DNA of 64,000 nucleotides, taken from the NCBI GenBank assembly GCA_944325865.1, contig CALVBS010000002.1:248001-312000 (forward strand), in the 5' to 3' direction. Each line of letters opens with the position of its first letter. The first letter of the stretch is position 1. This document shows, piece by piece, positions 1 through 64,000 of this stretch. A program made the translations under genes and the position numbers. The stretch comes from Candidatus Gastranaerophilales bacterium. GTDB lineage: Bacteria; Cyanobacteriota; Vampirovibrionia; Gastranaerophilales; Gastranaerophilaceae. The notes below the pieces were generated by a model, which saw only the letters and a list, made by a program, of their open reading frames with translations, ran no database searches and had not been told where the DNA came from.

Positions 1-1
1 A

Positions 2-64
2 AATGCAGATGTTAAAAAGACCTCGTCCGACCTGACTGATATCTTAAAAGCAATGAATGTATAA
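2..64 (+). CDS. C-terminal end of an unidentified protein (5' partial)
   Basis: An open frame enters from the left edge and ends at TAA 62-64; the visible tail reads NADVKKTSSDLTDILKAMNV. A strong intrinsic terminator follows 35 bases later, which supports a real gene end. Twenty residues are too few to name a family. The other plus frames through this stretch are also short, so frame choice rests mainly on the position of the terminator. Confidence 0.45.
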   Translation, partial: NADVKKTSSDLTDILKAMNV

Positions 65-98
65 TTTAAGTATAATTTAAAAATATAAAGTTTAAGAT

Positions 99-133
99 AA
101 AAGGTTAACTTTTTGCAAGTTAACCTTTTATTT
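99..133. terminator. Bidirectional intrinsic terminator
   Basis: Perfect 13-bp stem (99-111 with 117-129, core AAGGTTAACTT) around a 5-base loop. A T-run follows on the plus strand and, read in reverse, also on the minus strand. It sits between two convergent gene ends, the left-edge gene and the XRE gene ending at 165, and can serve both. Confidence 0.85.
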
Positions 134-164
134 TTCAATATAAATAAACAATTCCAAGCTTGTT

Positions 165-383
165 CTAATCCTTAAAATCTAACAAATCCTTCGGTTCAAC
201 ATTCAAGACATCTGCTATAATTTTCAACTTTGATAAAGTAATATCTGTTTTTGCAGTTTCCACCATTGCAATAGTTGAGCGGGAAATTCCGTTTACATCT
301 AAAAAATCATCCTGCTTTATATGTTTTTCTTTTCTTAAACGCTTAAGATTCTTTGCAAATTTTTGTAAAAAGCCCTTGTCCAT
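165..383 (-). CDS. Small XRE/Cro-CI family HTH regulator, divergent from a pilin-like gene
   Basis: A 72-residue protein that is almost entirely one XRE helix-turn-helix (about residues 8-65): KNLKRLRKEKHIKQDDF, then SRSTIAMVETAKTDITLSKL. It is predicted to be a cytoplasmic DNA-binding protein with no added sensor domain. The frame can be extended upstream to position 470, but that would overlap the divergent pilin gene at 451, and the MDKGFLQKF start matches the usual length of such regulators, so 383 is chosen; no strong RBS is visible. It lies 67 bases from the pilin-like gene on the opposite strand, and a direct repeat lies between them (402-410, 427-435). By analogy with single-domain XRE proteins it may repress itself and the divergent gene; that is inference. 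Confidence 0.85.
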   Translation of the reverse strand: MDKGFLQKFAKNLKRLRKEKHIKQDDFLDVNGISRSTIAMVETAKTDITLSKLKIIADVLNVEPKDLLDFKD

Positions 384-386
384 TTT

Positions 387-435
387 TTGATTATCAGCTA
401 TACTGACATTAATTAAAATCAATGACACTGACATT
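387..435 (+). promoter_or_regulatory. Divergent promoter region with direct repeats
   Basis: The 9-mer ACTGACATT occurs at 402-410 and again at 427-435. The first copy lies between a possible -35 (TTGATT, 387-392) and a possible -10 (TAATTA, 410-415, 17-base spacer); the second lies just downstream. The arrangement resembles the clearer operator/promoter in front of the pilin-like gene at 41915. Promoter matches are weak; the repeat itself is directly visible. Confidence 0.45.
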
Positions 436-450
436 TTAGAAAGGAATTTT

Positions 451-1161
451 ATGAACAAAAGAGCTTTCACCCTTGCAGAAGTGCTTATAACACTCGGTAT
501 TATAGGTATAGTAGCAGCAATGACTTTGCCTGCAGTAATTGCAAAATATCAAAAAGTACAATTAAAATCTCAATTAAATAAAAGTTATTCAGTAATGCAA
601 AATGCACTTCAAAAAATGCAAGCAGATACCGGAGTGACACCAAATGCACAAAATTTTAGCAGACAAAAATTTAAGGAAGAATATATTAAAAATTTTAATG
701 TTCTTCTGGATTGCGGGTTAGGCTCAACCGATGTAACAGATAAAGAAAATGCCCAAGAATATTGCGTAAACGAACAAACAAACCACGATGAAGGCGACAG
801 ACGCTATACAAAACATTACAAAACATATAATAAGAAAACTCAAATCGATAACACTCTATTAAATAACGGACAATTCGTGCTGAGCGACGGAACTTTAATA
901 TTAATTGAAAATTGGGATACCGGAAACCTATACATATCTGCAGATGTTAACGGAATAAAAAACTCTCCGAATATCTGGGGACAGGATTTATTTACATTTC
1001 AATTAATGGATAATGGGAAATTAATGCCAATGGGGATGCCCGGAACAAATTATCAGCCGGAACAGTTCTGTTCTAAAACTTCCAGCCATACCTATAATGG
1101 TGTTGCCTGTACATATTGGGCATTAACCGATGATTCTTTTTGGAATGTACTTACAAGATAA
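451..1161 (+). CDS. Type IV pilin-like (prepilin N-terminal domain) protein
   Basis: A 236-residue protein with a textbook type III signal: short basic leader MNKR, then AFTLAEVLITLGIIGIVAA, with the conserved Glu at mature position 5 and a hydrophobic helix up to about residue 27. This is the substrate type of prepilin peptidases, so the protein should be membrane-inserted and possibly assembled or exported by a type IV pilus/type II-like machine. None of that machinery is in this window. The C-terminal half carries a DGQFVLSDGTL-LIEN--GNLYISADVNG block and a GQDLF...LMPMGMPGT block that recur in the pilin-like protein at 41915. Four Cys sit in the variable domain (for example C104, C211, C220). 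RBS AAGGA lies before the ATG. It is divergent from the XRE gene at 165-383. Whether it is a pilin, pseudopilin or exported effector cannot be told. Confidence 0.85.
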   Translation: MNKRAFTLAEVLITLGIIGIVAAMTLPAVIAKYQKVQLKSQLNKSYSVMQNALQKMQADTGVTPNAQNFSRQKFKEEYIKNFNVLLDCGLGSTDVTDKENAQEYCVNEQTNHDEGDRRYTKHYKTYNKKTQIDNTLLNNGQFVLSDGTLILIENWDTGNLYISADVNGIKNSPNIWGQDLFTFQLMDNGKLMPMGMPGTNYQPEQFCSKTSSHTYNGVACTYWALTDDSFWNVLTR

Positions 1162-1176
1162 TAAAAATCTTCAAAC

Positions 1177-1211
1177 AATAACCCTGCCGTTATGTGCAGG
1201 GTTATTAATTT
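1177..1211. terminator. Intrinsic terminator between pilin-like gene and rnpB
   Basis: Stem AATAACCCTGC (1177-1187) with GCAGGGTTATT (1196-1206) followed by AATTTT. It lies 16 bases after the pilin-like stop and downstream of the rnpB 3' end on the other strand, so it can act for both convergent units. Confidence 0.8.
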
Positions 1212-1231
1212 TACAATATTTATATTAAAAA

Positions 1232-1580
1232 TAAAGCAGCCCGTAAGCCGTGTTCTGTTTTAGATAATCATCTGTCTGGTATTGTGATTGCTCACAATCT
1301 CTAGCGATTTCTTAGAAGTTGGCGGACAGCCTTTATAACCTTCAATTCAATCTTGCATCCGATCGGGGGTTGCCTGGCCGGTATTTCTCAATACCGCCGG
1401 TGAAGCTCTTAACTCACCGTTGCACCATTGCCTGTGACTTACGTCCATCGGCTGTATATTTTCTGTGGTCCTATCCACCGGCTCACGCCGTCCGGAGTTT
1501 CTCCGGCGATCTGTCCTTGGATGCACGGACTTTCCTCATCTTTCGGGTTTACCGAAATCCGCGATTATCCGGCTGCTTTA
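1232..1580 (-). ncRNA. rnpB: RNase P RNA (bacterial class A)
   Basis: Read on the minus strand, the 5' end AAAGCAGCC pairs with the 3' end GGGCTGCTTT (P1). Near the 5' end comes the universal GAGGAAAGTCC (plus 1527-1537) and near the 3' end ACAGAACACGGC (plus 1247-1258); these two form the conserved P4 core. Between them are the expected hairpins, including AGGCAATGG and GGTGAG-type segments of class A RNAs. Length is about 349 nt, normal for the class. The RNA is the catalytic subunit that removes tRNA 5' leaders, with the protein RnpA (not in this window). Ends are set by P1 and may be off by a few bases. The plus-strand open frame through this locus is not a gene. Confidence 0.95.
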
Positions 1581-1704
1581 TTTGATTTTATACTACCATA
1601 AATATTTTTTATTAAGTAGTGTTACAACATTGTGAAATTATTTGTTTTTTTTTTACGAATAAAATAAAATATTAGTGGGAAAGTTTTGAGGGAACAATAA
1701 AAAT

Positions 1705-2199
1705 ATGTTAAAAGAAGCATTTAAGGAGAAAATACTCTCTCCACAAGAAGTTAGAGCTATATTAAACACTGATAACAAAGAAATCGTTGAACTTTGTAAG
1801 CGTGCTTCAATTATGCCGAGAAAAAATAGTAAAGGGCACACTTACTTTTCTTATGACGAAGTAAAAAACTTGAGAAAAGTACAGGCACAGAAAAAAGTAA
1901 CAAATCCTATAGTTACGTCTGTACAAAAACAGCCTACGGCAATTCAAAATATACTTACCTCATTGAAAGAAATGGAAAATAATTTAAGCGACAGAATTGC
2001 TAAAGTTATTGATGAAAAACTGGAAGGTATGGATGAAGTTGTCGTAGAATTAATACGATGCAAAACCGACAATGAAACTCTCAGACAAAAAATTGTCGAT
2101 TTAAATAAAGAACTTTATCAGCTTAAAAATGAGTTGAATACATACAAACCCGTTGCTATGGGTTTTTATGTAAAGAAAAACGGTCACGTTTGGGAATAA
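1705..2199 (+). CDS. MerR-like HTH protein with coiled coil, upstream of recA
   Basis: A 164-residue protein. Residues about 10-60 look like a MerR-type winged helix: SPQEVRAIL, then an N-terminal recognition region, YFSYDEVKNLRKV. Residues about 85-150 are heptad-rich and probably a dimerising coiled coil (NNLSDRIAKVIDEKLEG ... LNKELYQLKNELNTYK). There is no effector-binding domain. The stop is 21 bases before the recA ATG with no terminator between, so the two are probably co-transcribed. It could be a nucleoid or partition-type HTH protein rather than a classical activator; a link with recombination or SOS control is suggested only by position. Confidence 0.7.
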   Translation: MLKEAFKEKILSPQEVRAILNTDNKEIVELCKRASIMPRKNSKGHTYFSYDEVKNLRKVQAQKKVTNPIVTSVQKQPTAIQNILTSLKEMENNLSDRIAKVIDEKLEGMDEVVVELIRCKTDNETLRQKIVDLNKELYQLKNELNTYKPVAMGFYVKKNGHVWE

Positions 2200-2220
2200 C
2201 AGAAAAGGAATAACAGGGAT

Positions 2221-3249
2221 ATGGCAGTCAAAGAAAAAGAAGCCGCAGAAAGCTTATCACCAAATGAAGCTAGAAGCAAAGCATTAAAATTAGCTATTGA
2301 AAAAATCGAAAAAGATTTCGGAAAAGGTTCTATTATGAAACTCGGTGATAAAGCCTCGGTTAATGTGGAAGCTATTCCTACAGGTTCTTTGGCACTCGAT
2401 ATTGCCCTGGGTATCGGCGGGGTTCCAAGAGGTCGTATAATTGAAATATATGGGCCTGAAAGTTCAGGTAAAACGACTCTGGCCCAGCATATTGTTGCAG
2501 AATGCCAGAAACGCGGAGGTATTGCAGCATTCGTTGATGCCGAACACGCACTTGATCCTGAATATGCAAGAAATCTCGGGGTTAAAGTTGATGATTTACT
2601 TATTTCCCAGCCGGATACCGGAGAACAGGCTCTTGATATTACAGAAGAACTTGTTCGCTCGGGTGCCGTTGATGTTGTAGTTGTTGACTCTGTTGCAGCT
2701 CTCGTTCCGAAAGCTGAAATTGAAGGGTCTATGGAAGACCAGCAAATGGGACTTCAAGCTCGTCTGATGAGTAAAGCTTTAAGAAAACTAACCGGTGTTA
2801 TAGGTAAGACCAATACAACTGTTATTTTTATTAACCAGCTTCGTATGAAAATAGGTGTTATGTATGGTAACCCTGAAACAACAACAGGCGGTAATGCACT
2901 GAAATATTATGCATCGGTTCGTATGGAAATTAAACGTACAGAAGGTGTAAAAGGTGAAGACGGAGATGTGGGAAACCATGTTCGTGTAAGAGTATTGAAA
3001 AACAAAGTTGCACCGCCATTTAGAACTGCAGAATTTGATATTATTTTCGGCAAAGGTATTTGTAAGGTAGGCAACATCCTTGATGTAGCAGTAAACCTCG
3101 ATATTGTCAAAAAAGCAGGCTCCTGGTTCAGCTTTAATGATGAAAAACTTGGTCAGGGAAGAGACAAAGCCAGAGATTTCTTAACAGAAAATCCAGATAT
3201 ACTTAATGAAGTTGAAAGGCTTGTTCGTGAAAAATTAGCTGAACAGTAA
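2221..3249 (+). CDS. recA: Recombinase A
   Basis: A 342-residue protein of normal RecA length. It binds single-stranded DNA and ATP to promote strand exchange and LexA-type self-cleavage. Visible landmarks: [11 protein letters not shown] near the N-terminus, Walker [12 protein letters not shown], Walker [16 protein letters not shown], loop L1 [24 protein letters not shown] (split across the L1 region), the [23 protein letters not shown]2 region, and ALKYYASVR. The C-terminal acidic tail is short. The ATG is preceded by a weak purine stretch; the start agrees with family length. It follows the MerR-like gene at 21 bases. I did not find a convincing LexA-type operator upstream. Confidence 0.98.
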
Positions 3250-3403
3250 TTTGTGAAGTTTTGTAAATGACTATTTTTAGTCTAAAACCCTTATTATACA
3301 ACGATTTTAAGAAAGTTTACTTATTTTTATAATAAAAAACTAGCAAGTATTTTTTTGTTTCTTTTTTAGAACTATCATAGTTGTATATAACCGGAGGTTT
3401 CAC

Positions 3404-4273
3404 ATGCAAGTAAACGCAATTAACGCAAATATCGGTTTTGCCGGAAAATTAAACGTAAAAAACAATAACGAAACTGCAAAACCATCTTTTGAAGGCGAAA
3501 AGAGAAATAACAATCATAATAAAGTTTCCAACAATGCCTTAACAAATGCAACAAAAGCTTTGGCACTGGCGACCCTTATATCTCTGGGCAGTGCTGGGCT
3601 CGGAAGCTGTGACAAAATTGATTTTAATGAAGAACATATTTATCCTATAGAAATTCCTACAGATACGATAAAGATGTTTTATCCTTACCCTATACCTGGT
3701 ACAAATGATACAATCAAAATTAAACCGGGTTATGATTCACCAGTAGCCCCTGTTATTGAAGATTTCTTTGACAGCTTAGGTATTGATCCCGGCGATGGCA
3801 GAATTCCTGTAAGAATTGCATACACCGATGAATACAGACATCCTAAAGTAAAAATGTTGTTTAATGAAGATAAATCTTCTACTAAAGAAATGTGGTATGA
3901 TGTCACAACTACTGATTGGGATGATGAAGAAAACGGTTATGTAGAAGGTAAAAATGAAAATTACTACAGAGTCGGTTATTCAACTCCGGATGAAGATCAT
4001 CAGCTTGTAGTAAAATTACAAATGATAAAAGACCCTTCACTTGATCAGGATAACGAATTAAACTGGGAAAACATTGCCTCTGCAATGTACGATACAGAAA
4101 CCGGAAGACGCTATGAAATTGATGAAGACGGCGTTGCTACTTATAACGGATACTTTGAAAAAGGCGATGTACCTAATTCAATCTTTTATGTAAACGAATA
4201 CGGAGCAAGAAGAAGATATGCTGACGTCGAAGTTCAAAGTATGACTCCGCCTGATACAATTATTGAAGACTAA
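3404..4273 (+). CDS. Lipoprotein-like hypothetical protein with N-terminal F-x-G tags
   Basis: A 289-residue protein I do not recognise. The N-terminus has two short aromatic-Gly tags, NIGFAG (residues about 10-15) and SFEGE (about 28-32). Then comes a hydrophobic stretch ending in a lipobox-like GLGSC with Cys at about residue 69 (ALALATLISLGSAGLGSC). A lipobox 69 residues from the start is unusual: either this is an internal start/export signal with a preceding tag, or the true start is later. The rest is acidic, Tyr/Pro-rich and lacks other membrane segments (repeated PIEIPTDTIK, TDEY, DEDG). A good RBS (GGAGG) precedes the ATG at 3404 and supports the long form. A terminator follows. Localisation to the envelope is inference. 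Confidence 0.7.
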   Translation: MQVNAINANIGFAGKLNVKNNNETAKPSFEGEKRNNNHNKVSNNALTNATKALALATLISLGSAGLGSCDKIDFNEEHIYPIEIPTDTIKMFYPYPIPGTNDTIKIKPGYDSPVAPVIEDFFDSLGIDPGDGRIPVRIAYTDEYRHPKVKMLFNEDKSSTKEMWYDVTTTDWDDEENGYVEGKNENYYRVGYSTPDEDHQLVVKLQMIKDPSLDQDNELNWENIASAMYDTETGRRYEIDEDGVATYNGYFEKGDVPNSIFYVNEYGARRRYADVEVQSMTPPDTIIED

Positions 4274-4296
4274 TCAAAATAATTTTAATAAAAAGT

Positions 4297-4332
4297 AAAA
4301 AGCCTTTTCAAAAATTTTGAAGAGGCCTTTTA
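4297..4332 (+). terminator. Intrinsic terminator
   Basis: AAAAGCCTTTTCAAAA pairs, with one bulge, with TTTTGAAGAGGCCTTTT, followed by T-rich sequence. It closes the lipoprotein-like gene just before the next plus-strand gene. Confidence 0.75.
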
Positions 4333-4350
4333 TTATGCTATAATAATTTT

Positions 4351-4752
4351 ATGAACACATTAGCACAATTTATACAAAAACGAAGGGAAGATTTAGGTCT
4401 GTCAGCAAAAGGGTTGGCAGCGAAATGTAACATTGATTTGAGTTTGATTGAAGATATAGAAGCCGGAAGAGAATTATTCTTGCCGACAACCATCAGACAA
4501 AATCTCGCAAAAGGATTAAAATGCACTCCTGCCGAAATAAAGGTTTTAGAAAAAGATTTTACAAACGACCTAGTATCACCTGAAATAATTGAAAGTTTAA
4601 AAGAATTGATTTTGAACAGAGCAGGCGGATTAAAATGCCCTCAATGTGGAGCAGCACTAATTACAAAAATTGCCAGAATGTACGATTTGGAAGACAATCT
4701 TGTGCTGCATCCGAAAGCACACTGCTCAAAGTGCTTTTTCCAGATACATTAA
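4351..4752 (+). CDS. XRE-type HTH protein with C-terminal zinc ribbon
   Basis: A 133-residue protein. Residues about 3-60 form an XRE helix-turn-helix (LAQFIQKRREDLGLSAKGLA, DLSLIEDIEAGREL). Residues about 93-130 carry two Cys pairs, CPQCG and CSKCF, separated by about 28 residues, typical of a small zinc ribbon. Likely a DNA-binding regulator whose ribbon adds protein or DNA contacts. There is no partner gene. The ATG is 18 bases after the preceding terminator, so the promoter must overlap the upstream gene end, or expression depends on read-through. Specific target unknown. Confidence 0.75.
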   Translation: MNTLAQFIQKRREDLGLSAKGLAAKCNIDLSLIEDIEAGRELFLPTTIRQNLAKGLKCTPAEIKVLEKDFTNDLVSPEIIESLKELILNRAGGLKCPQCGAALITKIARMYDLEDNLVLHPKAHCSKCFFQIH

Positions 4753-4909
4753 TTTTATTTTGGGAGATTTTTAAAATAGTTTTTATTGATAAGTGCATAA
4801 TACGCATATGCTATGCCATTTACAGAATCAGAACTTGAAGAAGAACTCCATCTAATCTCCTCCGGCAACAAGCCTACTAAACAATTAAAGAATACTTTAA
4901 AATAATTAT

Positions 4910-4943
4910 AAAAAAGCTCCTTTAAAAAGGAGCTTTTTTATTT
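4910..4943. terminator. Bidirectional intrinsic terminator
   Basis: AAAAAAGCTCCTTT / AAAAAGGAGCTTTTTT hairpin with T-runs on both strands. It lies between the HTH/zinc-ribbon gene region (plus) and the end of the hydrogenase gene (minus). Confidence 0.85.
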
Positions 4944-6415
4944 TAATTTTCTGTTTTAACGTTTCCCTTAATTGATTCACTTTCATTAACGTAATTTGTA
5001 ACCTGTTTGAGAGCCGGCTTATAAGCGTTAACTGTCGCATTCCCGCCGAGACACCCTCCCTGGCAGGCCATTACTTCAATCAAATTACCCAGATCACACA
5101 TACCGTTTTTAGCATATTTTTTCAAATCTCTAATTGATTGTTTGTTTAATCCGTCAATTAGAACAGGATGTGCAGGAATTTCTTCAGGAAGAAGTGTCTG
5201 AACAGCTTTTGCAACACCGCCGGTCACACAGTAATTTCTACCTTCTGCAGAAGCTTCTGTCTTAAATGAAGATTCACCACATTCCGCAACCTGAATATTC
5301 AATGCGACAAACCATGCTCCCAGTTCTTCGTAGTTCAAAACATAGTCAACTGTCGGAGTCTGCAAGGCTTCACGTCTTTTTGCCACGCACGGGCTGAAAA
5401 ATACCGTAATTGCATCAGGATGTTCTTTTTTCACAATTTCTGCTGTATAGTAAAGCGGAGTTTTTGTATCAGAACGGAACGGTTTCATTTCCGGAATATG
5501 CTTGTCAACAAGTTCGTTATAACCTGCACAGCATGATGTTGTCATAAATTCTGCACCATGAAGAAGTCTTTCTTCAAACTCAGCAGCTTCTGTTTTGGTC
5601 GTAACATCCGCACCCTGAGCAACTTCATAAACATCGGCAAAACCCAGTTCCTGAATAGCTTCTTTTAACTGTTTCGGAGAACATGGAAGCTGACCCATAA
5701 TTGCAGGAGCAACCATAGCTATTACCTTTTTACCGGCCTTAATGTGTTTTAAAACATCAATAATCTGGCTTTTTTCATGAACTGCACCAAACGGGCACGC
5801 TGCAACACATTTTCCGCAGGAAATGCACTTTTCAAAATCAATTTTTGCATGGCCGTCATCGCCTTTTGTAATAGCACCGACAGGGCAGGCACTCTCACAA
5901 GGAACAATAATTTTTTGTATTGCCTGATAAGGACAAACCTGAGCACACATTCCGCAATTTTTACATTTTGCAGGGTCAATAACTGATTTCCCGTTTATTA
6001 CACTTATGGCACCGAATTTACATGTATTTACGCAAGGTCGGGCAACACAACCCTGACACAAATCTGTTACATAAATTCTTGCCGGAACACAGCCTTTGCA
6101 TGCTGTTGTTAAAACCGTCAACGGATTTTCTTCCGGTTCTTTTCTTTCAAGAGCCTTTTGGGCTAATTCAGAAAGTAATGCACTGTCATCCGTTTCCTCA
6201 ATAGATAAACCTAAACCTGCAACTGCTCTATCTCTTAAAATTGCTCGTTCTTTATAAATACAGCATCTATATGGTACTTCATGGCCCTTCGGACGCATAT
6301 CAAACGGAATAAGACGAGTATTTTCTTCAAAATTATCGCTTAAAAAAGATTTTATTAATCTGACCAAAATTTCTCTTTTCAAATGTGATGTCTGTTTTGG
6401 GGTGTTTATAGCCAT
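4943..6415 (-). CDS. Group-B-like monomeric [FeFe] hydrogenase
   Basis: A 490-residue cytoplasmic iron-only hydrogenase. The N-terminal region has the RCCIYKERAI element that I associate with group B enzymes. Ferredoxin-type clusters follow: C120/C123/C128/C132, CKNCGMCAQVC (151-161), C173/C177 and CISCGKCVAACP (197-208). H-cluster motifs are all present: L1 TTSCCAGY (C295, C296), L2 SPCVAK (C343), L3 EVMACQGGC (C451, C455). L1 departs from the textbook TSCCPGW but keeps both Cys, so catalytic proton transfer should be intact. Reaction: reversible H+ reduction with ferredoxin or another low-potential donor. A terminator hairpin lies upstream (6509-6550), so it is probably transcribed apart from the sensory genes. 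HydE/F/G maturases needed for activity are not in this window. Confidence 0.9.
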   Translation of the reverse strand: MAINTPKQTSHLKREILVRLIKSFLSDNFEENTRLIPFDMRPKGHEVPYRCCIYKERAILRDRAVAGLGLSIEETDDSALLSELAQKALERKEPEENPLTVLTTACKGCVPARIYVTDLCQGCVARPCVNTCKFGAISVINGKSVIDPAKCKNCGMCAQVCPYQAIQKIIVPCESACPVGAITKGDDGHAKIDFEKCISCGKCVAACPFGAVHEKSQIIDVLKHIKAGKKVIAMVAPAIMGQLPCSPKQLKEAIQELGFADVYEVAQGADVTTKTEAAEFEERLLHGAEFMTTSCCAGYNELVDKHIPEMKPFRSDTKTPLYYTAEIVKKEHPDAITVFFSPCVAKRREALQTPTVDYVLNYEELGAWFVALNIQVAECGESSFKTEASAEGRNYCVTGGVAKAVQTLLPEEIPAHPVLIDGLNKQSIRDLKKYAKNGMCDLGNLIEVMACQGGCLGGNATVNAYKPALKQVTNYVNESESIKGNVKTEN

Positions 6416-6508
6416 ATTCCTAACTTCCTTATTTATTCTTCCACTGTAATTTAATTATCGCATAAACACAAAAAATTTCAAAAATTATTGTTTGAGAATG
6501 ATACAAAA

Positions 6509-6550
6509 TAAAAAACGTGACTGACTAAAATCTCAACCACGTTTTTTATA
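6509..6550 (-). terminator. Terminator-like hairpin between [2Fe-2S] gene and hydrogenase
   Basis: Minus-strand reading gives AAAAAACGTG ... CACGTTTTTT, a 10-bp stem with a loop of about 18 bases and a T-run. It sits 18 bases after the stop of the 6568-6831 gene and about 95 bases before the hydrogenase start. It separates the upstream four-gene cluster from the hydrogenase gene, fully or as a partial attenuator. Confidence 0.65.
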
Positions 6551-6567
6551 TCTAATATTTTGTAATC

Positions 6568-6831
6568 CTATTTAGCAGCAAGTTTTTCGTCGATTGCTTT
6601 AAGAACTTTTTCAACTGTTGCTTCTTTTATTACGTCATCATCAACTTTTACATAAGGAGCTTTTGAAAATTCCCAGTCTATAGAACATAATCCTAAACAA
6701 GGAACACCTGAAACTTCAACCTTATCTCCGTATTTTGCCGGAACTGTTTCGATTAATTCCTGTAAGTTTGCAGAACCCATTACAAAACATGTTGTTCCCA
6801 AGCATACTTTAACACTAACTTTTTCGCTCAT
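6568..6831 (-). CDS. Thioredoxin-like [2Fe-2S] ferredoxin (NuoE/HoxE C-terminal-like)
   Basis: An 87-residue protein with the four-Cys pattern of thioredoxin-fold [2Fe-2S] proteins: CLGTTCF (residues about 9-14), then GVPCLGLC (about 43-50). It is a small electron carrier or redox-sensing partner, related to the 24-kDa subunit domain of NADH dehydrogenases and to proteins next to multimeric hydrogenases. It is the last gene of the minus-strand cluster led by the gene at 10111, about 66 bases after the phosphatase gene, and is followed by a terminator. Its position between the sensory hydrogenase set and the catalytic hydrogenase suggests electron delivery for one of them. Confidence 0.85.
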   Translation of the reverse strand: MSEKVSVKVCLGTTCFVMGSANLQELIETVPAKYGDKVEVSGVPCLGLCSIDWEFSKAPYVKVDDDVIKEATVEKVLKAIDEKLAAK

Positions 6832-6897
6832 TCTTTTATACCCTTTCTTTTTAATTTATAAAATTTTATTTATTATAATCTATATTTATATGAAATT

Positions 6898-8061
6898 TTA
6901 CATGTACTGTACCGTAACCTTTTTGAAATATTTTTCTTCCAGAACTTTTGCAATTTTCTTAATTATGTTCTTACGGATTTCTATTTCTATAGGCAATGCC
7001 GGATCATAATGTGCCTGATTTAACTTGGCACCGACCATAAAATTAATACAGTCGCTATCTAATAAAAATTTTACCAACTTCCCTGCCGCATTGTCAATAT
7101 CCTGCGTTCCCGATTCCAGATACTCAAGAGTTTTGGTCAATGTTAATATCCCCTCTGTCACAAGATCAACACCTTCCATATATGAACAGGCCGGAAGTTT
7201 ACCTATACTTATCGTTGTATCCATTGTGATAGGACGGTTAAGTTCTCTCGATATCAAATTTGCAGTCGTACCGCCCGCAATAGCTTTTTTACCTTTAAAA
7301 TTCGCAAACATTTGTGCATATTCTTTGTCTTTCTGCTGATGATAAGGCGGCCCTGTAAACACCAGTGCCTGACGAGGTTCTCTGAAATAAAGCACACATG
7401 CGGAAATATCATCTTTCGGCTGCCTGTCAGTTTCAATATTTCTTGCCTGTTGAACAATATAATTTGAAAACTCTGAACTTGAAATATCAGGATGCTCCGC
7501 GAGTTTATCCTTTACCAGAACGATAAGCCCGTCACGTCTTAAGCCCAGCTTAAGCCTCCCGCCGCCGAGTCCGGCCTGTGTTACTCCATCTGAGCAAAAT
7601 ATCAGTCTGTCACCCAGTTTCAACTTTAATTTATAAACCTTCAATTTTCTATTCTTAAAAGTCTTAGACTGAATAGTTTCATAAGAAGGGGTCATAACCT
7701 CGTTGTCCCGTATCCATAAAAATTCAGGATTGCCTTCTTCAACTATTTTAGCATTCCCGTCATCATCCACATCTATAGCCGAAAATGTTGAGTAACTAAT
7801 TCTTCTGACCTTACAAACAGGAAGAGAGTTCATAATAATTTCAGCAGCTTGACGTATTGGAATCTGTTGATTTTCAATAAATCTTAAAAGCATCGTTGCC
7901 GTCATACATGAAAGAATATTTGCCTTAATTCCGCTGCCCAGACCATCCGACAAAACAGCAATAAGACGTGCCTCATCCGGATATCTTTTTGATACAAAAT
8001 AATCACCGTAGGCGTTCTGGTTATATTTTTTCATCTGACTGCAATCAATATCTATAAACAT
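6898..8061 (-). CDS. SpoIIE-type PP2C serine phosphatase, hydrogenase-associated
   Basis: A 387-residue protein. Residues about 15-230 form a PP2C/SpoIIE phosphatase with the metal-binding acids in place: VLSDGLGSGIKAN (D39-G40), IFCSDGV (D158-G159) and KDDIS (D217-D218). Residues about 230-387 form an extra C-terminal domain (KKAIAGGTTANLISREL ...) with no family I can name. There are no membrane segments. It lies 55 bases after the sensory hydrogenase gene in the same direction. Phosphatases of this kind are known neighbours of PAS-containing [FeFe] hydrogenases, which suggests that the redox or H2 state read by that protein is passed on by dephosphorylating an unknown Ser/Thr-phosphorylated partner. 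No anti-sigma or kinase gene is adjacent. Confidence 0.85.
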   Translation of the reverse strand: MFIDIDCSQMKKYNQNAYGDYFVSKRYPDEARLIAVLSDGLGSGIKANILSCMTATMLLRFIENQQIPIRQAAEIIMNSLPVCKVRRISYSTFSAIDVDDDGNAKIVEEGNPEFLWIRDNEVMTPSYETIQSKTFKNRKLKVYKLKLKLGDRLIFCSDGVTQAGLGGGRLKLGLRRDGLIVLVKDKLAEHPDISSSEFSNYIVQQARNIETDRQPKDDISACVLYFREPRQALVFTGPPYHQQKDKEYAQMFANFKGKKAIAGGTTANLISRELNRPITMDTTISIGKLPACSYMEGVDLVTEGILTLTKTLEYLESGTQDIDNAAGKLVKFLLDSDCINFMVGAKLNQAHYDPALPIEIEIRKNIIKKIAKVLEEKYFKKVTVQYM

Positions 8062-8116
8062 CTGTTTAGAGGTTGTATGTTGAATGTTTAAAAAGTTTCA
8101 AACCTTATTCAACAAA

Positions 8117-9844
8117 TCAGCCGTTCTTTCCTCCTTCTTCATCATCCTTATCGTCAAAGTCATTTGCGATTGAACTCAAAAGTGTTTCAGTTTCAACCAT
8201 ATGCTCTCCGAGAAGACACGCTATCTCTTGAACGATAGAAATATTTTTTGAAATAACTTCATGTGCTTTTTGGGAGATTTTTTCCCTGTTTGTTTCAGAT
8301 TGTGTTACATCGGAAATTACTGCCCCGACAATCTCATTTTCTTCAATGGTAAATATACTTATATCATACAGACGATTTTTAACGGCATAACGTTCTTTGT
8401 GAAGCTCTTTGCCGGATTGAAGAATAGTTTTAAATAAATCAGAAAAATCTACAATTCTGTCTATTGCAGCACCTGCAAGCCCCTCGGGTCTTGCCTTAAA
8501 TACGTCATACATATCACCCGTAAACATTTTCATGAAGCTGTCATTTGCCTCAATAATATTCATATTACTGTCAACCATGACAACAGCAGCAGGCATACAT
8601 CTAACAAGTGCGGCAGCCTTTCTCATTGCAATTTTTCTCATATAAGAAACACACATTGAAGGCTCTGCATCTCCATCCAAAAGAGCCTTTGCAAGATCCC
8701 GGCATGTTGCATAACCGCATCCGCCGCAATTCAATTCATCATCAACCGTGTGTTTCCCGATTTTTTTCAGAGTTTTCAGAATTTCTTCTATAGGATATTC
8801 CGAATCAACAATTTTCTTTTCTTTAATCTCGTACGGAACAACAACTGCAGGTGCTTTTGGAATAACTTCCCTGTCTTTAACTCTTGTTAAAACATCCGAT
8901 ACAATACTTATTCCGGCTTTTTCAGTAGAAATACACGGCCCTGCAACACATCCGCCTTCACAGGAAAGAGCCTCAACAAAAATAGGTCTGTCGAGTTTTT
9001 CCGGTTTAAGATTACGCAATGCATTATCAAATGATTCCAACCCTGCAATATCCATAAGCTGAACTTCTTTTTTTATTCCGATACGTCTGATGGTTTCATT
9101 CATTCCTCCGTCTATCGGATATAAAGACCCTTCATAAGCTGCTCTCGGTACAAATGCATTTTTCGTATCAACAGGAACTATGGTATCATCAACTATTTCA
9201 TCATGCAGCCATACTTTTAATTCCTCAAAAGTTAAAGCTACATCAAACAACCCCGTATAATTAACCTCATTCTTCTTGCCTATACAAGGCCCGATAAATA
9301 CAATAGAAATATCATCTCCGTAAGTTTCTTTCAACATCTTTGCATGAGTCATAGCAGGAGAACCGATAGGAGTTATATACTGCGTAAATTCCGGATGATA
9401 TTTCCTTACAAAATCAACAATAACTGGACACGCACTTGAAATAAATAAACCTTTATCAGCTTCGTTAAGCATTTGAGCGGTTCTGATTGAAACTTCCTGA
9501 GCTCCCAGTGCAGTTTCTGACACATCTTTAAATCCCAATTTTTTCAATATTGAAATCATTTTTGCGGCAGAATATTCAAATACACCGCTCCATGATGGAG
9601 CAAGCGATACATAAACATCTTTTTGAGCCAGTATAAGATTTTTTGCCTTATCAATATCAACTCTCACTCTTTTTGCATTGGATGGACAGGCCTTTACGCA
9701 ATGCCCGCAGGCTATACACTTTTCAGGAATAACCGACGCATGACCGTTTTCAATTTTAATAGCTTTTACAAGGCATTCCCTTACGCATTTGTAACAGTCA
9801 TGACATTCATTAGACAGTGTATAAACCGGATATTGGCTATTCAT
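8117..9844 (-). CDS. hydS: Sensory-type [FeFe] hydrogenase with C-terminal PAS domain (HydS-like, group C)
   Basis: A 575-residue multidomain protein. Order: two [4Fe-4S] motifs CHDCYKCVREC (14-24) and CIACGHCVKAC (43-53); H-cluster domain with L1 SSACP (136-140), L2 GPCIGK (C187) and L3 ALSCEGGCVAGPC (C295, C299); a further Fe-S domain NCGGCGYATC (372-381, plus C398); PAS domain about 408-515; C-terminal helix. In L1 the residue before the ligand Cys is Ala138, where catalytic enzymes have the proton-transfer Cys. That substitution and the PAS domain are the known marks of group C putative H2 sensors, so slow turnover and a sensing role are expected. There is no kinase domain; the output partner is probably the adjacent SpoIIE phosphatase. 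It follows the [2Fe-2S] gene by 27 bases. Confidence 0.9.
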   Translation of the reverse strand: MNSQYPVYTLSNECHDCYKCVRECLVKAIKIENGHASVIPEKCIACGHCVKACPSNAKRVRVDIDKAKNLILAQKDVYVSLAPSWSGVFEYSAAKMISILKKLGFKDVSETALGAQEVSIRTAQMLNEADKGLFISSACPVIVDFVRKYHPEFTQYITPIGSPAMTHAKMLKETYGDDISIVFIGPCIGKKNEVNYTGLFDVALTFEELKVWLHDEIVDDTIVPVDTKNAFVPRAAYEGSLYPIDGGMNETIRRIGIKKEVQLMDIAGLESFDNALRNLKPEKLDRPIFVEALSCEGGCVAGPCISTEKAGISIVSDVLTRVKDREVIPKAPAVVVPYEIKEKKIVDSEYPIEEILKTLKKIGKHTVDDELNCGGCGYATCRDLAKALLDGDAEPSMCVSYMRKIAMRKAAALVRCMPAAVVMVDSNMNIIEANDSFMKMFTGDMYDVFKARPEGLAGAAIDRIVDFSDLFKTILQSGKELHKERYAVKNRLYDISIFTIEENEIVGAVISDVTQSETNREKISQKAHEVISKNISIVQEIACLLGEHMVETETLLSSIANDFDDKDDEEGGKNG

Positions 9845-9871
9845 TACTTATAAACTCCTTTTTCAAAACAA

Positions 9872-10111
9872 TTATTTTTTTACGGCAGAAAGAATTTCTC
9901 TAATTTTATCTTCATCAACTTCATTATATTCAACCCCGTTTACATAAATATTAGGCCCCGTCGCACACTTACCCTCGCATCTTGCTCCGGAAAGTTCAAT
10001 TTCAGCTTCCAGTCCGTTATCTTTTATATAATTTTCAATAAATTCAAGATTTCTGTCGTTTCCGCGTGCAAAACAGGAACTGCCCATGCATACGGTTATC
10101 TTCATTGTCAT
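9872..10111 (-). CDS. Thioredoxin-like [2Fe-2S] ferredoxin, first gene of sensory hydrogenase cluster
   Basis: A 79-residue protein with CMGSSC (residues 8-13) and GARCEGKC (about 43-50), the four-Cys motif of thioredoxin-like [2Fe-2S] carriers, followed by a short strand/helix tail. Probably passes electrons to or from the sensory hydrogenase directly downstream (27-base gap). It is a paralogue of the 87-residue protein at 6568-6831, with different spacing around the second Cys pair. The start ATG has an AGAGGTTA-type purine stretch upstream. The promoter should lie in the 180-base region shared with the divergent rpmB gene. Confidence 0.85.
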   Translation of the reverse strand: MTMKITVCMGSSCFARGNDRNLEFIENYIKDNGLEAEIELSGARCEGKCATGPNIYVNGVEYNEVDEDKIREILSAVKK

Positions 10112-10228
10112 ATTATTAACCTCTCAACTACAACTATATTTTATCTTAATAAACACCATAAGGCAAGCATACAGGTAGATGATTTCAAAGCATAGAGATT
10201 GTTGACGTAATGAAATTTAACATGTCAC

Positions 10229-10256
10229 TTGATTTTTATGATTTTTTCGATATGAT
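10229..10256 (+). promoter_or_regulatory. Predicted sigma-70 promoter of rpmB
   Basis: TTGATT (10229-10234) and TATGAT (10251-10256) are 16 bases apart and end 36 bases before the rpmB ATG, with RBS AAGGAAG between. A second TTGACG occurs upstream at 10202. Confidence 0.55.
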
Positions 10257-10292
10257 AAAATTACGCAACTAGCTAGAAAAGGAAGAATAATT

Positions 10293-10481
10293 ATGTCTAA
10301 ACAATGTGAAATTTGCGGTAAAAAACCGATTAAAGCAGCGAAATTGACATTTTCGCATAAACAAATAGTTCATACGCAGGAACCAAACTTGCAGACAGTT
10401 AAAGCTATGGTTAACGGTACAGCTAAAAAAATCAAAGTTTGTACTTCTTGTTTAAGAGCCGGCAAAGTTCAAAAAGCGTAA
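10293..10481 (+). CDS. rpmB: 50S ribosomal protein L28
   Basis: A 62-residue basic protein beginning MSKQCEICGKKP and containing KVCTSCLRAGKV. This is L28 with both Cys pairs, i.e. the zinc-binding (C+) form. It is a structural component of the large ribosomal subunit. RBS AAGGAAGAA precedes the ATG. Terminator at 10504. It is a single-gene unit divergent from the hydrogenase cluster. Length and sequence fit the family throughout. Confidence 0.95.
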   Translation: MSKQCEICGKKPIKAAKLTFSHKQIVHTQEPNLQTVKAMVNGTAKKIKVCTSCLRAGKVQKA

Positions 10482-10503
10482 ATATTTGTTTGAAAAGATT
10501 AAT

Positions 10504-10540
10504 AAAAGAACCCTTAAAATAAGGGTTCTTTTATTTTTAT
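10504..10540 (+). terminator. rpmB terminator
   Basis: AAAAGAACCCTTA / TAAGGGTTCTTTT hairpin followed by ATTTTTAT, 22 bases after the rpmB stop. Confidence 0.85.
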
Positions 10541-10568
10541 AAATTTTTACACTATCAAAAAGGAGTTT

Positions 10569-10600
10569 AAAACGCCGAAACTATAGAGATTCGGCGTTTT
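10569..10600 (-). terminator. Terminator of the 10603-11091 gene
   Basis: AAAACGCCGAA / TTCGGCGTTTT stem, symmetric enough to work on both strands. It lies immediately after the stop of the minus-strand gene ending at 10603. Confidence 0.8.
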
Positions 10601-10602
10601 AA

Positions 10603-11091
10603 TTATGCAAAAAATCCATTATTTTGGAATACGCTCATTCCGGAGCCAAAGTACGGAGTCACCCGCATTGACGGAAGAGGTACACCATTATACATTCCGC
10701 CGACAATACCGCTGCTCATATATGTAGGTCCCGTCATAAAACCGCCCATCATAGGGAAACCTCCGCCGCAGCAGCCTCCGCCAAACCAAGGATTATTAAA
10801 CAATCCGGTAAATAAAGATGCATTCATCAAGCCTGCCATACCTTTTTTGTTAGCTTCCTCAGACCCGTAACCGGCAAGACCGTTAATTGCTATACCAAGA
10901 TCGCTTCCGGTTGTACGCTTAATATCATAAGCAATTTCATTACGCAAAGCACCGTTTGTAATATTTGAACCGAAATCAATCAAAATATCAGCAGCCTTCT
11001 GCCCGTTTAATTTACCTTCAAGTGCACTGTTGCTTGATTCCAAGATGTTGTTAATATTACTCAGTTTGTAGTTTAAATTTACCCAATCCAT
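10603..11091 (-). CDS. Hypothetical protein with Gly/Met/Cys-rich C-terminus
   Basis: A 162-residue protein that I do not recognise. Residues 1-90 look helical and soluble (NINNILESSNSALEG, GSNITNGALRNEIAYDIKR). Residues about 108-162 are low-complexity and rich in Gly, Met, Phe and Cys (WFGGGCCGGGFPMMGGF), then end SVFQNNGFFA. There is no signal peptide. A Gly/Met-rich tail after a helical head suggests a surface-exposed or aggregation-prone segment, but this is speculative. It is a single-gene unit with its own terminator. The next gene, at 11267, is divergent. Confidence 0.6.
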   Translation of the reverse strand: MDWVNLNYKLSNINNILESSNSALEGKLNGQKAADILIDFGSNITNGALRNEIAYDIKRTTGSDLGIAINGLAGYGSEEANKKGMAGLMNASLFTGLFNNPWFGGGCCGGGFPMMGGFMTGPTYMSSGIVGGMYNGVPLPSMRVTPYFGSGMSVFQNNGFFA

Positions 11092-11266
11092 ACTTATTCT
11101 CTCGTGTTAATACTTGATATATATATAAAGTATTTCTTTTTTAAATAATTGCTAAAAATTTCAATATTTATTAAGAATTGTTACAAGAATACCCCTTAAA
11201 GTTAAAGTTTTACAGTCGTAGTGCCGATTAGACATGTATAAGGAAAATTGAAAAGGGATAAATCTA

Positions 11267-11794
11267 ATGGCATTAAGTGTTTCACAAAATTTAAATCTTG
11301 GTATTGACAGAGCTACCTTACAACAGGTATCTCAAGAAATACTTAAACGTGCCGCAGAAAAAAACAGTCAGTACCAGACAACAGGAACAGAAAATTTCTT
11401 CCAGACAAGAGATTTAGGCGTTGACCTCTACAAAGGCAACGTTGACACCAGCCTGGCAAAACAAATAGCATTAAACAATTCAGGGCTTCAAATCCAATTA
11501 AGCCAGCAGGCAATGGATTCAATCAGAGCCTTAAACACATTCGCCGCTCAAAATGTTCAAAAGAATGTTGAAGGCAAAATGACGGTAGCCGTTAATGAAA
11601 TTACCGTTCAAGAACAAAAAACCGCAACCCCGAAATTTAACAGCCTTGTAAGCTTTGGAGCAAGCAAAGACAAAAACGGTTCAAGTCCATCTTACCACGG
11701 TGAACTTTTAATGATGACCGGCAGAAACAAAGGTGAAAGTTCAACTTCATCAGACAATAGCAGTATGAGCAGCAATAATTCTATTTTTGCTTAA
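11267..11794 (+). CDS. Hypothetical protein, helical, Ser/Asn-rich tail
   Basis: A 175-residue protein with no recognised domain. The N-terminal 110 residues are amphipathic helices rich in Gln and Ala (ATLQQVSQEILKRAAEKN, QALLQ-like SQQAMDSIRALNTFAAQN). The tail is low-complexity (ESSTSSDNSSMSSNNS). RBS AAAAGGGATAA precedes the ATG. Its 3' end overlaps that of the convergent gene at 11791 by 4 bases. The style (ALSVSQNLNLG start, helical body, disordered tail) resembles flagellin-like or filament-associated exported proteins, but no motif confirms this. Confidence 0.6.
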   Translation: MALSVSQNLNLGIDRATLQQVSQEILKRAAEKNSQYQTTGTENFFQTRDLGVDLYKGNVDTSLAKQIALNNSGLQIQLSQQAMDSIRALNTFAAQNVQKNVEGKMTVAVNEITVQEQKTATPKFNSLVSFGASKDKNGSSPSYHGELLMMTGRNKGESSTSSDNSSMSSNNSIFA

Positions 11795-12171
11795 TCAACA
11801 ACATCATCTATATGCGGAGGCGGAGTCAAATGATTATCTTCTTCTGACTCTTCTTCTTTGTGTAAATTTTTAGGGTTTACGTTTTTACGTTTAGAATCCT
11901 TTTGCAAAGCTATCTTTTTGGCATTAATAACATTAGCTACATTCATCATGGCAAGAGAATTAAGAGTTGCACGGAGAACAGCACTTCTGTCCATATATTT
12001 TTCATGGCCTTCACCCTGTTCTTCTTCTTCTTTCTTTTGCAGAGCAAAATACTCACTGCCCTGACCCATCTTGTCATCCTGTGTACGGGCAGCAGTACCT
12101 GATATGTCGCCGCTTTTAAAATTAAAAGCACCGCCTATTCCGAAAAATCCTGCTGACCTGTTATCGACCAT
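11791..12171 (-). CDS. Hypothetical charged protein
   Basis: A 126-residue protein: Gly-rich N-terminus (SAGFFGIGGAFNFKSG), central QKKEEEEQGEGHEKYMD and an Asp/Glu/His-rich C-terminus (EEESEEDNHLTPPPHIDD). A short helix, LRATLNSLAMMNVANVINA, sits in the middle. No family is recognised and no signal peptide is visible. It is convergent with, and overlaps by 4 bases, the previous gene. The frame is supported by its length and acidic/basic composition rather than by homology. Confidence 0.55.
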   Translation of the reverse strand: MVDNRSAGFFGIGGAFNFKSGDISGTAARTQDDKMGQGSEYFALQKKEEEEQGEGHEKYMDRSAVLRATLNSLAMMNVANVINAKKIALQKDSKRKNVNPKNLHKEEESEEDNHLTPPPHIDDVVD

Positions 12172-14327
<2,156 letters not shown>

Positions 14328-14350
14328 AACCGAAATTCATAACATAACTC

Positions 14351-14383
14351 AAAAAGGCTGCTGATATCAGCAGCCTTTTTTTT
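14351..14383 (+). terminator. dnaK terminator
   Basis: Perfect stem AAAAAGGCTGCTGAT / ATCAGCAGCCTTTTT followed by TTT, 23 bases after the dnaK stop. Confidence 0.9.
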
Positions 14384-14467
14384 TACTATTTTAGAATATT
14401 CACTACATATAATTGACAAGCAAATTATATTAAACTAAAATAAGCACAATATTATCACAGGAGAAAA

Positions 14468-14629
14468 ATGATTCATAAAAAACTACGCCAAATGGGAAAC
14501 AGTTGGGGATTAATTATACCAAAAACATTACTGGAAGTAATGAATATTAATCCCGTTCTGGATGAAATCGGGATTACGATAGAGAATGATGAGATTAAAC
14601 TGAAAAAATATAAACAAGACAAAAAATAA
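14468..14629 (+). CDS. Small AbrB/SpoVT-type swapped-hairpin DNA-binding protein
   Basis: A 53-residue protein: MIHKKLRQMGNSWGLIIPKT, then LLEVMNINPVLDEIGI. The pattern basic strand - G-NS-G-IIPK - LLE is the N-terminal half of AbrB/MazE-type swapped beta-hairpin domains, which bind DNA as dimers and commonly serve as antitoxins or transition-state regulators. RBS AGGAG lies 8 bases before the ATG. It stands alone: no toxin gene follows, and a terminator comes 29 bases after the stop. It is either an orphan antitoxin or a free-standing regulator. Confidence 0.75.
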   Translation: MIHKKLRQMGNSWGLIIPKTLLEVMNINPVLDEIGITIENDEIKLKKYKQDKK

Positions 14630-14657
14630 AGGAAATAAGCATTCTAAAATACACACC

Positions 14658-14694
14658 AAAAACAGATGAAGATAATATCTTCATCTGTTTTTAA
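14658..14694 (+). terminator. Terminator of the AbrB-type gene
   Basis: AAAAACAGATGAAGAT / ATCTTCATCTGTTTTT near-perfect stem; symmetric, so it may also stop minus-strand transcripts. Confidence 0.85.
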
Positions 14695-14742
14695 CTATAT
14701 GGTATCAAATTCAGCGAATAATCTGTGTTTTAAAAAGTATTT

Positions 14743-15792
14743 CTAGTATAATTTACGACCCTTCACTCCTACATAATCTGTATTTGGCTGCGGAGTCATT
14801 GAAAGACCGGCCTGTTGTAATAATGCGGAATTCTGCTGTTCGATTTCTGTTATCACTGCCAGTGCATCAAAGTAAGCTGTCTTATCCGGTTCAGGGATTT
14901 TATACGGGTCAAATGCTTCGTAAGGCATTATATAAATTAATATTCCGGTAGGTTGTTTGGATTCAAATTCAGAACGGCATGAATCTTTATATTTTTCCGT
15001 TAATTGGGCAATTACGGCTTTTGCATCTTTATATTTCACACCTGTTGAAGACTGTTTTTCATCAAGTTTTGATCTTGCAGCCTTTTGTTTTTCAGTCAGT
15101 TCAGGTTTGTCCGGTTTTCCAAAGAATTTCTCAGCAATTTTAGCCATTTCCGACATATCTTTGCCTGCAACAGGAGGTTTTTCTCTGCCAGGCGGTTCAA
15201 TACCTGCTTCTTTAGCAAGACTACCATTATTATTTTCTATCTCTTTTTTTGCTTCTATAGCTTCAAGATATTTTGTTTTATCAGGTTCAGGAAGTTTGGA
15301 TACATCAAATTCTTTATACCTAATCTTAAACGGAGTATAATATATATAATTTCTCATCCCATCCTTCGACTCATCCTTATTTGGATCTACTATTTCTTCA
15401 ACAACTTTATAATATTTATCATCATTGTATTTTTCTCGAATTTCATTAATTGTATTATTGGCATCACTATATGAAATTCCTGTCGATGAGACTTTTTCAT
15501 TTAACTTTCCGAGAGCTTCCTTCTGTTCCGGTGTAAGTTCTTTTTTAGGTTCCTCTTTAGTTTCTTCAAAACCAGGCAATTTATATTTAGACAAGTCATC
15601 TAAGTCAATAACTTTATATTCAGGCTTGTTATCTAAGCCAATAATAAAATCAGTATTTGCATTATCCTTTGACCTTAACAAATCACCAATTTGTGTGGAA
15701 TTGTTATTTGCAGTGCCGGTTTTCTTTAAATTAGATGTCCCGCCGGCATCAGTTTTGTTAAATTTAATGTCACCGTTAAACTCAATACTCAT
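14743..15792 (-). CDS. Hypothetical protein with internal tandem duplication
   Basis: A 349-residue protein of unknown family. Two halves are clearly related: about residues 85-200 and about 225-340. Each runs ELT-(P/E)-(E/K)-QK-A --- KL-EK-SSTG(I/V)-Y-DA --- I ... EKY, then Y(T/M)P(F/Y)----DV/DPY, K-PEPDKT-Y--A-----EIE--N--L--(E/Q)AG. The N-terminus is polar (SIEFNGDIKFNKTDAGGTSN). There is no signal or membrane segment. The start is placed at 15792, where AAAGGAGATAAT precedes ATG; an in-frame upstream start at 15828 lacks an RBS. A terminator-like hairpin (14658-14692) lies 50 bases past its stop and may serve it too. Confidence 0.65.
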   Translation of the reverse strand: MSIEFNGDIKFNKTDAGGTSNLKKTGTANNNSTQIGDLLRSKDNANTDFIIGLDNKPEYKVIDLDDLSKYKLPGFEETKEEPKKELTPEQKEALGKLNEKVSSTGISYSDANNTINEIREKYNDDKYYKVVEEIVDPNKDESKDGMRNYIYYTPFKIRYKEFDVSKLPEPDKTKYLEAIEAKKEIENNNGSLAKEAGIEPPGREKPPVAGKDMSEMAKIAEKFFGKPDKPELTEKQKAARSKLDEKQSSTGVKYKDAKAVIAQLTEKYKDSCRSEFESKQPTGILIYIMPYEAFDPYKIPEPDKTAYFDALAVITEIEQQNSALLQQAGLSMTPQPNTDYVGVKGRKLY

Positions 15793-15984
15793 ATTATCTC
15801 CTTTCATGTCTATAACTTTTAAGCACACATTGCTTATGATTATATAAAGTATTTTTTAGCCGTAAAATTGCTTATTCCACATTTTGCAAAACAGATAAAA
15901 AGCTAAAAACTCTTATTGACATCTAATTACAAACTATTTACATTTCTTTACAATTAATAAATTTTTAAATTTAATTAATTTGAT

Positions 15985-16764
15985 TTATTCATTCACTCCG
16001 TAGCCGAACATTGCAAAATCATATTTAACGGGGTCTTGAGGGTCAAGCTTTTTCAGGTTTTCCGTTAATTCAATAACCGCCTTAAAATCATTGGCGTTTC
16101 TGGTTAAAAGTCCCATTTCACGGGAAATTCTCGCAACATGAACATCAAGCGGGATATAAAGCTCGGATGCCGGCATAAAGTTCCAGATGCCGAAATCTAC
16201 AGGTCCTTTTCGAACCATCCAGCGTAAAAACATACTCATTCTCTTCATTGCCCCACCCTTTTTAGGATCAGGCAGCATAAAATAAAAACCCTGTCCAACT
16301 TCGTTTTTCACACGTGCATAAAAATAATCCGACACAGTTTGAAACATTAAAGAAGTCCTGATATTCTTGTTAGTAACTAAAGATTCAGCAGTTTTCTGCT
16401 GTTTATATCCGTACTTAAATAATTCTTCAAGCCCGCCGTCTTTTGCGTAAAGCTCTTTCATAATCAAAAATATTTCGGCAAAATCCTGCGGTTTTCCAAA
16501 CCTGTAATTAAAATCCCCAATTATTTGCGGTTCAAAATTTAGAATAAAATTAAGCGGTTCATTCTGTGCAATATTAAAAAGAGTATCCAGTTTTTTGGTA
16601 AAAATATCACGCCTTCCGTATGCTACAAGCGATGCAATAAATCCTGCAATCTCTATATCTTTTTTATCCTTAAATCTGTTAGGAAATCTAACCGGATCGT
16701 CTTTTATAAATTCTTCTGTCTCAAAGTCTTTAACAAGTTTATCAATTTCTGATTTTGTAATCAT
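15985..16764 (-). CDS. TIGR02757/DUF2400 family protein
   Basis: A 259-residue protein matching my recollection of the TIGR02757 family: DPVRFPNRFKDKKDIEIAGFIASLVAYGRR near the N-terminus, MFLRWMVRKGPVDFGIW and PLDVHVARISREMGLL in the second half, DPVKYDFAMFGYGVNE at the end. The fold and K-D-D/H-V-A-R features resemble HhH-GPD DNA glycosylases, so a nucleic-acid repair role is possible but unproven. Twelve bases separate its start from the stop of the HTH gene at 16777, so the two probably form an operon. Confidence 0.8.
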   Translation of the reverse strand: MITKSEIDKLVKDFETEEFIKDDPVRFPNRFKDKKDIEIAGFIASLVAYGRRDIFTKKLDTLFNIAQNEPLNFILNFEPQIIGDFNYRFGKPQDFAEIFLIMKELYAKDGGLEELFKYGYKQQKTAESLVTNKNIRTSLMFQTVSDYFYARVKNEVGQGFYFMLPDPKKGGAMKRMSMFLRWMVRKGPVDFGIWNFMPASELYIPLDVHVARISREMGLLTRNANDFKAVIELTENLKKLDPQDPVKYDFAMFGYGVNE

Positions 16765-16776
16765 AGTTTTATTATA

Positions 16777-17100
16777 TTAGTATTGAAAATATCTGTCAAA
16801 ATCAACATCATCAAAACTGCATAAAAGTTTAAAAATTTCGTTATCCTCATCCATTCTCTGAAAATTATAATTATCAAACTTCCAATATTTCGGATTAATC
16901 CCTATAACACGCACAATTCCTTCATCTCTTAATATAATAAGTTTTTTCTTAACTGTCTCCAGAGGCAAATCAACGAGCTTAGCTAGTTCAACGGCTGTAA
17001 TGCCTTTTTCGCTTGAGCATTTTTCAGGCGTCATAAACATCAATTCCAGCCCGACTTTTTTTAATTCTTTATCCTCTATTTCAGGTTCATAATCATACAT
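16777..17100 (-). CDS. Winged-helix DNA-binding protein
   Basis: A 107-residue protein. Residues about 30-75 look like a winged helix: SSEKGITAVELAKLVDLPLE, then VKKKLIILRDEGIVRVIGINPKYWKF. The N-terminus is acidic (MYDYEPEIEDKELKK) and the C-terminus acidic/aromatic (FDDVDFDRYFQY). It is first in a two-gene unit with the TIGR02757 gene. No ligand domain is seen. Function beyond DNA binding is unknown. Confidence 0.65.
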   Translation of the reverse strand: MYDYEPEIEDKELKKVGLELMFMTPEKCSSEKGITAVELAKLVDLPLETVKKKLIILRDEGIVRVIGINPKYWKFDNYNFQRMDEDNEIFKLLCSFDDVDFDRYFQY

Positions 17101-17228
17101 ATTATTATTTTATTAACAAAATTCCTTTTTTTTATCATATTTTTAGACTATTTAGAACTTCTGTCCGACTTGCCATAAGCGTATGTTTATTCTAAAATTT
17201 AAGCTATAGAAATAGCTAAGGAGAAATT

Positions 17229-18692
17229 ATGAACGAGCTTTTGAAAAAATCGGCTGCAGAACAAAGCAAAGCCATTAAAAATAAAGAAATTTCCGCAGTA
17301 GAACTTACAAATGCGGCATTTGACAGAATAGAAGAACTTGACGGGAAATTGGGTGCATTCAATTCTTTAACAAAAGATATTGCACTTAATACAGCAAAAA
17401 AAGTTGATGAAAAAATTGCAAAAGGTGAAGAGTTACCGCTGCTTGCAGGGGTTCCGCTCGCATTGAAAGATAACATGAATTTGAAAGGTTCAAAAACAAC
17501 AGCCTCTTCTAAAATTCTTGAAAACTTTGTTTCACCGTTCAATGCAACAGTTACCGAAAAATTACTCGGGAACTTGATTCCTATTGTAGGAAAAGCTAAT
17601 CTGGATGAATTTGCAATGGGTTCTTCAAACGAAAACTCGGCATTCAAAAAAGTTCATAACCCTTGGAATTTAAATAAAGTACCCGGCGGCTCTTCTGGCG
17701 GTTCCGCAGCCAGCGTGGCATCATGCGAGGCAACTCTTGCTCTAGGCTCGGACACAGGCGGTTCAATTCGTCTTCCTGCATCATTCTGCGGCATTGTCGG
17801 AATGAAACCTACATATGGAAGAGTTTCCCGTTACGGCTTAATTGCATTTGCGTCTTCATTAGACCAAATTGGCCCTTTTGCCAGAACAGTTGAAGATGCG
17901 GCAAATCTTCTTGAAGTTATTTCCGGCCACGACCCTCACGATTCAACCTCACTTAATCTGCCTGTCGAACATTATGCGGCACACCTCAACGACGATATTA
18001 AAGGGATGAAAGTCGGCGTAATTAAAGATTTGATGAGTGAAGGGCTTTCTGAAGATGTTCAAAAAGCAATAGAAAAAGCTATTGAAGATTACAAAAAATT
18101 AGGTGCTGAAATTGTAGAAGTTTCACTCCCGAAACTTAAATACTCAATCGGAATTTATTACATTCTGGCAACGGCTGAATGTTCATCAAACCTTGCAAGA
18201 TTTGACGGCGTAAGATACGGATACAGAACTCCTGAAGCCAAAAACCTTATGGAAATGTACACAAAAACCAGAGCAGAAGGTTTCGGTCCTGAAGTTAAAC
18301 GCCGTATAATGCTCGGAACTTATGCATTGTCATCAGGTTATTATGATGCATACTACAAAAAAGCACAACAGATGAGAGCATTGGTTACACAAGATTTTAT
18401 AGAAGCATTCAAAAAAGTTGACATCCTTATTTCACCAACCTGCCCGAACACGGCATTTGATTTGGGTGCAAAAGCTTCTGATCCGCTGCAGATGTACTTA
18501 ACCGATATTGCTACAATTTCTGCTAACCTTGCAGGTATTCCGGGGCTTAGCGTTCCTGCAGGATTTGACAGAGACGGAATGCCGATAGGTTTGCAAATTC
18601 TTGCTCCGCAATTACAGGAAAGCAGACTGTTTAATGCGGCTCATAAATTCGAACGGGCAAACGATTATTATCTGCAATTAGCAAAAATATAA
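17229..18692 (+). CDS. gatA: Asp-tRNA(Asn)/Glu-tRNA(Gln) amidotransferase subunit A
   Basis: A 487-residue amidase-signature protein. The Ser-cisSer-Lys triad is visible: K80 in PLALKDNMNLKG, S155 in VPGGSSGGSAA and S179 in GSDTGGSIRLPA. It releases ammonia from glutamine to amidate misacylated Glu-tRNA(Gln) or Asp-tRNA(Asn) in the GatCAB complex. gatB and gatC are not in this window, as is common when the subunits are dispersed. RBS AAGGAGAAATT precedes the ATG. A terminator follows. Full length, no anomalies. Confidence 0.97.
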   Translation: MNELLKKSAAEQSKAIKNKEISAVELTNAAFDRIEELDGKLGAFNSLTKDIALNTAKKVDEKIAKGEELPLLAGVPLALKDNMNLKGSKTTASSKILENFVSPFNATVTEKLLGNLIPIVGKANLDEFAMGSSNENSAFKKVHNPWNLNKVPGGSSGGSAASVASCEATLALGSDTGGSIRLPASFCGIVGMKPTYGRVSRYGLIAFASSLDQIGPFARTVEDAANLLEVISGHDPHDSTSLNLPVEHYAAHLNDDIKGMKVGVIKDLMSEGLSEDVQKAIEKAIEDYKKLGAEIVEVSLPKLKYSIGIYYILATAECSSNLARFDGVRYGYRTPEAKNLMEMYTKTRAEGFGPEVKRRIMLGTYALSSGYYDAYYKKAQQMRALVTQDFIEAFKKVDILISPTCPNTAFDLGAKASDPLQMYLTDIATISANLAGIPGLSVPAGFDRDGMPIGLQILAPQLQESRLFNAAHKFERANDYYLQLAKI

Positions 18693-18700
18693 TATTTTGT

Positions 18701-18732
18701 CAGGTGTGTCAAATGACACACCTGATTTTTTA
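18701..18732 (+). terminator. gatA terminator
   Basis: Perfect stem CAGGTGTGTC / GACACACCTG with loop AAAT, followed by ATTTTTTAAT. Confidence 0.9.
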
Positions 18733-18906
18733 ATCTTTCCCGAACTTGAATATACATTTTACCTGATAAAAGAAGATTACAGCCACATTTTATTTTATTA
18801 AATTCATCCTCACAATATGCAACCTTCATCATAAGACAAACATTGGACTAAAATGATATTATGTTACGTTTGTTACCTTTAATCCACACGTAAAGGAGAA
18901 GGAAAC

Positions 18907-19131
18907 TTAATCTTTATTCTTTACAAATTCAATATGATAGCCGAGAATTTTGGCGATAGCCTGACATTCTCGCAGGGTTAACGTATTTCGTCGTAACTTT
19001 CCATAAAGACTTCCTTTAGTACATTTCCTTTTCAGTTCAACTTCCAATTTTTCAGCAAGTTGAGGTACCGAAATATTATGTAAAACCAATAACGACTTTA
19101 TGTAATTTTTATTCTCATTTGGGTTATCCAT
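18907..19131 (-). CDS. Small HTH regulator, divergent from another XRE gene
   Basis: A 74-residue protein: SLLVLHNISVPQLAEKLEVELKRKCTKGSLYGKLRRNTLTLRECQAIAKILGYHIEFVKN. This is a single helix-turn-helix (Cro/CI-like, with an insertion between helices) and a short beta strand at the end. A DNA-binding regulator with no other domain. The 118-base gap to the divergent XRE gene at 19250 holds a consensus promoter and palindromes (separate entry). The two regulators could cross-regulate, like the CI/Cro switch, though no phage genes are near. Confidence 0.7.
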   Translation of the reverse strand: MDNPNENKNYIKSLLVLHNISVPQLAEKLEVELKRKCTKGSLYGKLRRNTLTLRECQAIAKILGYHIEFVKNKD

Positions 19132-19149
19132 ATTAATATTGTATTGTTA

Positions 19150-19214
19150 TTGACAATGTCTTACCACAAAAGTATAATTAAACACATTAGTGTTTATTTT
19201 GTCGCGTGTACGCG
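19150..19214 (+). promoter_or_regulatory. Consensus sigma-70 promoter with two palindromes
   Basis: TTGACA (19150-19155), exactly 17 bases, TATAAT (19173-19178): a full-consensus promoter pointing at the XRE gene at 19250. Directly downstream are AACACATTAGTGTT (19181-19194, arms of 5) and CGCGTGTACGCG (19203-19214, arms of 5), placed around the expected start of transcription, as repressor sites would be. Confidence 0.8.
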
Positions 19215-19249
19215 TCCGGAGTAAATAAATATTAAGGTTTGTACTTAAC

Positions 19250-19480
19250 ATGAAAGATGATATCGGCAAAAGATTAAAACAATTCCGTCTGGAAAGAGGA
19301 TTATCTCTTGAATACGTTGCAGAAAAAGTTGGAATATCCGTTAAAAAACTTGAAAGCATTGAATCCGATATCTGCAAAATTCGTTTTTTACTTCTTGCAC
19401 AGATCTGTGATGTATATGGTATTGATATCAAATTTCAAAGCAGAAAAAATGTTAAAAATCAAAAAGACCGCCACGTCTGA
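19250..19480 (+). CDS. Small XRE-family HTH regulator
   Basis: A 76-residue protein: DIGKRLKQFRLERGLSLEYV, AEKVGISVKKLESIESDICK, then a second helix pair. A classical single-domain XRE DNA-binding protein with a short basic tail. It is driven by a consensus promoter followed by palindromes that probably include its own operator. The terminator stem at 19461 begins inside the last codons. Divergent from the HTH gene at 18907. The ATG lacks a strong RBS. Confidence 0.8.
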   Translation: MKDDIGKRLKQFRLERGLSLEYVAEKVGISVKKLESIESDICKIRFLLLAQICDVYGIDIKFQSRKNVKNQKDRHV

Positions 19481-19492
19481 CGGTCTTTTTAT
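19461..19492 (+). terminator. Terminator overlapping the XRE gene end
   Basis: AAAAAGACCG / CGGTCTTTTT stem (with an inner CCACGTCTGA loop) and a T-run. The left arm lies in the last coding codons of the XRE gene. Confidence 0.8.
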
Positions 19493-19519
19493 TTATGAAT
19501 TTGGTTTTACTTTACTCAA

Positions 19520-20395
19520 TTAAAATGTAGAAACCGGTTTTTTCTGAACGGAAGCACCCGGAATTGACTGCCAGTTAGCTGCCATAATTTTCTTGAATGA
19601 TTTTAAAGCTGTATCTTCTAATTCACCAAGTTCTTCAGCTTCCATAATCAATTCTCTCAAAGGAAGCAATGCTCTCTGGTCTCTCAAAACACCGAGGGCA
19701 GCTGCGGCACCTGCTCTAACAAGTTCATTTTCGTTACGGTTTTTCATAACATCAATCAATGCAGGAACGGCTTTTGTATCATTCAACTTACCGAGTGAAG
19801 TAACCGCATAAATTCTTACGTTTACCCATTCGTCATACAACATATTAATAACTTTATCAACAGCCTTTTTGTTTCCGATTTCACCTAATGCTCTTGTAGC
19901 ATCACAACGTACATTAACTTTTTCGTGATCCAAAGATGCAATCAAAGCATCGGTTGCGACATCACCGATTTCGATTAAAGCATCGGTTGCAGTGATACAA
20001 ACCTGAGGATTTTCATCATTAAGAGCTTCAACAAGAGGTTCAACAACGATTGCACCGCCGAGACGACCCAAAGCACGGGCTGCACGGACTCTAACGTCAA
20101 CGTTTCTGTCTTCTCTTAAGGATTCAATCAAGTGAGTTGTAGCTTTAGAATCACCAAGTTCACCTAACGCACGGGCTGCATAAAGTCTTACGGAACCGTT
20201 TTTGTCATGTTTCAATACTTCAATTAACGGTTCAACAGCTTTAGAATCACCCATTTCGCCGAGGATACGGGCTGCGTTATATCTAACCTTTTCGGAATTA
20301 CTTGTTTTCAAATCCGTAAGTAATTCGTCAAATGATTTTTTAACCTGTTTTTTCTTACTGTTCACACTAATTGTCATTAAATTTTCCTCCGACAC
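19520..20395 (-). CDS. HEAT-repeat (PBS lyase-like) protein
   Basis: A 291-residue protein built almost entirely of seven or eight HEAT repeats of about 31 residues, each with the signature VR--AARALGELGD-KA---LIE-L--D (residues about 28-270). This is the short HEAT type also found in cyanobacterial phycobilin lyases and many scaffold proteins. There is no catalytic residue set; a protein-protein interaction role is most likely. RBS GGAGGAAAATTTA precedes the ATG. Single-gene unit. In a non-photosynthetic relative of Cyanobacteria, a phycobiliprotein role is not expected. Confidence 0.85.
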   Translation of the reverse strand: MSEENLMTISVNSKKKQVKKSFDELLTDLKTSNSEKVRYNAARILGEMGDSKAVEPLIEVLKHDKNGSVRLYAARALGELGDSKATTHLIESLREDRNVDVRVRAARALGRLGGAIVVEPLVEALNDENPQVCITATDALIEIGDVATDALIASLDHEKVNVRCDATRALGEIGNKKAVDKVINMLYDEWVNVRIYAVTSLGKLNDTKAVPALIDVMKNRNENELVRAGAAAALGVLRDQRALLPLRELIMEAEELGELEDTALKSFKKIMAANWQSIPGASVQKKPVSTF

Positions 20396-20718
20396 TACAA
20401 TTTATATTCTACACTTACACATTTATAAAAACATTTGTTAGAATATAATTGCCTTTTTACCTTCTATATATTAAATATTTGTAACAATTTAATTTACCGG
20501 TTATTTAAGTGTTTGTGATGTCTTCTTGATTGCTTTTGTTATGGGGATATGCAATCCATTAAGGGTAACACTGACACTTTATACTATAATCATAACACAT
20601 TTTTCATTTTTTGTGGTGGGTTAGTTGTACTATTTGTGCAAATTTAAAGTTTGTTTTTTTAACAAAATGTATCTTTCAATTATATTAGCATGTTTTCTGT
20701 AACATATTTTAATAAATA
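20396..20718. other. Intergenic region, leader of the HEAT-repeat gene
   Basis: About 320 bases between the HEAT gene (transcribed leftwards from 20395) and the end of the histidine kinase gene. It must hold the HEAT promoter; a TAGAATATAAAT stretch about 25 bases upstream of the start on the minus strand is a candidate -10. I see no gene and no strong hairpin. Confidence 0.4.
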
Positions 20719-22377
20719 CTACTTACTATGGATAGTAATAACAAACTCGCTGCCCTTACCAACTTCACTGTTTACAATAATTTTCCCGTTGTGCTTTTCA
20801 ATAATTTTTGCAGAAATCGCCAAACCAAGCCCAGTACCGACACCTACTCCTTTTGTTGTAAATCCTGCCGTAAAAATTTTTGAAATTTCATCTTCAGGAA
20901 TTCCTTTTCCGGTGTCTTTTATGCTCACAGTCATAGTTTCAGCCTCGTAAGATGTCGTAATTGTAATTTTACCTTTTCCCTCTATAGCTTGACAAGCATT
21001 GACCAGAATATTGGTAAATACTTGATTTAGCATATTCGGATAACATTTTATAAGAGGAAGTGTACCGTAATTTTTTACAATCTCTATCCTGTTTTTCGTT
21101 TCGTGACGGATTAATTCCAGCGTCAGGTCAAGCTCTTTGTTTATATCTGCCTCCTGAAGCTCCGCCTCATCAAGCCTTACGAATTTTTTCAACGAAACAA
21201 CTATATTGCTGATTCTCTGAATCGCTTCACTGTCTATCTGGTTGATTTCCTGCATCAGGTCTGCAATTTCCTTGTCCTGAATCTGCGGGATAAGCTTTGC
21301 AAGAATTCCGTTATTTGACTTAATCGAAGCCACCGGAGTATTGATTTCATGTGCTACTCCCGCAACAAGCTGGCCAAGAGATGCCATCTTTTCCGAATTT
21401 ATAAGTTGTAATTGTGTTTCTTTCAATTCTTTCAATGCAGTTTTAAGCTCTTTAACGGTTTGAATATTCTTCTGATACAGTTCTGCTCTTATAATCGCGT
21501 TACCGAGCTGAAAAGATATTGCCTCCAGAATCTCAAGTTCCTCCGAAAGTTCACGCTTTTGATAACTAAGCAAAACTATCACCCCGATTAGTTTTTGCAA
21601 GTGAAAAACCGGAACAACTATTCGCATAACAGACTGTTTATAAGGTTCCGCACCAACATATTCACGCATACATGGAATTACTGAAATTTCATTATTGCAA
21701 ATAGTGTTAAAAGTTTCATTATCAAAGGAAATCAGCGTGTCGGAATCAGTTTTTTTTGCCCCGTAAATTTCTATTATTTTAAATTCCTTATTAACTGTTT
21801 CGGCATAATATGCTTTGAATGCTCCAAACATCATAGCAAGTTCCGTGAGAGCAGATTTAAGAATTTTTGAAATATCCATAGACTCTCTTACGAGGTTGGA
21901 AACTTTGTTTATAAGGGCAATTCGGATTGCCTGTGACTGGGCTTTTTGTTTAATTTTTTGCAAATCTTCAACTTCTTCTTCCAATCTTGCACGTTCATTT
22001 TGAAGTTTTAGATTTTGTTTTTGAACCTTAGAAAGTTCGGCATTAGCACTCACATCAGAAAAGAAAAATATTGAATACTTTCCCTTTTTAATAACCGACA
22101 AATCATAATAAAGAATTTTTTCTCTGTTAAATTGATAAGAAACACACGCAAAAAAGTTCTCCCTGCATGTCAGTGCATGATAGATGGGAGAATAGTTTTC
22201 GATATTTTCACTGTTCAAGGGACAGATATCAAAGTTTGAATTATGGGAGAATTTTTTCAAGTTAGAAAATTCCGGAAACCAGCGTTTAAAAGTATAGTTT
22301 TGATAAACTACCTCTTTCCTGTCATTAATAATTAAAACCGCATCCCTAAATTGATTAAAAATATCAAATTTTTTCAT
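20719..22377 (-). CDS. Sensor histidine kinase (PAS-GAF-HisKA-HATPase)
   Basis: A 552-residue soluble histidine kinase. Order: PAS-like N-terminus (FRDAVLIINDRKEVVYQN), coiled coil at about 115-160 (LSKVQKQNLKLQNERARLEEEVED), GAF domain about 165-310, HisKA with VAGVAHEINTPVASIKSNNG (His343), and HATPase with NQVFTNILVNACQAI, DTGKGIPEDEI and GVGTGLGLAISAKI boxes. The signal is presumably cytoplasmic; there are no membrane segments. No response regulator is adjacent, so this is an orphan kinase. The start at 22377 is chosen from the PAS boundary; an in-frame ATG ten codons earlier exists, and neither has a clear RBS. Confidence 0.9.
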   Translation of the reverse strand: MKKFDIFNQFRDAVLIINDRKEVVYQNYTFKRWFPEFSNLKKFSHNSNFDICPLNSENIENYSPIYHALTCRENFFACVSYQFNREKILYYDLSVIKKGKYSIFFFSDVSANAELSKVQKQNLKLQNERARLEEEVEDLQKIKQKAQSQAIRIALINKVSNLVRESMDISKILKSALTELAMMFGAFKAYYAETVNKEFKIIEIYGAKKTDSDTLISFDNETFNTICNNEISVIPCMREYVGAEPYKQSVMRIVVPVFHLQKLIGVIVLLSYQKRELSEELEILEAISFQLGNAIIRAELYQKNIQTVKELKTALKELKETQLQLINSEKMASLGQLVAGVAHEINTPVASIKSNNGILAKLIPQIQDKEIADLMQEINQIDSEAIQRISNIVVSLKKFVRLDEAELQEADINKELDLTLELIRHETKNRIEIVKNYGTLPLIKCYPNMLNQVFTNILVNACQAIEGKGKITITTSYEAETMTVSIKDTGKGIPEDEISKIFTAGFTTKGVGVGTGLGLAISAKIIEKHNGKIIVNSEVGKGSEFVITIHSK

Positions 22378-22456
22378 AACATAATTATATAATATGCAAA
22401 ACAGCATAGCAATTTATTAAAAAGGTATAAAAAAATAAAAAACTAAATCAAAATTA

Positions 22457-23374
22457 CTAATTCAATATCAAATCAAAGGAAAGATTTTCCGCTATTGTTT
22501 GAATATTCATATTTAATTTATATTCTTTTTTTGCTTTTTCCACAATATTTATATCATTAATCAATTTCATTTTGAGTAATTTATTATCAAAGTTTGATTT
22601 AAGAAGTTCCGCCATATAATTCTGCATTTGAACAAAAATTTCAGACGGACTGTGCTCTTTTAACAATTCTGCAAGCTCATTGTTAAAATCAAGAACACGA
22701 TTCCTTTCAAGTTCCAGATAATTTTCCATTAAATTTTTGACGAGTGTAAAATCTCTCGGTTCATTCTTCATAGACGGAACAAAAAAACTCTGGCACCTTG
22801 AAACTATTGTTGTAAGAACATCAGACCTATCCTTTGCAAGAAAGAAAAATGTTGTTTTGAAAGGCGGTTCTTCAAAAGTTTTTAAAAGAGCATTTGCAGC
22901 CGCATCCGGAAAATTAATATCAGTCAACCCAGAAAGATTTCCATCCTTATCCCTGTCACAAAAAATCAACACTCTGTGATAATCAGACATTACCATTAAA
23001 TCTTTTCTAATCATTCTTGACTGATTTATTGAAATATTATTTCCTGCATTATTTGCATCTTCCGGTGCCCGATTATCAAAACGTGTAATGGTCAAAACAG
23101 CCGGATGCCGGTTTTCTCTAATCCATCTGCAATTCAAACAATCGCAATCAATATCATGCGTTCCGGTACAGTTAAGCATTCTTGCAATCTCCAGAGCAAG
23201 TTCATACTGACTGTCTATATCCGTGCCGTAAAACAAAATACAATGACCTATACTTTTATCCGAATTTGCAATACCGTTTGTAAAATATTTCGACAAAAAC
23301 GGATATTTTTTTCTTATGCCGACAGAATCAAGCGAATAAAAATTTTCCTGCTCTAAATTATCTGAAGAACGCAT
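22457..23374 (-). CDS. holB: DNA polymerase III delta' subunit (clamp-loader)
   Basis: A 305-residue AAA+ clamp-loader subunit: HCILFYGTDIDSQYELALEIA at the Walker A position (degenerate, as normal for delta'), a CTGTHDIDCDCLNC Cys cluster, VLIFCDRDKDG, ANALLKTFEEPPFKTTFFF and TTIVSRCQSF (SRC motif). It loads the sliding clamp with DnaX and HolA. The start is set at 23374, where GGAGGTGGAAA precedes ATG; a TTG start 8 codons earlier is possible. The start overlaps the end of holA by 17 bases, so the two clamp-loader genes are translationally coupled. Confidence 0.88.
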   Translation of the reverse strand: MRSSDNLEQENFYSLDSVGIRKKYPFLSKYFTNGIANSDKSIGHCILFYGTDIDSQYELALEIARMLNCTGTHDIDCDCLNCRWIRENRHPAVLTITRFDNRAPEDANNAGNNISINQSRMIRKDLMVMSDYHRVLIFCDRDKDGNLSGLTDINFPDAAANALLKTFEEPPFKTTFFFLAKDRSDVLTTIVSRCQSFFVPSMKNEPRDFTLVKNLMENYLELERNRVLDFNNELAELLKEHSPSEIFVQMQNYMAELLKSNFDNKLLKMKLINDINIVEKAKKEYKLNMNIQTIAENLSFDLILN

Positions 23375-24314
23375 TTTCCACCTCCGATTCAGGAGCAAAA
23401 GACTGTCCCGATTTTATTCTGTATTCGGCTTCCGTTAAATTTTGTTTCAGCTTAACCAGATCTTTTAACGTTGTTTTTTTCAATTTTTGCAAAGTTAGTT
23501 TCACAACATATTCATGCTGGCCCGTCAATCTTGACAATTCAAAAGGCGAGCATTCGGAAGATTTTGCCTTCAATATTATCCATCTTCTTAACATTGTCTG
23601 AAGTGTGGAAATTATTTCCAAAAAATGTTTTTTATCAAGCAGTTTCCGGTATTCTTTTAACGCTTTATCTTTCTGTCCTTCCATTAAGTAATCCGAAAAT
23701 GCAAACAAATCTTCGTTTGAAATACAATTTTCACGAACCATTTTTGCGGTAACGACATTTTCCGGATATGCCACAAGCTGCAATTTACCAAGTTCTGTAT
23801 CGAGCTGTCTCAAATTATTTCCGATTTGTGTAATCATTGCAGTCATGGCATCAGGCTCCATTTTTAATTTTTTAGATTTTGCCTGCTTATTTATCCATGC
23901 CTCAAGTTCGGCAGTTTTGTAAGAAGGAATAACCGGAAATTCTTTCGCATTATACTTAGCAAGAGTTTTAAAAAACTTCTTACGGCTGTCGAGCTTTTTG
24001 CCCTCATCACGTTTAAGTCGTGCGACAAAAACTATATCCAATCCATCAGAATTATTTTCAAGAGCAGAGGCGATTTCTTTTATCTCTTTATCGTCAAAAG
24101 TTTTTGAAAAATAATCAAGACAATTTATAATTATAAGCATTTTGCCAAACATCATAGGCTGGGTACGGAGAATTGAAATCAAATCTGGAAATTTCGGATT
24201 ATTATATGTTTTGCAGCTCATATCCGAAAAATTTTTATCCAAGCCGCATTTCAGCTTGTCTATTTCCGCATCAATATTAAAATCTTCTTCTCCATAGAAA
24301 AAATATACTGCCAT
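23358..24314 (-). CDS. holA: DNA polymerase III delta subunit
   Basis: A 318-residue protein: AVYFFYGEEDFNIDAEIDKL, QPMMFGKMLIIINCLDYFSK, RRWIILKAKS and QHEYVVKLTLQKLK, matching HolA, the clamp-opening subunit of the polymerase III clamp loader. It lacks a Walker A motif, as expected. The start is placed at MAVYFF (24314), the family start; six further residues are possible upstream. It is directly followed by, and overlaps, holB. Having holA and holB in one operon is uncommon but logical. Confidence 0.88.
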   Translation of the reverse strand: MAVYFFYGEEDFNIDAEIDKLKCGLDKNFSDMSCKTYNNPKFPDLISILRTQPMMFGKMLIIINCLDYFSKTFDDKEIKEIASALENNSDGLDIVFVARLKRDEGKKLDSRKKFFKTLAKYNAKEFPVIPSYKTAELEAWINKQAKSKKLKMEPDAMTAMITQIGNNLRQLDTELGKLQLVAYPENVVTAKMVRENCISNEDLFAFSDYLMEGQKDKALKEYRKLLDKKHFLEIISTLQTMLRRWIILKAKSSECSPFELSRLTGQHEYVVKLTLQKLKKTTLKDLVKLKQNLTEAEYRIKSGQSFAPESEVENAFFR

Positions 24315-24398
24315 AAAAATATTATATATCAAAACTGAACGATTGTTATAGGATTATATGTTCACTTTTTTATTGCGGAATAAAATAACAATTTTCCC

Positions 24399-24446
24399 TG
24401 CCTCCTTTTGTAAAGGAGGTGCCGCAATAGCGGCGGAGGATTTTTA
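24399..24446. repeat. Double-hairpin repeat, copy 1
   Basis: 48 bases identical to 24605-24652. The first hairpin is CCTCCTTT-TGT-AAAGGAGG; the second is GCCGC-AATA-GCGGC; then GGAGGATTTTTA. The downstream 60 bases are also similar between copies. Related single hairpins occur at 26567 and 56421. Confidence 0.85.
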
Positions 24447-24604
24447 CTCAATATAATTTCTAAAATGTAATTTATTTATTTTATTAATGTCTGTTCTTTC
24501 TCTTTATTGCAATGCTTCGCATTGCAAACCCAAATAATCTTGTAAAAAACACAGGTTTTTACCTTTCTGCCTCCATATTGGACGATACGCCGACAAAATT
24601 TTAT

Positions 24605-24652
24605 TGCCTCCTTTTGTAAAGGAGGTGCCGCAATAGCGGCGGAGGATTTTTA
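24605..24652. repeat. Double-hairpin repeat, copy 2
   Basis: Exact second copy of the 48-base core at 24399-24446, 206 bases downstream in the same orientation, again followed by an AT-rich flank similar to that of copy 1. Confidence 0.85.
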
Positions 24653-24771
24653 TTTAATATAATTGCTGAAATATAATTTTATTGACATCTATTCTTTCTT
24701 TTTCCTACACTACAAAAAATAAACATTATATGAAACTTTTGCTTTTAATCAAAAGACAAATTTTATATTTG

Positions 24772-24801
24772 CAAAAAAAAGAGGCTTAAGCCTCTTTTTT
24801 T
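24772..24801 (-). terminator. Glucokinase terminator
   Basis: AAAAAAAGAGGCTT / AAGCCTCTTTTTTT perfect stem, starting 3 bases after the stop codon of the gene at 24805. Confidence 0.88.
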
Positions 24802-24804
24802 ATC

Positions 24805-25758
24805 TTAGCTTTCAATCAATAAACTTGCCCCGATAACGCCTGCGGTATTACCAAGCTGAGCCGGAACAACTTCAACCGCATCACCGGCAACTTTCATTGC
24901 CCGTTTTTTGAGTGTTTCCTTTAACGGAATCATTAAAATATCACCTGCATCAGCTACCCCGCCGCCAACAATAATTTTTTGCGGATTAAGAAGGTTAACG
25001 GCACTTGCCATCCCGATTCCGATATATTCACCCATAATTGTAAAAATTCTTTTTGCAACCGGATCACCTGCCTTAGCCGCTTCACAGACAATATACGGGG
25101 TAATCGGAGTACTGCTTGCCATTTCACGAAACTTGGTGGATTTTCCGCCTCTGATGTAATCCTCTGCCATTGCAACAATAGAAGGACCTGACGCAAAAGC
25201 CTCCAAACATCCGGTATCACCGCATCCGCAAATAGGACCGTCATGCATCTGTAATTTGATATGACCGATTTCGCCTGCAGCGTTAGAAGCTCCTCTAACA
25301 AGTTTTCCGTTTACAATTAATCCTGAACCGATACCTGTTCCTACCGTAATACAAATTAAGTTTTCACAACCTTTACCTGCACCGTAATTTAACTCTCCAA
25401 GTGCAGCACATCTTACATCGTTATCAACCCTTGTAGGAATATGAAATTCATCCTCAATAAGCTTTGCAATAGGAACCTCAACCCATCCCGGAATGTTAGG
25501 GGCATTTCTTACGATACCTGCTTTATAGTCAACTTGCCCCGGAAAACCAAATCCGATACCTTCAATATTTTTCGGTTCAAGTTTAGTTTCCTTCATCAAG
25601 TCATAAATAGCCTGCTTTATATTATTAACAGTATATTCATAACCCATCTCCGCACGTGTAGGTACGGAGTTAGAATATATAATTTGACCTTTTTCGTTAA
25701 CCAGTGCAATCTTAACGTTAGTACCGCCAACATCAATACCAATTCTGTTTTTTACCAT
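24805..25758 (-). CDS. glcK: ROK-family glucokinase
   Basis: A 317-residue ROK kinase. Phosphate loop RIGIDVGGTNVKIALV; catalytic region RVDNDVRCAALGELNYGAG; VGTGIGSGLIVNG; zinc motif HIKLQ--- ... CGCGDTGCLEAFASG; C-terminal IIVGGGVADAG. It phosphorylates glucose (or a related hexose) with ATP to the 6-phosphate, feeding glycolysis together with the PPi-dependent phosphofructokinase encoded at 26619. RBS GGGAGTAACAAA precedes the ATG. It has its own terminator. Substrate within the ROK family cannot be fixed from sequence; glucose is most likely because there is no HTH domain. Confidence 0.9.
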   Translation of the reverse strand: MVKNRIGIDVGGTNVKIALVNEKGQIIYSNSVPTRAEMGYEYTVNNIKQAIYDLMKETKLEPKNIEGIGFGFPGQVDYKAGIVRNAPNIPGWVEVPIAKLIEDEFHIPTRVDNDVRCAALGELNYGAGKGCENLICITVGTGIGSGLIVNGKLVRGASNAAGEIGHIKLQMHDGPICGCGDTGCLEAFASGPSIVAMAEDYIRGGKSTKFREMASSTPITPYIVCEAAKAGDPVAKRIFTIMGEYIGIGMASAVNLLNPQKIIVGGGVADAGDILMIPLKETLKKRAMKVAGDAVEVVPAQLGNTAGVIGASLLIES

Positions 25759-25894
25759 TTTGTTACTCCCTTAATCTAGTGCTATTATAATAATAAAACA
25801 AACATATCAAATGAAAAATATGTTACAGAAGTATCATATTTTATCTGTCAATCATTTTTTGCCGCAAAAAATATAACAGCATAAATTTACTTTC

Positions 25895-26524
25895 CTAGTA
25901 ATTCAAACAATGCGGAATATTTTCTTTAGGCAGATACATAAAACCGGTAACAAGAGGAGCAGTTTCTTTTTGCCCGCCGTTTTCAAGCCATTTTTGCATT
26001 ATTTTATTTTTTTCACTGTCAGGAAACCTGAATCCTAGTTTATAATAAAAACCTGACGGAGAAGTTTTACCGTCAATAATATCTGATTGAAGTGTAACCC
26101 TGCCGCAGGTTCTTGTATCATTCAGACTTTTTTGTACAATACTTTTAACTGCATCAGTTCCCTGTCCTTTTCCATGAGAAAAAAGATGAGAAATATAATA
26201 AGAAGGTTTTATCGTTTGTGAAGTTTCCCAGTGAGCAGGTTCTGCAGGAATAACTTTTTTCAATATTCGGGAAACATGTTCCGGCTTGGCCTCTACAAAA
26301 AACTTTTCAATATTTACATATTCCTTCGGAAATTCTCCAAACACAACACATTTAGAATCGTCAAATTTAAAAGAACACTCACAGCTTTTTACAAAAGCAT
26401 CTTTTGGTTGGACTGCTAATGCCGGTGAAGTTACAATTTTTTCTGCAGTTTTAGAATTTACTTTAGTCACTGCTAATGCAGAAGAGTTCATTGCTAAATT
26501 TTTTATTAAATCCAATTTCCCCAT
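25895..26524 (-). CDS. Hypothetical protein with GNAT-like C-terminal part
   Basis: A 209-residue protein. Residues about 110-205 have features of a GNAT acetyltransferase: SHGKGQGTDAVKSIVQKSL (acetyl-CoA loop/helix-like), RVTLQSDIIDGKTSPSGFYYKLGFRFPDSE (the common YxKLGF element) and TGFMYLPKENI at the end. The N-terminus MGKLDLIKNLAMNSSALAVTKV has no motif. I chose 26524 as the start because the longer frame would run through a hairpin and into the phosphofructokinase gene. Related in style to the GNAT-like protein at 49993. No partner gene is visible. Confidence 0.6.
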   Translation of the reverse strand: MGKLDLIKNLAMNSSALAVTKVNSKTAEKIVTSPALAVQPKDAFVKSCECSFKFDDSKCVVFGEFPKEYVNIEKFFVEAKPEHVSRILKKVIPAEPAHWETSQTIKPSYYISHLFSHGKGQGTDAVKSIVQKSLNDTRTCGRVTLQSDIIDGKTSPSGFYYKLGFRFPDSEKNKIMQKWLENGGQKETAPLVTGFMYLPKENIPHCLNY

Positions 26525-26566
26525 ATTATAATTAAAAATAATTACTCCAAAAAATTGCTTATTTAA

Positions 26567-26596
26567 AAATCCCCCCTTTTTGTAAAGGAGGGATTT
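26567..26596. repeat. Poly-pyrimidine/poly-purine hairpin
   Basis: AAATCCCCCCTTT (26567-26579) and AAAGGAGGGATTT (26584-26596) form a 13-bp stem with one mismatch. It lies 22 bases after the phosphofructokinase stop and reads into T-rich sequence on the minus strand, so it may act as its terminator. It resembles the hairpins at 24399 and 56421. Confidence 0.75.
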
Positions 26597-26618
26597 ATTC
26601 ATCTTATGTATTTTGTAT

Positions 26619-28301
26619 TTATGCATTAATAAGCGACTTTGCTCTTTCCAACTGAAGAGTGCAAGTCGTAATATCACATACACAAGAAGGTCCGAAGTAC
26701 TGGATTGCACCAGGGAAAAGATATCTGTCGTTCATAGCCCAGTCTTCTCTGTTTTCTTCCAGTTGTTTAAATACAGGACCATCAAGTTTAACAAGAGCTT
26801 TCTGAATAACAGGTTTCATTTCACCGTGACGTTTTTCCATATTCATCATCATTGTAAGAGGAACACCGCCTGCAACCCATTCTGAAGCAGGAGCAGTTAA
26901 GTTTCTTACTGATGACAAATACCCCGTCAAACCAAAGTTAATTAATGCAAATGCATTGTATCCGAGTGAATAACAGTAATCTGCATCAAAATTTGAAGGG
27001 AATGCACATCTTCCTTCATATCCGAAGAAGTGAGATTGTGCCGAAAATTTACCGATGTAATCACCCTGAGATCTCAATTCAGCCAATCTTGTTTCAATCA
27101 TTTCGATTAAAAGTTTTTCAGTTTCAATCTTAGATACCTGAACATTGCCGTGAGGGTCACGATCTGCCAGAAGTTGACCTTTAATTAAGATAGGCAATGA
27201 ATTATAAACTTTTGCATTTGCTTCATCAAGTCTGTTTTCCACAATATCAAATTTGTCACGAATTGTAGTTGCATTTACAAAATCAGGATCACTTTCCAAT
27301 GAAGCCATAATATCATTCAAGTTTGCAATCATTGATTTCATTTCAGGAATAAATTCAATCAACCCTTCAGGGATAATTGCGATACCGAAGTTTTTACCCA
27401 TATCAGCACGTTTAACTATAATATCGCACATATAGTTAATAATACTTTCAAGTGACATTTTCTTTTCTTCAACTTCTTCAGAAATCAAAGTGATATTAGG
27501 CTGAGTTTGCAAAGCTGCTTCCAATGCAACATGAGAAGCACTTCTGCCCATAATTTTAATAAAGTGCCAGTATTTTTTAGCTGAATTAGCATCACGCTGA
27601 ATATTACCGATTAATTCGGCATAAGTTTTTGTAGCGGTATCGAATCCGAAAGATATTTCAATCTGTTCGTTTTTCAAATCACCGTCGATAGTTTTAGGAC
27701 ATCCGATAACCTGAATACCTGTATTATTTTTAACAAACCATTCAGCCAGAAGAGCTGCGTTCGTATTGGAATCATCACCGCCGATAATTACAACAGCGGA
27801 AATACCTAATTTTTTACATACATTAAGTGATTTCTGGAATTGTTCTTCCGTTTCAAGTTTTGTTCTGCCTGAACCGATAATATCAAAACCGCCGGTATTT
27901 CTGTATTGATTAATAAATTCATCATTAAATTCAACGTATTTACCATCGATGATACCGGAAGGTCCGCCTAAAAATCCGTAAAGCTTGTTAGCCGGATTTG
28001 CCTGTTTTAATGCATCATAGAGTCCGGCAATAACATTGTGCCCGCCGGGAGCCTGACCGCCTGAAAGAATTACGCCGACATTTTTAACATCAGAAGCGTT
28101 TAATGAAATAGAATTTTTAAAAGTAACTACAGGTTTACCGTAAGTGTTTTTAAATAAAGCTTTAATTTGTTCCTGATCTCTGACTGATTCAGTCTCTGAA
28201 CCTTCAATCAGTTCAAGAGAGTTAATGCCTTTTTGAAGACATTCAGGAAGCTTTGGCTGATACTTTAATCTTTCGATTTGTAATGGTGAAAGTGTTTTCA
28301 T
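26619..28301 (-). CDS. pfp: Pyrophosphate-dependent phosphofructokinase (long type)
   Basis: A 560-residue [23 protein letters not shown] (residues about 74-93), [13 protein letters not shown] (171-183), [19 protein letters not shown] (201-219), [15 protein letters not shown]. The GGDDS sequence, with Asp177 where ATP enzymes have Gly, and KTIDGD are the hallmarks of PPi-dependent enzymes; the length fits the long (plant beta-like) class. Reaction: fructose 6-phosphate + PPi to fructose 1,6-bisphosphate + Pi, reversible, saving ATP in fermenters. RBS AAAGGAAGAGAAAAT precedes the ATG. Full length. Confidence 0.93.
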
Positions 28302-28405
28302 ATTTTCTCTTCCTTTATAAATTGAGTATTACTACACACTTCTATTGTACTACAAACATGATTTTTCGTTCAGGTTATGAAAATTTCACCAATTCAAATA
28401 AAAAA

Positions 28406-29191
28406 CTATTGATAATAATATTCAAGCTCTGTTGTCAAGTCCAGTTTTGCTGCATCTTTTTTAAATATTTTCGATTTTAATCCCCATTTTGCAAGCCTAT
28501 ATTTAATACTTACAGCAAGAACTCCCAGACCATATTTGCAAGAACGGACAAAATTTATTGAAGACGCTTCCTTAAAATATTTTGTAGGGCATGAAAGCTC
28601 ACCTATTTTAAAATTGTTATAAAACAACAGTGCAATCATCTCGTTATCAAAAATAAAATCATCATCGCACTCTGCAAGAGGAAGTTTCTCCAGCACATCT
28701 TTTGTAAATCCCCTAAAACCCGTATGGTATTCTGAAAGTTTTTCTCCGGTTAATATATTTTCGAATGCCGTCAAAAATTTATTGGCTATAAATTTATATA
28801 AAGGCATTCCGCCTTTCAGAGCAGAATTTCCCAGCATACGGGAAGCCAAAACCGCGTCATACTGTTCAAAAGCCATCATACAAACAATAGCAGGAATTAA
28901 TTTTGGTGTATATTGATAATCCGGATGCAGCATCACAACGATGTCTGCTCCGGATTTCAATGCTGCTTTATAACAAGACTTCTGATTTCCGCCGTAACCC
29001 TTATTTTCTTTATGAACAATGGTTTTTATATTCAGTTCTTTTGATACAATCTTGGTATTGTCCTGAGAATTGTCATCAACAAGTATAACTTCATCCACAA
29101 AATCTTTATAGATTTCGTCATAAGTTTGTTTAAGGGTTTTTTCCGCATTATAAGCGGGCATTATTACGACTACTTTCTTGTTATTTATCAT
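28406..29191 (-). CDS. Family 2 glycosyltransferase (dolichol-phosphate-mannose-synthase-like)
   Basis: A 261-residue GT-A enzyme: KKVVVIMPAYNAEKTLKQTY, EVILVDDNSQDNTKIV (DD), ADIVVMLHPDYQYTPKLIP (DXD-like HPDYQ), YHTGFRGFTKDVLEKLP and DFIFDNEMIALLF. Resembles polyprenyl-phosphate mannosyl/glucosyl transferases such as DPM1. There are no C-terminal membrane helices, so it is a soluble type. It could supply a lipid-linked sugar to the ArnT/GT39-like enzyme at 60898. It lies 9 bases before... downstream of the hibernation factor gene and is probably co-transcribed with it. Confidence 0.88.
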   Translation of the reverse strand: MINNKKVVVIMPAYNAEKTLKQTYDEIYKDFVDEVILVDDNSQDNTKIVSKELNIKTIVHKENKGYGGNQKSCYKAALKSGADIVVMLHPDYQYTPKLIPAIVCMMAFEQYDAVLASRMLGNSALKGGMPLYKFIANKFLTAFENILTGEKLSEYHTGFRGFTKDVLEKLPLAECDDDFIFDNEMIALLFYNNFKIGELSCPTKYFKEASSINFVRSCKYGLGVLAVSIKYRLAKWGLKSKIFKKDAAKLDLTTELEYYYQ

Positions 29192-29200
29192 TTCTTTTTA

Positions 29201-29563
29201 TTATTCTTCTGCTTCCGCAACTGCTTCAGGTTCTTTACCGTCAGTTCTGATGGAAGTTTTATCGGAACCGAGAGATTTATCTTTAAATTTTTGAACCTGT
29301 CTGCTTAATTTGTCTGCCAGTAAATCAATACTTTCATACATTGAATCGGCAGCTTCTTCACAACGAACTACACCGGTATTCATTTTACAGCTGACTTCTG
29401 CAACGTGTTTTCCTGATGCCGACGGGTTTTTAATAACCGATAGTACTACATCAATGCCCTGAATCTGGTCATAATGATTTGCTACTTTACCCATTTTCTC
29501 CTTAACATAGGCCTTAATAGCATCGGTAATTTCAATGTTTCTTCCGTTTACGTAAATGTGCAT
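29201..29563 (-). CDS. hpf: Ribosome hibernation-promoting factor, short form
   Basis: A 120-residue protein: HIYVNGRNIEITDAIKAYVK, EKMGKVANHY, VVLSVIKNPSASGKHVAEV and MYESIDLLADKLSRQVQKFK. HPF/YfiA fold, which binds the 30S subunit during stress or stationary phase. The tail is acidic (PEAVAEAEE) and lacks the dimerising C-terminal domain of long HPF. The start is 29563, preceded by GGAGGGCAAC; the in-frame ATG at 29575 falls on that RBS. Confidence 0.9.
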   Translation of the reverse strand: MHIYVNGRNIEITDAIKAYVKEKMGKVANHYDQIQGIDVVLSVIKNPSASGKHVAEVSCKMNTGVVRCEEAADSMYESIDLLADKLSRQVQKFKDKSLGSDKTSIRTDGKEPEAVAEAEE

Positions 29564-29628
29564 GTTGCCCTCCATATAATATATGCTTATATATTATAGC
29601 ACAACTTACGGAATTTTTAAAGTGGAAA

Positions 29629-29865
29629 TTACTCTTCTATAAGAAATTGTTGTAATTCAACATTAGGAGTACCGATAACTCTCACCAATTCCAAAACAGA
29701 TGCTTTCATTTGACATTTTTGAGAAGAACCGCTGAAAAAGTCTCTGTAAAAACAACCTTCACAGTTACATCCTCTTTTATAACATTCAAGAGCGGTCGGC
29801 GTCCATCTTCTTACAGCAACTGCTCTTCCCATATCCCTACTTCTAAACAATTTTATAATCTCCAA
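29629..29865 (-). CDS. Small conserved-looking Cys-cluster protein
   Basis: A 78-residue protein: MEIIKLFRSRDMGRAVAVRR, WTPTALECYKRGCNCEGCFY, then SSQKCQMKASVLELVRVIGTP. Five Cys in the pattern C-x4-C-x1-C-x2-C-x13-C, suited to binding a metal or Fe-S cluster. WTP-ALECY and KCQMK-VLELVR-xGxP look like a conserved family signature, and I recall related sequences in anaerobes, but I cannot name a function. It is preceded by a 344-base region with a strong hairpin. Single gene. Confidence 0.65.
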   Translation of the reverse strand: MEIIKLFRSRDMGRAVAVRRWTPTALECYKRGCNCEGCFYRDFFSGSSQKCQMKASVLELVRVIGTPNVELQQFLIEE

Positions 29866-30209
29866 ATTTCAACTATCTACTTATTAAATTTAAGTAAGCA
29901 AAGCCATGACATAAAATGCCTGAATCTCCACCCCTCTGTGGCTCATCGCCTGTCCTTAATTACATTATAGAAAATAAGGATTTTTTTTCAATAGCGAAAC
30001 ATGTCATTATTAACTTTTGTAACAAACCCTTGAAGGCTAGCGTTTACGGTAGTTTTGAAAAGTCAATCATGTTAAAAAGTCCGTTATTACATGGTTTTAA
30101 GAATCTCAATCATGGAATCATGCTCGGTGCATGGTTTTCCATGATTTTAACCCTTATTAAGTTTTGTAAAAGATTTAAAAATAACGTTAAATCAAGGCAT
30201 GCCAGTATA
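29866..30209. other. Intergenic region with a long hairpin
   Basis: 344 bases between two minus-strand genes. A hairpin at 30108-30146 has outer arms AATCATGGAA and TTCCATGATT (10 bp, perfect) and an inner ATGC/GCAT pair. CATGGTTTT occurs twice (30090, 30130). There is no convincing gene: a 100-codon plus-strand frame at 29916 lacks an RBS and protein-like composition. Confidence 0.5.
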
Positions 30210-31553
30210 TTATTTTGACAAAAATTTTATAAGCTTATTTATATCTTTATCCCAGATACCGTTCCAATTTCTGATGAGAACATCTGCCGGCGTAATACCT
30301 TCAAGAGTATATTTTTTAATGTAATCCAGATATCTGTCATCACCGCAATTCTGTTCTATCAAATATTTTTCACTTATGTATAAGATTTCTTTTGCAATAT
30401 CTAAGGCACGAATTCTTGATATTTTAGCATCTAAGCCGCTTTTAGGCACATTATATCTGAATTCCGAAAAATCGTGATACTTAAAAGGCTTTAATAGTTC
30501 TTCAATTTCGTCCATTGACTGATTACATGAAAAGATTCCTTTATATATCGCAAGAACCGCACAAACAGCTTCTATAGGTCCGCAATCATGATTCCTGATT
30601 TCTATAAAATTACGCAGTCTTACATCCGGAAAACACAAATTTGCCTGCAGCAAATAATCATCCATTACAGGTTCAAAACCTTCAAAACCTCCTAACATAA
30701 ACTCTTTAAAATTCATTTTTCCGTTAAGTTCAATAGGAAGCGACTCTCTGTTTATGAAAATCATCGGAGTTTCCATAACATAATCAATATATTCCTCAAA
30801 AGAAAAATCATCCTTTAATTTATATGCAAACCCGCATCTTTCGTTATCAGTATTAAGCCAGCTTAATGCTCTAAATGATTTATAACCTGTATCAACTCCG
30901 CCTCTTATAGGAGAATTGGCAAACATCGCCGTCATAAACGGCACCAGTTTATTTGCAATCTTAAATTTTCTCATTGCGTCTTCTTCAGAAGAGAAATCAA
31001 AACATGCCTGAATACCTGCGGTTTCTCTCATCATCACATCAGAAAGAATCCCCCACAGATACTTTGCCATAATTGCATACCTTTTTTTCGGAATAAGATT
31101 AATCATCTTATGGGTAGATAATGGAGAAACTCCGTAGCATAAAAGTTTTATCCCCATTTTATCAAGAATAGGAGCCATAGCCTTATCAAGATTTTTAATC
31201 TTCTTTTCAAGCTCCTGAATACTTGATTCCGGTTTTAAGCTTAACTCAGTTTGACACCCCGGTTCCAGTGTAATTGTATCATGCCCGCATTTTAGCCCGA
31301 TAATATTATAATCATCCGTAATATAATCCCAATTTTCGGATTTTGCAAATGCCCGCAGAAAATTACATACCCCGAATTCTGAACCGTAATCAACAGCCTT
31401 ATTTGTTACCACGGAAATCGGAAGCCTTTCATATTCAACACCTATGCTGTGTGTTGATAAATCCTTACAGCCCGAAGTATAAATGTCTAAAATATCCTGA
31501 TATTCTAAATGTTCCTGTAAATTTAAAGTATTCAATTCCGCCTCCGTAAACAT
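30210..31553 (-). CDS. gshA: Glutamate-cysteine ligase, plant/cyanobacterial (GCS2) type
   Basis: A 447-residue ligase: SIGVEYERLPIS, GHDTITLEPGCQTELSLKP, MRETAGIQACFDFSSEEDAMRKF, MTAMFANSPIRGG, FIEIRNHDCGPIEAVCAVLA. It joins glutamate and cysteine to gamma-glutamylcysteine, the first step of glutathione (or a related thiol, as in EgtA). A gshB gene is not adjacent. The cyanobacterial-type sequence agrees with the proposed lineage. Soluble. Single-gene unit. In a fermenter the product itself may be the working thiol. Confidence 0.85.
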   Translation of the reverse strand: MFTEAELNTLNLQEHLEYQDILDIYTSGCKDLSTHSIGVEYERLPISVVTNKAVDYGSEFGVCNFLRAFAKSENWDYITDDYNIIGLKCGHDTITLEPGCQTELSLKPESSIQELEKKIKNLDKAMAPILDKMGIKLLCYGVSPLSTHKMINLIPKKRYAIMAKYLWGILSDVMMRETAGIQACFDFSSEEDAMRKFKIANKLVPFMTAMFANSPIRGGVDTGYKSFRALSWLNTDNERCGFAYKLKDDFSFEEYIDYVMETPMIFINRESLPIELNGKMNFKEFMLGGFEGFEPVMDDYLLQANLCFPDVRLRNFIEIRNHDCGPIEAVCAVLAIYKGIFSCNQSMDEIEELLKPFKYHDFSEFRYNVPKSGLDAKISRIRALDIAKEILYISEKYLIEQNCGDDRYLDYIKKYTLEGITPADVLIRNWNGIWDKDINKLIKFLSK

Positions 31554-31627
31554 ATTATAACATCACTAAAAATATCAAAGAATATTTAACAAAACATTTA
31601 CCTGCTTGTGGTATATTAATAGTTAAG

Positions 31628-32467
31628 ATGAATTACTACGACAGAGCAAAATATTTCAGAACAAAAAAGAGACTGGGTCAGAATTTCCTTATAAACGGAG
31701 AAGTTATCTCAAACATAATAGATTATGCTGAAATTTCGCCGGAAGATACTGTTATTGAAATCGGTCCCGGAGTAGGATTTGTAACTGAACAGCTTGTAAA
31801 GCATGCAAAACAGGTTATCGCAATAGAATTGGATGAAGAAGCCGTTAAAGAGCTGCAAAACCTTCAGGCACCAAATCTCACAATTATTCATAAAGATATT
31901 CTGAAAACCGATTTGTCAGCACTTTGTGAAGGCAAAGTTAAGGTAGTTGCAAATATTCCATACTACATAACAAGCCCGATTATTGCCCACCTTCTCGGGG
32001 AAATAGATGATTTGAATAACAGAAATCGCAATAAGATTACGGATATTTTGTTAATGGTTCAGGAAGAAGTTGCAAGACGTATGGTAGCAACAGAAAAATC
32101 TCCGTCTAAGCAATACGGACTTTTGACAATACTCTCTCAATTCTGGGCGGATGTAGAAATTAAAGAGCTTGTCGGACGCCGTTCGTTTTATCCGGCACCG
32201 AAAGTTAATTCCGCATTAGTCAAACTTACGGTAAGAGAAAAACCTAAACTTGAATTATCCGACTATACTCATTTTAGAAAAACTATAAAGGCAGCGTTTT
32301 CTCAACGCAGAAAAAATATCAAAAATTGTCTGCTAAGCGGCGGGTTTTCAAAAGAAAACATTCAACAGGCAATGCAAACACTTGCACTTGATGAAAATAC
32401 CCGCGGGGAAAAACTTTCAATAGAAGATTTCGGCAGACTTTCGGAGGCACTGAAAAATGGAAATTAA
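31628..32467 (+). CDS. rsmA: 16S rRNA dimethyladenosine transferase
   Basis: A 279-residue methyltransferase: KKRLGQNFLINGEVISNII, VIEIGPGVGFVTEQL (SAM loop), VIAIELDEEAVKEL, VKVVANIPYYITSPII (NIPYYI catalytic motif), MVQEEVARRM and FYPAPKVNSALV. It dimethylates two adjacent adenosines near the 3' end of 16S rRNA (KsgA). Its stop overlaps the ispE start by 11 bases; the rsmA-ispE order is a common bacterial arrangement. Full length. Confidence 0.95.
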   Translation: MNYYDRAKYFRTKKRLGQNFLINGEVISNIIDYAEISPEDTVIEIGPGVGFVTEQLVKHAKQVIAIELDEEAVKELQNLQAPNLTIIHKDILKTDLSALCEGKVKVVANIPYYITSPIIAHLLGEIDDLNNRNRNKITDILLMVQEEVARRMVATEKSPSKQYGLLTILSQFWADVEIKELVGRRSFYPAPKVNSALVKLTVREKPKLELSDYTHFRKTIKAAFSQRRKNIKNCLLSGGFSKENIQQAMQTLALDENTRGEKLSIEDFGRLSEALKNGN

Positions 32468-33242
32468 AATCCAGTGTCCGGCCAAGATTAATCTGACGCT
32501 GAAAGTTACAGGCAAACGTCCTGACGGTTTTCATAACATTGAAAGTATAATGCAGGCTATAAGCCTTTTTGATTATCTGACAATTACTGCAGAACCCGCT
32601 GAAAAATTCACAATTAACCTGTCCGGAACAAGCGATGAAATTCCATATGATGAAAAAAATATAGTTTACAAAGCCACTAAACTATTTATTGAAAAAACAA
32701 AAATTAATCCATGCAGAATTAATATTTATATAGAAAAAAATATTCCTGTAGCGGCAGGTCTTGCCGGCGGAAGTACAAATGCAGCCGGAACCCTTTTCGG
32801 ATTAAATAAATTATTTTCCGAACCCTTAAACAAACAGGGATTACACGAATTGTGTGCATCACTCGGTTCGGATTTGAATTTCTGTCTTGAAGGCGGGAGA
32901 CAAATGACAACAGGAAGAGGCGAAATTCTGGAATCTCTCCCATTTGAAGAATTTTATGTATCTCTGATTAAACCTGTAAATCTTGGAATTAGTGCCAGAG
33001 AAGCTTACACAAAATTTTCTGTTAAGGAAAAAATCGGACAAGAAAAGTTTGTGAATGATTTAGAATGGGCAATACTGGATGATTACCCTGAACTTCAAAC
33101 AATTAAAACCCTGTATCCGGAATCGGTTATGTCAGGTTCAGGCTCGACTTATTATGTCATAGGAAAAGAATTTGCTCCTGCGGAAGGTTTTTGGATAAAA
33201 AATAATCTGACATCAATACCATACGGTGTAAAAGTAGTATAA
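32457..33242 (+). CDS. ispE: 4-diphosphocytidyl-2-C-methyl-D-erythritol kinase
   Basis: A 261-residue GHMP kinase: IQCPAKINLTLKVTGKRPDGFHNIES, NIPVAAGLAGGSTNAAGTLF (ATP loop) and ESVMSGSGSTYYVIG near the C-terminus. Fourth step of the non-mevalonate (MEP) isoprenoid pathway, phosphorylating CDP-ME. Overlaps rsmA by 11 bases, so translation is coupled. The GG in PVAAGLAGGSTNAA differs slightly from the usual GLGGGSSNA but keeps the loop. A terminator follows at once. Confidence 0.93.
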   Translation: MEIKIQCPAKINLTLKVTGKRPDGFHNIESIMQAISLFDYLTITAEPAEKFTINLSGTSDEIPYDEKNIVYKATKLFIEKTKINPCRINIYIEKNIPVAAGLAGGSTNAAGTLFGLNKLFSEPLNKQGLHELCASLGSDLNFCLEGGRQMTTGRGEILESLPFEEFYVSLIKPVNLGISAREAYTKFSVKEKIGQEKFVNDLEWAILDDYPELQTIKTLYPESVMSGSGSTYYVIGKEFAPAEGFWIKNNLTSIPYGVKVV

Positions 33243-33272
33243 AAACACACTCTCCAATTAGAGAGTGTGTTT
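33243..33272. terminator. Bidirectional terminator after ispE
   Basis: AAACACACTCTC / GAGAGTGTGTTT perfect 12-bp stem with loop CAATTA between two convergent genes. Confidence 0.85.
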
Positions 33273-33301
33273 CCGGTTTTGTGAAATACTTCACCTGTTT
33301 A

Positions 33302-35182
33302 TTAATCAAAGAATCTGTTGAATACTCCTGATAAACCTTTCTTTTTGAAAGTTTCCCAGTAAGATTCCTCTTCCTGAGTCTGTTGCGGCTTAGCAGACTG
33401 AGCTTTAGGTTTAGCTGCGGTCGAAATATTTTTATTAGTGGTATTATTATTTTGCTGTTCATCAGCCCTTTGCTGTTCTGCTGCCAGCTCATCAGTTGTT
33501 CTGATGTTATTTTTCTTACGGAAATTTTCATCCAATGGTTTGTAAGTTTTTGTTCTTTCAGGACATAACTTACCGTCCAGTTTCTTAGATGCTTTTCTGT
33601 ATTTGGCATTTTCGATTTCCGAATTTGTTTTCTGGTTTTCTTGTACTGCATCCTGATTTGCATTTTCAGGAAGTTTAATTCTTGCCCCTACAAGGAATCC
33701 GAGATATTTTTTATTATCATCACAGTTTGTAGCACTCTTGAAGTATTTCAGCTGATCCCTGTTAAGTTCTATAATTTCTTTTTCGGAAACTCCGTATTTC
33801 TTAGCCAGTCTTGCTATAGATTCTCCGTTTTCTACAGTTACCATATTATATTTAGGCGGTTCCGGAGCAGTCGGCTCTGTTGGAGTCGGGGTTGTCGGAG
33901 TTGTTGGTACTGTCGAACCTGTAGGCACTGTAGGAACAGTCGGAACTGTAGGAACTGTTGAACCCGTTGGAGTTGTTGCTGTAGTCGGAGTTGTTGCTGT
34001 AGTAGGAGTTGTCGGAGTTGTTGGTTCAGGCGGAAGATCATTGATAAGTTTAGCTGCTTCATAAGCTGCAATTAACTCATTTTTGTTAACCTTTTTGCCT
34101 GTATTTTTACCGTAAGCATATTCCAGTGTTGCAATTTTTTCGTTTTCCGAAAGATTTGGAAGATTCAAAATTGCTCTTACGATTGTACGACATCCGTCAT
34201 CTTCTGTTACGTTTAAGATTCCGTCAGGATCCTTGACGATTTTTTCAGCTGTTGAATTTCTGAAAACGTCTTTTCCGCCTTCATCTCTGATTTTAGCTGC
34301 GGCAAGAATTGATGCCGGTAATGCACCCAGAGCTCCTGACAATGCACCAATTCTTCTTCCGGCACTTACTGCGTTGGATTTAGAGTGCTGTTCACCGAGA
34401 ATTTCAGTCGTACCATTCTGGTGATGTCCTACAACATAGCTGTCAAAGTTTGCATTGCCTACAACAGCTCCGCCGGCAACTGCACCTATTGCGGCACCTG
34501 CACCGACACCGCCGACAATGGCTCCGGTTCTGTATAACCATGTTAAATCTTTTTCTACATCAATACCTGCATATTTTGCGGCTCTTTTTGCATCTTTTTT
34601 AGACATTCTGTCACCGCCGGCAGATACTGCAGCTCTTTCGTCAAGGTTCATTTTGTAATCAGTACCGACCCATTTTGCGATTTCCTGTTTGTAAAGGTCG
34701 CTTGAAAATTTGCCGTCTTTATAGAATTTGTGTTTGTTATTTTCAACCCAGCGTCTTACATCTTCATCCTTGATATATTCAAGATTTTTACCCTGATAAG
34801 CTTTTCCTGCTTTCTGGTCTGCTTTTGCTTTTTCATATTCTTCTTTTGACAGGAATGTTTCAGTGTTCAAAAATTCTTGATATCTCTTTTCGTTGTCAAC
34901 CTGACGTCCTGCAAATTTCTTTGCTTCTTTTTTACTCAGCCTGTCTGTCAAATACTCATCAGATACAGGATCATAATATCTTGCTTCCAAATCTTCGTAT
35001 TCACCTCTTAATTCGGCTTTACGTTCTTTCCTTTCTGATTTTTTGCTGTAATCAACACCGTCCGGAAGTTTAAATGAAATTACTTCCTGTTTCTTTTTTT
35101 CTTCAGCCTTTTTCTTTTCATCAGGCTTGGTTGCATAACTTGTTGATGATGCAGCACTAATACTGTCAACTCTGGTTGTCAT
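33302..35182 (-). CDS. LysM protein with Thr-Pro repeat region and glycine zipper
   Basis: A 626-residue protein. Residues 1-200 are charged and helical (KKKAEEKKKQE, RKERKAELRGEYEDLEARYYDP, LSKKEAKKFAGRQ). About 215-240 is a glycine-zipper stretch (AIVGGVGAGAAIGAVAGGAVVG) that could insert in a membrane. About 388-445 is a (T/V)PT repeat linker. About 447-505 is a LysM motif (MVTVENGESIARLAKKYGVS, EKEIIELNRDQLKY, GARIKLPEN). The tail is Gln/Asn-rich. There is no Sec signal. LysM binds peptidoglycan-type glycans, so a cell-envelope role is likely. RBS not strong; start MTTRVDSIS. Confidence 0.8.
   Translation of the reverse strand: MTTRVDSISAASSTSYATKPDEKKKAEEKKKQEVISFKLPDGVDYSKKSERKERKAELRGEYEDLEARYYDPVSDEYLTDRLSKKEAKKFAGRQVDNEKRYQEFLNTETFLSKEEYEKAKADQKAGKAYQGKNLEYIKDEDVRRWVENNKHKFYKDGKFSSDLYKQEIAKWVGTDYKMNLDERAAVSAGGDRMSKKDAKRAAKYAGIDVEKDLTWLYRTGAIVGGVGAGAAIGAVAGGAVVGNANFDSYVVGHHQNGTTEILGEQHSKSNAVSAGRRIGALSGALGALPASILAAAKIRDEGGKDVFRNSTAEKIVKDPDGILNVTEDDGCRTIVRAILNLPNLSENEKIATLEYAYGKNTGKKVNKNELIAAYEAAKLINDLPPEPTTPTTPTTATTPTTATTPTGSTVPTVPTVPTVPTGSTVPTTPTTPTPTEPTAPEPPKYNMVTVENGESIARLAKKYGVSEKEIIELNRDQLKYFKSATNCDDNKKYLGFLVGARIKLPENANQDAVQENQKTNSEIENAKYRKASKKLDGKLCPERTKTYKPLDENFRKKNNIRTTDELAAEQQRADEQQNNNTTNKNISTAAKPKAQSAKPQQTQEEESYWETFKKKGLSGVFNRFFD
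33850..34020. repeat. In-gene tandem repeats encoding (T/V)-P-T
   Basis: Within the LysM gene, about 170 bases are made of degenerate 9-15-base units of the type GTCGGAGTTGTTG / GTAGGAACTGT (plus-strand view), encoding alternating TPTTPTTATT and VPTVPTVPTG runs. Such arrays commonly vary in copy number between strains. Confidence 0.75.
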
Positions 35183-35422
35183 TTTTTCCCCTTTCCATTT
35201 TCCCCGTGAAAGAAAATATCTTAATTTTTATCCCCTATGCCTTTATAAAAAATTTTTGTTTCTAAAAATTGCATGTATAAAACAGATTTTAAGGATTAGC
35301 CATGACTAAAAGCATTGTCACAAAAGGATTTTAGCACACAAAATAATTTTTAATATTTCTTAATAATAAAAAAATAACCTTTTGGAGATTACAATTATTA
35401 CAAATTACGTTATAATAATTTT

Positions 35423-36382
35423 ATGAAATTATTGGATGTTGAAAACCTTAACCTCGGTTTTAACTGTGAGAACGGATTTAAACAGGCATTATATAATGTA
35501 TCTTTTTCATTAAATAATGGAGAAATGCTTGCACTGGTAGGGGAATCCGGATGCGGCAAAACCATAAGTGCTATGAGTATCCTGCAGCTTCTTCCTAAAA
35601 ATGCAAGCATAACATCCGGCATAATCACCTTTGAAAATAAAGACCTGTTGAAAATAAACTGCAAGGAACTTCAACATATAAGGGGTTCAAAAATTGCACT
35701 CATACCACAGGATCCAATGACATCTTTAAATCCGCTATATACAGTAGGCGACCAACTATTGGAAGTACTAAAAATCCACCAGAATTTAAAAGGAAAAGAA
35801 GCATATCAAAAAGCTGTTGAAGCATTTGAAGCAGTACAAATTCCGTGTGCAGAAGAAAGATTGAGGGCATATCCGCATGAATTTTCCGGAGGGATGAAAC
35901 AGCGTGCAATAATTGCTATGGCACTTGCCTGTAAAGCCGAAATTTTAATTGCAGATGAGCCTACAACAGCTCTTGATGTAACAATTCAGGCTCAAATAAT
36001 GAGTTTACTGCAAAAAATAAAAAAAGAACGCGGTACCGCAATTCTTTTGATAACACATGATTTAGCACTTGTAAAAGAAAATGCAGATAACGTAGCAGTT
36101 ATGTATGCGGGCAGAATTGTTGAAAAAGCACCGGCAAAAGAATTTTTTGAAAATCCAACACATCCGTATTCGCTTGCACTGTTAAATTCACTTCCTTCAA
36201 ACAGGGAAAAGAGTCTTGAAACAATAACAGGCCAGCCACCAAGCATTCAACAAATTATTGAGGGCTGCAAATTTCATCCGCGTTGCAAACACTGCATGGA
36301 TATTTGTACGGAAGAAATTCCGCCGGAATATACTGTTGGCGAAAATCATATTTCGGCCTGCTTTCTGCTTAAAAATAACTAA
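35423..36382 (+). CDS. Oligopeptide/dipeptide-type ABC transporter ATPase (OppD/DppD-like)
   Basis: A 319-residue ATPase: Walker A VGESGCGKTISA, IALIPQDPMTSLNPLYTVGDQ, signature FSGGMKQRAIIAMAL, Walker B AEILIADEPTTALDV, and the Cys-bearing C-terminal CKFHPRCKHCMDICTEE region of oligopeptide-type ATPases, which in OppD/DppD can hold an Fe-S cluster or disulfides. No permease or binding protein gene is next to it; neighbours are MntP (convergent) and the LysM gene (divergent). Partner subunits must be elsewhere. Confidence 0.9.
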   Translation: MKLLDVENLNLGFNCENGFKQALYNVSFSLNNGEMLALVGESGCGKTISAMSILQLLPKNASITSGIITFENKDLLKINCKELQHIRGSKIALIPQDPMTSLNPLYTVGDQLLEVLKIHQNLKGKEAYQKAVEAFEAVQIPCAEERLRAYPHEFSGGMKQRAIIAMALACKAEILIADEPTTALDVTIQAQIMSLLQKIKKERGTAILLITHDLALVKENADNVAVMYAGRIVEKAPAKEFFENPTHPYSLALLNSLPSNREKSLETITGQPPSIQQIIEGCKFHPRCKHCMDICTEEIPPEYTVGENHISACFLLKNN

Positions 36383-36922
36383 TTATAAAACACTTTTAAC
36401 CGCAAGCAGAATAAGAATTATACCTCCGGTAATCTCTAAACTTCTTGACGGGAATTTTTTGAAAAAATTGCCAAACCAGAAACCGGCAATAGACATAAAA
36501 AACGAGGCCGCACCTATTATAACGGCAGGAATAAATAATCCGCTTCCCGTAAAATGCAGACTTGCCCCGGCAACAAGTGCATCAATACTGGTGGCAAGTC
36601 CCATAGAAATTAAACATTTTAAATCAAAACACAAAACAGCATCTTCTTTTTCCTGAAATGCTTCAATAATAAATTTGACACCGAGAATAAAAAATATAGC
36701 AAACACAAGCCAGTGAGCAAAAGCTGACACATAGCCGCTTATGACATTTGCGAATGCATAACCTATAACAGGCATTAAACCCTGAAAAAGCCCCATGGTA
36801 AACGCAAGAATCACTGAATTTTTAGCTCTGTTGTGCTTAAAAATAAGCCCTTGTGAAAAAGACACTATAAGACAATCGATACCAAGAGCTATTGCAAGAA
36901 GAATAATATCAAATAAGCTCAA
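36383..36922 (-). CDS. mntP: MntP-type manganese efflux pump
   Basis: A 179-residue, six-helix membrane protein with two similar halves: LFDIILLAIALGIDCLIVSF and CLISMGLATSIDALVAGASL, each with the conserved Asp in helix 1/4 (usual DA/DAF motifs; here IDC and IDA). MntP exports Mn2+. The start is taken as TTG at 36922 behind GAGGTGGAAG; an earlier TTG at 36934 is possible. It overlaps the end of the DUF4127 gene, so the two are coupled. It ends next to the convergent ABC gene with no gap. A Mn riboswitch was not seen. Confidence 0.85.
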   Translation of the reverse strand: MSLFDIILLAIALGIDCLIVSFSQGLIFKHNRAKNSVILAFTMGLFQGLMPVIGYAFANVISGYVSAFAHWLVFAIFFILGVKFIIEAFQEKEDAVLCFDLKCLISMGLATSIDALVAGASLHFTGSGLFIPAVIIGAASFFMSIAGFWFGNFFKKFPSRSLEITGGIILILLAVKSVL

Positions 36923-38246
36923 CTTCCACCTCAAACAGTCTGTTCCAAGGGAACGAATATGTAGTCAAAATTTCGGTATTCAAAAATTTTGCAATTTCTT
37001 CTTCAAAAGGTTTCATTAATTGTTTTATTTCTTCGTTATCCGGCCGTAAAAGTTTTTGCCGTACATTTGCCTGATATGCCCAATCGTCCAAAAACCTTAC
37101 AGTTTCAAGCCGTTTAAATGCATTCAAATTAAACTCTTCTGCCAAAAACTTACATTTTGCCGCACAAATAAGACTTCCGAGAGTATTAGCCGAAGTATTC
37201 CAGGCAGAATAACCGTAAAAATTTTTTTCATTAATACTTCTTTGAAAAATTTGTTTGACAAAAGCATTATCCGCACCATTTGCAAATCTCACATCAGCAA
37301 TCATATAAGGTTTCTGAGGCTCATGCCAGATACCGCCAAAAGGTTTTGTATCACGTTTCATGACAATTTCACCCTGAGAATTCTCGAAATTGTTAACGTA
37401 TAAAATAATATCTGCCTCATTTTCTCCACAAACTTTACAGCCTGCAAGTTCAATCTGACCGTTTACTGATTGTTCAATAGAAACGTCTTCGTAATTAGAA
37501 ATTAAATGTTTACATTCGGGATTGGAAAACACAGGAGCAATTTTAACCTCTCCTGAAAAAGCTCTTGCCATTAATGTAAGAGGAATTTCATCGGCACCGG
37601 TTTTGACAAACCCGCCGAGCTTTTCAAGTTCTGACGCCTCAAGTACATTCAATCCGTATTCCGCACAGTCATCTTTTGAAAAAACTAAAGTATCAAAAAG
37701 TCCTTCCTTCTGCCACTCCAGATAAATTTTATTTATCTCAAAATTACGTTTACGGGTATTGAGGTAATCTGTCAAAATTTCTTCAGGAATACTATTTTCC
37801 GGATTTTCTCCGGTTTTATGCGTAATGTAGGAATAATTAAAAATCTCTTTTCCCCATACATTCCAGTATTCTTTTTCTTCTTCATTAATATTATTATTAG
37901 AAATCCTCATTATACTTGAAAAAGCATATACTCTGGCATTTTTCTTAGCAAGAATTCGTTTAAGTTTTTCAATTCTGCATCTAATCTCTTCAAAAGTTTC
38001 AGGACATCTTCTTGAAGAAATTAAACCTCCGTAAGCGGCAGTATCAAGTGATATAACAATCGCATCCATTTTAGGAAGTTGTTCGAGCCATTCAAAAATT
38101 TTTTCGACATCGGCATATTTTGTCAAATCTCCAAGCATCTCTCTCGGCGGCATAAATATCTCAAGACTGCCGTCAATTCCGGCAATTTGTTCAGGCAAAG
38201 TATAGCATACGGGTCTGTTATCTATCGGTAAAAATCCTAATCGCAT
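36909..38246 (-). CDS. DUF4127 family protein
   Basis: A 445-residue soluble protein: MRLGFLPIDNRPVCYTLPEQ, FMPPREMLGDLTKYADVEKI, DAIVISLDTAAYGGLISSRR, ISNNNINEEEKEYW, FGGIWHEPQKPYMIADVRFANGAD, YSAWNTSANTLGSL. This matches my memory of DUF4127, a family of unknown function with conserved N-terminal Asp/Arg and a central S/T-A-Y-G-G-L motif. The start is 38246 because the family begins at MRLGF; a longer frame goes up to 38318. It overlaps the MntP gene downstream and is divergent from the methyltransferase at 38286, 39 bases away. Confidence 0.8.
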   Translation of the reverse strand: MRLGFLPIDNRPVCYTLPEQIAGIDGSLEIFMPPREMLGDLTKYADVEKIFEWLEQLPKMDAIVISLDTAAYGGLISSRRCPETFEEIRCRIEKLKRILAKKNARVYAFSSIMRISNNNINEEEKEYWNVWGKEIFNYSYITHKTGENPENSIPEEILTDYLNTRKRNFEINKIYLEWQKEGLFDTLVFSKDDCAEYGLNVLEASELEKLGGFVKTGADEIPLTLMARAFSGEVKIAPVFSNPECKHLISNYEDVSIEQSVNGQIELAGCKVCGENEADIILYVNNFENSQGEIVMKRDTKPFGGIWHEPQKPYMIADVRFANGADNAFVKQIFQRSINEKNFYGYSAWNTSANTLGSLICAAKCKFLAEEFNLNAFKRLETVRFLDDWAYQANVRQKLLRPDNEEIKQLMKPFEEEIAKFLNTEILTTYSFPWNRLFEVEVELI

Positions 38247-38285
38247 AAAATAATTATATGTTAAAATTAAACAGGTTACAAAATT

Positions 38286-38957
38286 ATGACAATTTCGAAA
38301 AATCCGAAAAAAATTCAAGAACTTTTTGATGTTATTGCCGAAAAATACGACTTTAACAATAATATCATTTCACTGGGTTTGCATAAAACAATAAAATTCT
38401 TAAGCCTTAAAAATCTTGAGATAAAAAACGGGGCTAAAATTCTTGATGAATGCACAGGAACAGGCGACATAACAGGTTTAATAAAAAAAATAAATCTTGA
38501 CGTTGAAATAACCGGAATAGATTTCTCACGAAACATGCTCGCCGGAGCAAAAAACAAATTTCCGTCAGTAACTTTTATACAGGCAGACTGTACAAATCTG
38601 CCTTTTGATAACGAAACGTTTGACATAATTACAATGACATTCGGACTTAGAAATATTGAAGATTACAACAAAGCCCTGCAGGAAACTTTCAGAGTCTTAA
38701 AATCCGGAGGAGAGTTCCTGCATCTCGATTTTGGAGAAAAAAACTTTTTTTCAAAAATTTTTGATACTCTCGTTCCACCGCTCATAAAACTCTTTTACGG
38801 AAAAAATTTACCCTATGCATATCTTCTGGAATCAAAAAAAGAATTTCCTACTCCTGACAAATTAATAGAAATATTCAAATCACACGGATTCAAACTAAAA
38901 TGCCGAAAAGATTTTCTCTTCGGCATCATCTCCTCACAAATTATGCAAAAACCTTAA
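38286..38957 (+). CDS. menG: Demethylmenaquinone/ubiquinone C-methyltransferase (MenG/UbiE family)
   Basis: A 223-residue class I methyltransferase: NPKKIQELFDVIAEKYDFNN, ISLGLHKTIKFL, ILDECTGTGDI (SAM loop, usual D-ACGTGD), ITGIDFSRNMLAGAK, ITMTFGLRNIEDYNKALQET, GGEFLHLDFGE. It C-methylates demethylmenaquinone in quinone synthesis. No other quinone gene is here. The E-C in DECTGTG replaces the common DLACGTGD form but the loop is intact. Convergent with, and overlapping by 4 bases, the dehydrogenase at 38954. Confidence 0.87.
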   Translation: MTISKNPKKIQELFDVIAEKYDFNNNIISLGLHKTIKFLSLKNLEIKNGAKILDECTGTGDITGLIKKINLDVEITGIDFSRNMLAGAKNKFPSVTFIQADCTNLPFDNETFDIITMTFGLRNIEDYNKALQETFRVLKSGGEFLHLDFGEKNFFSKIFDTLVPPLIKLFYGKNLPYAYLLESKKEFPTPDKLIEIFKSHGFKLKCRKDFLFGIISSQIMQKP

Positions 38958-39982
38958 ACAATCCTTGAGACCTTTCCTCCATAAATAACCTCCCGAATTG
39001 AACGCATTGTGACTGAAAGTATATAATCAACCGAATCCTGAGTATCATAAGCAATATGAGGTGTAATCAGCACATTATCAAATGCACGGAGTTTTTCAAC
39101 TGTTTTTGCTTCGTTATAACATTCAAGAGATTCTTTGCCCAAGTCCTCCGCTAATTTCTTACATTTGAAATTTATACTCTCACACATTAGAACATCAAGT
39201 GCAGCACCTGCAATTTTTCCGTTTTCAATATGTTTATACAGCTCCTGTAAATCAACAAGCTCACCCCTTGAAGTGTTAATAAAATACGCTCCGTTTTTCA
39301 TCATATTAAACTGTTCATGTGAAAACATATGATAATTTTGTCCCGTATATGGGACATGAATTGTAATAATATCAGATTTTTGTAAAAGTTCACCAAATGT
39401 GACATATTTTAAATCCTGAACACCGTCAAGTTCACGTTTTTGATTAATATCATATGCCAGTATATTCATCTTAAAACATTTTGCAAGCCCGCACACGGCA
39501 GCCCCGATAGAACCTGTACCCACAACCCCGAGTGTCAATTTAGAAATATCGCGTCCGTTAAAATTTATCTCTTCACTTTCACAATTTTTAACAGCTTTAA
39601 CTGCCGGAAAAATCTTTCTTACAAGGGAAAGTATAAGTCCGAAAGTATATTGTGCAACAGAAGTTTCTCCGTAATTTTCGACATTCACAACCGCAATGTT
39701 TTTATTCCTGCATGCATTTAAGTCAATATGATCATACCCTGTAGAACGTGTAGAAATAATCCTTAAATTCTTAAACGCATTAATAACTTTTCCGTCTATA
39801 ATCGAATCAATAAAAACACTTATTACATTTGTATTGTCAAGAATTTCTCCGGGAATGTTATCCACAGTCTCCGGCGTTAAGGATTCCGTATAAAATTTTA
39901 TGTTAAAATTATCAAACTTGTTTGTCCTGAAAAATTTTTTCTCAACTTCTCTGTAGTCAAATACTAACAAATTTAAGGTCAT
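38954..39982 (-). CDS. D-2-hydroxyacid (D-lactate-type) dehydrogenase
   Basis: A 342-residue NAD-dependent dehydrogenase: LRIISTRSTGYDHIDLNACR (D-specific family), NVENYGETSVAQYTFGLILSL, LGVVGTGSIGAAVCGLA (Rossmann loop), INTSRGELVDLQEL (catalytic Arg), GAALDVLMCES (Glu after D) and VLITPHIAYDT (catalytic His). It reduces a 2-oxo acid, most likely pyruvate to D-lactate, regenerating NAD in fermentation; glycerate or phenyllactate-type substrates are possible. RBS AGGAGAATTTC. Single-gene unit. Confidence 0.88.
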   Translation of the reverse strand: MTLNLLVFDYREVEKKFFRTNKFDNFNIKFYTESLTPETVDNIPGEILDNTNVISVFIDSIIDGKVINAFKNLRIISTRSTGYDHIDLNACRNKNIAVVNVENYGETSVAQYTFGLILSLVRKIFPAVKAVKNCESEEINFNGRDISKLTLGVVGTGSIGAAVCGLAKCFKMNILAYDINQKRELDGVQDLKYVTFGELLQKSDIITIHVPYTGQNYHMFSHEQFNMMKNGAYFINTSRGELVDLQELYKHIENGKIAGAALDVLMCESINFKCKKLAEDLGKESLECYNEAKTVEKLRAFDNVLITPHIAYDTQDSVDYILSVTMRSIREVIYGGKVSRIV

Positions 39983-40129
39983 GAAATTCTCCTTTTGAAA
40001 ATATTATTTTTCATCTGAAAATTTAATTCCATTAAACAAAAGGATATATTTTATAAGAAAAATAATTAGATAAAAGAATAATGAAATTAATTGAAAAAAA
40101 GTTTATCTTTAACGTGAAAGGAGATTTCC

Positions 40130-40609
40130 ATGGAAAACGAAATCATATTAAGAGAACCCGAATTGTATTTTGACAGCATTCATCAGGAATTAAACAATTT
40201 TTTAAGAGATACATTCCTGACTAATGCGTTTGCAAATCCATTGAATATAAAAAAATCCTCAATCTGGCGTCCTGCTATCGAATTAAAGCAAAATGACGCA
40301 AATTATAAAGTAAAAGTCCAGCTTCCGGGAATTCCTAAAGAAAATATCAAAGTAGAACTGGACAATGATTTTATGACAATAACCGCAGAAACACACGAAG
40401 AAAAGGAAGAAAAAAAAGAAGAAGAAAAAAACGAACGCTTCCACACAAGTGAATTCCGCTACGGTAAATATCAAAGGACAATATCTTTTGATCAGCCGAT
40501 AAAAGCTGATGATGCAGCAGCATCTTATAAAGACGGAGTTTTAACAATAACAATACCAAAACAAAAAATTGAAACTTCGACAAAAAAATTAATTGAAATA
40601 AAAGATTAA
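40130..40609 (+). CDS. Hsp20/alpha-crystallin small heat-shock protein
   Basis: A 159-residue protein with an alpha-crystallin domain at about 43-145: WRPAIELKQNDANYKVKVQL, PGIPKENIKVELDNDFMTI, GVLTITIPK (I-x-I/V anchor nearby), with a charged EEKEEKKEEEKNE insert in the loop. ATP-independent holdase. RBS AAAGGAGATTTCC precedes the ATG. Single gene, followed by a candidate RNA. No CIRCE repeat upstream. Confidence 0.95.
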   Translation: MENEIILREPELYFDSIHQELNNFLRDTFLTNAFANPLNIKKSSIWRPAIELKQNDANYKVKVQLPGIPKENIKVELDNDFMTITAETHEEKEEKKEEEKNERFHTSEFRYGKYQRTISFDQPIKADDAAASYKDGVLTITIPKQKIETSTKKLIEIKD

Positions 40610-40613
40610 AAAA

Positions 40614-40760
40614 TTATTCGTACCTTAAAGCCGAATCCACCCGGGATATGATCGGGGAAATCCGAAAGCGAGGCGGTGGTGAACGAAGTCGGCCTTTGGT
40701 TCACTGAAAATGAGCGGCGGGGTATGAATAACCGGAGAAAAAGCCGATTGTATCCGGTTA
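40614..40760 (+). ncRNA. Candidate structured RNA with own terminator
   Basis: A GC-rich island in an AT-rich intergenic region between hsp20 (plus) and tdk (minus). A closing stem pairs TTATTCGTACC (40614-40624) with GGTATGAATAA (40721-40731), 11 bp with two G-U-type/shift pairs. Inside, AAAGCCGA (40628-40634) can pair with TCGGCCTTT (40689-40697), and CCACC (40638-40642) with GGTGG (40675-40679). A further stem AACCGGA / TCCGGTT (40730-40736, 40753-40759) and a strong terminator follow. No known riboswitch, 6S, tmRNA or SRP motif was recognised. Strand is inferred from the terminator. Confidence 0.5.
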
Positions 40761-40763
40761 AAT

Positions 40764-40800
40764 AAAGGCATGGTGCGTAAAGTTCCATGCCTTTTATTTT
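40764..40800 (+). terminator. Terminator after the candidate RNA
   Basis: AAAGGCATGG / CCATGCCTTT stem followed by TATTTTTTAC. It closes the structured region; nearly symmetric, so it may also end tdk transcripts on the minus strand. Confidence 0.8.
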
Positions 40801-40839
40801 TTACATATCAGCTTTCAAATTAACAGCAACAAACAGAAA

Positions 40840-41457
40840 CTATTTTACAAACGGTAAAATTTTCAAACCCTGTTTTGATTTTTGCGGATTATTGTCCGGC
40901 AGTTCATAGCATTTAATGCAGCGGGCTTCATAAGTTTCATCTCCTCCAATCATAATTAGCGGTGAATTTTTATCCGCAGGTTTACCGTCAATTAATCTCT
41001 GGGTTCTCGTTGCATGCTCACAGCCGCATTTCATACATACGGCATGGAGTTTATCCACTTTTGTCGCTATACACATCAATTCAGGCATATGCCCGAAAGG
41101 CTCCGCCTTAAAATCAAGCTCAAGACCTGTCCCGATAATTTTTTTGCCCTCATTCATCAATCTTGTAATGACCTTAGTGATATTCCCATCAAAAAATTGC
41201 AATTCATCAATGGCAATAACTTCATCTTCAGGTTTTACAAAAGTCAAAATCTGAATTGAATGTTTAACTTTTATGGCATCAAGCCATAAACCGTTACGGG
41301 ACTCAATATAATCTCCCTTAGCCCTTGTATCAACATCAGGTGAAATGACCTTAACCTTCTTCTTTGCAATAATACAGCGTCTTACACGTCTCAAAAGTTC
41401 TTCTGTCTTTCCGCAGCTCATAGGGCCCGTAATCAGTTCAAAACTATAACCTTCCAT
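40840..41457 (-). CDS. tdk: Thymidine kinase
   Basis: A 205-residue type II TK: FELITGPMSCGKTEELL (P-loop), VIAIDELQFFDG (DE box), CMKCGCEHATRTQR and YEARCIKCYELP (two Cys pairs for structural zinc), PLIMIGGDETYEAR. It phosphorylates deoxythymidine for salvage. The start is placed at 41457, where AGGAGAGATACA precedes ATG; a longer frame to 41493 lacks an RBS. Full length for the family. Confidence 0.95.
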   Translation of the reverse strand: MEGYSFELITGPMSCGKTEELLRRVRRCIIAKKKVKVISPDVDTRAKGDYIESRNGLWLDAIKVKHSIQILTFVKPEDEVIAIDELQFFDGNITKVITRLMNEGKKIIGTGLELDFKAEPFGHMPELMCIATKVDKLHAVCMKCGCEHATRTQRLIDGKPADKNSPLIMIGGDETYEARCIKCYELPDNNPQKSKQGLKILPFVK

Positions 41458-41596
41458 TGTATCTCTCCTGTCACCCCTGATATTATTGTTCAAAAAGTTT
41501 AGATTGTATTTTCTACAATTTTTATTATATGACTTAATTTATTTTTTGAAAATTAAAAGTAACAAAAAGTTTACGTAAATCGACAAAATTCAAAAC

Positions 41597-41806
41597 TTAT
41601 TTATTAACTCTTTCATACACAAGTAAATCCTGAACACGGCAATCCAAAACATCACAAAGTTTATCAACTGTATCCAGTCCGAAGTTTGAATGCTTTCCGT
41701 TTATAATTTTGGAAATTGTTGTTGCATGAATTCCGGTTTCCCGCTGGATTTCAACAGCAGAAATATCTTTCTCCCACATTAATTCTCTCAGGCGAATTTT
41801 AATCAT
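41597..41806 (-). CDS. Small Cro/CI-type HTH regulator, divergent from a pilin-like gene
   Basis: A 69-residue protein: MIKIRLRELMWEKDISAVEI, QRETGIHATTISKIINGKHS, FGLDTVDKLCDVLDCRVQDLLVYE. Typical of YozG/HipB-like short XRE regulators. It lies 108 bases from, and divergent to, the pilin-like gene at 41915. The gap contains a consensus-type promoter whose -10 is flanked by TTGGCATATA-type repeats (41847, 41866 and inverted at 41872), suitable binding sites for this dimeric protein. Repression of the pilin gene is inferred. Confidence 0.85.
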   Translation of the reverse strand: MIKIRLRELMWEKDISAVEIQRETGIHATTISKIINGKHSNFGLDTVDKLCDVLDCRVQDLLVYERVNK

Positions 41807-41835
41807 ATAAACATTTTAATTATATATTTTTAGGA

Positions 41836-41881
41836 TTGACAAATCTTGGCATATACGCTAATATCATGGCATATATACCAA
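41836..41881 (+). promoter_or_regulatory. Pilin-like gene promoter with operator-like repeats
   Basis: TTGACA (41836-41841), 17 bases, TAATAT (41859-41864). TTGGCATATA (41847-41856) lies within the spacer, a near copy ATGGCATATA (41866-41875) lies just past the -10, and TATATACCAA (41872-41881) is the inverted form of the first. Sites in these positions would block RNA polymerase when bound. Confidence 0.75.
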
Positions 41882-41914
41882 TAACTTGTTGAATTAGTTA
41901 ATAGTAGGTTGAAA

Positions 41915-42637
41915 ATGAACATACAAAAACATAAAAATAAAGCCTTTACTCTTGCTGAAGTTCTTATAACACTCGGTATAATCGGCGTAGTTGCATCGAT
42001 GACTTTACCTGCACTTATAGCCAGCAACAGAAATAAACAGCTGGAATCTGCCTTAAAAAAAGAATATTCTCTTATATCTCAGGCTCTCGACTTTTATAAT
42101 GCCGAATATGGCGTAAGAATTACGCCTGAAAATACTTCTCATACAACCCTAAAAACTAAACTTCTCCCGTATTTCAAAATTTCCAGAGATTGCGGACGCG
42201 GTTCAGAAGGAACTGCTGAAGAACTAGAAAAAACATGTATTCCTAATTACGGAAATGAAGGAACCACAGAGAAAAGTTCCAAGACTTACACAAATTTAAA
42301 CGGTAAAAATTACATAGATTTAACAAGATTTGATGACGGACAATTTGTACTAATTGACGGTGCACTGGTATTAATTGAAAATGCTAATGCTGGGCAATTA
42401 TTTATTTCGGTTGACGTAAACGGTTACGGGAAACGCCCGAACAGATTAGGTCAGGATTTATTTATGTTTGAAATAAATGATAAGGGTGCATTACTCCCGA
42501 TGGGCGTAGCCGGAACTTTTTATTACGGAGAAAACAATGAATATTGCAATTCATCTTCAACAAACTCTATGAACGGGGCAGGCTGCACTTATAAAGCTCT
42601 TAATGAAAAAGATTATTTTAATAATTTACCTAAATAA
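41915..42637 (+). CDS. Type IV pilin-like protein
   Basis: A 240-residue protein with leader MNIQKHKNK, then AFTLAEVLITLGIIGVVASM: prepilin cleavage motif with Glu5 and a hydrophobic helix. The soluble part shares with the protein at 451 the blocks DGQFVLIDGALVLIEN, LFISVDVNGYGKRPN, GQDLFMFEIN and LLPMGVAGTFY, and paired Cys near the end (YCNSS, GCTY). The N-terminal DNA is also very similar to that at 451. The ATG at 41915 with upstream TAGG is preferred to a TTG two codons earlier. It is divergent from the HTH gene at 41597 and has a strong promoter. No pilus assembly gene is in the window; whether it is polymerised is unknown. Confidence 0.85.
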   Translation: MNIQKHKNKAFTLAEVLITLGIIGVVASMTLPALIASNRNKQLESALKKEYSLISQALDFYNAEYGVRITPENTSHTTLKTKLLPYFKISRDCGRGSEGTAEELEKTCIPNYGNEGTTEKSSKTYTNLNGKNYIDLTRFDDGQFVLIDGALVLIENANAGQLFISVDVNGYGKRPNRLGQDLFMFEINDKGALLPMGVAGTFYYGENNEYCNSSSTNSMNGAGCTYKALNEKDYFNNLPK

Positions 42638-42640
42638 AAT

Positions 42641-43459
42641 TTAGTGTACTTTATAGAAATCAGTTCCTCCGAGAACCTTATCTTTAAGCCGTTTTAAACC
42701 TGCTCCATAGAAGTATTTGAGCTGTTCAGGGAACTGTTCCGAAATATCAATCAAATACATATCATGGATGATAAACTCTTTTAACAAAAATACTATATCT
42801 TCATTTTTTGTCCACAAGACATCAGGATTTTCGTGTTTTTTGTTTTCAATTTTACCGAACAAACCTTCCTGATTATCGGCCGTAATAAATATCATCTTTC
42901 CGCCGAGTGCATACTCTATTTCTCTGCCGTTATAATGACGAAAGACCGTTCCGAAATTGCAGCTAAAATTGTCGTAGCCCACCATTTTGATATCCAGTCC
43001 TCTGTTATATGCGTCAAACAAATGTGATTCAAAATGTTTGAAATCTTGAGACCATATTTCCATAAAAATTTCTTTGCGTGCATTTTTAATAATTTCAATA
43101 ATTTTTTCACGAATTGAAAATTCGCCGTAAATACTCAAAATAGGCTCTGTATAATTATCTTTCACATTCGGAAGCTTTTTTTCAAGATAATCGAGAGTGG
43201 ATGTAATTTTTCTTCTGTATCTTTTGGTTAATTCCTTGGGTTTAATAGGTGTGTAGGTAATTGGTTTTGAGTTAGAGGATGTAACAATGCGAGCGGCTTC
43301 AAGAGCTTTTAATGTATCATAAGCTCTTGCCTGCGGAATATCAGCAAGTTTACTGACTTCATACCCAGTTGCAGGATATTTTTTCAAAAGAGCAAGATAA
43401 ACCTTTGCCTCATAGCTGTTTAAACCTAATTCTTTCAGATTTTCAACCAATTCATCCAT
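42641..43459 (-). CDS. TrmB-family transcriptional regulator
   Basis: A 272-residue protein. Residues 1-75 are a TrmB winged helix (LKELGLNSYEAKVYLALLKK, ATGYEVSKLADIPQARAYDT); about 75-110 a coiled linker (KRYRRKITSTLDYLEKKL); about 115-250 the TrmB C-terminal sensor/PLD-like domain (REKIIEIIKNARKEIFMEIW, RGLDIKMVGYDN). In archaea and some bacteria such proteins respond to sugars. Convergent with the pilin-like gene ending at 42637 (3-base gap). Target unknown. Confidence 0.85.
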   Translation of the reverse strand: MDELVENLKELGLNSYEAKVYLALLKKYPATGYEVSKLADIPQARAYDTLKALEAARIVTSSNSKPITYTPIKPKELTKRYRRKITSTLDYLEKKLPNVKDNYTEPILSIYGEFSIREKIIEIIKNARKEIFMEIWSQDFKHFESHLFDAYNRGLDIKMVGYDNFSCNFGTVFRHYNGREIEYALGGKMIFITADNQEGLFGKIENKKHENPDVLWTKNEDIVFLLKEFIIHDMYLIDISEQFPEQLKYFYGAGLKRLKDKVLGGTDFYKVH

Positions 43460-43507
43460 AAAATGATTTTAGCAGATTTCACAAAGTGACACAAGCATTG
43501 AAAAAAA

Positions 43508-44248
43508 TTAATAACTTACTTTAAAAGGATAATCATCAGGAATTTTCCAGTTGTTAAACTGAATAAGTGCTGTGCAGAATTGCTTATCCGCTGAGCCTTC
43601 GTCATGAGATCCTCCACCTTTACACCCTTTTAATAACGCTACTCTTGTACCGTCCCAATTCCATTTCCAAGGTTCAAAGCCTTTGTTATAGTGATATTTC
43701 CAACCTTGACTTGTACCGTCTGCAGGATAAAATTCAAAAGAAAACGAACATATTCCGTTGGAAGCGTCGTAAGCTAATCCATATTGCTTTATGCATTTAT
43801 CAGGTTTACCAGGATAAAACGTCCAGTCACGGGTATTTTTACCAGATGGCTTGAGGGCAGAACCATCCGGAAAATAAATTATAAATGAGCCGTCCGTTTT
43901 TGTTTCAATACTTGTAATTTTTAAATAAGGAGCCAGATATTTTTTGAACCATTTTTCTGATTCTGAAGACCCTGCAACCGGATTACCGTCTTTATCTAAT
44001 TCAGCCCCTTTCAAATCCTGATACCAGAATTTTTTGTCACCGTAATCAACTTCTGCCATTTTAACAGCCTGATTAATGGCAGAATAAAATTTCATCAAAC
44101 GAGTCTCTACAACTCTGTTATTATTTTTTTGTATTAATGCGGGCAGTGTTAATGCTGCAACAATTCCAATAATTCCAAGGGTAATTAAAACCTCTGCCAA
44201 TGTAAATGCATGTTTTTTTTGGGTAAAAGTAAATGGCTTATTTTTCAT
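43508..44248 (-). CDS. Type IV pilin-like protein
   Basis: A 246-residue protein: leader MKNKPFTFTQKKH, then AFTLAEVLITLGIIGIVAAL, giving a prepilin cleavage site and hydrophobic helix. The soluble domain differs from the two other pilin-like proteins here: FWYQDLKGAELDKDGN, KWFKKYLAPYLKI, IIYFPDGSALKP, Trp/Tyr-rich GWKYHYNKGFEPWKWNW and an end DKQFCTALIQFNNWKIPDDY. The start at 44248 follows GGAGGTTGT; 16 residues of upstream frame lack support. It is divergent from the XRE gene at 44376, and its promoter (TTGACT-17-TATAAT on the minus strand) lies in an inverted repeat. Confidence 0.85.
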   Translation of the reverse strand: MKNKPFTFTQKKHAFTLAEVLITLGIIGIVAALTLPALIQKNNNRVVETRLMKFYSAINQAVKMAEVDYGDKKFWYQDLKGAELDKDGNPVAGSSESEKWFKKYLAPYLKITSIETKTDGSFIIYFPDGSALKPSGKNTRDWTFYPGKPDKCIKQYGLAYDASNGICSFSFEFYPADGTSQGWKYHYNKGFEPWKWNWDGTRVALLKGCKGGGSHDEGSADKQFCTALIQFNNWKIPDDYPFKVSY

Positions 44249-44264
44249 ACAACCTCCTTTAAAT

Positions 44265-44305
44265 ATTATTATATGACATTTAACAGCATAAGTCAATATA
44301 ATAAT
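44265..44305 (-). promoter_or_regulatory. Pilin-like gene promoter embedded in an inverted repeat
   Basis: On the minus strand, TTGACT (plus 44291-44296), 17 bases, TATAAT (plus 44268-44273). The two boxes lie in the arms of an inverted repeat: ATTATTATATGAC (44265-44277) and GTCAATATAATAAT (44292-44305), matching except for one inserted A. A second palindrome ATTGC-CT-GCAAT (44336-44347) is nearer to the XRE gene. Confidence 0.75.
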
Positions 44306-44375
44306 GTAGTAATGCTTTTTACATCCATTATTATAATTGCCTGCAATATCTATAATTGGAAAAAAGGAGCATTTA

Positions 44376-44783
44376 ATGAGTTACTTGAAAAAAGGACTTG
44401 GCGATAACATCAAAATACTTAGAAAAATGAAAGGCATTACGCAGGAACAACTTGCAGGACTAATAGAAATTGACCAACGCCAGCTTGCCAGAATAGAGGC
44501 TGGAGAGAGTTTTGCAACAGCCGAAACTTTAGAAAAGATAAGTGAACATCTTAATGTTTCAATTAAAATTCTTTTTAATATAGAAAACAAAGAAAACGAC
44601 AAAATGACATTAGAAGTCATAGAAAATTATAACAATAACTACACAAAGTTAAATAATATAATAAAAAAGATTGCATCAAACAACAACAAAACCGAATTTA
44701 TGATTCTGGCCTCTGAAGCTCTGGACAAAAGGATTGCAAGAGAAAAATTAAAAGGCTACCTGCTTGGACTTGATTTAAAATAG
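44376..44783 (+). CDS. XRE-family HTH regulator with C-terminal extension
   Basis: A 135-residue protein. Residues about 6-65 are a classical XRE HTH (LGDNIKILRKMKGITQEQLA, RQLARIEAGESFATAETLEK). Residues about 75-135 are helical and polar (YNNNYTKLNNIIKKIASNNN, FMILASEALDKRIAREKLKG), possibly a dimerisation part. Start 44376 with AAAAAAGGAGC upstream. Divergent from the pilin-like gene at 44248; the intergenic inverted repeats are candidate operators. It is followed by the HEPN remnant. Confidence 0.85.
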   Translation: MSYLKKGLGDNIKILRKMKGITQEQLAGLIEIDQRQLARIEAGESFATAETLEKISEHLNVSIKILFNIENKENDKMTLEVIENYNNNYTKLNNIIKKIASNNNKTEFMILASEALDKRIAREKLKGYLLGLDLK

Positions 44784-44862
44784 CCTTTATGAAAATAAAA
44801 ACAATATAGCTAAAAGTTTATGTTTATGAAATAAGCCCTATAAGAACAGAGGATTTTTTAGA

Positions 44863-44941
44863 ATGATTAATACTGAATATCTAGAAAGATGCCTTGAAAC
44901 ACTTGAAAAAACGATGTAAAAAACTTGAAGAAAGTTATTGA
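44863..44941 (+). pseudogene. Remnant of a HEPN (HI0074-type) gene
   Basis: The frame starts MINTEYLERCLETLEKTM and stops at 44919; this matches the start typical of HI0074-type nucleotidyltransferase-substrate-binding (HEPN) proteins (about 130-140 residues). In another frame from 44912, RCKKLEESY and a stop follow, fitting the C-terminal end of such a protein. The simplest reading is a large internal deletion with a frame change, leaving only both ends. It directly precedes the MNT gene at 44944, the normal partner. Confidence 0.55.
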
Positions 44942-44943
44942 GA

Positions 44944-45246
44944 ATGGATAAATTATCCGTAAAACCTGAACATTTGAAAATGCTGACAGATATTTTCAAC
45001 TCATACTGCCCTAATGCTGAAATCTGGGCCTACGGAAGCAGAGTAAACGGTGATTGCCATGAAGGCAGCGACCTTGACCTTGTCGTAATTGATTTTCACT
45101 CGCCAACAGCAAAACTTTATGAATTAAGAGAACTACTCAGAGAAAGCAACATCCCTTTTTTGATTGATATAAACGAATTTAACACTCTCCCGCCTTCTTT
45201 TCAGGATGAGATAAAACTTAACTATGTTGTTGTTTATAAAAATTAA
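44944..45246 (+). CDS. MNT-type minimal nucleotidyltransferase (HI0073-like)
   Basis: A 100-residue protein: NAEIWAYGSRVNGDCHEGSD, LDLVVIDFHSPTAKLYELRE, SNIPFLIDINEFNTLP. Has the nucleotidyltransferase signature GSR-xG-x8-SDxDL and a later catalytic-type D (LIDINEF). MNT proteins pair with HEPN RNases as type VII-like toxin-antitoxin systems, the MNT protein inactivating the toxin by nucleotide transfer. Here the HEPN partner is destroyed, so this is a solo antitoxin or a reused enzyme. Start ATG 44944; a TTG at 44938 is an alternative. RBS weak. Confidence 0.8.
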   Translation: MDKLSVKPEHLKMLTDIFNSYCPNAEIWAYGSRVNGDCHEGSDLDLVVIDFHSPTAKLYELRELLRESNIPFLIDINEFNTLPPSFQDEIKLNYVVVYKN

Positions 45247-45315
45247 GAAATTAGTAGCAAAAAATTTCTTTTTTGTTTTTTATGATAATATAACTTTAAA
45301 AATAAGGGATATAGT

Positions 45316-47382
45316 ATGCAGATACAAAAATTAGGCTCTCCTAATAATAATATTTATAAACCAAAGTTAGCAGACAATTCATGGCAGATTGTATCTCAAC
45401 AAAAAGATGTATTCTTTGGAAACAGGAGAAAAACAAAATATTACGAGCAAACTTCCGTTAACAGTATTGAGAACATGGATATTGAAAATGCAGTAATCAA
45501 AAAGCCTAACATATTAACACAAACATGTAATTCCACATCAACTGTTCAATCTATAAATAATTCTAATATTACAAATATAAAAGGTTTTGATAACTGTATA
45601 TTATCTATAACAAACAATTCGACAATAAAAAATGCAGAAAATTTTAGTTATATTATATTAGATAGCTCCTCAATAAATACTATTAAAAATACTGAACATG
45701 TGAAAGCTAAATTAGGTTATTTACAAGACTATAATAATTTAAATACCTCAAAAATAAATTATGTTAATACAGGATATTTAGAAGCTGAAGAATTAAGCGA
45801 AATAAACGAAGCATATGCCAATTCAACAAACCTTGCTACCGGAGTAAAAATTATTAACTTAACTACTAATAAATTAAGCATAATTCCTCCTTCACCAGAC
45901 ATTGAATCGATATTACAAAAACGCGTAACTATTGAAAATGCTAATATAATTCTAGAACCTGTAAATAAGTTTTCTTTATATTCTATTTTTTCTAAAGATG
46001 AAGAAAGGGGTTCTGCCAATATTAAATTCGCCAAAATAAATAATCTCCTTTGTGATAGATTGTATTCAACAAATTCAATAATAAATAAAGCAAATGTTAG
46101 AGAATGTAAAAAAATTATTAGGTCACGAATTAATGAATTACGCACATCTGATTTAAAAATTATCAAGAGTTCACAAATTAATAAAGTAATAACATCATCA
46201 CATGAGTTTATATTCAACATAGACGAAAAATCAACTATAAATACAGTTGAATTTGAAAAGCCTAACGGGACATTAATAATAGAAAATAATGGCAATTTTA
46301 TTCCAAATACAAATGTAATAAATGGCACCAAAGAATATATTCTAAAAAATATTAAATTAGATAAATTTAATATTCCTAAAAATTTAACTGCAAAAAATGG
46401 AGTTGAAATTAATTTTCTTGAAGTAGAAGAACCAAATGCTGTAATAAAAATTATAGGTAATGCAAAAATAGATAATATAAAATTCAAAAATGGCGGAAGC
46501 GTGATTTTAGAAGATGATGAAAATGGAAAACACCCTGACATTAACAATATTAATGTTAAAAACGGTGAAATATTAAAAAATTTTGCATTAAAAGGTCTTG
46601 AAAAAGTTGCAGGAATGGAAGAGTTAAAACAGCAATTAAGAGAAGATTTAATTGAACCATTAAAACACCCGGAATTATACAAAAAATATGGTCTTGATGT
46701 AATAAATGGATTTTTAATGTACGGTCCTCCAGGTTGTGGTAAGACATTCATTGCCAAACAATTAGCAGAAGAAACCGGCCGATATTTAGTAGAAATAAAA
46801 CCAAGTAATACAAGTAGTTCTTATGTACATGAAACAGCACAACAAATTGCAAGAAAATTTTCTGAAGCAAAAGCTAATAAACCTTCTATTGTTTTTATAG
46901 ATGAAATTGAAGCACTTGCTCCTGTTAGAGAAGGCTTGGGTTCTGATGGTACAGCTGTAGATATTAATGAACAAGTAACTGAATTATTGCAACAAATTAA
47001 CAATAGTAAAGATTCAGATATTATAGTAATATGTGCATCTAATGAACCACAACGTATTGATAAAGCAATTAAAAGAACAGGAAGGTTAGATAAAAAAATA
47101 TTTGTAAGTAATCCGGATAAAATCACAAGAAAAGCCTTATTTAAACAACAATTAACAAATATATATACTGAAAAAAATATTGATGTGGAATTGCTTGCTA
47201 AAAATTCAGAATATTATACAGCTGAAGATATAAGAATGGTAATAAGAACTGCTGCAATTAAAGCTATGAAAGAAGATAGACCAATATCACAGGAAGATTT
47301 AGTAAATTCTTTAAATCTAGTTAAACCATCCTTATCAAAATCACTAATTAATGAGTACTATAAAAAGGGGGAAATGCAATGA
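45316..47382 (+). CDS. AAA+ ATPase with N-terminal repetitive (beta-solenoid-like) domain
   Basis: A 688-residue protein. Residues about 1-40 include a KDVFFGNRR tag. About 50-425 is an Asn/Ile/Ser-rich region with alternating hydrophobic residues in repeats of about 20-25 (SNITNIKGFDNCILSITNNS, TIKNAENFSYIILDSSS, INTIKNTEHVKAKLGYL), which suggests a right-handed beta-helix. About 427-688 is a classical AAA module: Walker A GPPGCGKT (470-477), Walker B IVFIDEIE (525-532), sensor-1 Asn576, Arg-finger region RTGRLD (587-592). So: an ATP-driven unfoldase/remodeller with an unusual binding domain. AT content is higher than in neighbours. RBS AGGGATATAGT. Its stop overlaps the start of the next gene (ATGA). 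Closest named relatives would be FtsH/Cdc48-type AAA modules, but no protease domain is present. Confidence 0.8.
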   Translation: MQIQKLGSPNNNIYKPKLADNSWQIVSQQKDVFFGNRRKTKYYEQTSVNSIENMDIENAVIKKPNILTQTCNSTSTVQSINNSNITNIKGFDNCILSITNNSTIKNAENFSYIILDSSSINTIKNTEHVKAKLGYLQDYNNLNTSKINYVNTGYLEAEELSEINEAYANSTNLATGVKIINLTTNKLSIIPPSPDIESILQKRVTIENANIILEPVNKFSLYSIFSKDEERGSANIKFAKINNLLCDRLYSTNSIINKANVRECKKIIRSRINELRTSDLKIIKSSQINKVITSSHEFIFNIDEKSTINTVEFEKPNGTLIIENNGNFIPNTNVINGTKEYILKNIKLDKFNIPKNLTAKNGVEINFLEVEEPNAVIKIIGNAKIDNIKFKNGGSVILEDDENGKHPDINNINVKNGEILKNFALKGLEKVAGMEELKQQLREDLIEPLKHPELYKKYGLDVINGFLMYGPPGCGKTFIAKQLAEETGRYLVEIKPSNTSSSYVHETAQQIARKFSEAKANKPSIVFIDEIEALAPVREGLGSDGTAVDINEQVTELLQQINNSKDSDIIVICASNEPQRIDKAIKRTGRLDKKIFVSNPDKITRKALFKQQLTNIYTEKNIDVELLAKNSEYYTAEDIRMVIRTAAIKAMKEDRPISQEDLVNSLNLVKPSLSKSLINEYYKKGEMQ

Positions 47383-47678
47383 AAATATGTAAAGTAAACG
47401 TATATTCTTTTCAAGGTAATAATAAAAAGCCTGACAAAAAAACTTACCTATCATATCCTGTTATGCAAGGCATTGGTGCCGCTGCAGGGTATCTTATTCC
47501 ATTAAATGATATTGACGGGCAAGACATAACAGTAGCATCAAGAGGCGGATTAGCTATGAAACAAAAAACTAAAGTTCCAAACATTGTTGGTAAATGGAAA
47601 AATGCTCTTATCGGTGCTTTTATCGGAACTGCATTTGCTGCTGTTTATGATTTTATAAAAACCGAAAAACAAAAATAA
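47379..47678 (+). CDS. Small membrane-associated protein coupled to the AAA+ gene
   Basis: A 99-residue protein. The N-terminus MKICKVNVYSFQGNNKKPDK has an SFQGN tag like those of other proteins here. The middle VMQGIGAAAGYLIPL and the end NALIGAFIGTAFAAVYDFI are hydrophobic, Gly/Ala-rich helices that may insert in a membrane. Overlaps the AAA+ stop by 4 bases (ATGA), so the two are translated together. No family recognised. A partner, adaptor or anchor for the ATPase is plausible. Confidence 0.7.
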   Translation: MKICKVNVYSFQGNNKKPDKKTYLSYPVMQGIGAAAGYLIPLNDIDGQDITVASRGGLAMKQKTKVPNIVGKWKNALIGAFIGTAFAAVYDFIKTEKQK

Positions 47679-47680
47679 AC

Positions 47681-48601
47681 TTATTTCTCTTTTGGCTCTT
47701 TATTTCTCAAAGCGTCTAAATCCGCCTGAATTTCACGGGCTTTTTCGTTTAATTTGTTATAAACCTGCGAATTTATTTCCCCGCCAATCAAAATAAGAAC
47801 CGACGTATAGTACAGCCACACCATTAATACAGCAAACGCCCCTATTGTTCCGTAAACCATGTTGTAGGTTTTCAGATTGTTCACATAAACAGAAAAGCCC
47901 CACGAACCGACAAGCCAGAATATGCAGAAGAAAAATGTTCCCGGTAATGCACTTGTCCTTTTAAACTTTTCGTTTCCGCGTAAATCCGGCAGTATGTAAT
48001 AACTCAAAAATGCCATTAAATACAATGCAGCAAATGCAACAGGCCAACGGAGAGTCAATAAGGTTATTGCAACAGCCTTCGACATATGAAAATGCGTCAT
48101 CAAAAAATTAATAATAAGTTTTCCGAAAACGATAAGGTTTATCGTCAGAAACAAAACCATAGTATCAACGAAAACCATTATCAGAGAAAGAATTCTGGTA
48201 TAAACGAAATTTCTTGTTTCTTCAACCTTATAAGCTCTGTTAAGTCCCTTCAAAACAACTGCCATGGCATTTGTGGAAAGAATTATGGTTATGCAAACAC
48301 CGATTATAGCCATCAAACCGCCGTGAGAAAAAATCATAGCCTCAGATAAAACAGTATTAATTAAATCCATAGCCTGTGCAGGCATTATATTTGAAAGAAA
48401 AATTAAAACAGGATCCATTAAAGATTTGTTACCCATCCAGCCAAAAACAGCCGTCAAAAATAACATAAAAGGAAATATTCCTATAACCATCATAAAGCCC
48501 ATCTCCGAGGCCATTCCGTAAAAATCATTCTCAATTACGGAGATTACAAGCCTCTTCATCGCTCTATAAAAACCCTGCAATTTTTCCTTTAATTTCTTCA
48601 T
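47681..48601 (-). CDS. YihY/BrkB-family membrane protein
   Basis: A 306-residue protein with about six membrane segments: FYGMASEMGFMMVIGIFPFML, GGLMAIIGVCITIILSTNAM, VFVDTMVLFLTINLIVFGKL, FFFCIFWLVGSWGFSVYVNN, FAVLMVWLYYTSVLILIGGEIN. The last contains the LYYTS-ILL-GGEIN signature of YihY. Often misnamed ribonuclease BN; true function unknown. Its start overlaps the stop of nrnA by 4 bases (ATGA), so they form an operon. Confidence 0.88.
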   Translation of the reverse strand: MKKLKEKLQGFYRAMKRLVISVIENDFYGMASEMGFMMVIGIFPFMLFLTAVFGWMGNKSLMDPVLIFLSNIMPAQAMDLINTVLSEAMIFSHGGLMAIIGVCITIILSTNAMAVVLKGLNRAYKVEETRNFVYTRILSLIMVFVDTMVLFLTINLIVFGKLIINFLMTHFHMSKAVAITLLTLRWPVAFAALYLMAFLSYYILPDLRGNEKFKRTSALPGTFFFCIFWLVGSWGFSVYVNNLKTYNMVYGTIGAFAVLMVWLYYTSVLILIGGEINSQVYNKLNEKAREIQADLDALRNKEPKEK

Positions 48602-49563
48602 AATTCGCGTTTTTTAATTTCTTCCGATATTTTTTTAACAGCGTCTTTCACTGAAGCTTTTATTACACATCCTGCTGCAAGACTGTGCCCGCCGCCGCCG
48701 AATACAGAACAAATTTCCGCAACATCAATTTTTTTACTCCTCATGGAAATCTTTGACATATTGGAACTTATTTCTTTAACCGTAAAAGCGACTTCTGTTG
48801 TAGAAATTGCTCTGAGTTTCTCGGTCAAACCTTCCGTACAGTCATCACCGGCATTAAACCGCTCAATATCTTTTTTATAAACTATAGTATAGACTACTTT
48901 GTCATCACATTCAAAAACAGCGTTACTAACGGCATTTGCCTGAAATAACACCAGACCCTTTGAATCGTTTTCATAAACTTTTTTATAAATTTCCGAAGGC
49001 CTAACTCCTATTTTTACAAGCTCAGCAACTGCATCAAAACTTTTTGAAGTTGTATTATCAAATCTGAAAGAACCGGTATCAGTAAGAATTGCCGTATAAA
49101 GGCATTTAGCTGTTTCAAGCGAAACGTTCCAGTTCATCTCCTTCATCAAAGAAAGCAAAAGTTCACCGGTAGAACTTGCGTCCGCGTCAATAAAATTCAG
49201 TTCCGCATAGCCGTTATTAGTCTTGTGATGGTCAATATTTATTGTATGTCCGGCTTTATCAAAAAGTATTGCAGCTCCCGCCATTCTGTCATAAGCTGCA
49301 ATATCAACATTAATAACGACATTATACTCTCTGGATTTATCATATTCTTCAAGAGATTTTGCCTCGCTAATATAAGGCAAAAACTTGTAAATTTCAGGCA
49401 CATGTGAAATTACAAGCATATCGGCTTTTTTCTTAAAATTATCCTTTATTGCCGAATACAAGCCGCACATTGAGCCTAATGTATCTCCGTCCGGATTTAA
49501 ATGAGAAACAATTAATATGTTTTTACCCGACTTTATGATATCATTTAATTGCGTACAATCCAT
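48598..49563 (-). CDS. nrnA: DHH/DHHA1 nanoRNase / pAp phosphatase
   Basis: A 321-residue DHH-family phosphoesterase: NILIVSHLNPDGDTLGSMCG (His/Asp metal ligands), VINVDIAAYDRM, HTINIDHHKTNNGYAE (DHH), ILTDTGSFRFDNTT, and the C-terminal DHHA1 motif VFGGGGHSLAAGCVI. NrnA-type enzymes degrade 2-5-nt RNA oligomers and/or pAp. Operon with the YihY gene downstream; divergent from the DUF721 gene at 49592. All metal ligands are present. Confidence 0.92.
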   Translation of the reverse strand: MDCTQLNDIIKSGKNILIVSHLNPDGDTLGSMCGLYSAIKDNFKKKADMLVISHVPEIYKFLPYISEAKSLEEYDKSREYNVVINVDIAAYDRMAGAAILFDKAGHTINIDHHKTNNGYAELNFIDADASSTGELLLSLMKEMNWNVSLETAKCLYTAILTDTGSFRFDNTTSKSFDAVAELVKIGVRPSEIYKKVYENDSKGLVLFQANAVSNAVFECDDKVVYTIVYKKDIERFNAGDDCTEGLTEKLRAISTTEVAFTVKEISSNMSKISMRSKKIDVAEICSVFGGGGHSLAAGCVIKASVKDAVKKISEEIKKREL

Positions 49564-49591
49564 TTCTTTATATTAGCACAAATAACGGGGA

Positions 49592-49930
49592 GTGCAAAAT
49601 TTGAAAAAAATTCTATATACAGATTTTACAAGCACTGACGAAATCATTTCAAAACTTCTTGAAGAAAAAGAGTTTAAGCGTGCAATGACGCGTTCTAATC
49701 TGTATAAATTCTGGTCAAAAGTTGCCGGTGCAAAGTTTGCGGCAAAATCAAAACCTTATTCAATGCTTGGCGGCGGAGTTATGGTAATAGCGTGCGAAAA
49801 TTCAATAGTTGCACAGGAATTGATGCTGAAAAAAACACAGCTTCTTGTAAAATTCAAGCCATATCTTGAATCATTAAAAATTAATGTAAAAGATTTAAAA
49901 TTCGATGCTAAAAAGTGGGAAGGAGAATAA
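49592..49930 (+). CDS. DUF721/DciA-like protein
   Basis: A 112-residue protein (or 109 if started at TTG 49601, which has GGGGAG at a better distance than the GTG at 49592). MTRSNLYKFWSKVAGAKFAA, SMLGGGVMVIACENSIVAQE and LLVKFKPYLESLKINVKDLK match the DUF721 fold (W--VAG, L---V---S-WA-EL, L-----). DUF721 includes DciA, the helicase-loading protein of many bacteria, so a role in replication initiation is possible. Divergent from nrnA by 28 bases. Confidence 0.75.
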   Translation: MQNLKKILYTDFTSTDEIISKLLEEKEFKRAMTRSNLYKFWSKVAGAKFAAKSKPYSMLGGGVMVIACENSIVAQELMLKKTQLLVKFKPYLESLKINVKDLKFDAKKWEGE

Positions 49931-49992
49931 TTCTAAAAACGCAAAAATTTTTTTGTTCGGATTTTATGTAAATAAACATAAAAGGAGAATTC

Positions 49993-50646
49993 ATGCAAAT
50001 ACAACGAACAAATAACTATAATCCCAACTTTCAGGCATACAAATTAAGTTCAATTACAGACAGGGCAAAAAAAATTGATATATACTCCCTTACATCAAAA
50101 GACGAGGATATAATTGACAGGATGCTGAATGTAGCAAGAGGTCAAAAATTTCCGGATGACTCAAAAAAACTCGGTACAGGAAGTGTTAAAGAAATATTTA
50201 ATAATGCATTAAAACGAGCCAAAAACATAACTGCATCATCAAATGACAAAGTATTACTGGCAGTTGAAGACAACAGCAGGATTACAGGTATTATGGACAT
50301 AAGAGAAGCCGGTGATATGCACGTGAAAGGTCTTGCAGTATGGAATGGCAACAATATAACAAGAGACGGTCTTGTTAGTACTGCACTAAATGATGTATAT
50401 AAGACAACAAAGGATTTTGCATGTCTGATTCTTCCAACATCAAAATCTTCAGACACTATAAAAACTTATTTCAGAAAACTTGGTTTTAAAACTCCTAAAG
50501 ATTTTGGCAACAAAGATTTAATGGTTGAAGGTCATAATCTTCAAACAACTATCGAAAAAATTAAAAATCAATTTGGTGACAATTATATTGACTTAAAACA
50601 GAAAAAGAACTTTGACCTGAAAGAAGTGCTAAAACTCGACGAATAG
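49993..50646 (+). CDS. GNAT-like hypothetical protein with N-terminal tag
   Basis: A 217-residue protein starting MQIQRTNNYNPNFQAYKLSS, similar in style to the tagged N-termini at 3404 and 45316. The rest (about 30-170) looks like an acetyltransferase core: KVLLAVEDNSRITGIMDIRE, VKGLAVWNGNNITRDGLVST, ACLILPTSKSSDTIKTYFRK, LGFKTPKDFG (strand, acetyl-CoA helix region, then YxKLGF-like FRKLGF). RBS AAAGGAGAATTC is strong. Substrate unknown. Not related to RimI. Confidence 0.6.
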   Translation: MQIQRTNNYNPNFQAYKLSSITDRAKKIDIYSLTSKDEDIIDRMLNVARGQKFPDDSKKLGTGSVKEIFNNALKRAKNITASSNDKVLLAVEDNSRITGIMDIREAGDMHVKGLAVWNGNNITRDGLVSTALNDVYKTTKDFACLILPTSKSSDTIKTYFRKLGFKTPKDFGNKDLMVEGHNLQTTIEKIKNQFGDNYIDLKQKKNFDLKEVLKLDE

Positions 50647-50654
50647 AAGATACT

Positions 50655-53024
50655 CTAGGCAACACCGCATAAATTGTCAATTTCAGAAATTTCATCTTCC
50701 AGAAGTCCTTTTTGGAAAAGTTCGCATTCTTCAGCCATATTCAAAATCTCTTCATATTTAGGATTATGCAAAACATGAGAAAGGTCGTCGATACCCTTAT
50801 ACTCAATAATATATTCTGACGGATGTCTTTCCTTAATTTTTATAAATTCGCAATCCTCATACATATTCAGCAAACTTTCAATAAGCGGGATTGATTTTCC
50901 GAGAAAACTTGCACATCTGCCAAGCTGTACATGTCCGTTATTATTATTTCCCGCAAATTTAAGCATTCCCGAAAACGTTTTTAAAAAGTCCTTTTCATCA
51001 AAATATTTAATATCATAATTCATCATATGAATACTTTTTGCACAAGAATCTTTCACAATCATTTCAAAAGTTTCTCTGTCTGCAGGGTAGTCAAAAAACA
51101 TAACAGAATCACACTGCGGAATATTTTCACGCGTAAAAGTTTTTTCCGAAATATTCTTAAACGGTTTAAGCATTTCAAGAATTTGTCTGTTTTCAGCAAA
51201 TACCATAATATTCTGTTTGGTATTTCCGACATAATCGTTTACCTGTGGAAGAATATCCGTTTTTTTACGGTGGTCGTAAATTTTTAAATGATTTTGTTCC
51301 TCAGCAGATTCTTCTTTTAAGTATTCGGAATGAATGTCGTCAACAATAAGCTGAACAGAAACATTTCCGTTAAATTCATTAATCTGCGGATGGAAAGCCA
51401 CATCAAGCGGATCTCCGTTAACAAGTGAAATATCACCCATCTGCCAGCGGATACAATTAAATTCACTATCACCTTTTTGAACAGTCAGACGGAGATGATT
51501 TTTGTTCTCACCCATTAATTTTTTCTGCTTAATTTTTAAATTTTTCATAGCAAAAACAGGGCTGGGATTAGATGCTCCGAACGGTTCCATACGTGAAATC
51601 TCTTCAACCAGATCTACCGTAATATCATCCGGCGTAAGTTCTAAATCCACTTTTAAAAATGGTTTTAAATCTTTACCTGTTGACATTTCTTTTACAATTT
51701 TCAAGAGATTTTCTTTAACTTGTTTGAAAGGAACCTTGTCCGGAGAAAAAGAAAGTCCCGCAGCGAGTGAATGTCCTCCGAATCCGTCAAGCAATTCACC
51801 AATTTGGCTTATCGCTTCATAGAGATGAACCCCTTCAATACTTCTGGCAGAACATTTTATCTGTTTTGTTTCTTCCGAATATGTCATAAGGAATGCAGGT
51901 TTATAATATTTTTCAACAAGCTTTGACGCAACAATTCCGATAATTCCGACATGCCACTTTGAATTAAAAAGTACAATAGCAGGGTTCCTGTTACCCTCTT
52001 TTTGCACCATTTCATCGGCTTCGGCAAAGATTTCCTGACAGAGATTCTGGCGGACTTTATTAAACTCTTCAAGATTTGTAATTGCCATTTCAATTTCCTG
52101 CGGATTATCGGAAATAAGCAGTTTAATGGCTTCTTCAACGGTATCAAGCCTTCCTGAGGCATTAATTCTCGGAGCAACTCCGAATGCAATAGTTTCTGCA
52201 TTCAACCCTTTTTCAACATTATATCCCGCACGTTCAAGTAAACGTTTCAGGCCGTAATGCTTGCCCTGTGCTATTAAGTTAAGCCCGCGGGTTACAATAT
52301 ATCTGTTTTCCCCGACCAGAGGAACGACATCGGCAACAGTACCCACAGCAGCATAAGGAAGAATTGATGTTATAAAATCAGTTTTTTCATAATGCTGCAG
52401 AAGAGCGGTTGCGACTTTAAAGGCAACACCAACTCCTGCAAGAGAGGTCAAAGACAGTATATCTTTTGCCGATAACTTTTCATCCAGAGCATACGGAGCT
52501 TTTGGATTAATTATTGCATAAGCTTTAGGTAATTCTTCAGGGGCTTCGTGGTGGTCAGTTATTATTACATCAATTTTGAAACTGTTTATAAAATTAACAG
52601 CTTCAGCATCAGAAATCCCGCAGTCAACGGAAATAATAACTTTCGGTTTAAGAGCTGTCATAAGTTTGACAAGAGCTTTTGTGTCAAAACCGTGGCCTTC
52701 CTTTTCTCTGTCAGGAATAAAATAATTCACATTGGCCCCGAGATGAGTAAGTGTCCTGTACAAAAGCGAAGTTGACGTAACTCCGTCCGCATCAAAATCG
52801 CCGTATATAACAATCTTTTCCTGATTATCAATAGCTTTTGACAATCTTTCAACAGTTTTAGGCATATCAGTAAAAACATAAGGAGAATACGGAGTAAATT
52901 CAAGCGGATTTAAAAATTCCCGCATTTCCTCTTCCGTCTTTATCCCTCTTGAAATTAAAAGTCTTTTTATTAAAGATTTTTCATCGGAATCAACTTTATT
53001 AAATATCCACTCTCTGATAGCCAT
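50655..53024 (-). CDS. recJ: Single-stranded-DNA exonuclease RecJ
   Basis: A 789-residue exonuclease: VIYGDFDADGVTSTSLLYRT, VISVDCGISDAEAVNF, VIITDHHEAPEELPKAYAII (DHH), VAFKVATAL, GFGGHSLAAGLSFSP (DHHA1), an OB-like C-terminal domain, and an extra C-terminal region of about 200 residues as in many RecJ. 5'-3' ssDNA degradation in repair. The start is MAIREW (53024); a longer frame reaches 53069. All Asp/His ligands are present. Confidence 0.95.
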   Translation of the reverse strand: MAIREWIFNKVDSDEKSLIKRLLISRGIKTEEEMREFLNPLEFTPYSPYVFTDMPKTVERLSKAIDNQEKIVIYGDFDADGVTSTSLLYRTLTHLGANVNYFIPDREKEGHGFDTKALVKLMTALKPKVIISVDCGISDAEAVNFINSFKIDVIITDHHEAPEELPKAYAIINPKAPYALDEKLSAKDILSLTSLAGVGVAFKVATALLQHYEKTDFITSILPYAAVGTVADVVPLVGENRYIVTRGLNLIAQGKHYGLKRLLERAGYNVEKGLNAETIAFGVAPRINASGRLDTVEEAIKLLISDNPQEIEMAITNLEEFNKVRQNLCQEIFAEADEMVQKEGNRNPAIVLFNSKWHVGIIGIVASKLVEKYYKPAFLMTYSEETKQIKCSARSIEGVHLYEAISQIGELLDGFGGHSLAAGLSFSPDKVPFKQVKENLLKIVKEMSTGKDLKPFLKVDLELTPDDITVDLVEEISRMEPFGASNPSPVFAMKNLKIKQKKLMGENKNHLRLTVQKGDSEFNCIRWQMGDISLVNGDPLDVAFHPQINEFNGNVSVQLIVDDIHSEYLKEESAEEQNHLKIYDHRKKTDILPQVNDYVGNTKQNIMVFAENRQILEMLKPFKNISEKTFTRENIPQCDSVMFFDYPADRETFEMIVKDSCAKSIHMMNYDIKYFDEKDFLKTFSGMLKFAGNNNNGHVQLGRCASFLGKSIPLIESLLNMYEDCEFIKIKERHPSEYIIEYKGIDDLSHVLHNPKYEEILNMAEECELFQKGLLEDEISEIDNLCGVA

Positions 53025-53115
53025 ACCTGAATAATAGCACAAATTAAGGGGGGTGCAAACATTTAACAATTATTCAGCAGCATATATATTTAATAATAAA
53101 TTTCAGTTTAAAAAG

Positions 53116-53150
53116 TTGCGGCATACCACTTTAAGGGTATGCCGCAAAAA
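53116..53150 (-). terminator. Terminator of the EF-hand gene
   Basis: TTGCGGCATACC / GGTATGCCGCAA 12-bp stem; on the minus strand it is followed by CTTTTTAAACTG. It lies 45 bases beyond the stop at 53192. Confidence 0.8.
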
Positions 53151-53191
53151 TCTTTCCTTTTTCTGCACAAAGTGCTGACCAGAATATGTTA

Positions 53192-53752
53192 CTAGGAATT
53201 GTTGTTATTTTTATATCTGTAACTCAACATACTGTAAGTATCTGAAGTAGAACTTGATTCACTTCCGTAAAATACTGACATGTCAGTTGCAAATTTGTTG
53301 TTAAACTCATCTTCTTTTTCCAATCTGGCACAATTTACGCTGTATGCAGAAATCTCCGCACTTGTAATTCTGCCGTCATGGTTTGTATCCATATCGTCAA
53401 AATGTTCAAGAATATTACTTATCGTATCTTCCGAAAGTCCGCTTGCACCCGATGCATACAACTGGGTTAATTCCTGTCTTGTCAAACCCTGAGCAGACAT
53501 TCTGTTTGTTAAATTAGTCATTTCCGTTGATGAAATTATACCGTCATTATCCTGATCTATCTGCGAAAAGTTTGTCTGCAAATAAGATGCAAAAGTATTA
53601 TTAAGATACGGGGCTTTTGTAGAATCACCCTGTGCTTTTGTTATATTTTCAAGTGTAACTCCGTTTGGATACTGGGCTGCAAGGTATGAGTAAGTATTGG
53701 TTAACCCTGCATAGATACCGGTTAACAGAGAACTTCCGTTAGAATTTGCCAT
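53192..53752 (-). CDS. EF-hand calcium-binding protein
   Basis: A 186-residue protein with two canonical EF-hand loops: DQDNDGIISSTE (residues about 69-80) and DTNHDGRITSAE (about 118-129), with Asp at 1 and 3, Gly at 6, Ile at 8 and Glu at 12. The N-terminus SSLLTGIYAGLTNTYSYLAA is mildly hydrophobic; no clear signal. The C-terminus is Ser/Asn-rich (SSSTSDTYSM). It should bind two Ca2+ ions. Ca-dependent adhesion or signalling is a guess. RBS AGAGGAGC. Own terminator. Confidence 0.88.
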   Translation of the reverse strand: MANSNGSSLLTGIYAGLTNTYSYLAAQYPNGVTLENITKAQGDSTKAPYLNNTFASYLQTNFSQIDQDNDGIISSTEMTNLTNRMSAQGLTRQELTQLYASGASGLSEDTISNILEHFDDMDTNHDGRITSAEISAYSVNCARLEKEDEFNNKFATDMSVFYGSESSSTSDTYSMLSYRYKNNNNS

Positions 53753-53884
53753 AATATAGCTCCTCTTGTTTTAACTCATGACCATGTTAATGATTTTTTT
53801 GAAATTGTCAAGAGTATAACGGTTGAAATTTCTACCATCAATAATATTCAATAGAGCTGCAATCTGACCCAATAGTTTTTGACA

Positions 53885-53912
53885 AGAAAAAAGGCAATGT
53901 CTCCATCGCCTA
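53885..53912 (-). terminator. Terminator of the GGDEF-like gene
   Basis: Minus-strand reading GGCGATGGAGACATTGCC followed by TTTTTTC: a short stem, about 60 bases after the stop at 53971. Confidence 0.55.
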
Positions 53913-53970
53913 AATAACCAGATTTTACACTATAAGTGTTCAGAAAGGAAGTTTTTTCCGCAACGCCTTA

Positions 53971-54843
53971 TTATTCTCCGAGATTAATCTGCGAAAATTG
54001 AACAATTTTGTTTTTTCCGCGTTTTTTAGCGTTGTATAATGCGTGTTCCGCATATCTAATAATTGTATTAACATCCTCATCAACATTTTCAAGACACGGA
54101 TAAGTCGAAATTCCCCCTGAAATTGTAATAGGATGTCTTTCCTCTTCTCCGGCAGGAATAAATTCCATCTTCTCAATATCACGTCTGAATCTTTCCGCAA
54201 AAAGATAAGCATTCTCCTCAGAGGTATTAGGAAGGATTAAAAGAAATTCTTCATCACCGTAACGAGTTAAGATATCTTCTTTTCTTATCAACTGTTTAAG
54301 TTTATCGGCAATAGAACGTAACAAGACATCACCCCAGTCATATCCGTAGATATCGTTAACAACCTTAAAGAAATCAAGGTCGAACAAAAGACAGGAAAGT
54401 TTTGTTCCGTAACGTTTTGCTCTTGACATTTCCTGCTCAAGACGTTCGTGAAGATATTTTCTGTTATGAAGTCCTGTCAATTCATCTGTTGTAGATACCT
54501 GAAGAAGCTTGTCTCTGAGTTCTTTAATTTTTAATAAAGATTTAGCACGAATTACAAGTTCTTCGTTATCAACGGGAGTCTTAATCAAGTCGTAAGTCAC
54601 TGCACGAACAATCGTACCCTTAAACGGTTCACCGATAAAAAGAACAGGTGATTTAAATTTAGTAGTCATTAAAACATCTTTAAGATTAGGAACATCCTCA
54701 ACCACAACCAATGCAGGGTTAAGCATTTCGTATTCTTTTAATTTTTCCGCATCTTCAATTCTGACATTTGTTTCATCAATGCCGGCCAGTACATCAGCCA
54801 ATGCAGACTCTTTTTTGTTTGTATAAACAATAATATTTTTCAT
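53971..54843 (-). CDS. Diguanylate-cyclase-like protein (receiver-like domain + GGDEF, variant signature)
   Basis: A 290-residue soluble protein. Residues 1-115 look like a degenerate receiver domain (KNIIVYTNKKESALADVLAG, NPALVVVEDVPNLKDVLMTT, LIKTPVDNEELVIRAKSLL; the phospho-Asp position is unclear). About 125-285 is a GGDEF domain: DELTGLHNRKYLHERLEQEM, LSCLLFDLDFFKVVNDIYGY, and the signature read as RY-GDEEF (196-200) instead of GGDEF/GGEEF. The inhibitory I-site RKED (187-190) is present at the usual distance. It may make c-di-GMP, or be a binding-only variant because the second Gly is Asp. Start 54843. Confidence 0.85.
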   Translation of the reverse strand: MKNIIVYTNKKESALADVLAGIDETNVRIEDAEKLKEYEMLNPALVVVEDVPNLKDVLMTTKFKSPVLFIGEPFKGTIVRAVTYDLIKTPVDNEELVIRAKSLLKIKELRDKLLQVSTTDELTGLHNRKYLHERLEQEMSRAKRYGTKLSCLLFDLDFFKVVNDIYGYDWGDVLLRSIADKLKQLIRKEDILTRYGDEEFLLILPNTSEENAYLFAERFRRDIEKMEFIPAGEEERHPITISGGISTYPCLENVDEDVNTIIRYAEHALYNAKKRGKNKIVQFSQINLGE

Positions 54844-54934
54844 TATTAAAGCTTCCTTTTCTATACTCTCTCTTAACGGAAAGTGTATCATATAGCCCGT
54901 AAACTTTCAATTTGTTACAATTTTTTAATGTTTA

Positions 54935-55612
54935 TTATAAATAAAGCCACAAAACGATTCTGGCATATTTTGCAATTAAAACGGCAATATAGCTAAAAAT
55001 AAAATCATAAACTATCTTTAAACCGCTCTGCGATACAAGCCAGCTTCCCACAAAACCCCATCCCGTATGCTTCAATACGGCAAGCCCCATCATATAAGAC
55101 AATCCCACAAGATGAATTAAAAGCACACTCAAAAAAACAGCCTTAGCCGTATTTTTATATGTATAACCGCCTTTTTTCAAAATTGTCCCGAGCAGAAATC
55201 CTGCAGGAATGTATGCGAGAATATAGCCGAAACCATATTCAAAAACATATCTCCAGCCTCCTCCGAGTGCAAAAACAGGCATTACAAAAAGTCCTATGAG
55301 TATGTATAGGATAATACTCGTAATCCCGAGCCTTCTGCCAAGCAGTCCGACAATAAAAAGAACGGCAGGAATTTGCGGAATAAATTGATAAGTATATAAA
55401 AAATCTTTAAATTTCAGCGGTTCACCGGAAAATAATTTTGCGGGAATTATAAGATGCGTAATATCAAGCTGTAAAAATGTTGATATTACAAGCAAAAAAG
55501 AGCAGAAAAGTATAAGCACAAGGCTTCCTATACTGAATCTTACGCCTTTTTTCTTAGGCTTAACCGTTTTAACACGGAGTTTTTTTTCTGCTGCTGCTTC
55601 CTCTCCCGTCAT
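54935..55612 (-). CDS. bioY: BioY-type biotin transporter S component
   Basis: A 225-residue membrane protein: hydrophilic N-terminal 22 residues (EEAAAEKKLRVKTVKPKKKG), then six hydrophobic segments with VFALGGGWRYVFEYGFGYIL, AYIPAGFLLGTIL, the BioY-like G-GY-xxP-(x)-GY pattern. Uptake of biotin with an ECF ATPase/transmembrane module encoded elsewhere. Overlaps the end of rimI by 4 bases (ATGA), so they are coupled. Biotin or another vitamin could be the substrate. Confidence 0.82.
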   Translation of the reverse strand: MTGEEAAAEKKLRVKTVKPKKKGVRFSIGSLVLILFCSFLLVISTFLQLDITHLIIPAKLFSGEPLKFKDFLYTYQFIPQIPAVLFIVGLLGRRLGITSIILYILIGLFVMPVFALGGGWRYVFEYGFGYILAYIPAGFLLGTILKKGGYTYKNTAKAVFLSVLLIHLVGLSYMMGLAVLKHTGWGFVGSWLVSQSGLKIVYDFIFSYIAVLIAKYARIVLWLYL

Positions 55613-56142
55613 AAGATATTAACTGCCTTTGTTAACTGTGCAAATTTCTCTTTGTAATTCTCTTTAAATTTATCGTAAAAAATGTTTTCTGTCCACATTA
55701 TTAAAGCATCTTCATTATTATCCTGATAGTAGCCTTTTCTTGTGCCGAGGGAATGAAAACCGTATTTTTCATAAAGTCCTATGGCAGCCTCGTTGCTTAC
55801 CCGAACTTCAAGGGTTATGTATTTAACCATATTTTTGCGGCATTCTTCAATAATACTTGTTAAAAGTGCTTCTCCGACATGGTGGCGTCTGTATTTTTTT
55901 GCAACCGCAATATTTGTAATATGGGCTTCTTCAAGAATTTCCCAGCTTCCGGCATAACCGATAAGCTCACCGTCGGAATTAAATGCACTGTAATATTTGG
56001 CAAGTTCGTTAGACAGTTCGTTAAAAAAAGACTCTTTTGACCAGTGATGTTCGCCGTATGCCTCAGCTTCAATCGCAATCACCTGCTCAATATCTGCGGC
56101 CTTCATTCTTTCAATTTTTACGGTAAAAAGAGTATCCTGCAT
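55609..56142 (-). CDS. rimI: Ribosomal protein S18 alanine N-acetyltransferase
   Basis: A 177-residue GNAT: IERMKAADIEQVIAIEAEAY, SKESFFNELSN, EEAHITNIAVAKKYRRHHVG EALL (acetyl-CoA loop R-R-x-x-V-G), YITLEVRVSNEAAIGLYEKY, GFHSLGTRKGYYQDNNEDALIM. This fits RimI, which acetylates the N-terminal Ala of S18. The final 30 residues are an extra tail. Directly followed by bioY with ATGA overlap. Confidence 0.88.
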   Translation of the reverse strand: MQDTLFTVKIERMKAADIEQVIAIEAEAYGEHHWSKESFFNELSNELAKYYSAFNSDGELIGYAGSWEILEEAHITNIAVAKKYRRHHVGEALLTSIIEECRKNMVKYITLEVRVSNEAAIGLYEKYGFHSLGTRKGYYQDNNEDALIMWTENIFYDKFKENYKEKFAQLTKAVNIL

Positions 56143-56317
56143 AAAAAAATCTTAGCACGCTGAAAAGTTATGTGCAATTTGTTTAGAGTCATATTACAAA
56201 CTCAAACTTTTGTTCTGAGTATAGAAAAAAATGAAAATTTTCTTGAATCTTGAAACATCAGATACGGGCATCAAATCACTAATTTTGCAATCATGCAGTC
56301 GTACATGCCTGATAAAT

Positions 56318-56346
56318 CCCCCTGTATCCTCCTTTAAAAAAGGGGG
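56318..56346. repeat. Poly-pyrimidine/purine hairpin
   Basis: CCCCCT (56318-56323) and AGGGGG (56341-56346) pair, enclosing TCCTCCTTTAAAAA, which can also pair in a shifted form. Same style as the repeats at 24399, 26567 and 56421. Confidence 0.6.
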
Positions 56347-56420
56347 CAAAATTATACCTCTCTTTTAAGGAAAGTGACACATAGTGACAGAAGGGGTTAA
56401 TAAATGTGGAAAAAATTATG

Positions 56421-56438
56421 CCTCCCTTTTAAGGGAGG
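56421..56438. repeat. Purine/pyrimidine hairpin
   Basis: CCTCCCTT-TT-AAGGGAGG, a perfect 8-bp stem. Related to the hairpins at 24401, 24607 and 26567. Confidence 0.7.
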
Positions 56439-56478
56439 GTATATATAATAAAAAGTATTAACTGCTAAATAATTCAAG

Positions 56479-56511
56479 GACGGAAGTTTTTCAGTTTGAA
56501 AAACTTCCGTC
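56479..56511. repeat. Perfect 15-bp inverted repeat
   Basis: GACGGAAGTTTTTCA (56479-56493), loop GTT, TGAAAAACTTCCGTC (56497-56511). 35 bases after the end of the minus-strand gene at 56547. No adjoining T-run, so it is not a classical terminator, though the internal T5 could work that way. Confidence 0.85.
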
Positions 56512-56546
56512 AGCTATCTCCATATCTCGCTTTTAAATCTTAACAA

Positions 56547-56774
56547 TCAACGGGCGAAACCCTCGTTATGATATTTGAGCAGTCGTGCAAGATGCCATTC
56601 CCTTGCTTCGGCTTCTTCAATAGTGTTTTTTATATCCTCAAGTTCTGCAAGCAGTGTCTGCAAATCTTTTCTTTGGGAAACGTATGCCTGTTGCTGCTGT
56701 GCATGAGGTTCGCCAGCTTCCGTCCAGCCCATTGAAAAACAGTTGTTTTCAAAGATTTCATTCATATCAAACAT
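56547..56774 (-). CDS. Small hypothetical protein
   Basis: A 75-residue acidic protein: MFDMNEIFENNCFSMGWTEA, AYVSQRKDLQTLLAELEDIK, NTIEEAEAREWHLARLLKYH. Residues about 30-70 are a probable coiled coil. Start ATG 56774 with GGAGGG seven bases upstream. It follows the 70-residue gene at 56794 by 19 bases in the same direction. No family is recognised. Confidence 0.6.
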   Translation of the reverse strand: MFDMNEIFENNCFSMGWTEAGEPHAQQQQAYVSQRKDLQTLLAELEDIKNTIEEAEAREWHLARLLKYHNEGFAR

Positions 56775-56793
56775 ACACACACCCTCCGACTTA

Positions 56794-57006
56794 TTAATCT
56801 TTTTGCGTAATAAATGAATGGAACAGGTCGATTAAATCGAATTTTCCGTATTTTTCAGGTGCCGGCAATCCATCATACTCACTGTCGCCTGTAACTTTAT
56901 GCAAATCTCTTACCTGCTGATAGTCAAGCGAATCAAAATTGAAACTTGTCATTTCAGCATAGTCAACCATTAAATCTTCCATATCCATAACTTTTTTATC
57001 TTTCAT
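56794..57006 (-). CDS. Small hypothetical acidic protein
   Basis: A 70-residue protein: MKDKKVMDMEDLMVDYAEMT, SFNFDSLDYQQVRDLHKVTG, DSEYDGLPAPEKYGKFDLID. Acidic and soluble, no recognised motif. It precedes the 75-residue gene at 56547 and is divergent from mnmE. AGGAGTGT-type RBS before the ATG. The two small genes are probably one unit. Confidence 0.6.
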   Translation of the reverse strand: MKDKKVMDMEDLMVDYAEMTSFNFDSLDYQQVRDLHKVTGDSEYDGLPAPEKYGKFDLIDLFHSFITQKD

Positions 57007-57154
57007 TACACACTCCTTTTATTGACTGATAACAGTTAAAATATCGGAATGCTTTCTCAAAAACTTTAAGATTTTAAATAATGTTGTTACATAATTTTAC
57101 ATAGCGTAAAATCCATTTGGATAAGTTCAAATTCTTTTGCTATATAATAAAATT

Positions 57155-58489
57155 ATGAATATTATTCAGGAATTTGACACGATTACGGCAATAGCAACCC
57201 CTCTCGGCACAGGCGGGGTCGGAGTGATTAGAATTTCCGGCGATACAAGTTTTGATATTATAAAAAAAATTTTCTCAAAACAAAATCTTGAAGCCGGCAG
57301 GATTGCACACGGATGGATTACAGACAACGGTAAAAAAATTGACGAAGTGCTGGTGTTACCGTTCAAAGCTCCAAACAGCTATACCGGTGAAGATGTTATT
57401 GAAATTCACTGCCACGGCGGAATTAACGTTGTAAGAAATATTCTCGACCTTGTATTAAAAAACGGGGCAAGAACTGCAGAACGCGGTGAATTTACCAAAA
57501 GAGCTTTTTTGAATAAAAAGATGGACCTGTCGCAGGCAGAAGCCGTTGCAGACTTAATCCATGCAAAAACAAGAAACTTCGCAATCCAATCAGCTAAGAA
57601 TCTTTCAGGTGTTTTAGGCGAAAAGATTTCCGAAATAAAAAAAGAAATTTTTGAAACACTGTCCAAAATCATTGCAGGTATAGATTTTCCCGAAGATGTT
57701 GCCGAACCCGAATACTCTTATTTGATTGCAAGTTTTGAAAAAGCTTTAAAAGAAATTGATGAAATTTTATCCTGTGCAAAGTCATCAGATATTTTACGCC
57801 AGGGTGTGAAAATTGCTATAGTAGGGAAACCAAATGTCGGGAAATCGTCACTGTTTAATAAATTGTTAAATGTTGAGCGGGCAATAGTAACGGATATTGC
57901 AGGAACAACGCGGGATGTTATTAAAGAAAATCTTGACTGGGATGTTGCAATAACGCTTATCGACACTGCCGGAATCCGCAAAAGCGACGAAGTAGGTAAA
58001 GTTGAAGAAATCGGAATTGAATATTCCAAACAGTCTGCAGATGAGGCTGATCTGGTGCTTTTCATTTATGATGCAAGCCACGGGATGAATGACGAAGATA
58101 AGGCTATCCTTGATTTGATAAAAGATAAAAATCATTTAATTATCGCAAACAAATGCGATTTAGTATCTGAACAAATTGACGGGGCAATAAACATATCCGT
58201 TGAAAACGGTTCCGGAATAGAGGAATTAAAGAACAAGATAAAAGAAATTGTATGCAATTTTTCATCCGACGATACAGAATTTATAACAAACAAACGTCAG
58301 CAGGACTGCCTTGAAAAATGCAGAGAAAGTTTGGTTAATGCTCTGGATGCAGCAAAAGCCGGAGAACTTCAGGATTTGATTTCAATAGATTTAAAATCGG
58401 CACTTCTTTATCTTGACGAAATTACGGGTGAAGTTATTACCGATGAAATTCTTGAGAATATCTTCTCTCATTTCTGTATCGGCAAATAA
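57155..58489 (+). CDS. mnmE: tRNA modification GTPase MnmE
   Basis: A 444-residue GTPase: DTITAIATPLGTGGVGVIRI at the N-terminus, FKAPNSYTGEDVIEIHCHGG, TERGEFTKRAF-type AERGEFTKRAFLNKK, KIAIVGKPNVGKSSLFNKLL (G1), DIAGTTRDV, DTAGIRKSD (G3), ANKCDL (G4) and the C-terminal FCIGK with the active Cys. With MnmG it makes the 5-carboxymethylaminomethyl (or 5-taurinomethyl-type) wobble uridine in tRNA. Start chosen at ATG 57155; a TTG six codons earlier is possible. Full length. Confidence 0.97.
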   Translation: MNIIQEFDTITAIATPLGTGGVGVIRISGDTSFDIIKKIFSKQNLEAGRIAHGWITDNGKKIDEVLVLPFKAPNSYTGEDVIEIHCHGGINVVRNILDLVLKNGARTAERGEFTKRAFLNKKMDLSQAEAVADLIHAKTRNFAIQSAKNLSGVLGEKISEIKKEIFETLSKIIAGIDFPEDVAEPEYSYLIASFEKALKEIDEILSCAKSSDILRQGVKIAIVGKPNVGKSSLFNKLLNVERAIVTDIAGTTRDVIKENLDWDVAITLIDTAGIRKSDEVGKVEEIGIEYSKQSADEADLVLFIYDASHGMNDEDKAILDLIKDKNHLIIANKCDLVSEQIDGAINISVENGSGIEELKNKIKEIVCNFSSDDTEFITNKRQQDCLEKCRESLVNALDAAKAGELQDLISIDLKSALLYLDEITGEVITDEILENIFSHFCIGK

Positions 58490-58541
58490 ATTGTCCGGAA
58501 AATATGCTTTATTTTAATTGTTTAAATATATATTAGCCAAC

Positions 58542-59273
58542 CTATAGCTGAAGAGTGGTAAAATTCAGATTCTTTTTAAAAAGATTATCTATTAATTTTG
58601 CATTTTTTTCTTTTTCAAAGTCTGATATAGGCGGATTATTAAAATCCCGGATTGTTTGAGTATGGTCAGTATAGTAGCAGGTAGTTTTAACCATCTTATT
58701 ATCTTTAAATTCGTATTTTGATACCGAACTTATTATATTTGAATCTTTTTTATAGTTAATACATTGTTCAACCCGTTCGGTTAAAGGATTAATTTCTTTA
58801 ACCATGCTTATGCTCTTCCCGTCCGGACGAAAAATTGAAATACGTGTAACCCTGTCATAAATACTGTGGTATTCATGGATTGATGTAATTTTATTTTCAT
58901 CCCGAAGACTATAGTTAACTGTTTTCAATTTTTTTCCGGATTTTCTGTTATATTCAGTGACAGATTTGTAGAGTGTGTAATTTGTCGTTCTGATTTTTTG
59001 ACCTGTTTTTTCATCGTATTCATCAACTGATTTAATTTTTTTGTCATTAAAGTAATCATAATAGTTTGTTTTAATTTTTGCTCCTGATTCTTTGTTATAA
59101 AAATGAATACGGTCAATTTGCGAGGAATTTCGTCTGTAAACAATTTCCTGATTATATTTTTCATCAGGATTGTAAGTTAAATTCTTGTTCAGCAAATCCA
59201 GAAATTTGGACTGCGGTAATACAAAATACTCCGGAATAGGGTTTTCCGCAGGTTTTGGCAATGTTGATATCAT
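58542..59273 (-). CDS. DUF2963-like repeat protein
   Basis: A 243-residue protein with about five or six repeats of the type YNKESGAKIKTNYYDYFNDKK, I-SVDEYDEKTGQKIRTTNY, TEYNRKSGKKLKTVNYSL, roughly 20-24 residues with a Y-x-G-x-K-(I/L)-K/R-T-x-Y core. I recall this as DUF2963, a repeat common in phytoplasmas and some other bacteria. The N-terminus MISTLPKPAENPIPEYFVLP has no signal. Charged, probably exposed or interaction-forming. RBS AAGGAGAATTTGC. Single gene. Confidence 0.7.
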   Translation of the reverse strand: MISTLPKPAENPIPEYFVLPQSKFLDLLNKNLTYNPDEKYNQEIVYRRNSSQIDRIHFYNKESGAKIKTNYYDYFNDKKIKSVDEYDEKTGQKIRTTNYTLYKSVTEYNRKSGKKLKTVNYSLRDENKITSIHEYHSIYDRVTRISIFRPDGKSISMVKEINPLTERVEQCINYKKDSNIISSVSKYEFKDNKMVKTTCYYTDHTQTIRDFNNPPISDFEKEKNAKLIDNLFKKNLNFTTLQL

Positions 59274-59351
59274 GCAAATTCTCCTTATAGTTAAAATTTA
59301 ACTTTAAGGTATTATATTTCCATGAATATCTTTAATTAATTCCCCGGTCGG

Positions 59352-59957
59352 CTATATTAAATTTACAAGTCCCGTAGAGTGGTCAAAGTGACATTTTGCA
59401 ATATACAAACTTCCGTTATCAACAGCATCTTTAACTATTTTTGATTTTTCAAGCAAAACTTCTTCAACCCAGCGTGTATGTTCCTGTGCAAAATAATTGT
59501 GGCATGTTATATCCTCTTTTTTCTCAAGCACAGGATAAACACATTTTATAATTGATTGAAAATCGTCCGTAATTTCCGGATAATGATCTTTTGCATATTT
59601 CATAACACCGCAGTCATCGTGTCCGAGAAGAATTACGAGAGGAACACGAAGTTTTTTTACAGCATATTCAATACTCTCTATAATGTTCGGTCCGGCCGTA
59701 ATTCCGGCAACTCTTATAACAAACAGCTCTCCTATCCCGCAGTCAAAAATAATTTCCGGCACAACTCTGGAATCAGAACAGCTTAACACAGCAGCATAAG
59801 GCTCCTGATGAAATGCATACTTCCTCAAAGTTTCAAGACACATGTTCTTTGCGGTAGGTGTTCCTTCCACAAAATTTCTGTTTCCTTTTAATAATTTTTC
59901 AAGTTCATTCTTTGCCGCTGCCGGAATATTTTCCGGAATATTAAAATTATTGCTCAT
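59352..59957 (-). CDS. Beta-class carbonic anhydrase
   Basis: A 201-residue protein: AAVLSCSDSRVVPEIIFDCG (zinc ligand C60, and D62/R64 dyad), VIRVAGITAGPNIIESIEYA, VILLGHDDCGVMKYA (H113, C116). All four ligand/dyad residues of beta carbonic anhydrases are present. CO2 + H2O to bicarbonate, likely supplying carboxylases. RBS AAGGAGAATGAG before the ATG. Single gene. Confidence 0.93.
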   Translation of the reverse strand: MSNNFNIPENIPAAAKNELEKLLKGNRNFVEGTPTAKNMCLETLRKYAFHQEPYAAVLSCSDSRVVPEIIFDCGIGELFVIRVAGITAGPNIIESIEYAVKKLRVPLVILLGHDDCGVMKYAKDHYPEITDDFQSIIKCVYPVLEKKEDITCHNYFAQEHTRWVEEVLLEKSKIVKDAVDNGSLYIAKCHFDHSTGLVNLI

Positions 59958-60127
59958 CTCATTCTCCTTTTATTAAAACAGTATATCATGAAAAGAAACC
60001 CGGTTAATTATAAATGTATGTCAATACTGGACAAAAGTTCAATTCAAATGTTATAATAAATTATACGCCTTATTTTATTTTTTATTAAATATTGTTCCTT
60101 TTATAACAAAACACGAAAGGAACATTT

Positions 60128-60739
60128 ATGGGAAAATCTTCATTTACAAACGGAACCGTCAGAGTGAACGGTCAGACAAAAGCTTCAACCTACAAAAAAG
60201 GGAATACCGTTTATACGGATTACAATATGTCGCCTTATGAAAAACAGGCTTACGATTATGCACAGAAATCATTTGCGGAAAACCTTCCAACGCTTAATGT
60301 TTTCTCCGAAGATACTCAAAAACAACTCCAAAAACAAATGAATGCATATAAAAATAAAGGCATTGAGACAATCAATAACATTTATACTCCGATGCTGGAC
60401 AATATGAAAACTGATATTGCCTCACGTTTCGGAAACTTTGACAATTCATCATTCCTGAACAGTCTCAATGATATTGAGTCAAGCCGGGCTAATGCCATAA
60501 GCGATTTTGCACAGGATATGACCCTGAAAGAAAATGATTTAATCAATGATGAACTTTCGAGAAGGTATCAATATATGAGTTTTCTTAACGGAATAAACAA
60601 TCAGGCATTAAGTAATCTTTCCACATATTCCGCTCTGACATCCAGAAACAGTTCGGGAGGAAATTCCTCATCAAATTCAGGTTTAAGAGATATCGGTTCA
60701 TATATAAATATGGGCTTACAACTATTAAGCTATCTATAA
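60128..60739 (+). CDS. Hypothetical helical protein
   Basis: A 203-residue protein: KSSFTNGTVRVNGQTKASTY, DYNMSPYEKQAYDYAQKSFA, LNVFSEDTQKQLQKQMNAYK, IASRFGNFDNSSFLNSLNDI, DMTLKENDLINDELSRRYQY, ending NMGLQLLSYL. Mostly amphipathic helices with a Ser/Gly/Asn linker near residue 175. No signal or known domain. Some phage virion or tail proteins have this look, but no other phage gene is near and no motif supports it. RBS AAAGGAACATTT; terminator at 60753. Confidence 0.6.
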   Translation: MGKSSFTNGTVRVNGQTKASTYKKGNTVYTDYNMSPYEKQAYDYAQKSFAENLPTLNVFSEDTQKQLQKQMNAYKNKGIETINNIYTPMLDNMKTDIASRFGNFDNSSFLNSLNDIESSRANAISDFAQDMTLKENDLINDELSRRYQYMSFLNGINNQALSNLSTYSALTSRNSSGGNSSSNSGLRDIGSYINMGLQLLSYL

Positions 60740-60752
60740 TAATTTATTTTTT

Positions 60753-60785
60753 AAGACCGGAATATCTTCCGGTCTTTTTGTTTTG
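60753..60785 (+). terminator. Intrinsic terminator
   Basis: AAGACCGGAA / TTCCGGTCTT stem followed by TTTGTTTTG. Confidence 0.85.
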
Positions 60786-60897
60786 TTAGGTTTCGTAATA
60801 TGATTTAACTTAAATTGTTATATAATAAGCCTGTTACTATTTTTATGCTATTATTAAAAATAGATAATTGATTATTTTTTTAGGGAGAGTAGAAATT

Positions 60898-62586
60898 ATG
60901 AATTTTTCAAAGGTTATAAACTTTGTTAAAAAGTACGCTGAAATTTTTACAATTTTAGGCCTTGCAGTGCTTTTTTATTTTATATTCTTTTTTAATATAG
61001 GGAATTACGCATTAATGGACGTAGATGAAACAAGATACGTTTCCATGGCCCGCGACATGTTTAATACTAAAGATTTTATGACACTTTATTTGAACGGAGA
61101 ATTCTTTTTTGAAAAACCCCCGCTTTACTTTTGGCTTGAATGTTTTTCTTTTGCATTATTCGGCAAAGTTAATGAGTTTACCGCACGTTTTCCTGTTGCT
61201 TTATGCGGAACATTAATTTGCTTTCTGAACTATTTTATGGGGAAAAAAGTTTTCTCCAGAGCATACGGAGTTGTTTCTTCGTTAATTCTTGCCACTTGCT
61301 TTGAATTTGTTATTCTTGCAAAGTTTGCCATTCTTGATATTGTAGTATCAACTTGCGTTGCTTTTTCCATAATGTTTGGAATGATAACATTCTTCTGCAA
61401 AATGGAACATAAAAAATTCTTTATCTGGTTGTTTTATATATTTTCCGGACTCGCTGTTATGGCAAAAGGGCTGCCTGGATTTATTGTTCCTTTTGGTGTC
61501 ATAATTTTGTGTTTGCTTGCAGCTGATAAACTTAAATCGGCATTAAGACCTAAATATCTGTTTCCGGGGCTTACAATGTTTTTTCTTATTGTATTACCTT
61601 GGCATATCGCAATGCTCCATATCCATAATCCGATGTTCTATGAAGAATATATTATAAAACATCATCTGGCAAGATTTTTAAGTTCAAATGATATAAACCG
61701 TGCCGAGCCTTTCTGGTTTTATTTTGCAAACCTTTTCTGGGGGCTTATTCCGTGGACTTTTTCTGCGATTGCCCTTATCATCGCCAAAATTAAAGGTTTT
61801 GATAAAAAAATACTTGAATGGAAAAATATTAAATTTAATAAATTGAAATTTGATAACCTTGATAATCCGAGAAAATTCCTTGTTCTCAACTGGATTGCAG
61901 CATTATTTATAATGCTTTTCTTCTCGGCATCAAGTACAAAATTGATTACTTATATTTTACCTATATATATCCATCTAGCATTTATTCTCGGGTTCGCATG
62001 GGTTAACTATATTGAACAAGGAAAACATAAAAAAGCTATTGACCTTTCAATATATATATGGGGCGGGTTATGCCTGTTAATCGCATTTGCAGCATTGTTT
62101 ACCCCGCTGTATCTTCCTGATTGGCTCTATCAGGATATACTTTCAGCAAAATGGATGAGTATAGGATTTGTAACCTTCTGCGGTGCATCCAGCATTATTT
62201 GTTTGATAAAAAACAAACCATGGGGAGTATTTTTTACCTATGTAATCTTTACTCTGCTGGTTTCGGCATTCTGCACAAAAGAATTTTTTAACATTGACTA
62301 CAAATTCGGACAGAATGATTTGATGGAATTCGCGAAATACGCACGTCAAACAGGGGATGAATTACTTTCTTTCGGTGATACAAGACGTTATTCACTTCTA
62401 TATTACTCAGGATATCATGTAAAATACATTGAACAGACAACTTCCGACAATCTGGCCGAATATCTTGAAGGCGGCGAAGATTTAATCTCAATACGTAAAA
62501 AATATCTTGACAAATATGCAGAAAATATAGATTATAAAATTATACTTGACGGCAGAAAATATGCCTTAATAAGAGGAGTGAAATAA
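60898..62586 (+). CDS. ArnT/PMT-type membrane glycosyltransferase (GT39/GT83-like)
   Basis: A 562-residue protein with about 12 hydrophobic segments. First periplasmic loop MDVDETRYVSMARDMF contains the acidic D-E(x)RY motif of ArnT/PMT enzymes, which use a polyprenyl-phosphate sugar; then EFFFEKPPLYFWLECFSFAL and FPVALCGTLICFLNYF, both matching the family. The C-terminal soluble part (about 480-562) has no metal motif. It transfers a sugar onto lipid A, protein or a similar acceptor. The GT2 at 28406 could make its donor. The start is the ATG at 60898 after AGGGAG; a longer frame begins at 60868. Stop and the next ATG overlap (TAATG). Confidence 0.87.
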   Translation: MNFSKVINFVKKYAEIFTILGLAVLFYFIFFFNIGNYALMDVDETRYVSMARDMFNTKDFMTLYLNGEFFFEKPPLYFWLECFSFALFGKVNEFTARFPVALCGTLICFLNYFMGKKVFSRAYGVVSSLILATCFEFVILAKFAILDIVVSTCVAFSIMFGMITFFCKMEHKKFFIWLFYIFSGLAVMAKGLPGFIVPFGVIILCLLAADKLKSALRPKYLFPGLTMFFLIVLPWHIAMLHIHNPMFYEEYIIKHHLARFLSSNDINRAEPFWFYFANLFWGLIPWTFSAIALIIAKIKGFDKKILEWKNIKFNKLKFDNLDNPRKFLVLNWIAALFIMLFFSASSTKLITYILPIYIHLAFILGFAWVNYIEQGKHKKAIDLSIYIWGGLCLLIAFAALFTPLYLPDWLYQDILSAKWMSIGFVTFCGASSIICLIKNKPWGVFFTYVIFTLLVSAFCTKEFFNIDYKFGQNDLMEFAKYARQTGDELLSFGDTRRYSLLYYSGYHVKYIEQTTSDNLAEYLEGGEDLISIRKKYLDKYAENIDYKIILDGRKYALIRGVK

Positions 62587-63137
62587 TGCTGAAAAGATAT
62601 GAAAAATTTCTGGAAGAATTTGACGGAGCTTTGTTAAAATACTTTGAACTTCACAAAGATTACATCAAATGTAAAAAAGGTTGTACAGATTGTTGTATAA
62701 AAGGAGAATATCCATACTCACGTCTTGAGGCGGAATATCTCATGCAAGAATTTATGAATCTGCCAAAAGACATAAAAGACGATATCAGAAGAAATATCAT
62801 CATTATAAAAGAAGAAAAACTTAAACATAAAGGTGAAAGATTTACATATACATGTCCGTTTCTGGTAAACAGCCAGTGTTCGGTCTATTCACACCGCGGG
62901 ATAGACTGCCGTACTTACGGGCTGGCCTGTCTGCAACAGGACGGGAAGGTAAAATTGCCGAACTGTGCAACATTAGGGCTGAATTACAGTGAACTTTACA
63001 ACCCGAAAACAAAAGAATTAAATATTACAGATCCGATAAAACAGGATTTGAGAATTGATCACTGTCTGAGAAGTCCTCTTGCAGAAAAATACGAACTGGA
63101 ATGCGGAGAAATAAGACCTTTAATTGATTGGTTTTAA
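62586..63137 (+). CDS. YkgJ-type zinc/iron-chelating Cys-cluster protein
   Basis: A 183-residue protein: KCKKGCTDCCIKGEYPYSRL with the CxxxC-xx-CC pattern near residue 30, and CPFLVNSQCSVYSHRGIDCR with C-x7-C-x9-C followed by a further LACLQ and PNCATLG. This is the YkgJ/UPF0153 family, presumed to bind a metal or Fe-S cluster. Starts on the stop codon of the glycosyltransferase gene, so it is coupled to it. Function in the cell unknown. Confidence 0.85.
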   Translation: MLKRYEKFLEEFDGALLKYFELHKDYIKCKKGCTDCCIKGEYPYSRLEAEYLMQEFMNLPKDIKDDIRRNIIIIKEEKLKHKGERFTYTCPFLVNSQCSVYSHRGIDCRTYGLACLQQDGKVKLPNCATLGLNYSELYNPKTKELNITDPIKQDLRIDHCLRSPLAEKYELECGEIRPLIDWF

Positions 63138-63426
63138 AGTGTTTTCGTAAATATAAATCGATAAATATTCTCACTTTTTTGAAATTTTGTAAAATTTGTT
63201 AGGAAAAGGCTTAAAAAACATGTAAAAAAGAGTTATACTACTAATGTAGTATTAAGTAGAAGGTTTTACATTGATTTCAAATTTATAATCTAAGCCATCT
63301 AAATGGCGGATTGTAAAACGCTTACGGGAAAAGTAGAATATGTTTAAGTAATGTTAAATTTGCATATAAATTTAACAATTTAAAATATTCACGGCTTTTA
63401 AAACTTACATCAGGCAGGTCAGAATT
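63138..63426 (+). other. Intergenic region with palindromes
   Basis: About 290 bases without a gene. Palindrome ATACTAC-TAAT-GTAGTAT (63235-63252) and a short hairpin GCCAT-CTAA-ATGGC (63295-63308) are visible; either could be regulatory for the following gene. No terminator was found for the YkgJ gene. Confidence 0.45.
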
Positions 63427-64000
63427 TTGGAAGAAAATACGGTTAAAGTCAATAAAAATACAACAAAAAAAAGTGCGGCCAAACCCGTTTCTGACAGGGT
63501 TTCCAATCCTATTGCAGCGGAAAAACCGCCGGCAAGGAAAAAATCTTCTTCAGGAACAAGAACATTAAAACAAACCGCAAAAGTAGCCGATTTGCCTTTA
63601 AGCCAGACTCCTGTTACTTCTCCCATAGATAATAATATAGTTGCAAAAATAAATAATTTTACACAGAGACGCAGTACAAACAAGCTCTATGGCGGATATC
63701 TGACGAATTCACTCTCGGCAAACAAAATAGTTAATTATCCTGAATTAATTCAAACACTCAACATTGCTTTGCAGGATAAAAAATCTGTCCACGAACTTTT
63801 TTCTGCCGTTCATGATGTTTTTACCGAAAAAATGAATTGCTCATTCACGGCTTACGGACTTTATCATGAAAAATCAAAATGTATAAATTTAAAACTGACC
63901 AATAAACTTGGAAGCACATATTCATCCAAAATTTTCACATCAAACGAGCAAAACCCTGCCGTTGAATGTTTTAACAGTGCAAACGCCGTAATGCTGAAAG
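63427..64000 (+). CDS. N-terminal part of a large protein, GAF-like (3' partial)
   Basis: The frame is open to the right edge with no stop in 191 codons. It starts at TTG 63427 (no ATG in the correct position; the frame is closed at 63373). Sequence: EENTVKVNKNTTKKSAAKPV, a basic, Pro/Lys/Ser-rich linker to about residue 60, then folded sequence VNYPELIQTLNIALQDKKSV, HELFSAVHDVFTEKMNCSFT, AYGLYHEKSKCINLKLTNKL. The L-----F----C--------S--L----(GAF-like) pattern suggests the N-terminal sensor of a signalling protein (for example a GGDEF or kinase protein), but the domain is incomplete. A 92-residue frame on the other strand here is spurious. Confidence 0.6.
   Translation, partial: MEENTVKVNKNTTKKSAAKPVSDRVSNPIAAEKPPARKKSSSGTRTLKQTAKVADLPLSQTPVTSPIDNNIVAKINNFTQRRSTNKLYGGYLTNSLSANKIVNYPELIQTLNIALQDKKSVHELFSAVHDVFTEKMNCSFTAYGLYHEKSKCINLKLTNKLGSTYSSKIFTSNEQNPAVECFNSANAVMLK

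Follow-up and report, generated by a model that had tools for sequence, protein, structure and literature searches.

The 64,000-base stretch of a Candidatus Gastranaerophilales genome analyzed here (the window) contains three genes for type IV pilin-like proteins, each divergent from a small regulator gene, and these would belong to a set of about 65 accessory genes of this kind in the genome, each with a switch of its own. Such regulators are one of two main switch types, the other being a homopolymeric tract within a short leader, and among 226 prepilin genes from three genomes none was found to carry both. We favor, with a probability of roughly 0.68, a reading in which the bacterium maintains a large accessory pilin repertoire, with each member OFF by default through a private switch and with the surface varying from cell to cell. 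That a genome of 2 Mb devotes around 70 genes and some 50 regulators to switched pilin-like proteins suggests that varying the surface is central to this bacterium. Gut Melainabacteria have not been cultured or are difficult to grow, and to our knowledge almost nothing is known of their interaction with the host.

The window corresponds to positions 248001-312000 of contig C2 in a 14-contig genome of 2,026,133 bases (99.45% complete; G000), for which detailed reading covered targeted stretches amounting to about a fifth of the total. It was compared with a congener from the same genus (G011) and with a member of another genus (G026), and all of the genomes are draft assemblies, one per species. 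The named genomes that contain relatives of the window pilin are Candidatus Gastranaerophilales MAGs, which are gut Melainabacteria, a lineage without photosynthesis that is related to the cyanobacteria.

Divergent XRE and prepilin genes

All three window prepilin genes have a small Cro/C1-type HTH gene as divergent neighbor, and 67, 108 and 127 bases separate the two starts, as an earlier note on this DNA had reported. The HTH proteins, which that note had placed in different subtypes, clearly differ from one another (72, 69 and 135 aa).

165..383, minus strand: cassette 1 XRE-type HTH gene (72 aa; PF01381/PF13443 over cut-off; start position chosen)
384..450: cassette 1 divergent intergenic region (direct repeats ATACTGACAT/ACACTGACAT, 25-base spacing, repeat p 0.024)
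451..1161, plus strand: cassette 1 prepilin gene (236 aa; PF07963 over cut-off)
41597..41806, minus strand: cassette 2 XRE-type HTH gene (69 aa; HTH_26 subtype; PF13443 E 1.3e-17)
41807..41914: cassette 2 divergent intergenic region (promoter plus overlapping repeats; direct repeat p 0.024)
41915..42637, plus strand: cassette 2 prepilin gene (240 aa; PF07963 over cut-off)
43508..44248, minus strand: cassette 3 prepilin gene (246 aa; DUF6613; PF07963 and PF20318 over cut-off)
44249..44375: cassette 3 divergent intergenic region (TTGACT-17-TATAAT promoter, pilin-directed)
44376..44783, plus strand: cassette 3 XRE-type HTH gene (135 aa; PF01381 E 1.5e-13)

The TTGACA-17-TAATAT promoter that the earlier note described in cassette 2 was found as stated, with its -35 element at 41836-41841, a 17-base spacer and its -10 element at 41859-41864. 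The repeats described around it are likewise present, including the inverted copy, but the positions first given were one base off and the second copy is not exact: TTGGCATATA occupies 41846-41855 and ATGGCATATA, with one mismatch, lies 20 bases away at 41866-41875. These repeats, together with the inverted copy at 41872-41881, overlap the promoter. In another cassette (C10:4754), whose XRE protein is 69% identical to that of cassette 1, the repeats ATACTAGCAA/ACACTAGCAA show the same 25-base spacing as the cassette 1 pair. A TrmB-type regulator gene (PF01978; 42641-43459, minus strand) is located between cassettes 2 and 3, and an Rfam scan over window positions 40000-45500 returned no matches.

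The pairing extends across the genome. G000 includes 72 N_methyl matches and one further prepilin gene recognized by motif, for a total of 73, as well as 80 HTH_3/HTH_26 loci. An XRE gene is positioned divergently within 500 bases of 44 of the 73 prepilin genes, as compared to a mean of 0.72 and a maximum of 5 over 5000 rotations. The outcome that the earlier note had named as refuting, no genome-wide enrichment of XRE genes beside prepilin genes, is thereby contradicted by a wide margin. Because the rotation null falls so far below the observed count, chance adjacency of the two gene types is rejected. When only the 72 N_methyl matches are considered, 43 have an XRE gene no more than 500 bases away, and the arrangement is divergent in all 43. 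Profiles built from the cassette regulators themselves, which included a second HTH subtype mostly missed by Pfam and matching the Cro/C1 HTH domain only in part, increase the number of G000 prepilin genes with a divergent regulator partner to 52 of 73. The analysis thus confirms that XRE-prepilin pairing is real and larger than first claimed. Duplication of a single cassette was also ruled out, as G000 shows no correlation between XRE identity and pilin identity (rho -0.03). The anatomy fits the earlier idea of a pilin-like set in which each gene has its own regulator, but XRE genes are only one of the two main switch types, and the homopolymer half had been missed.

Small divergent proteins of other kinds were found beside two prepilin genes: the one at C2:81455 is just over the ParG ribbon-helix-helix cut-off, and the one at C2:156473, with no Pfam match, is AbrB-like by eye only. 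Separately, an orphan XRE gene at C5:163057 is divergent from a short ORF resembling a pilin C-terminal remnant and is probably a decayed cassette, while XRE genes at C1:296749 and C3:121416 are divergent from proteins that by eye resemble surface-polysaccharide enzymes.

Within the intergenic regions of regulator cassettes, an exact TTGACA is directed toward the pilin in 37 of 82 cases and toward the regulator in 3 of 82; upstream of G-tract leaders this element occurs once in 51. Among candidate operators, direct repeats with a spacing of 18-26 bases are over-represented in the regulator intergenic regions (mean z +0.87 and +0.90 in two genomes) and not upstream of G-tract genes (about 0). 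Inverted repeats, in contrast, are not specific to regulator cassettes and were dropped as operator evidence because G011 G-tract upstream regions have an equal excess; the operator proposed in the earlier note is thus backed in part. Promoter and repeat blocks are retained by orthologous XRE genes, also beside pilins that are not related. The overlap of repeats with a strong promoter fits repression, although an XRE protein may instead act as an activator of the adjoining pilin gene.

Homopolymer leaders and the exchange of switches

Thirteen of the 73 G000 prepilin genes, all of them without an XRE partner, have a run of 10-12 G in a short leader that is equipped with a ribosome-binding site, the run lying about 30 bases past the leader ATG. 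The genome holds 18 tracts of at least 9 G, and 13 of these are in prepilin leaders. In each leader a single length class fuses the leader to the pilin, and adjacent lengths usually reach an early stop; for example, the leader at C3:42930 is ON at 10 G, and its assembled length of 11 corresponds to OFF. Similarly, homopolymer leaders were identified for 38 of 85 prepilin genes in G011 and for 44 of 68 in G026 (38 G and 6 C tracts). The frame layout is that of a slipped-strand contingency locus for 13 of 13 genes in G000, 35 of 38 in G011 (three undecided) and 44 of 44 in G026. Furthermore, 94 of 95 genes of this class have an open pilin frame all the way from tract to signal, as compared to 22 of 190 for the other two frames; therefore, occasional translation of the fused leader is probable. 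Assembled tract lengths and ON/OFF states are consensus values that may be artefacts, and read as such the ON/OFF counts are 2/11 in G000, 1/34 in G011 and 4/40 in G026, or 7 ON among 92 decidable genes (P = 5e-9 against a chance expectation of one third ON).

Similar tracts also occur at other sites. A gene for a DUF4422 protein, probably a glycosyltransferase, at C3:126603 (L093) in G000 is preceded by a leader of similar type, in which a tract of 12 G leaves the frame open, and therefore the leader switch is not confined to pilins. Four more tracts of 10-12 G lie outside prepilin leaders in G000, at C3:138254 (L094), C5:202555 (L095), C3:58368 (L092) and C6:12885 (L096). Many G026 leaders contain TATAATAGTGATATGAAACATCACTAT between tract and signal, a sequence that combines a -10-like box and inverted repeat with an ATG in frame and may serve as an internal start or another control site.

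The two switches are mutually exclusive in all three genomes. Genes with a regulator, a tract or both number 52, 13 and 0 in G000 (Fisher P 2e-9) and 36, 38 and 0 in G011 (Fisher P 2e-14). For G026 the corresponding counts are 9, 38 and 0 (Fisher P 3e-4), with only G tracts considered and the six C-tract genes counted as lacking a regulator. Neither switch was found for 8 genes in G000, 11 in G011 and 15 in G026 (21 if the C-tract genes are included), and some of these are probably core pilins or pseudopilins.

Closely related pilins are found under different switches. For example, the products of C1:220814 (G tract) and C5:104566 (XRE), both in G000, are 93% identical in their C-terminal domains, and the similarity holds from the prepilin signal onward but not ahead of it. 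Similarly, the C-terminal domain of the cassette 3 pilin is 76% identical to a G-tract-controlled pilin in a congener, and a 75% relative of the window pilin outside G000 (L009) has an 11-G leader. Regulators are traded as well: among 41 pairs of regulator-controlled pilins whose C-terminal identity is 55% or higher, the XRE proteins are less than 40% identical in 31, and in seven cases XRE pairs that are 83-95% identical adjoin pilins only 19-39% identical. Four 61-63% relatives of the same window pilin (L010-L013) are accompanied by XRE genes just 16-22% identical to the window XRE. The regulators of L010 and C1:30772, which stand beside unrelated pilins (21%), are 77% identical, and their intergenic regions are conserved as well. 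On sequence comparison these pairs show that switch modules are exchangeable among pilin bodies. The junctions lie near the almost invariant signal codons, which suggests that the signal segment may provide the homology for exchange.

Proposed mechanism and alternative readings

Under the favored reading, each pilin would consist of a standard prepilin signal, cut by the prepilin peptidase of the genome, and a variable C-terminal domain. The window pilins have a type III prepilin signal with Glu at +5 and a hydrophobic helix, over cut-off for both PF07963 and TIGR02532. The genome encodes one prepilin peptidase match (PF01478, Peptidase_A24) and four T2SSE-type ATPase matches over cut-off (PF00437), and published Gastranaerophilales genomes are reported to have partial type IV pilus gene sets (PMC5877343). 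At one class of loci a divergent small XRE repressor would bind operators over a strong pilin-directed sigma-70 promoter, and it probably also acts on its own promoter. At the other, a constitutive promoter would drive a short leader peptide with 10-12 G around codon 10 (a C run in another genus), such that one tract length in three would put the leader in the pilin frame. Recombination would trade switch modules and pilin bodies at junctions near the nearly invariant signal segment. Cells of one population would then express different small pilin subsets on a common pilus or pseudopilus machine, with bet-hedging or surface variation as the outcome; this suggests that each cell is able to display a different set of surface proteins. 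A more specific form of this proposal, which we hold tentatively and at somewhat below even odds, is a one-gene-one-switch pilin code. Here private XRE repressors, possibly cross-repressing, and homopolymer leaders would be interchangeable OFF-by-default modules that recombine onto different pilin bodies, and out of 50 to more than 100 pilins each cell would express a small combination of its own. A protein repressor and a slippery DNA tract are unlike each other genetically, and their replacement of one another for one job also offers a natural experiment.

The strongest competing explanation, though an unlikely one, is that the XRE proteins are ordinary cue-responsive regulators, so that induction by host, diet or growth condition would be deterministic and random variation would be limited to the homopolymer class. 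Conservation is consistent with this: XRE genes are 83-100% identical between congeners at many loci, and promoter/repeat blocks are kept as well. However, the XRE proteins are short and no sensor or ligand domain is recognizable in them, some 50 independent sensors would be an odd provision for a single protein class, and the same pilin type alternates between XRE and tract control.

Somewhat less probable still is that the proteins are pseudopilins of a DNA-uptake or secretion machine, their diversity reflecting substrate or prey specificity or the avoidance of pilus-binding phages. In favor of pseudopilins, the prepilin signal has additional, below-cut-off matches to ComG/GspG-type models. 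The cassette 2 pilin was modeled as a long N-terminal helix with a C-terminal beta domain (mean pLDDT 80), and a Foldseek search of this model against the PDB gave no significant match, which is also compatible with a pseudopilin; in VIA-align the rows listed are mostly type IV pilins with weak Z, the best being 4.8 to FimA. Default-OFF switching would be equally favored by phage avoidance. Against these points, the combination of an invariant signal helix with C-terminal domains that vary fits exposed variable tips, and so does the restriction of the large expansions to a gut family: order-wide, with N_methyl genes counted up to 64 per genome, large expansions occur in that one family only, and patchily there, with 7-17 genes in other families.

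It is also improbable, and slightly more so, that the G and C tracts operate by transcriptional slippage or programmed frameshifting, giving a constant low output of every pilin and no heritable change in length. Tract length is rather uniform within a genome and sits one base off the open frame, with 41 of 44 tracts at 10 in G026 (ON mostly 11) and 30 of 38 at 11 in G011 (ON mostly 10). Free DNA slippage alone does not predict such uniformity, and transcriptional slippage thereby keeps some weight. However, the G000 tracts range from 10 to 12, and the minority of genes assembled as ON (2, 1 and 4) is as expected for reversible slippage selected for OFF; G tracts of 10-12 are moreover classic contingency tracts. 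It is very improbable that the cassettes are selfish elements in which an antitoxin- or phage-type XRE repressor carries the pilin as a passenger. Weak matches of the XRE proteins to RstR, Y4mF and PezA models, all below cut-off, would speak for this; against it, there is no toxin partner, the layout is divergent rather than operonic, and the partner is always a prepilin gene. A type II toxin-antitoxin assignment was likewise set aside, the HTH partner being a prepilin gene on the opposite strand.

Known systems and distribution within the genus

The individual components have precedents: Opa-type leader contingency, G-tract pili in Bifidobacterium breve and divergent Cro/C1 repressors are each known singly. 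Our search of openly accessible journal papers on Gastranaerophilales and Melainabacteria, which covered pilins and their divergence from XRE genes as well as phase variation and G tracts, found no such system described, although absence from these papers is not proof. The combination of two switches, its scale in a 2 Mb genome, the interchangeability and the family-wide reach thus appear to have no published counterpart.

In the Neisseria opa genes the repeat lies within the leader coding region. A typical gonococcal isolate has about 11 scattered opa copies (PMC3745409). As with opa, a scattered surface-protein family is equipped here with a slippable repeat in each copy that sets the frame independently; unlike opa, the products are type IV pilin-like, a run of G or C serves as the repeat, there are 13-44 copies per genome and most other members are under a DNA-binding regulator. 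G-tract slippage also switches sortase pili in B. breve (PMC9187656), similarly a gut commensal with pili turned ON and OFF by a G tract, but it has two sortase-dependent pilus clusters, whereas these Melainabacteria have type IV prepilin genes by the dozen and another kind of switch besides. A leader peptide likewise precedes the Pil1 pilus gene of Streptococcus gallolyticus, where the switch is reported to be leader-peptide attenuation and single-cell expression to be stochastic (PMC3894217). Pil1 thus involves an attenuation-like switch at one pilus operon, whereas here the leader and pilin frames are fused at many loci.

Divergent autoregulated Cro/C1-type repressors include phage CI/Cro, RstR and HipB-type proteins. 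The cassettes resemble these in having a small XRE protein divergent from its presumed target, with sites in the common intergenic region, and differ in that about 50 different ones occur per genome, nearly each with a different pilin, and are interchangeable with a homopolymer switch. Neisseria pilE/pilS comprises one expression locus and promoterless silent copies. This pilin antigenic variation system (PMC11868660) shares with the genes described here a conserved N-terminal pilin segment, a variable C-terminal part and mosaic genes. Gene conversion of the pilE/pilS kind was nevertheless rejected: most copies here are full-length ORFs with their own start and with promoter-like sites upstream of both switch classes, and the switch is exchanged as well as the pilin body.

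The size of the repertoire varies within the genus. Same-genus relatives have 49-150 N_methyl genes, except for G005 and G008 with 8 and 4, and HTH_3 genes number 12 and 7 in the two pilin-poor genomes as compared to 40-92 in other members. One of the two, G005, retains many G tracts.
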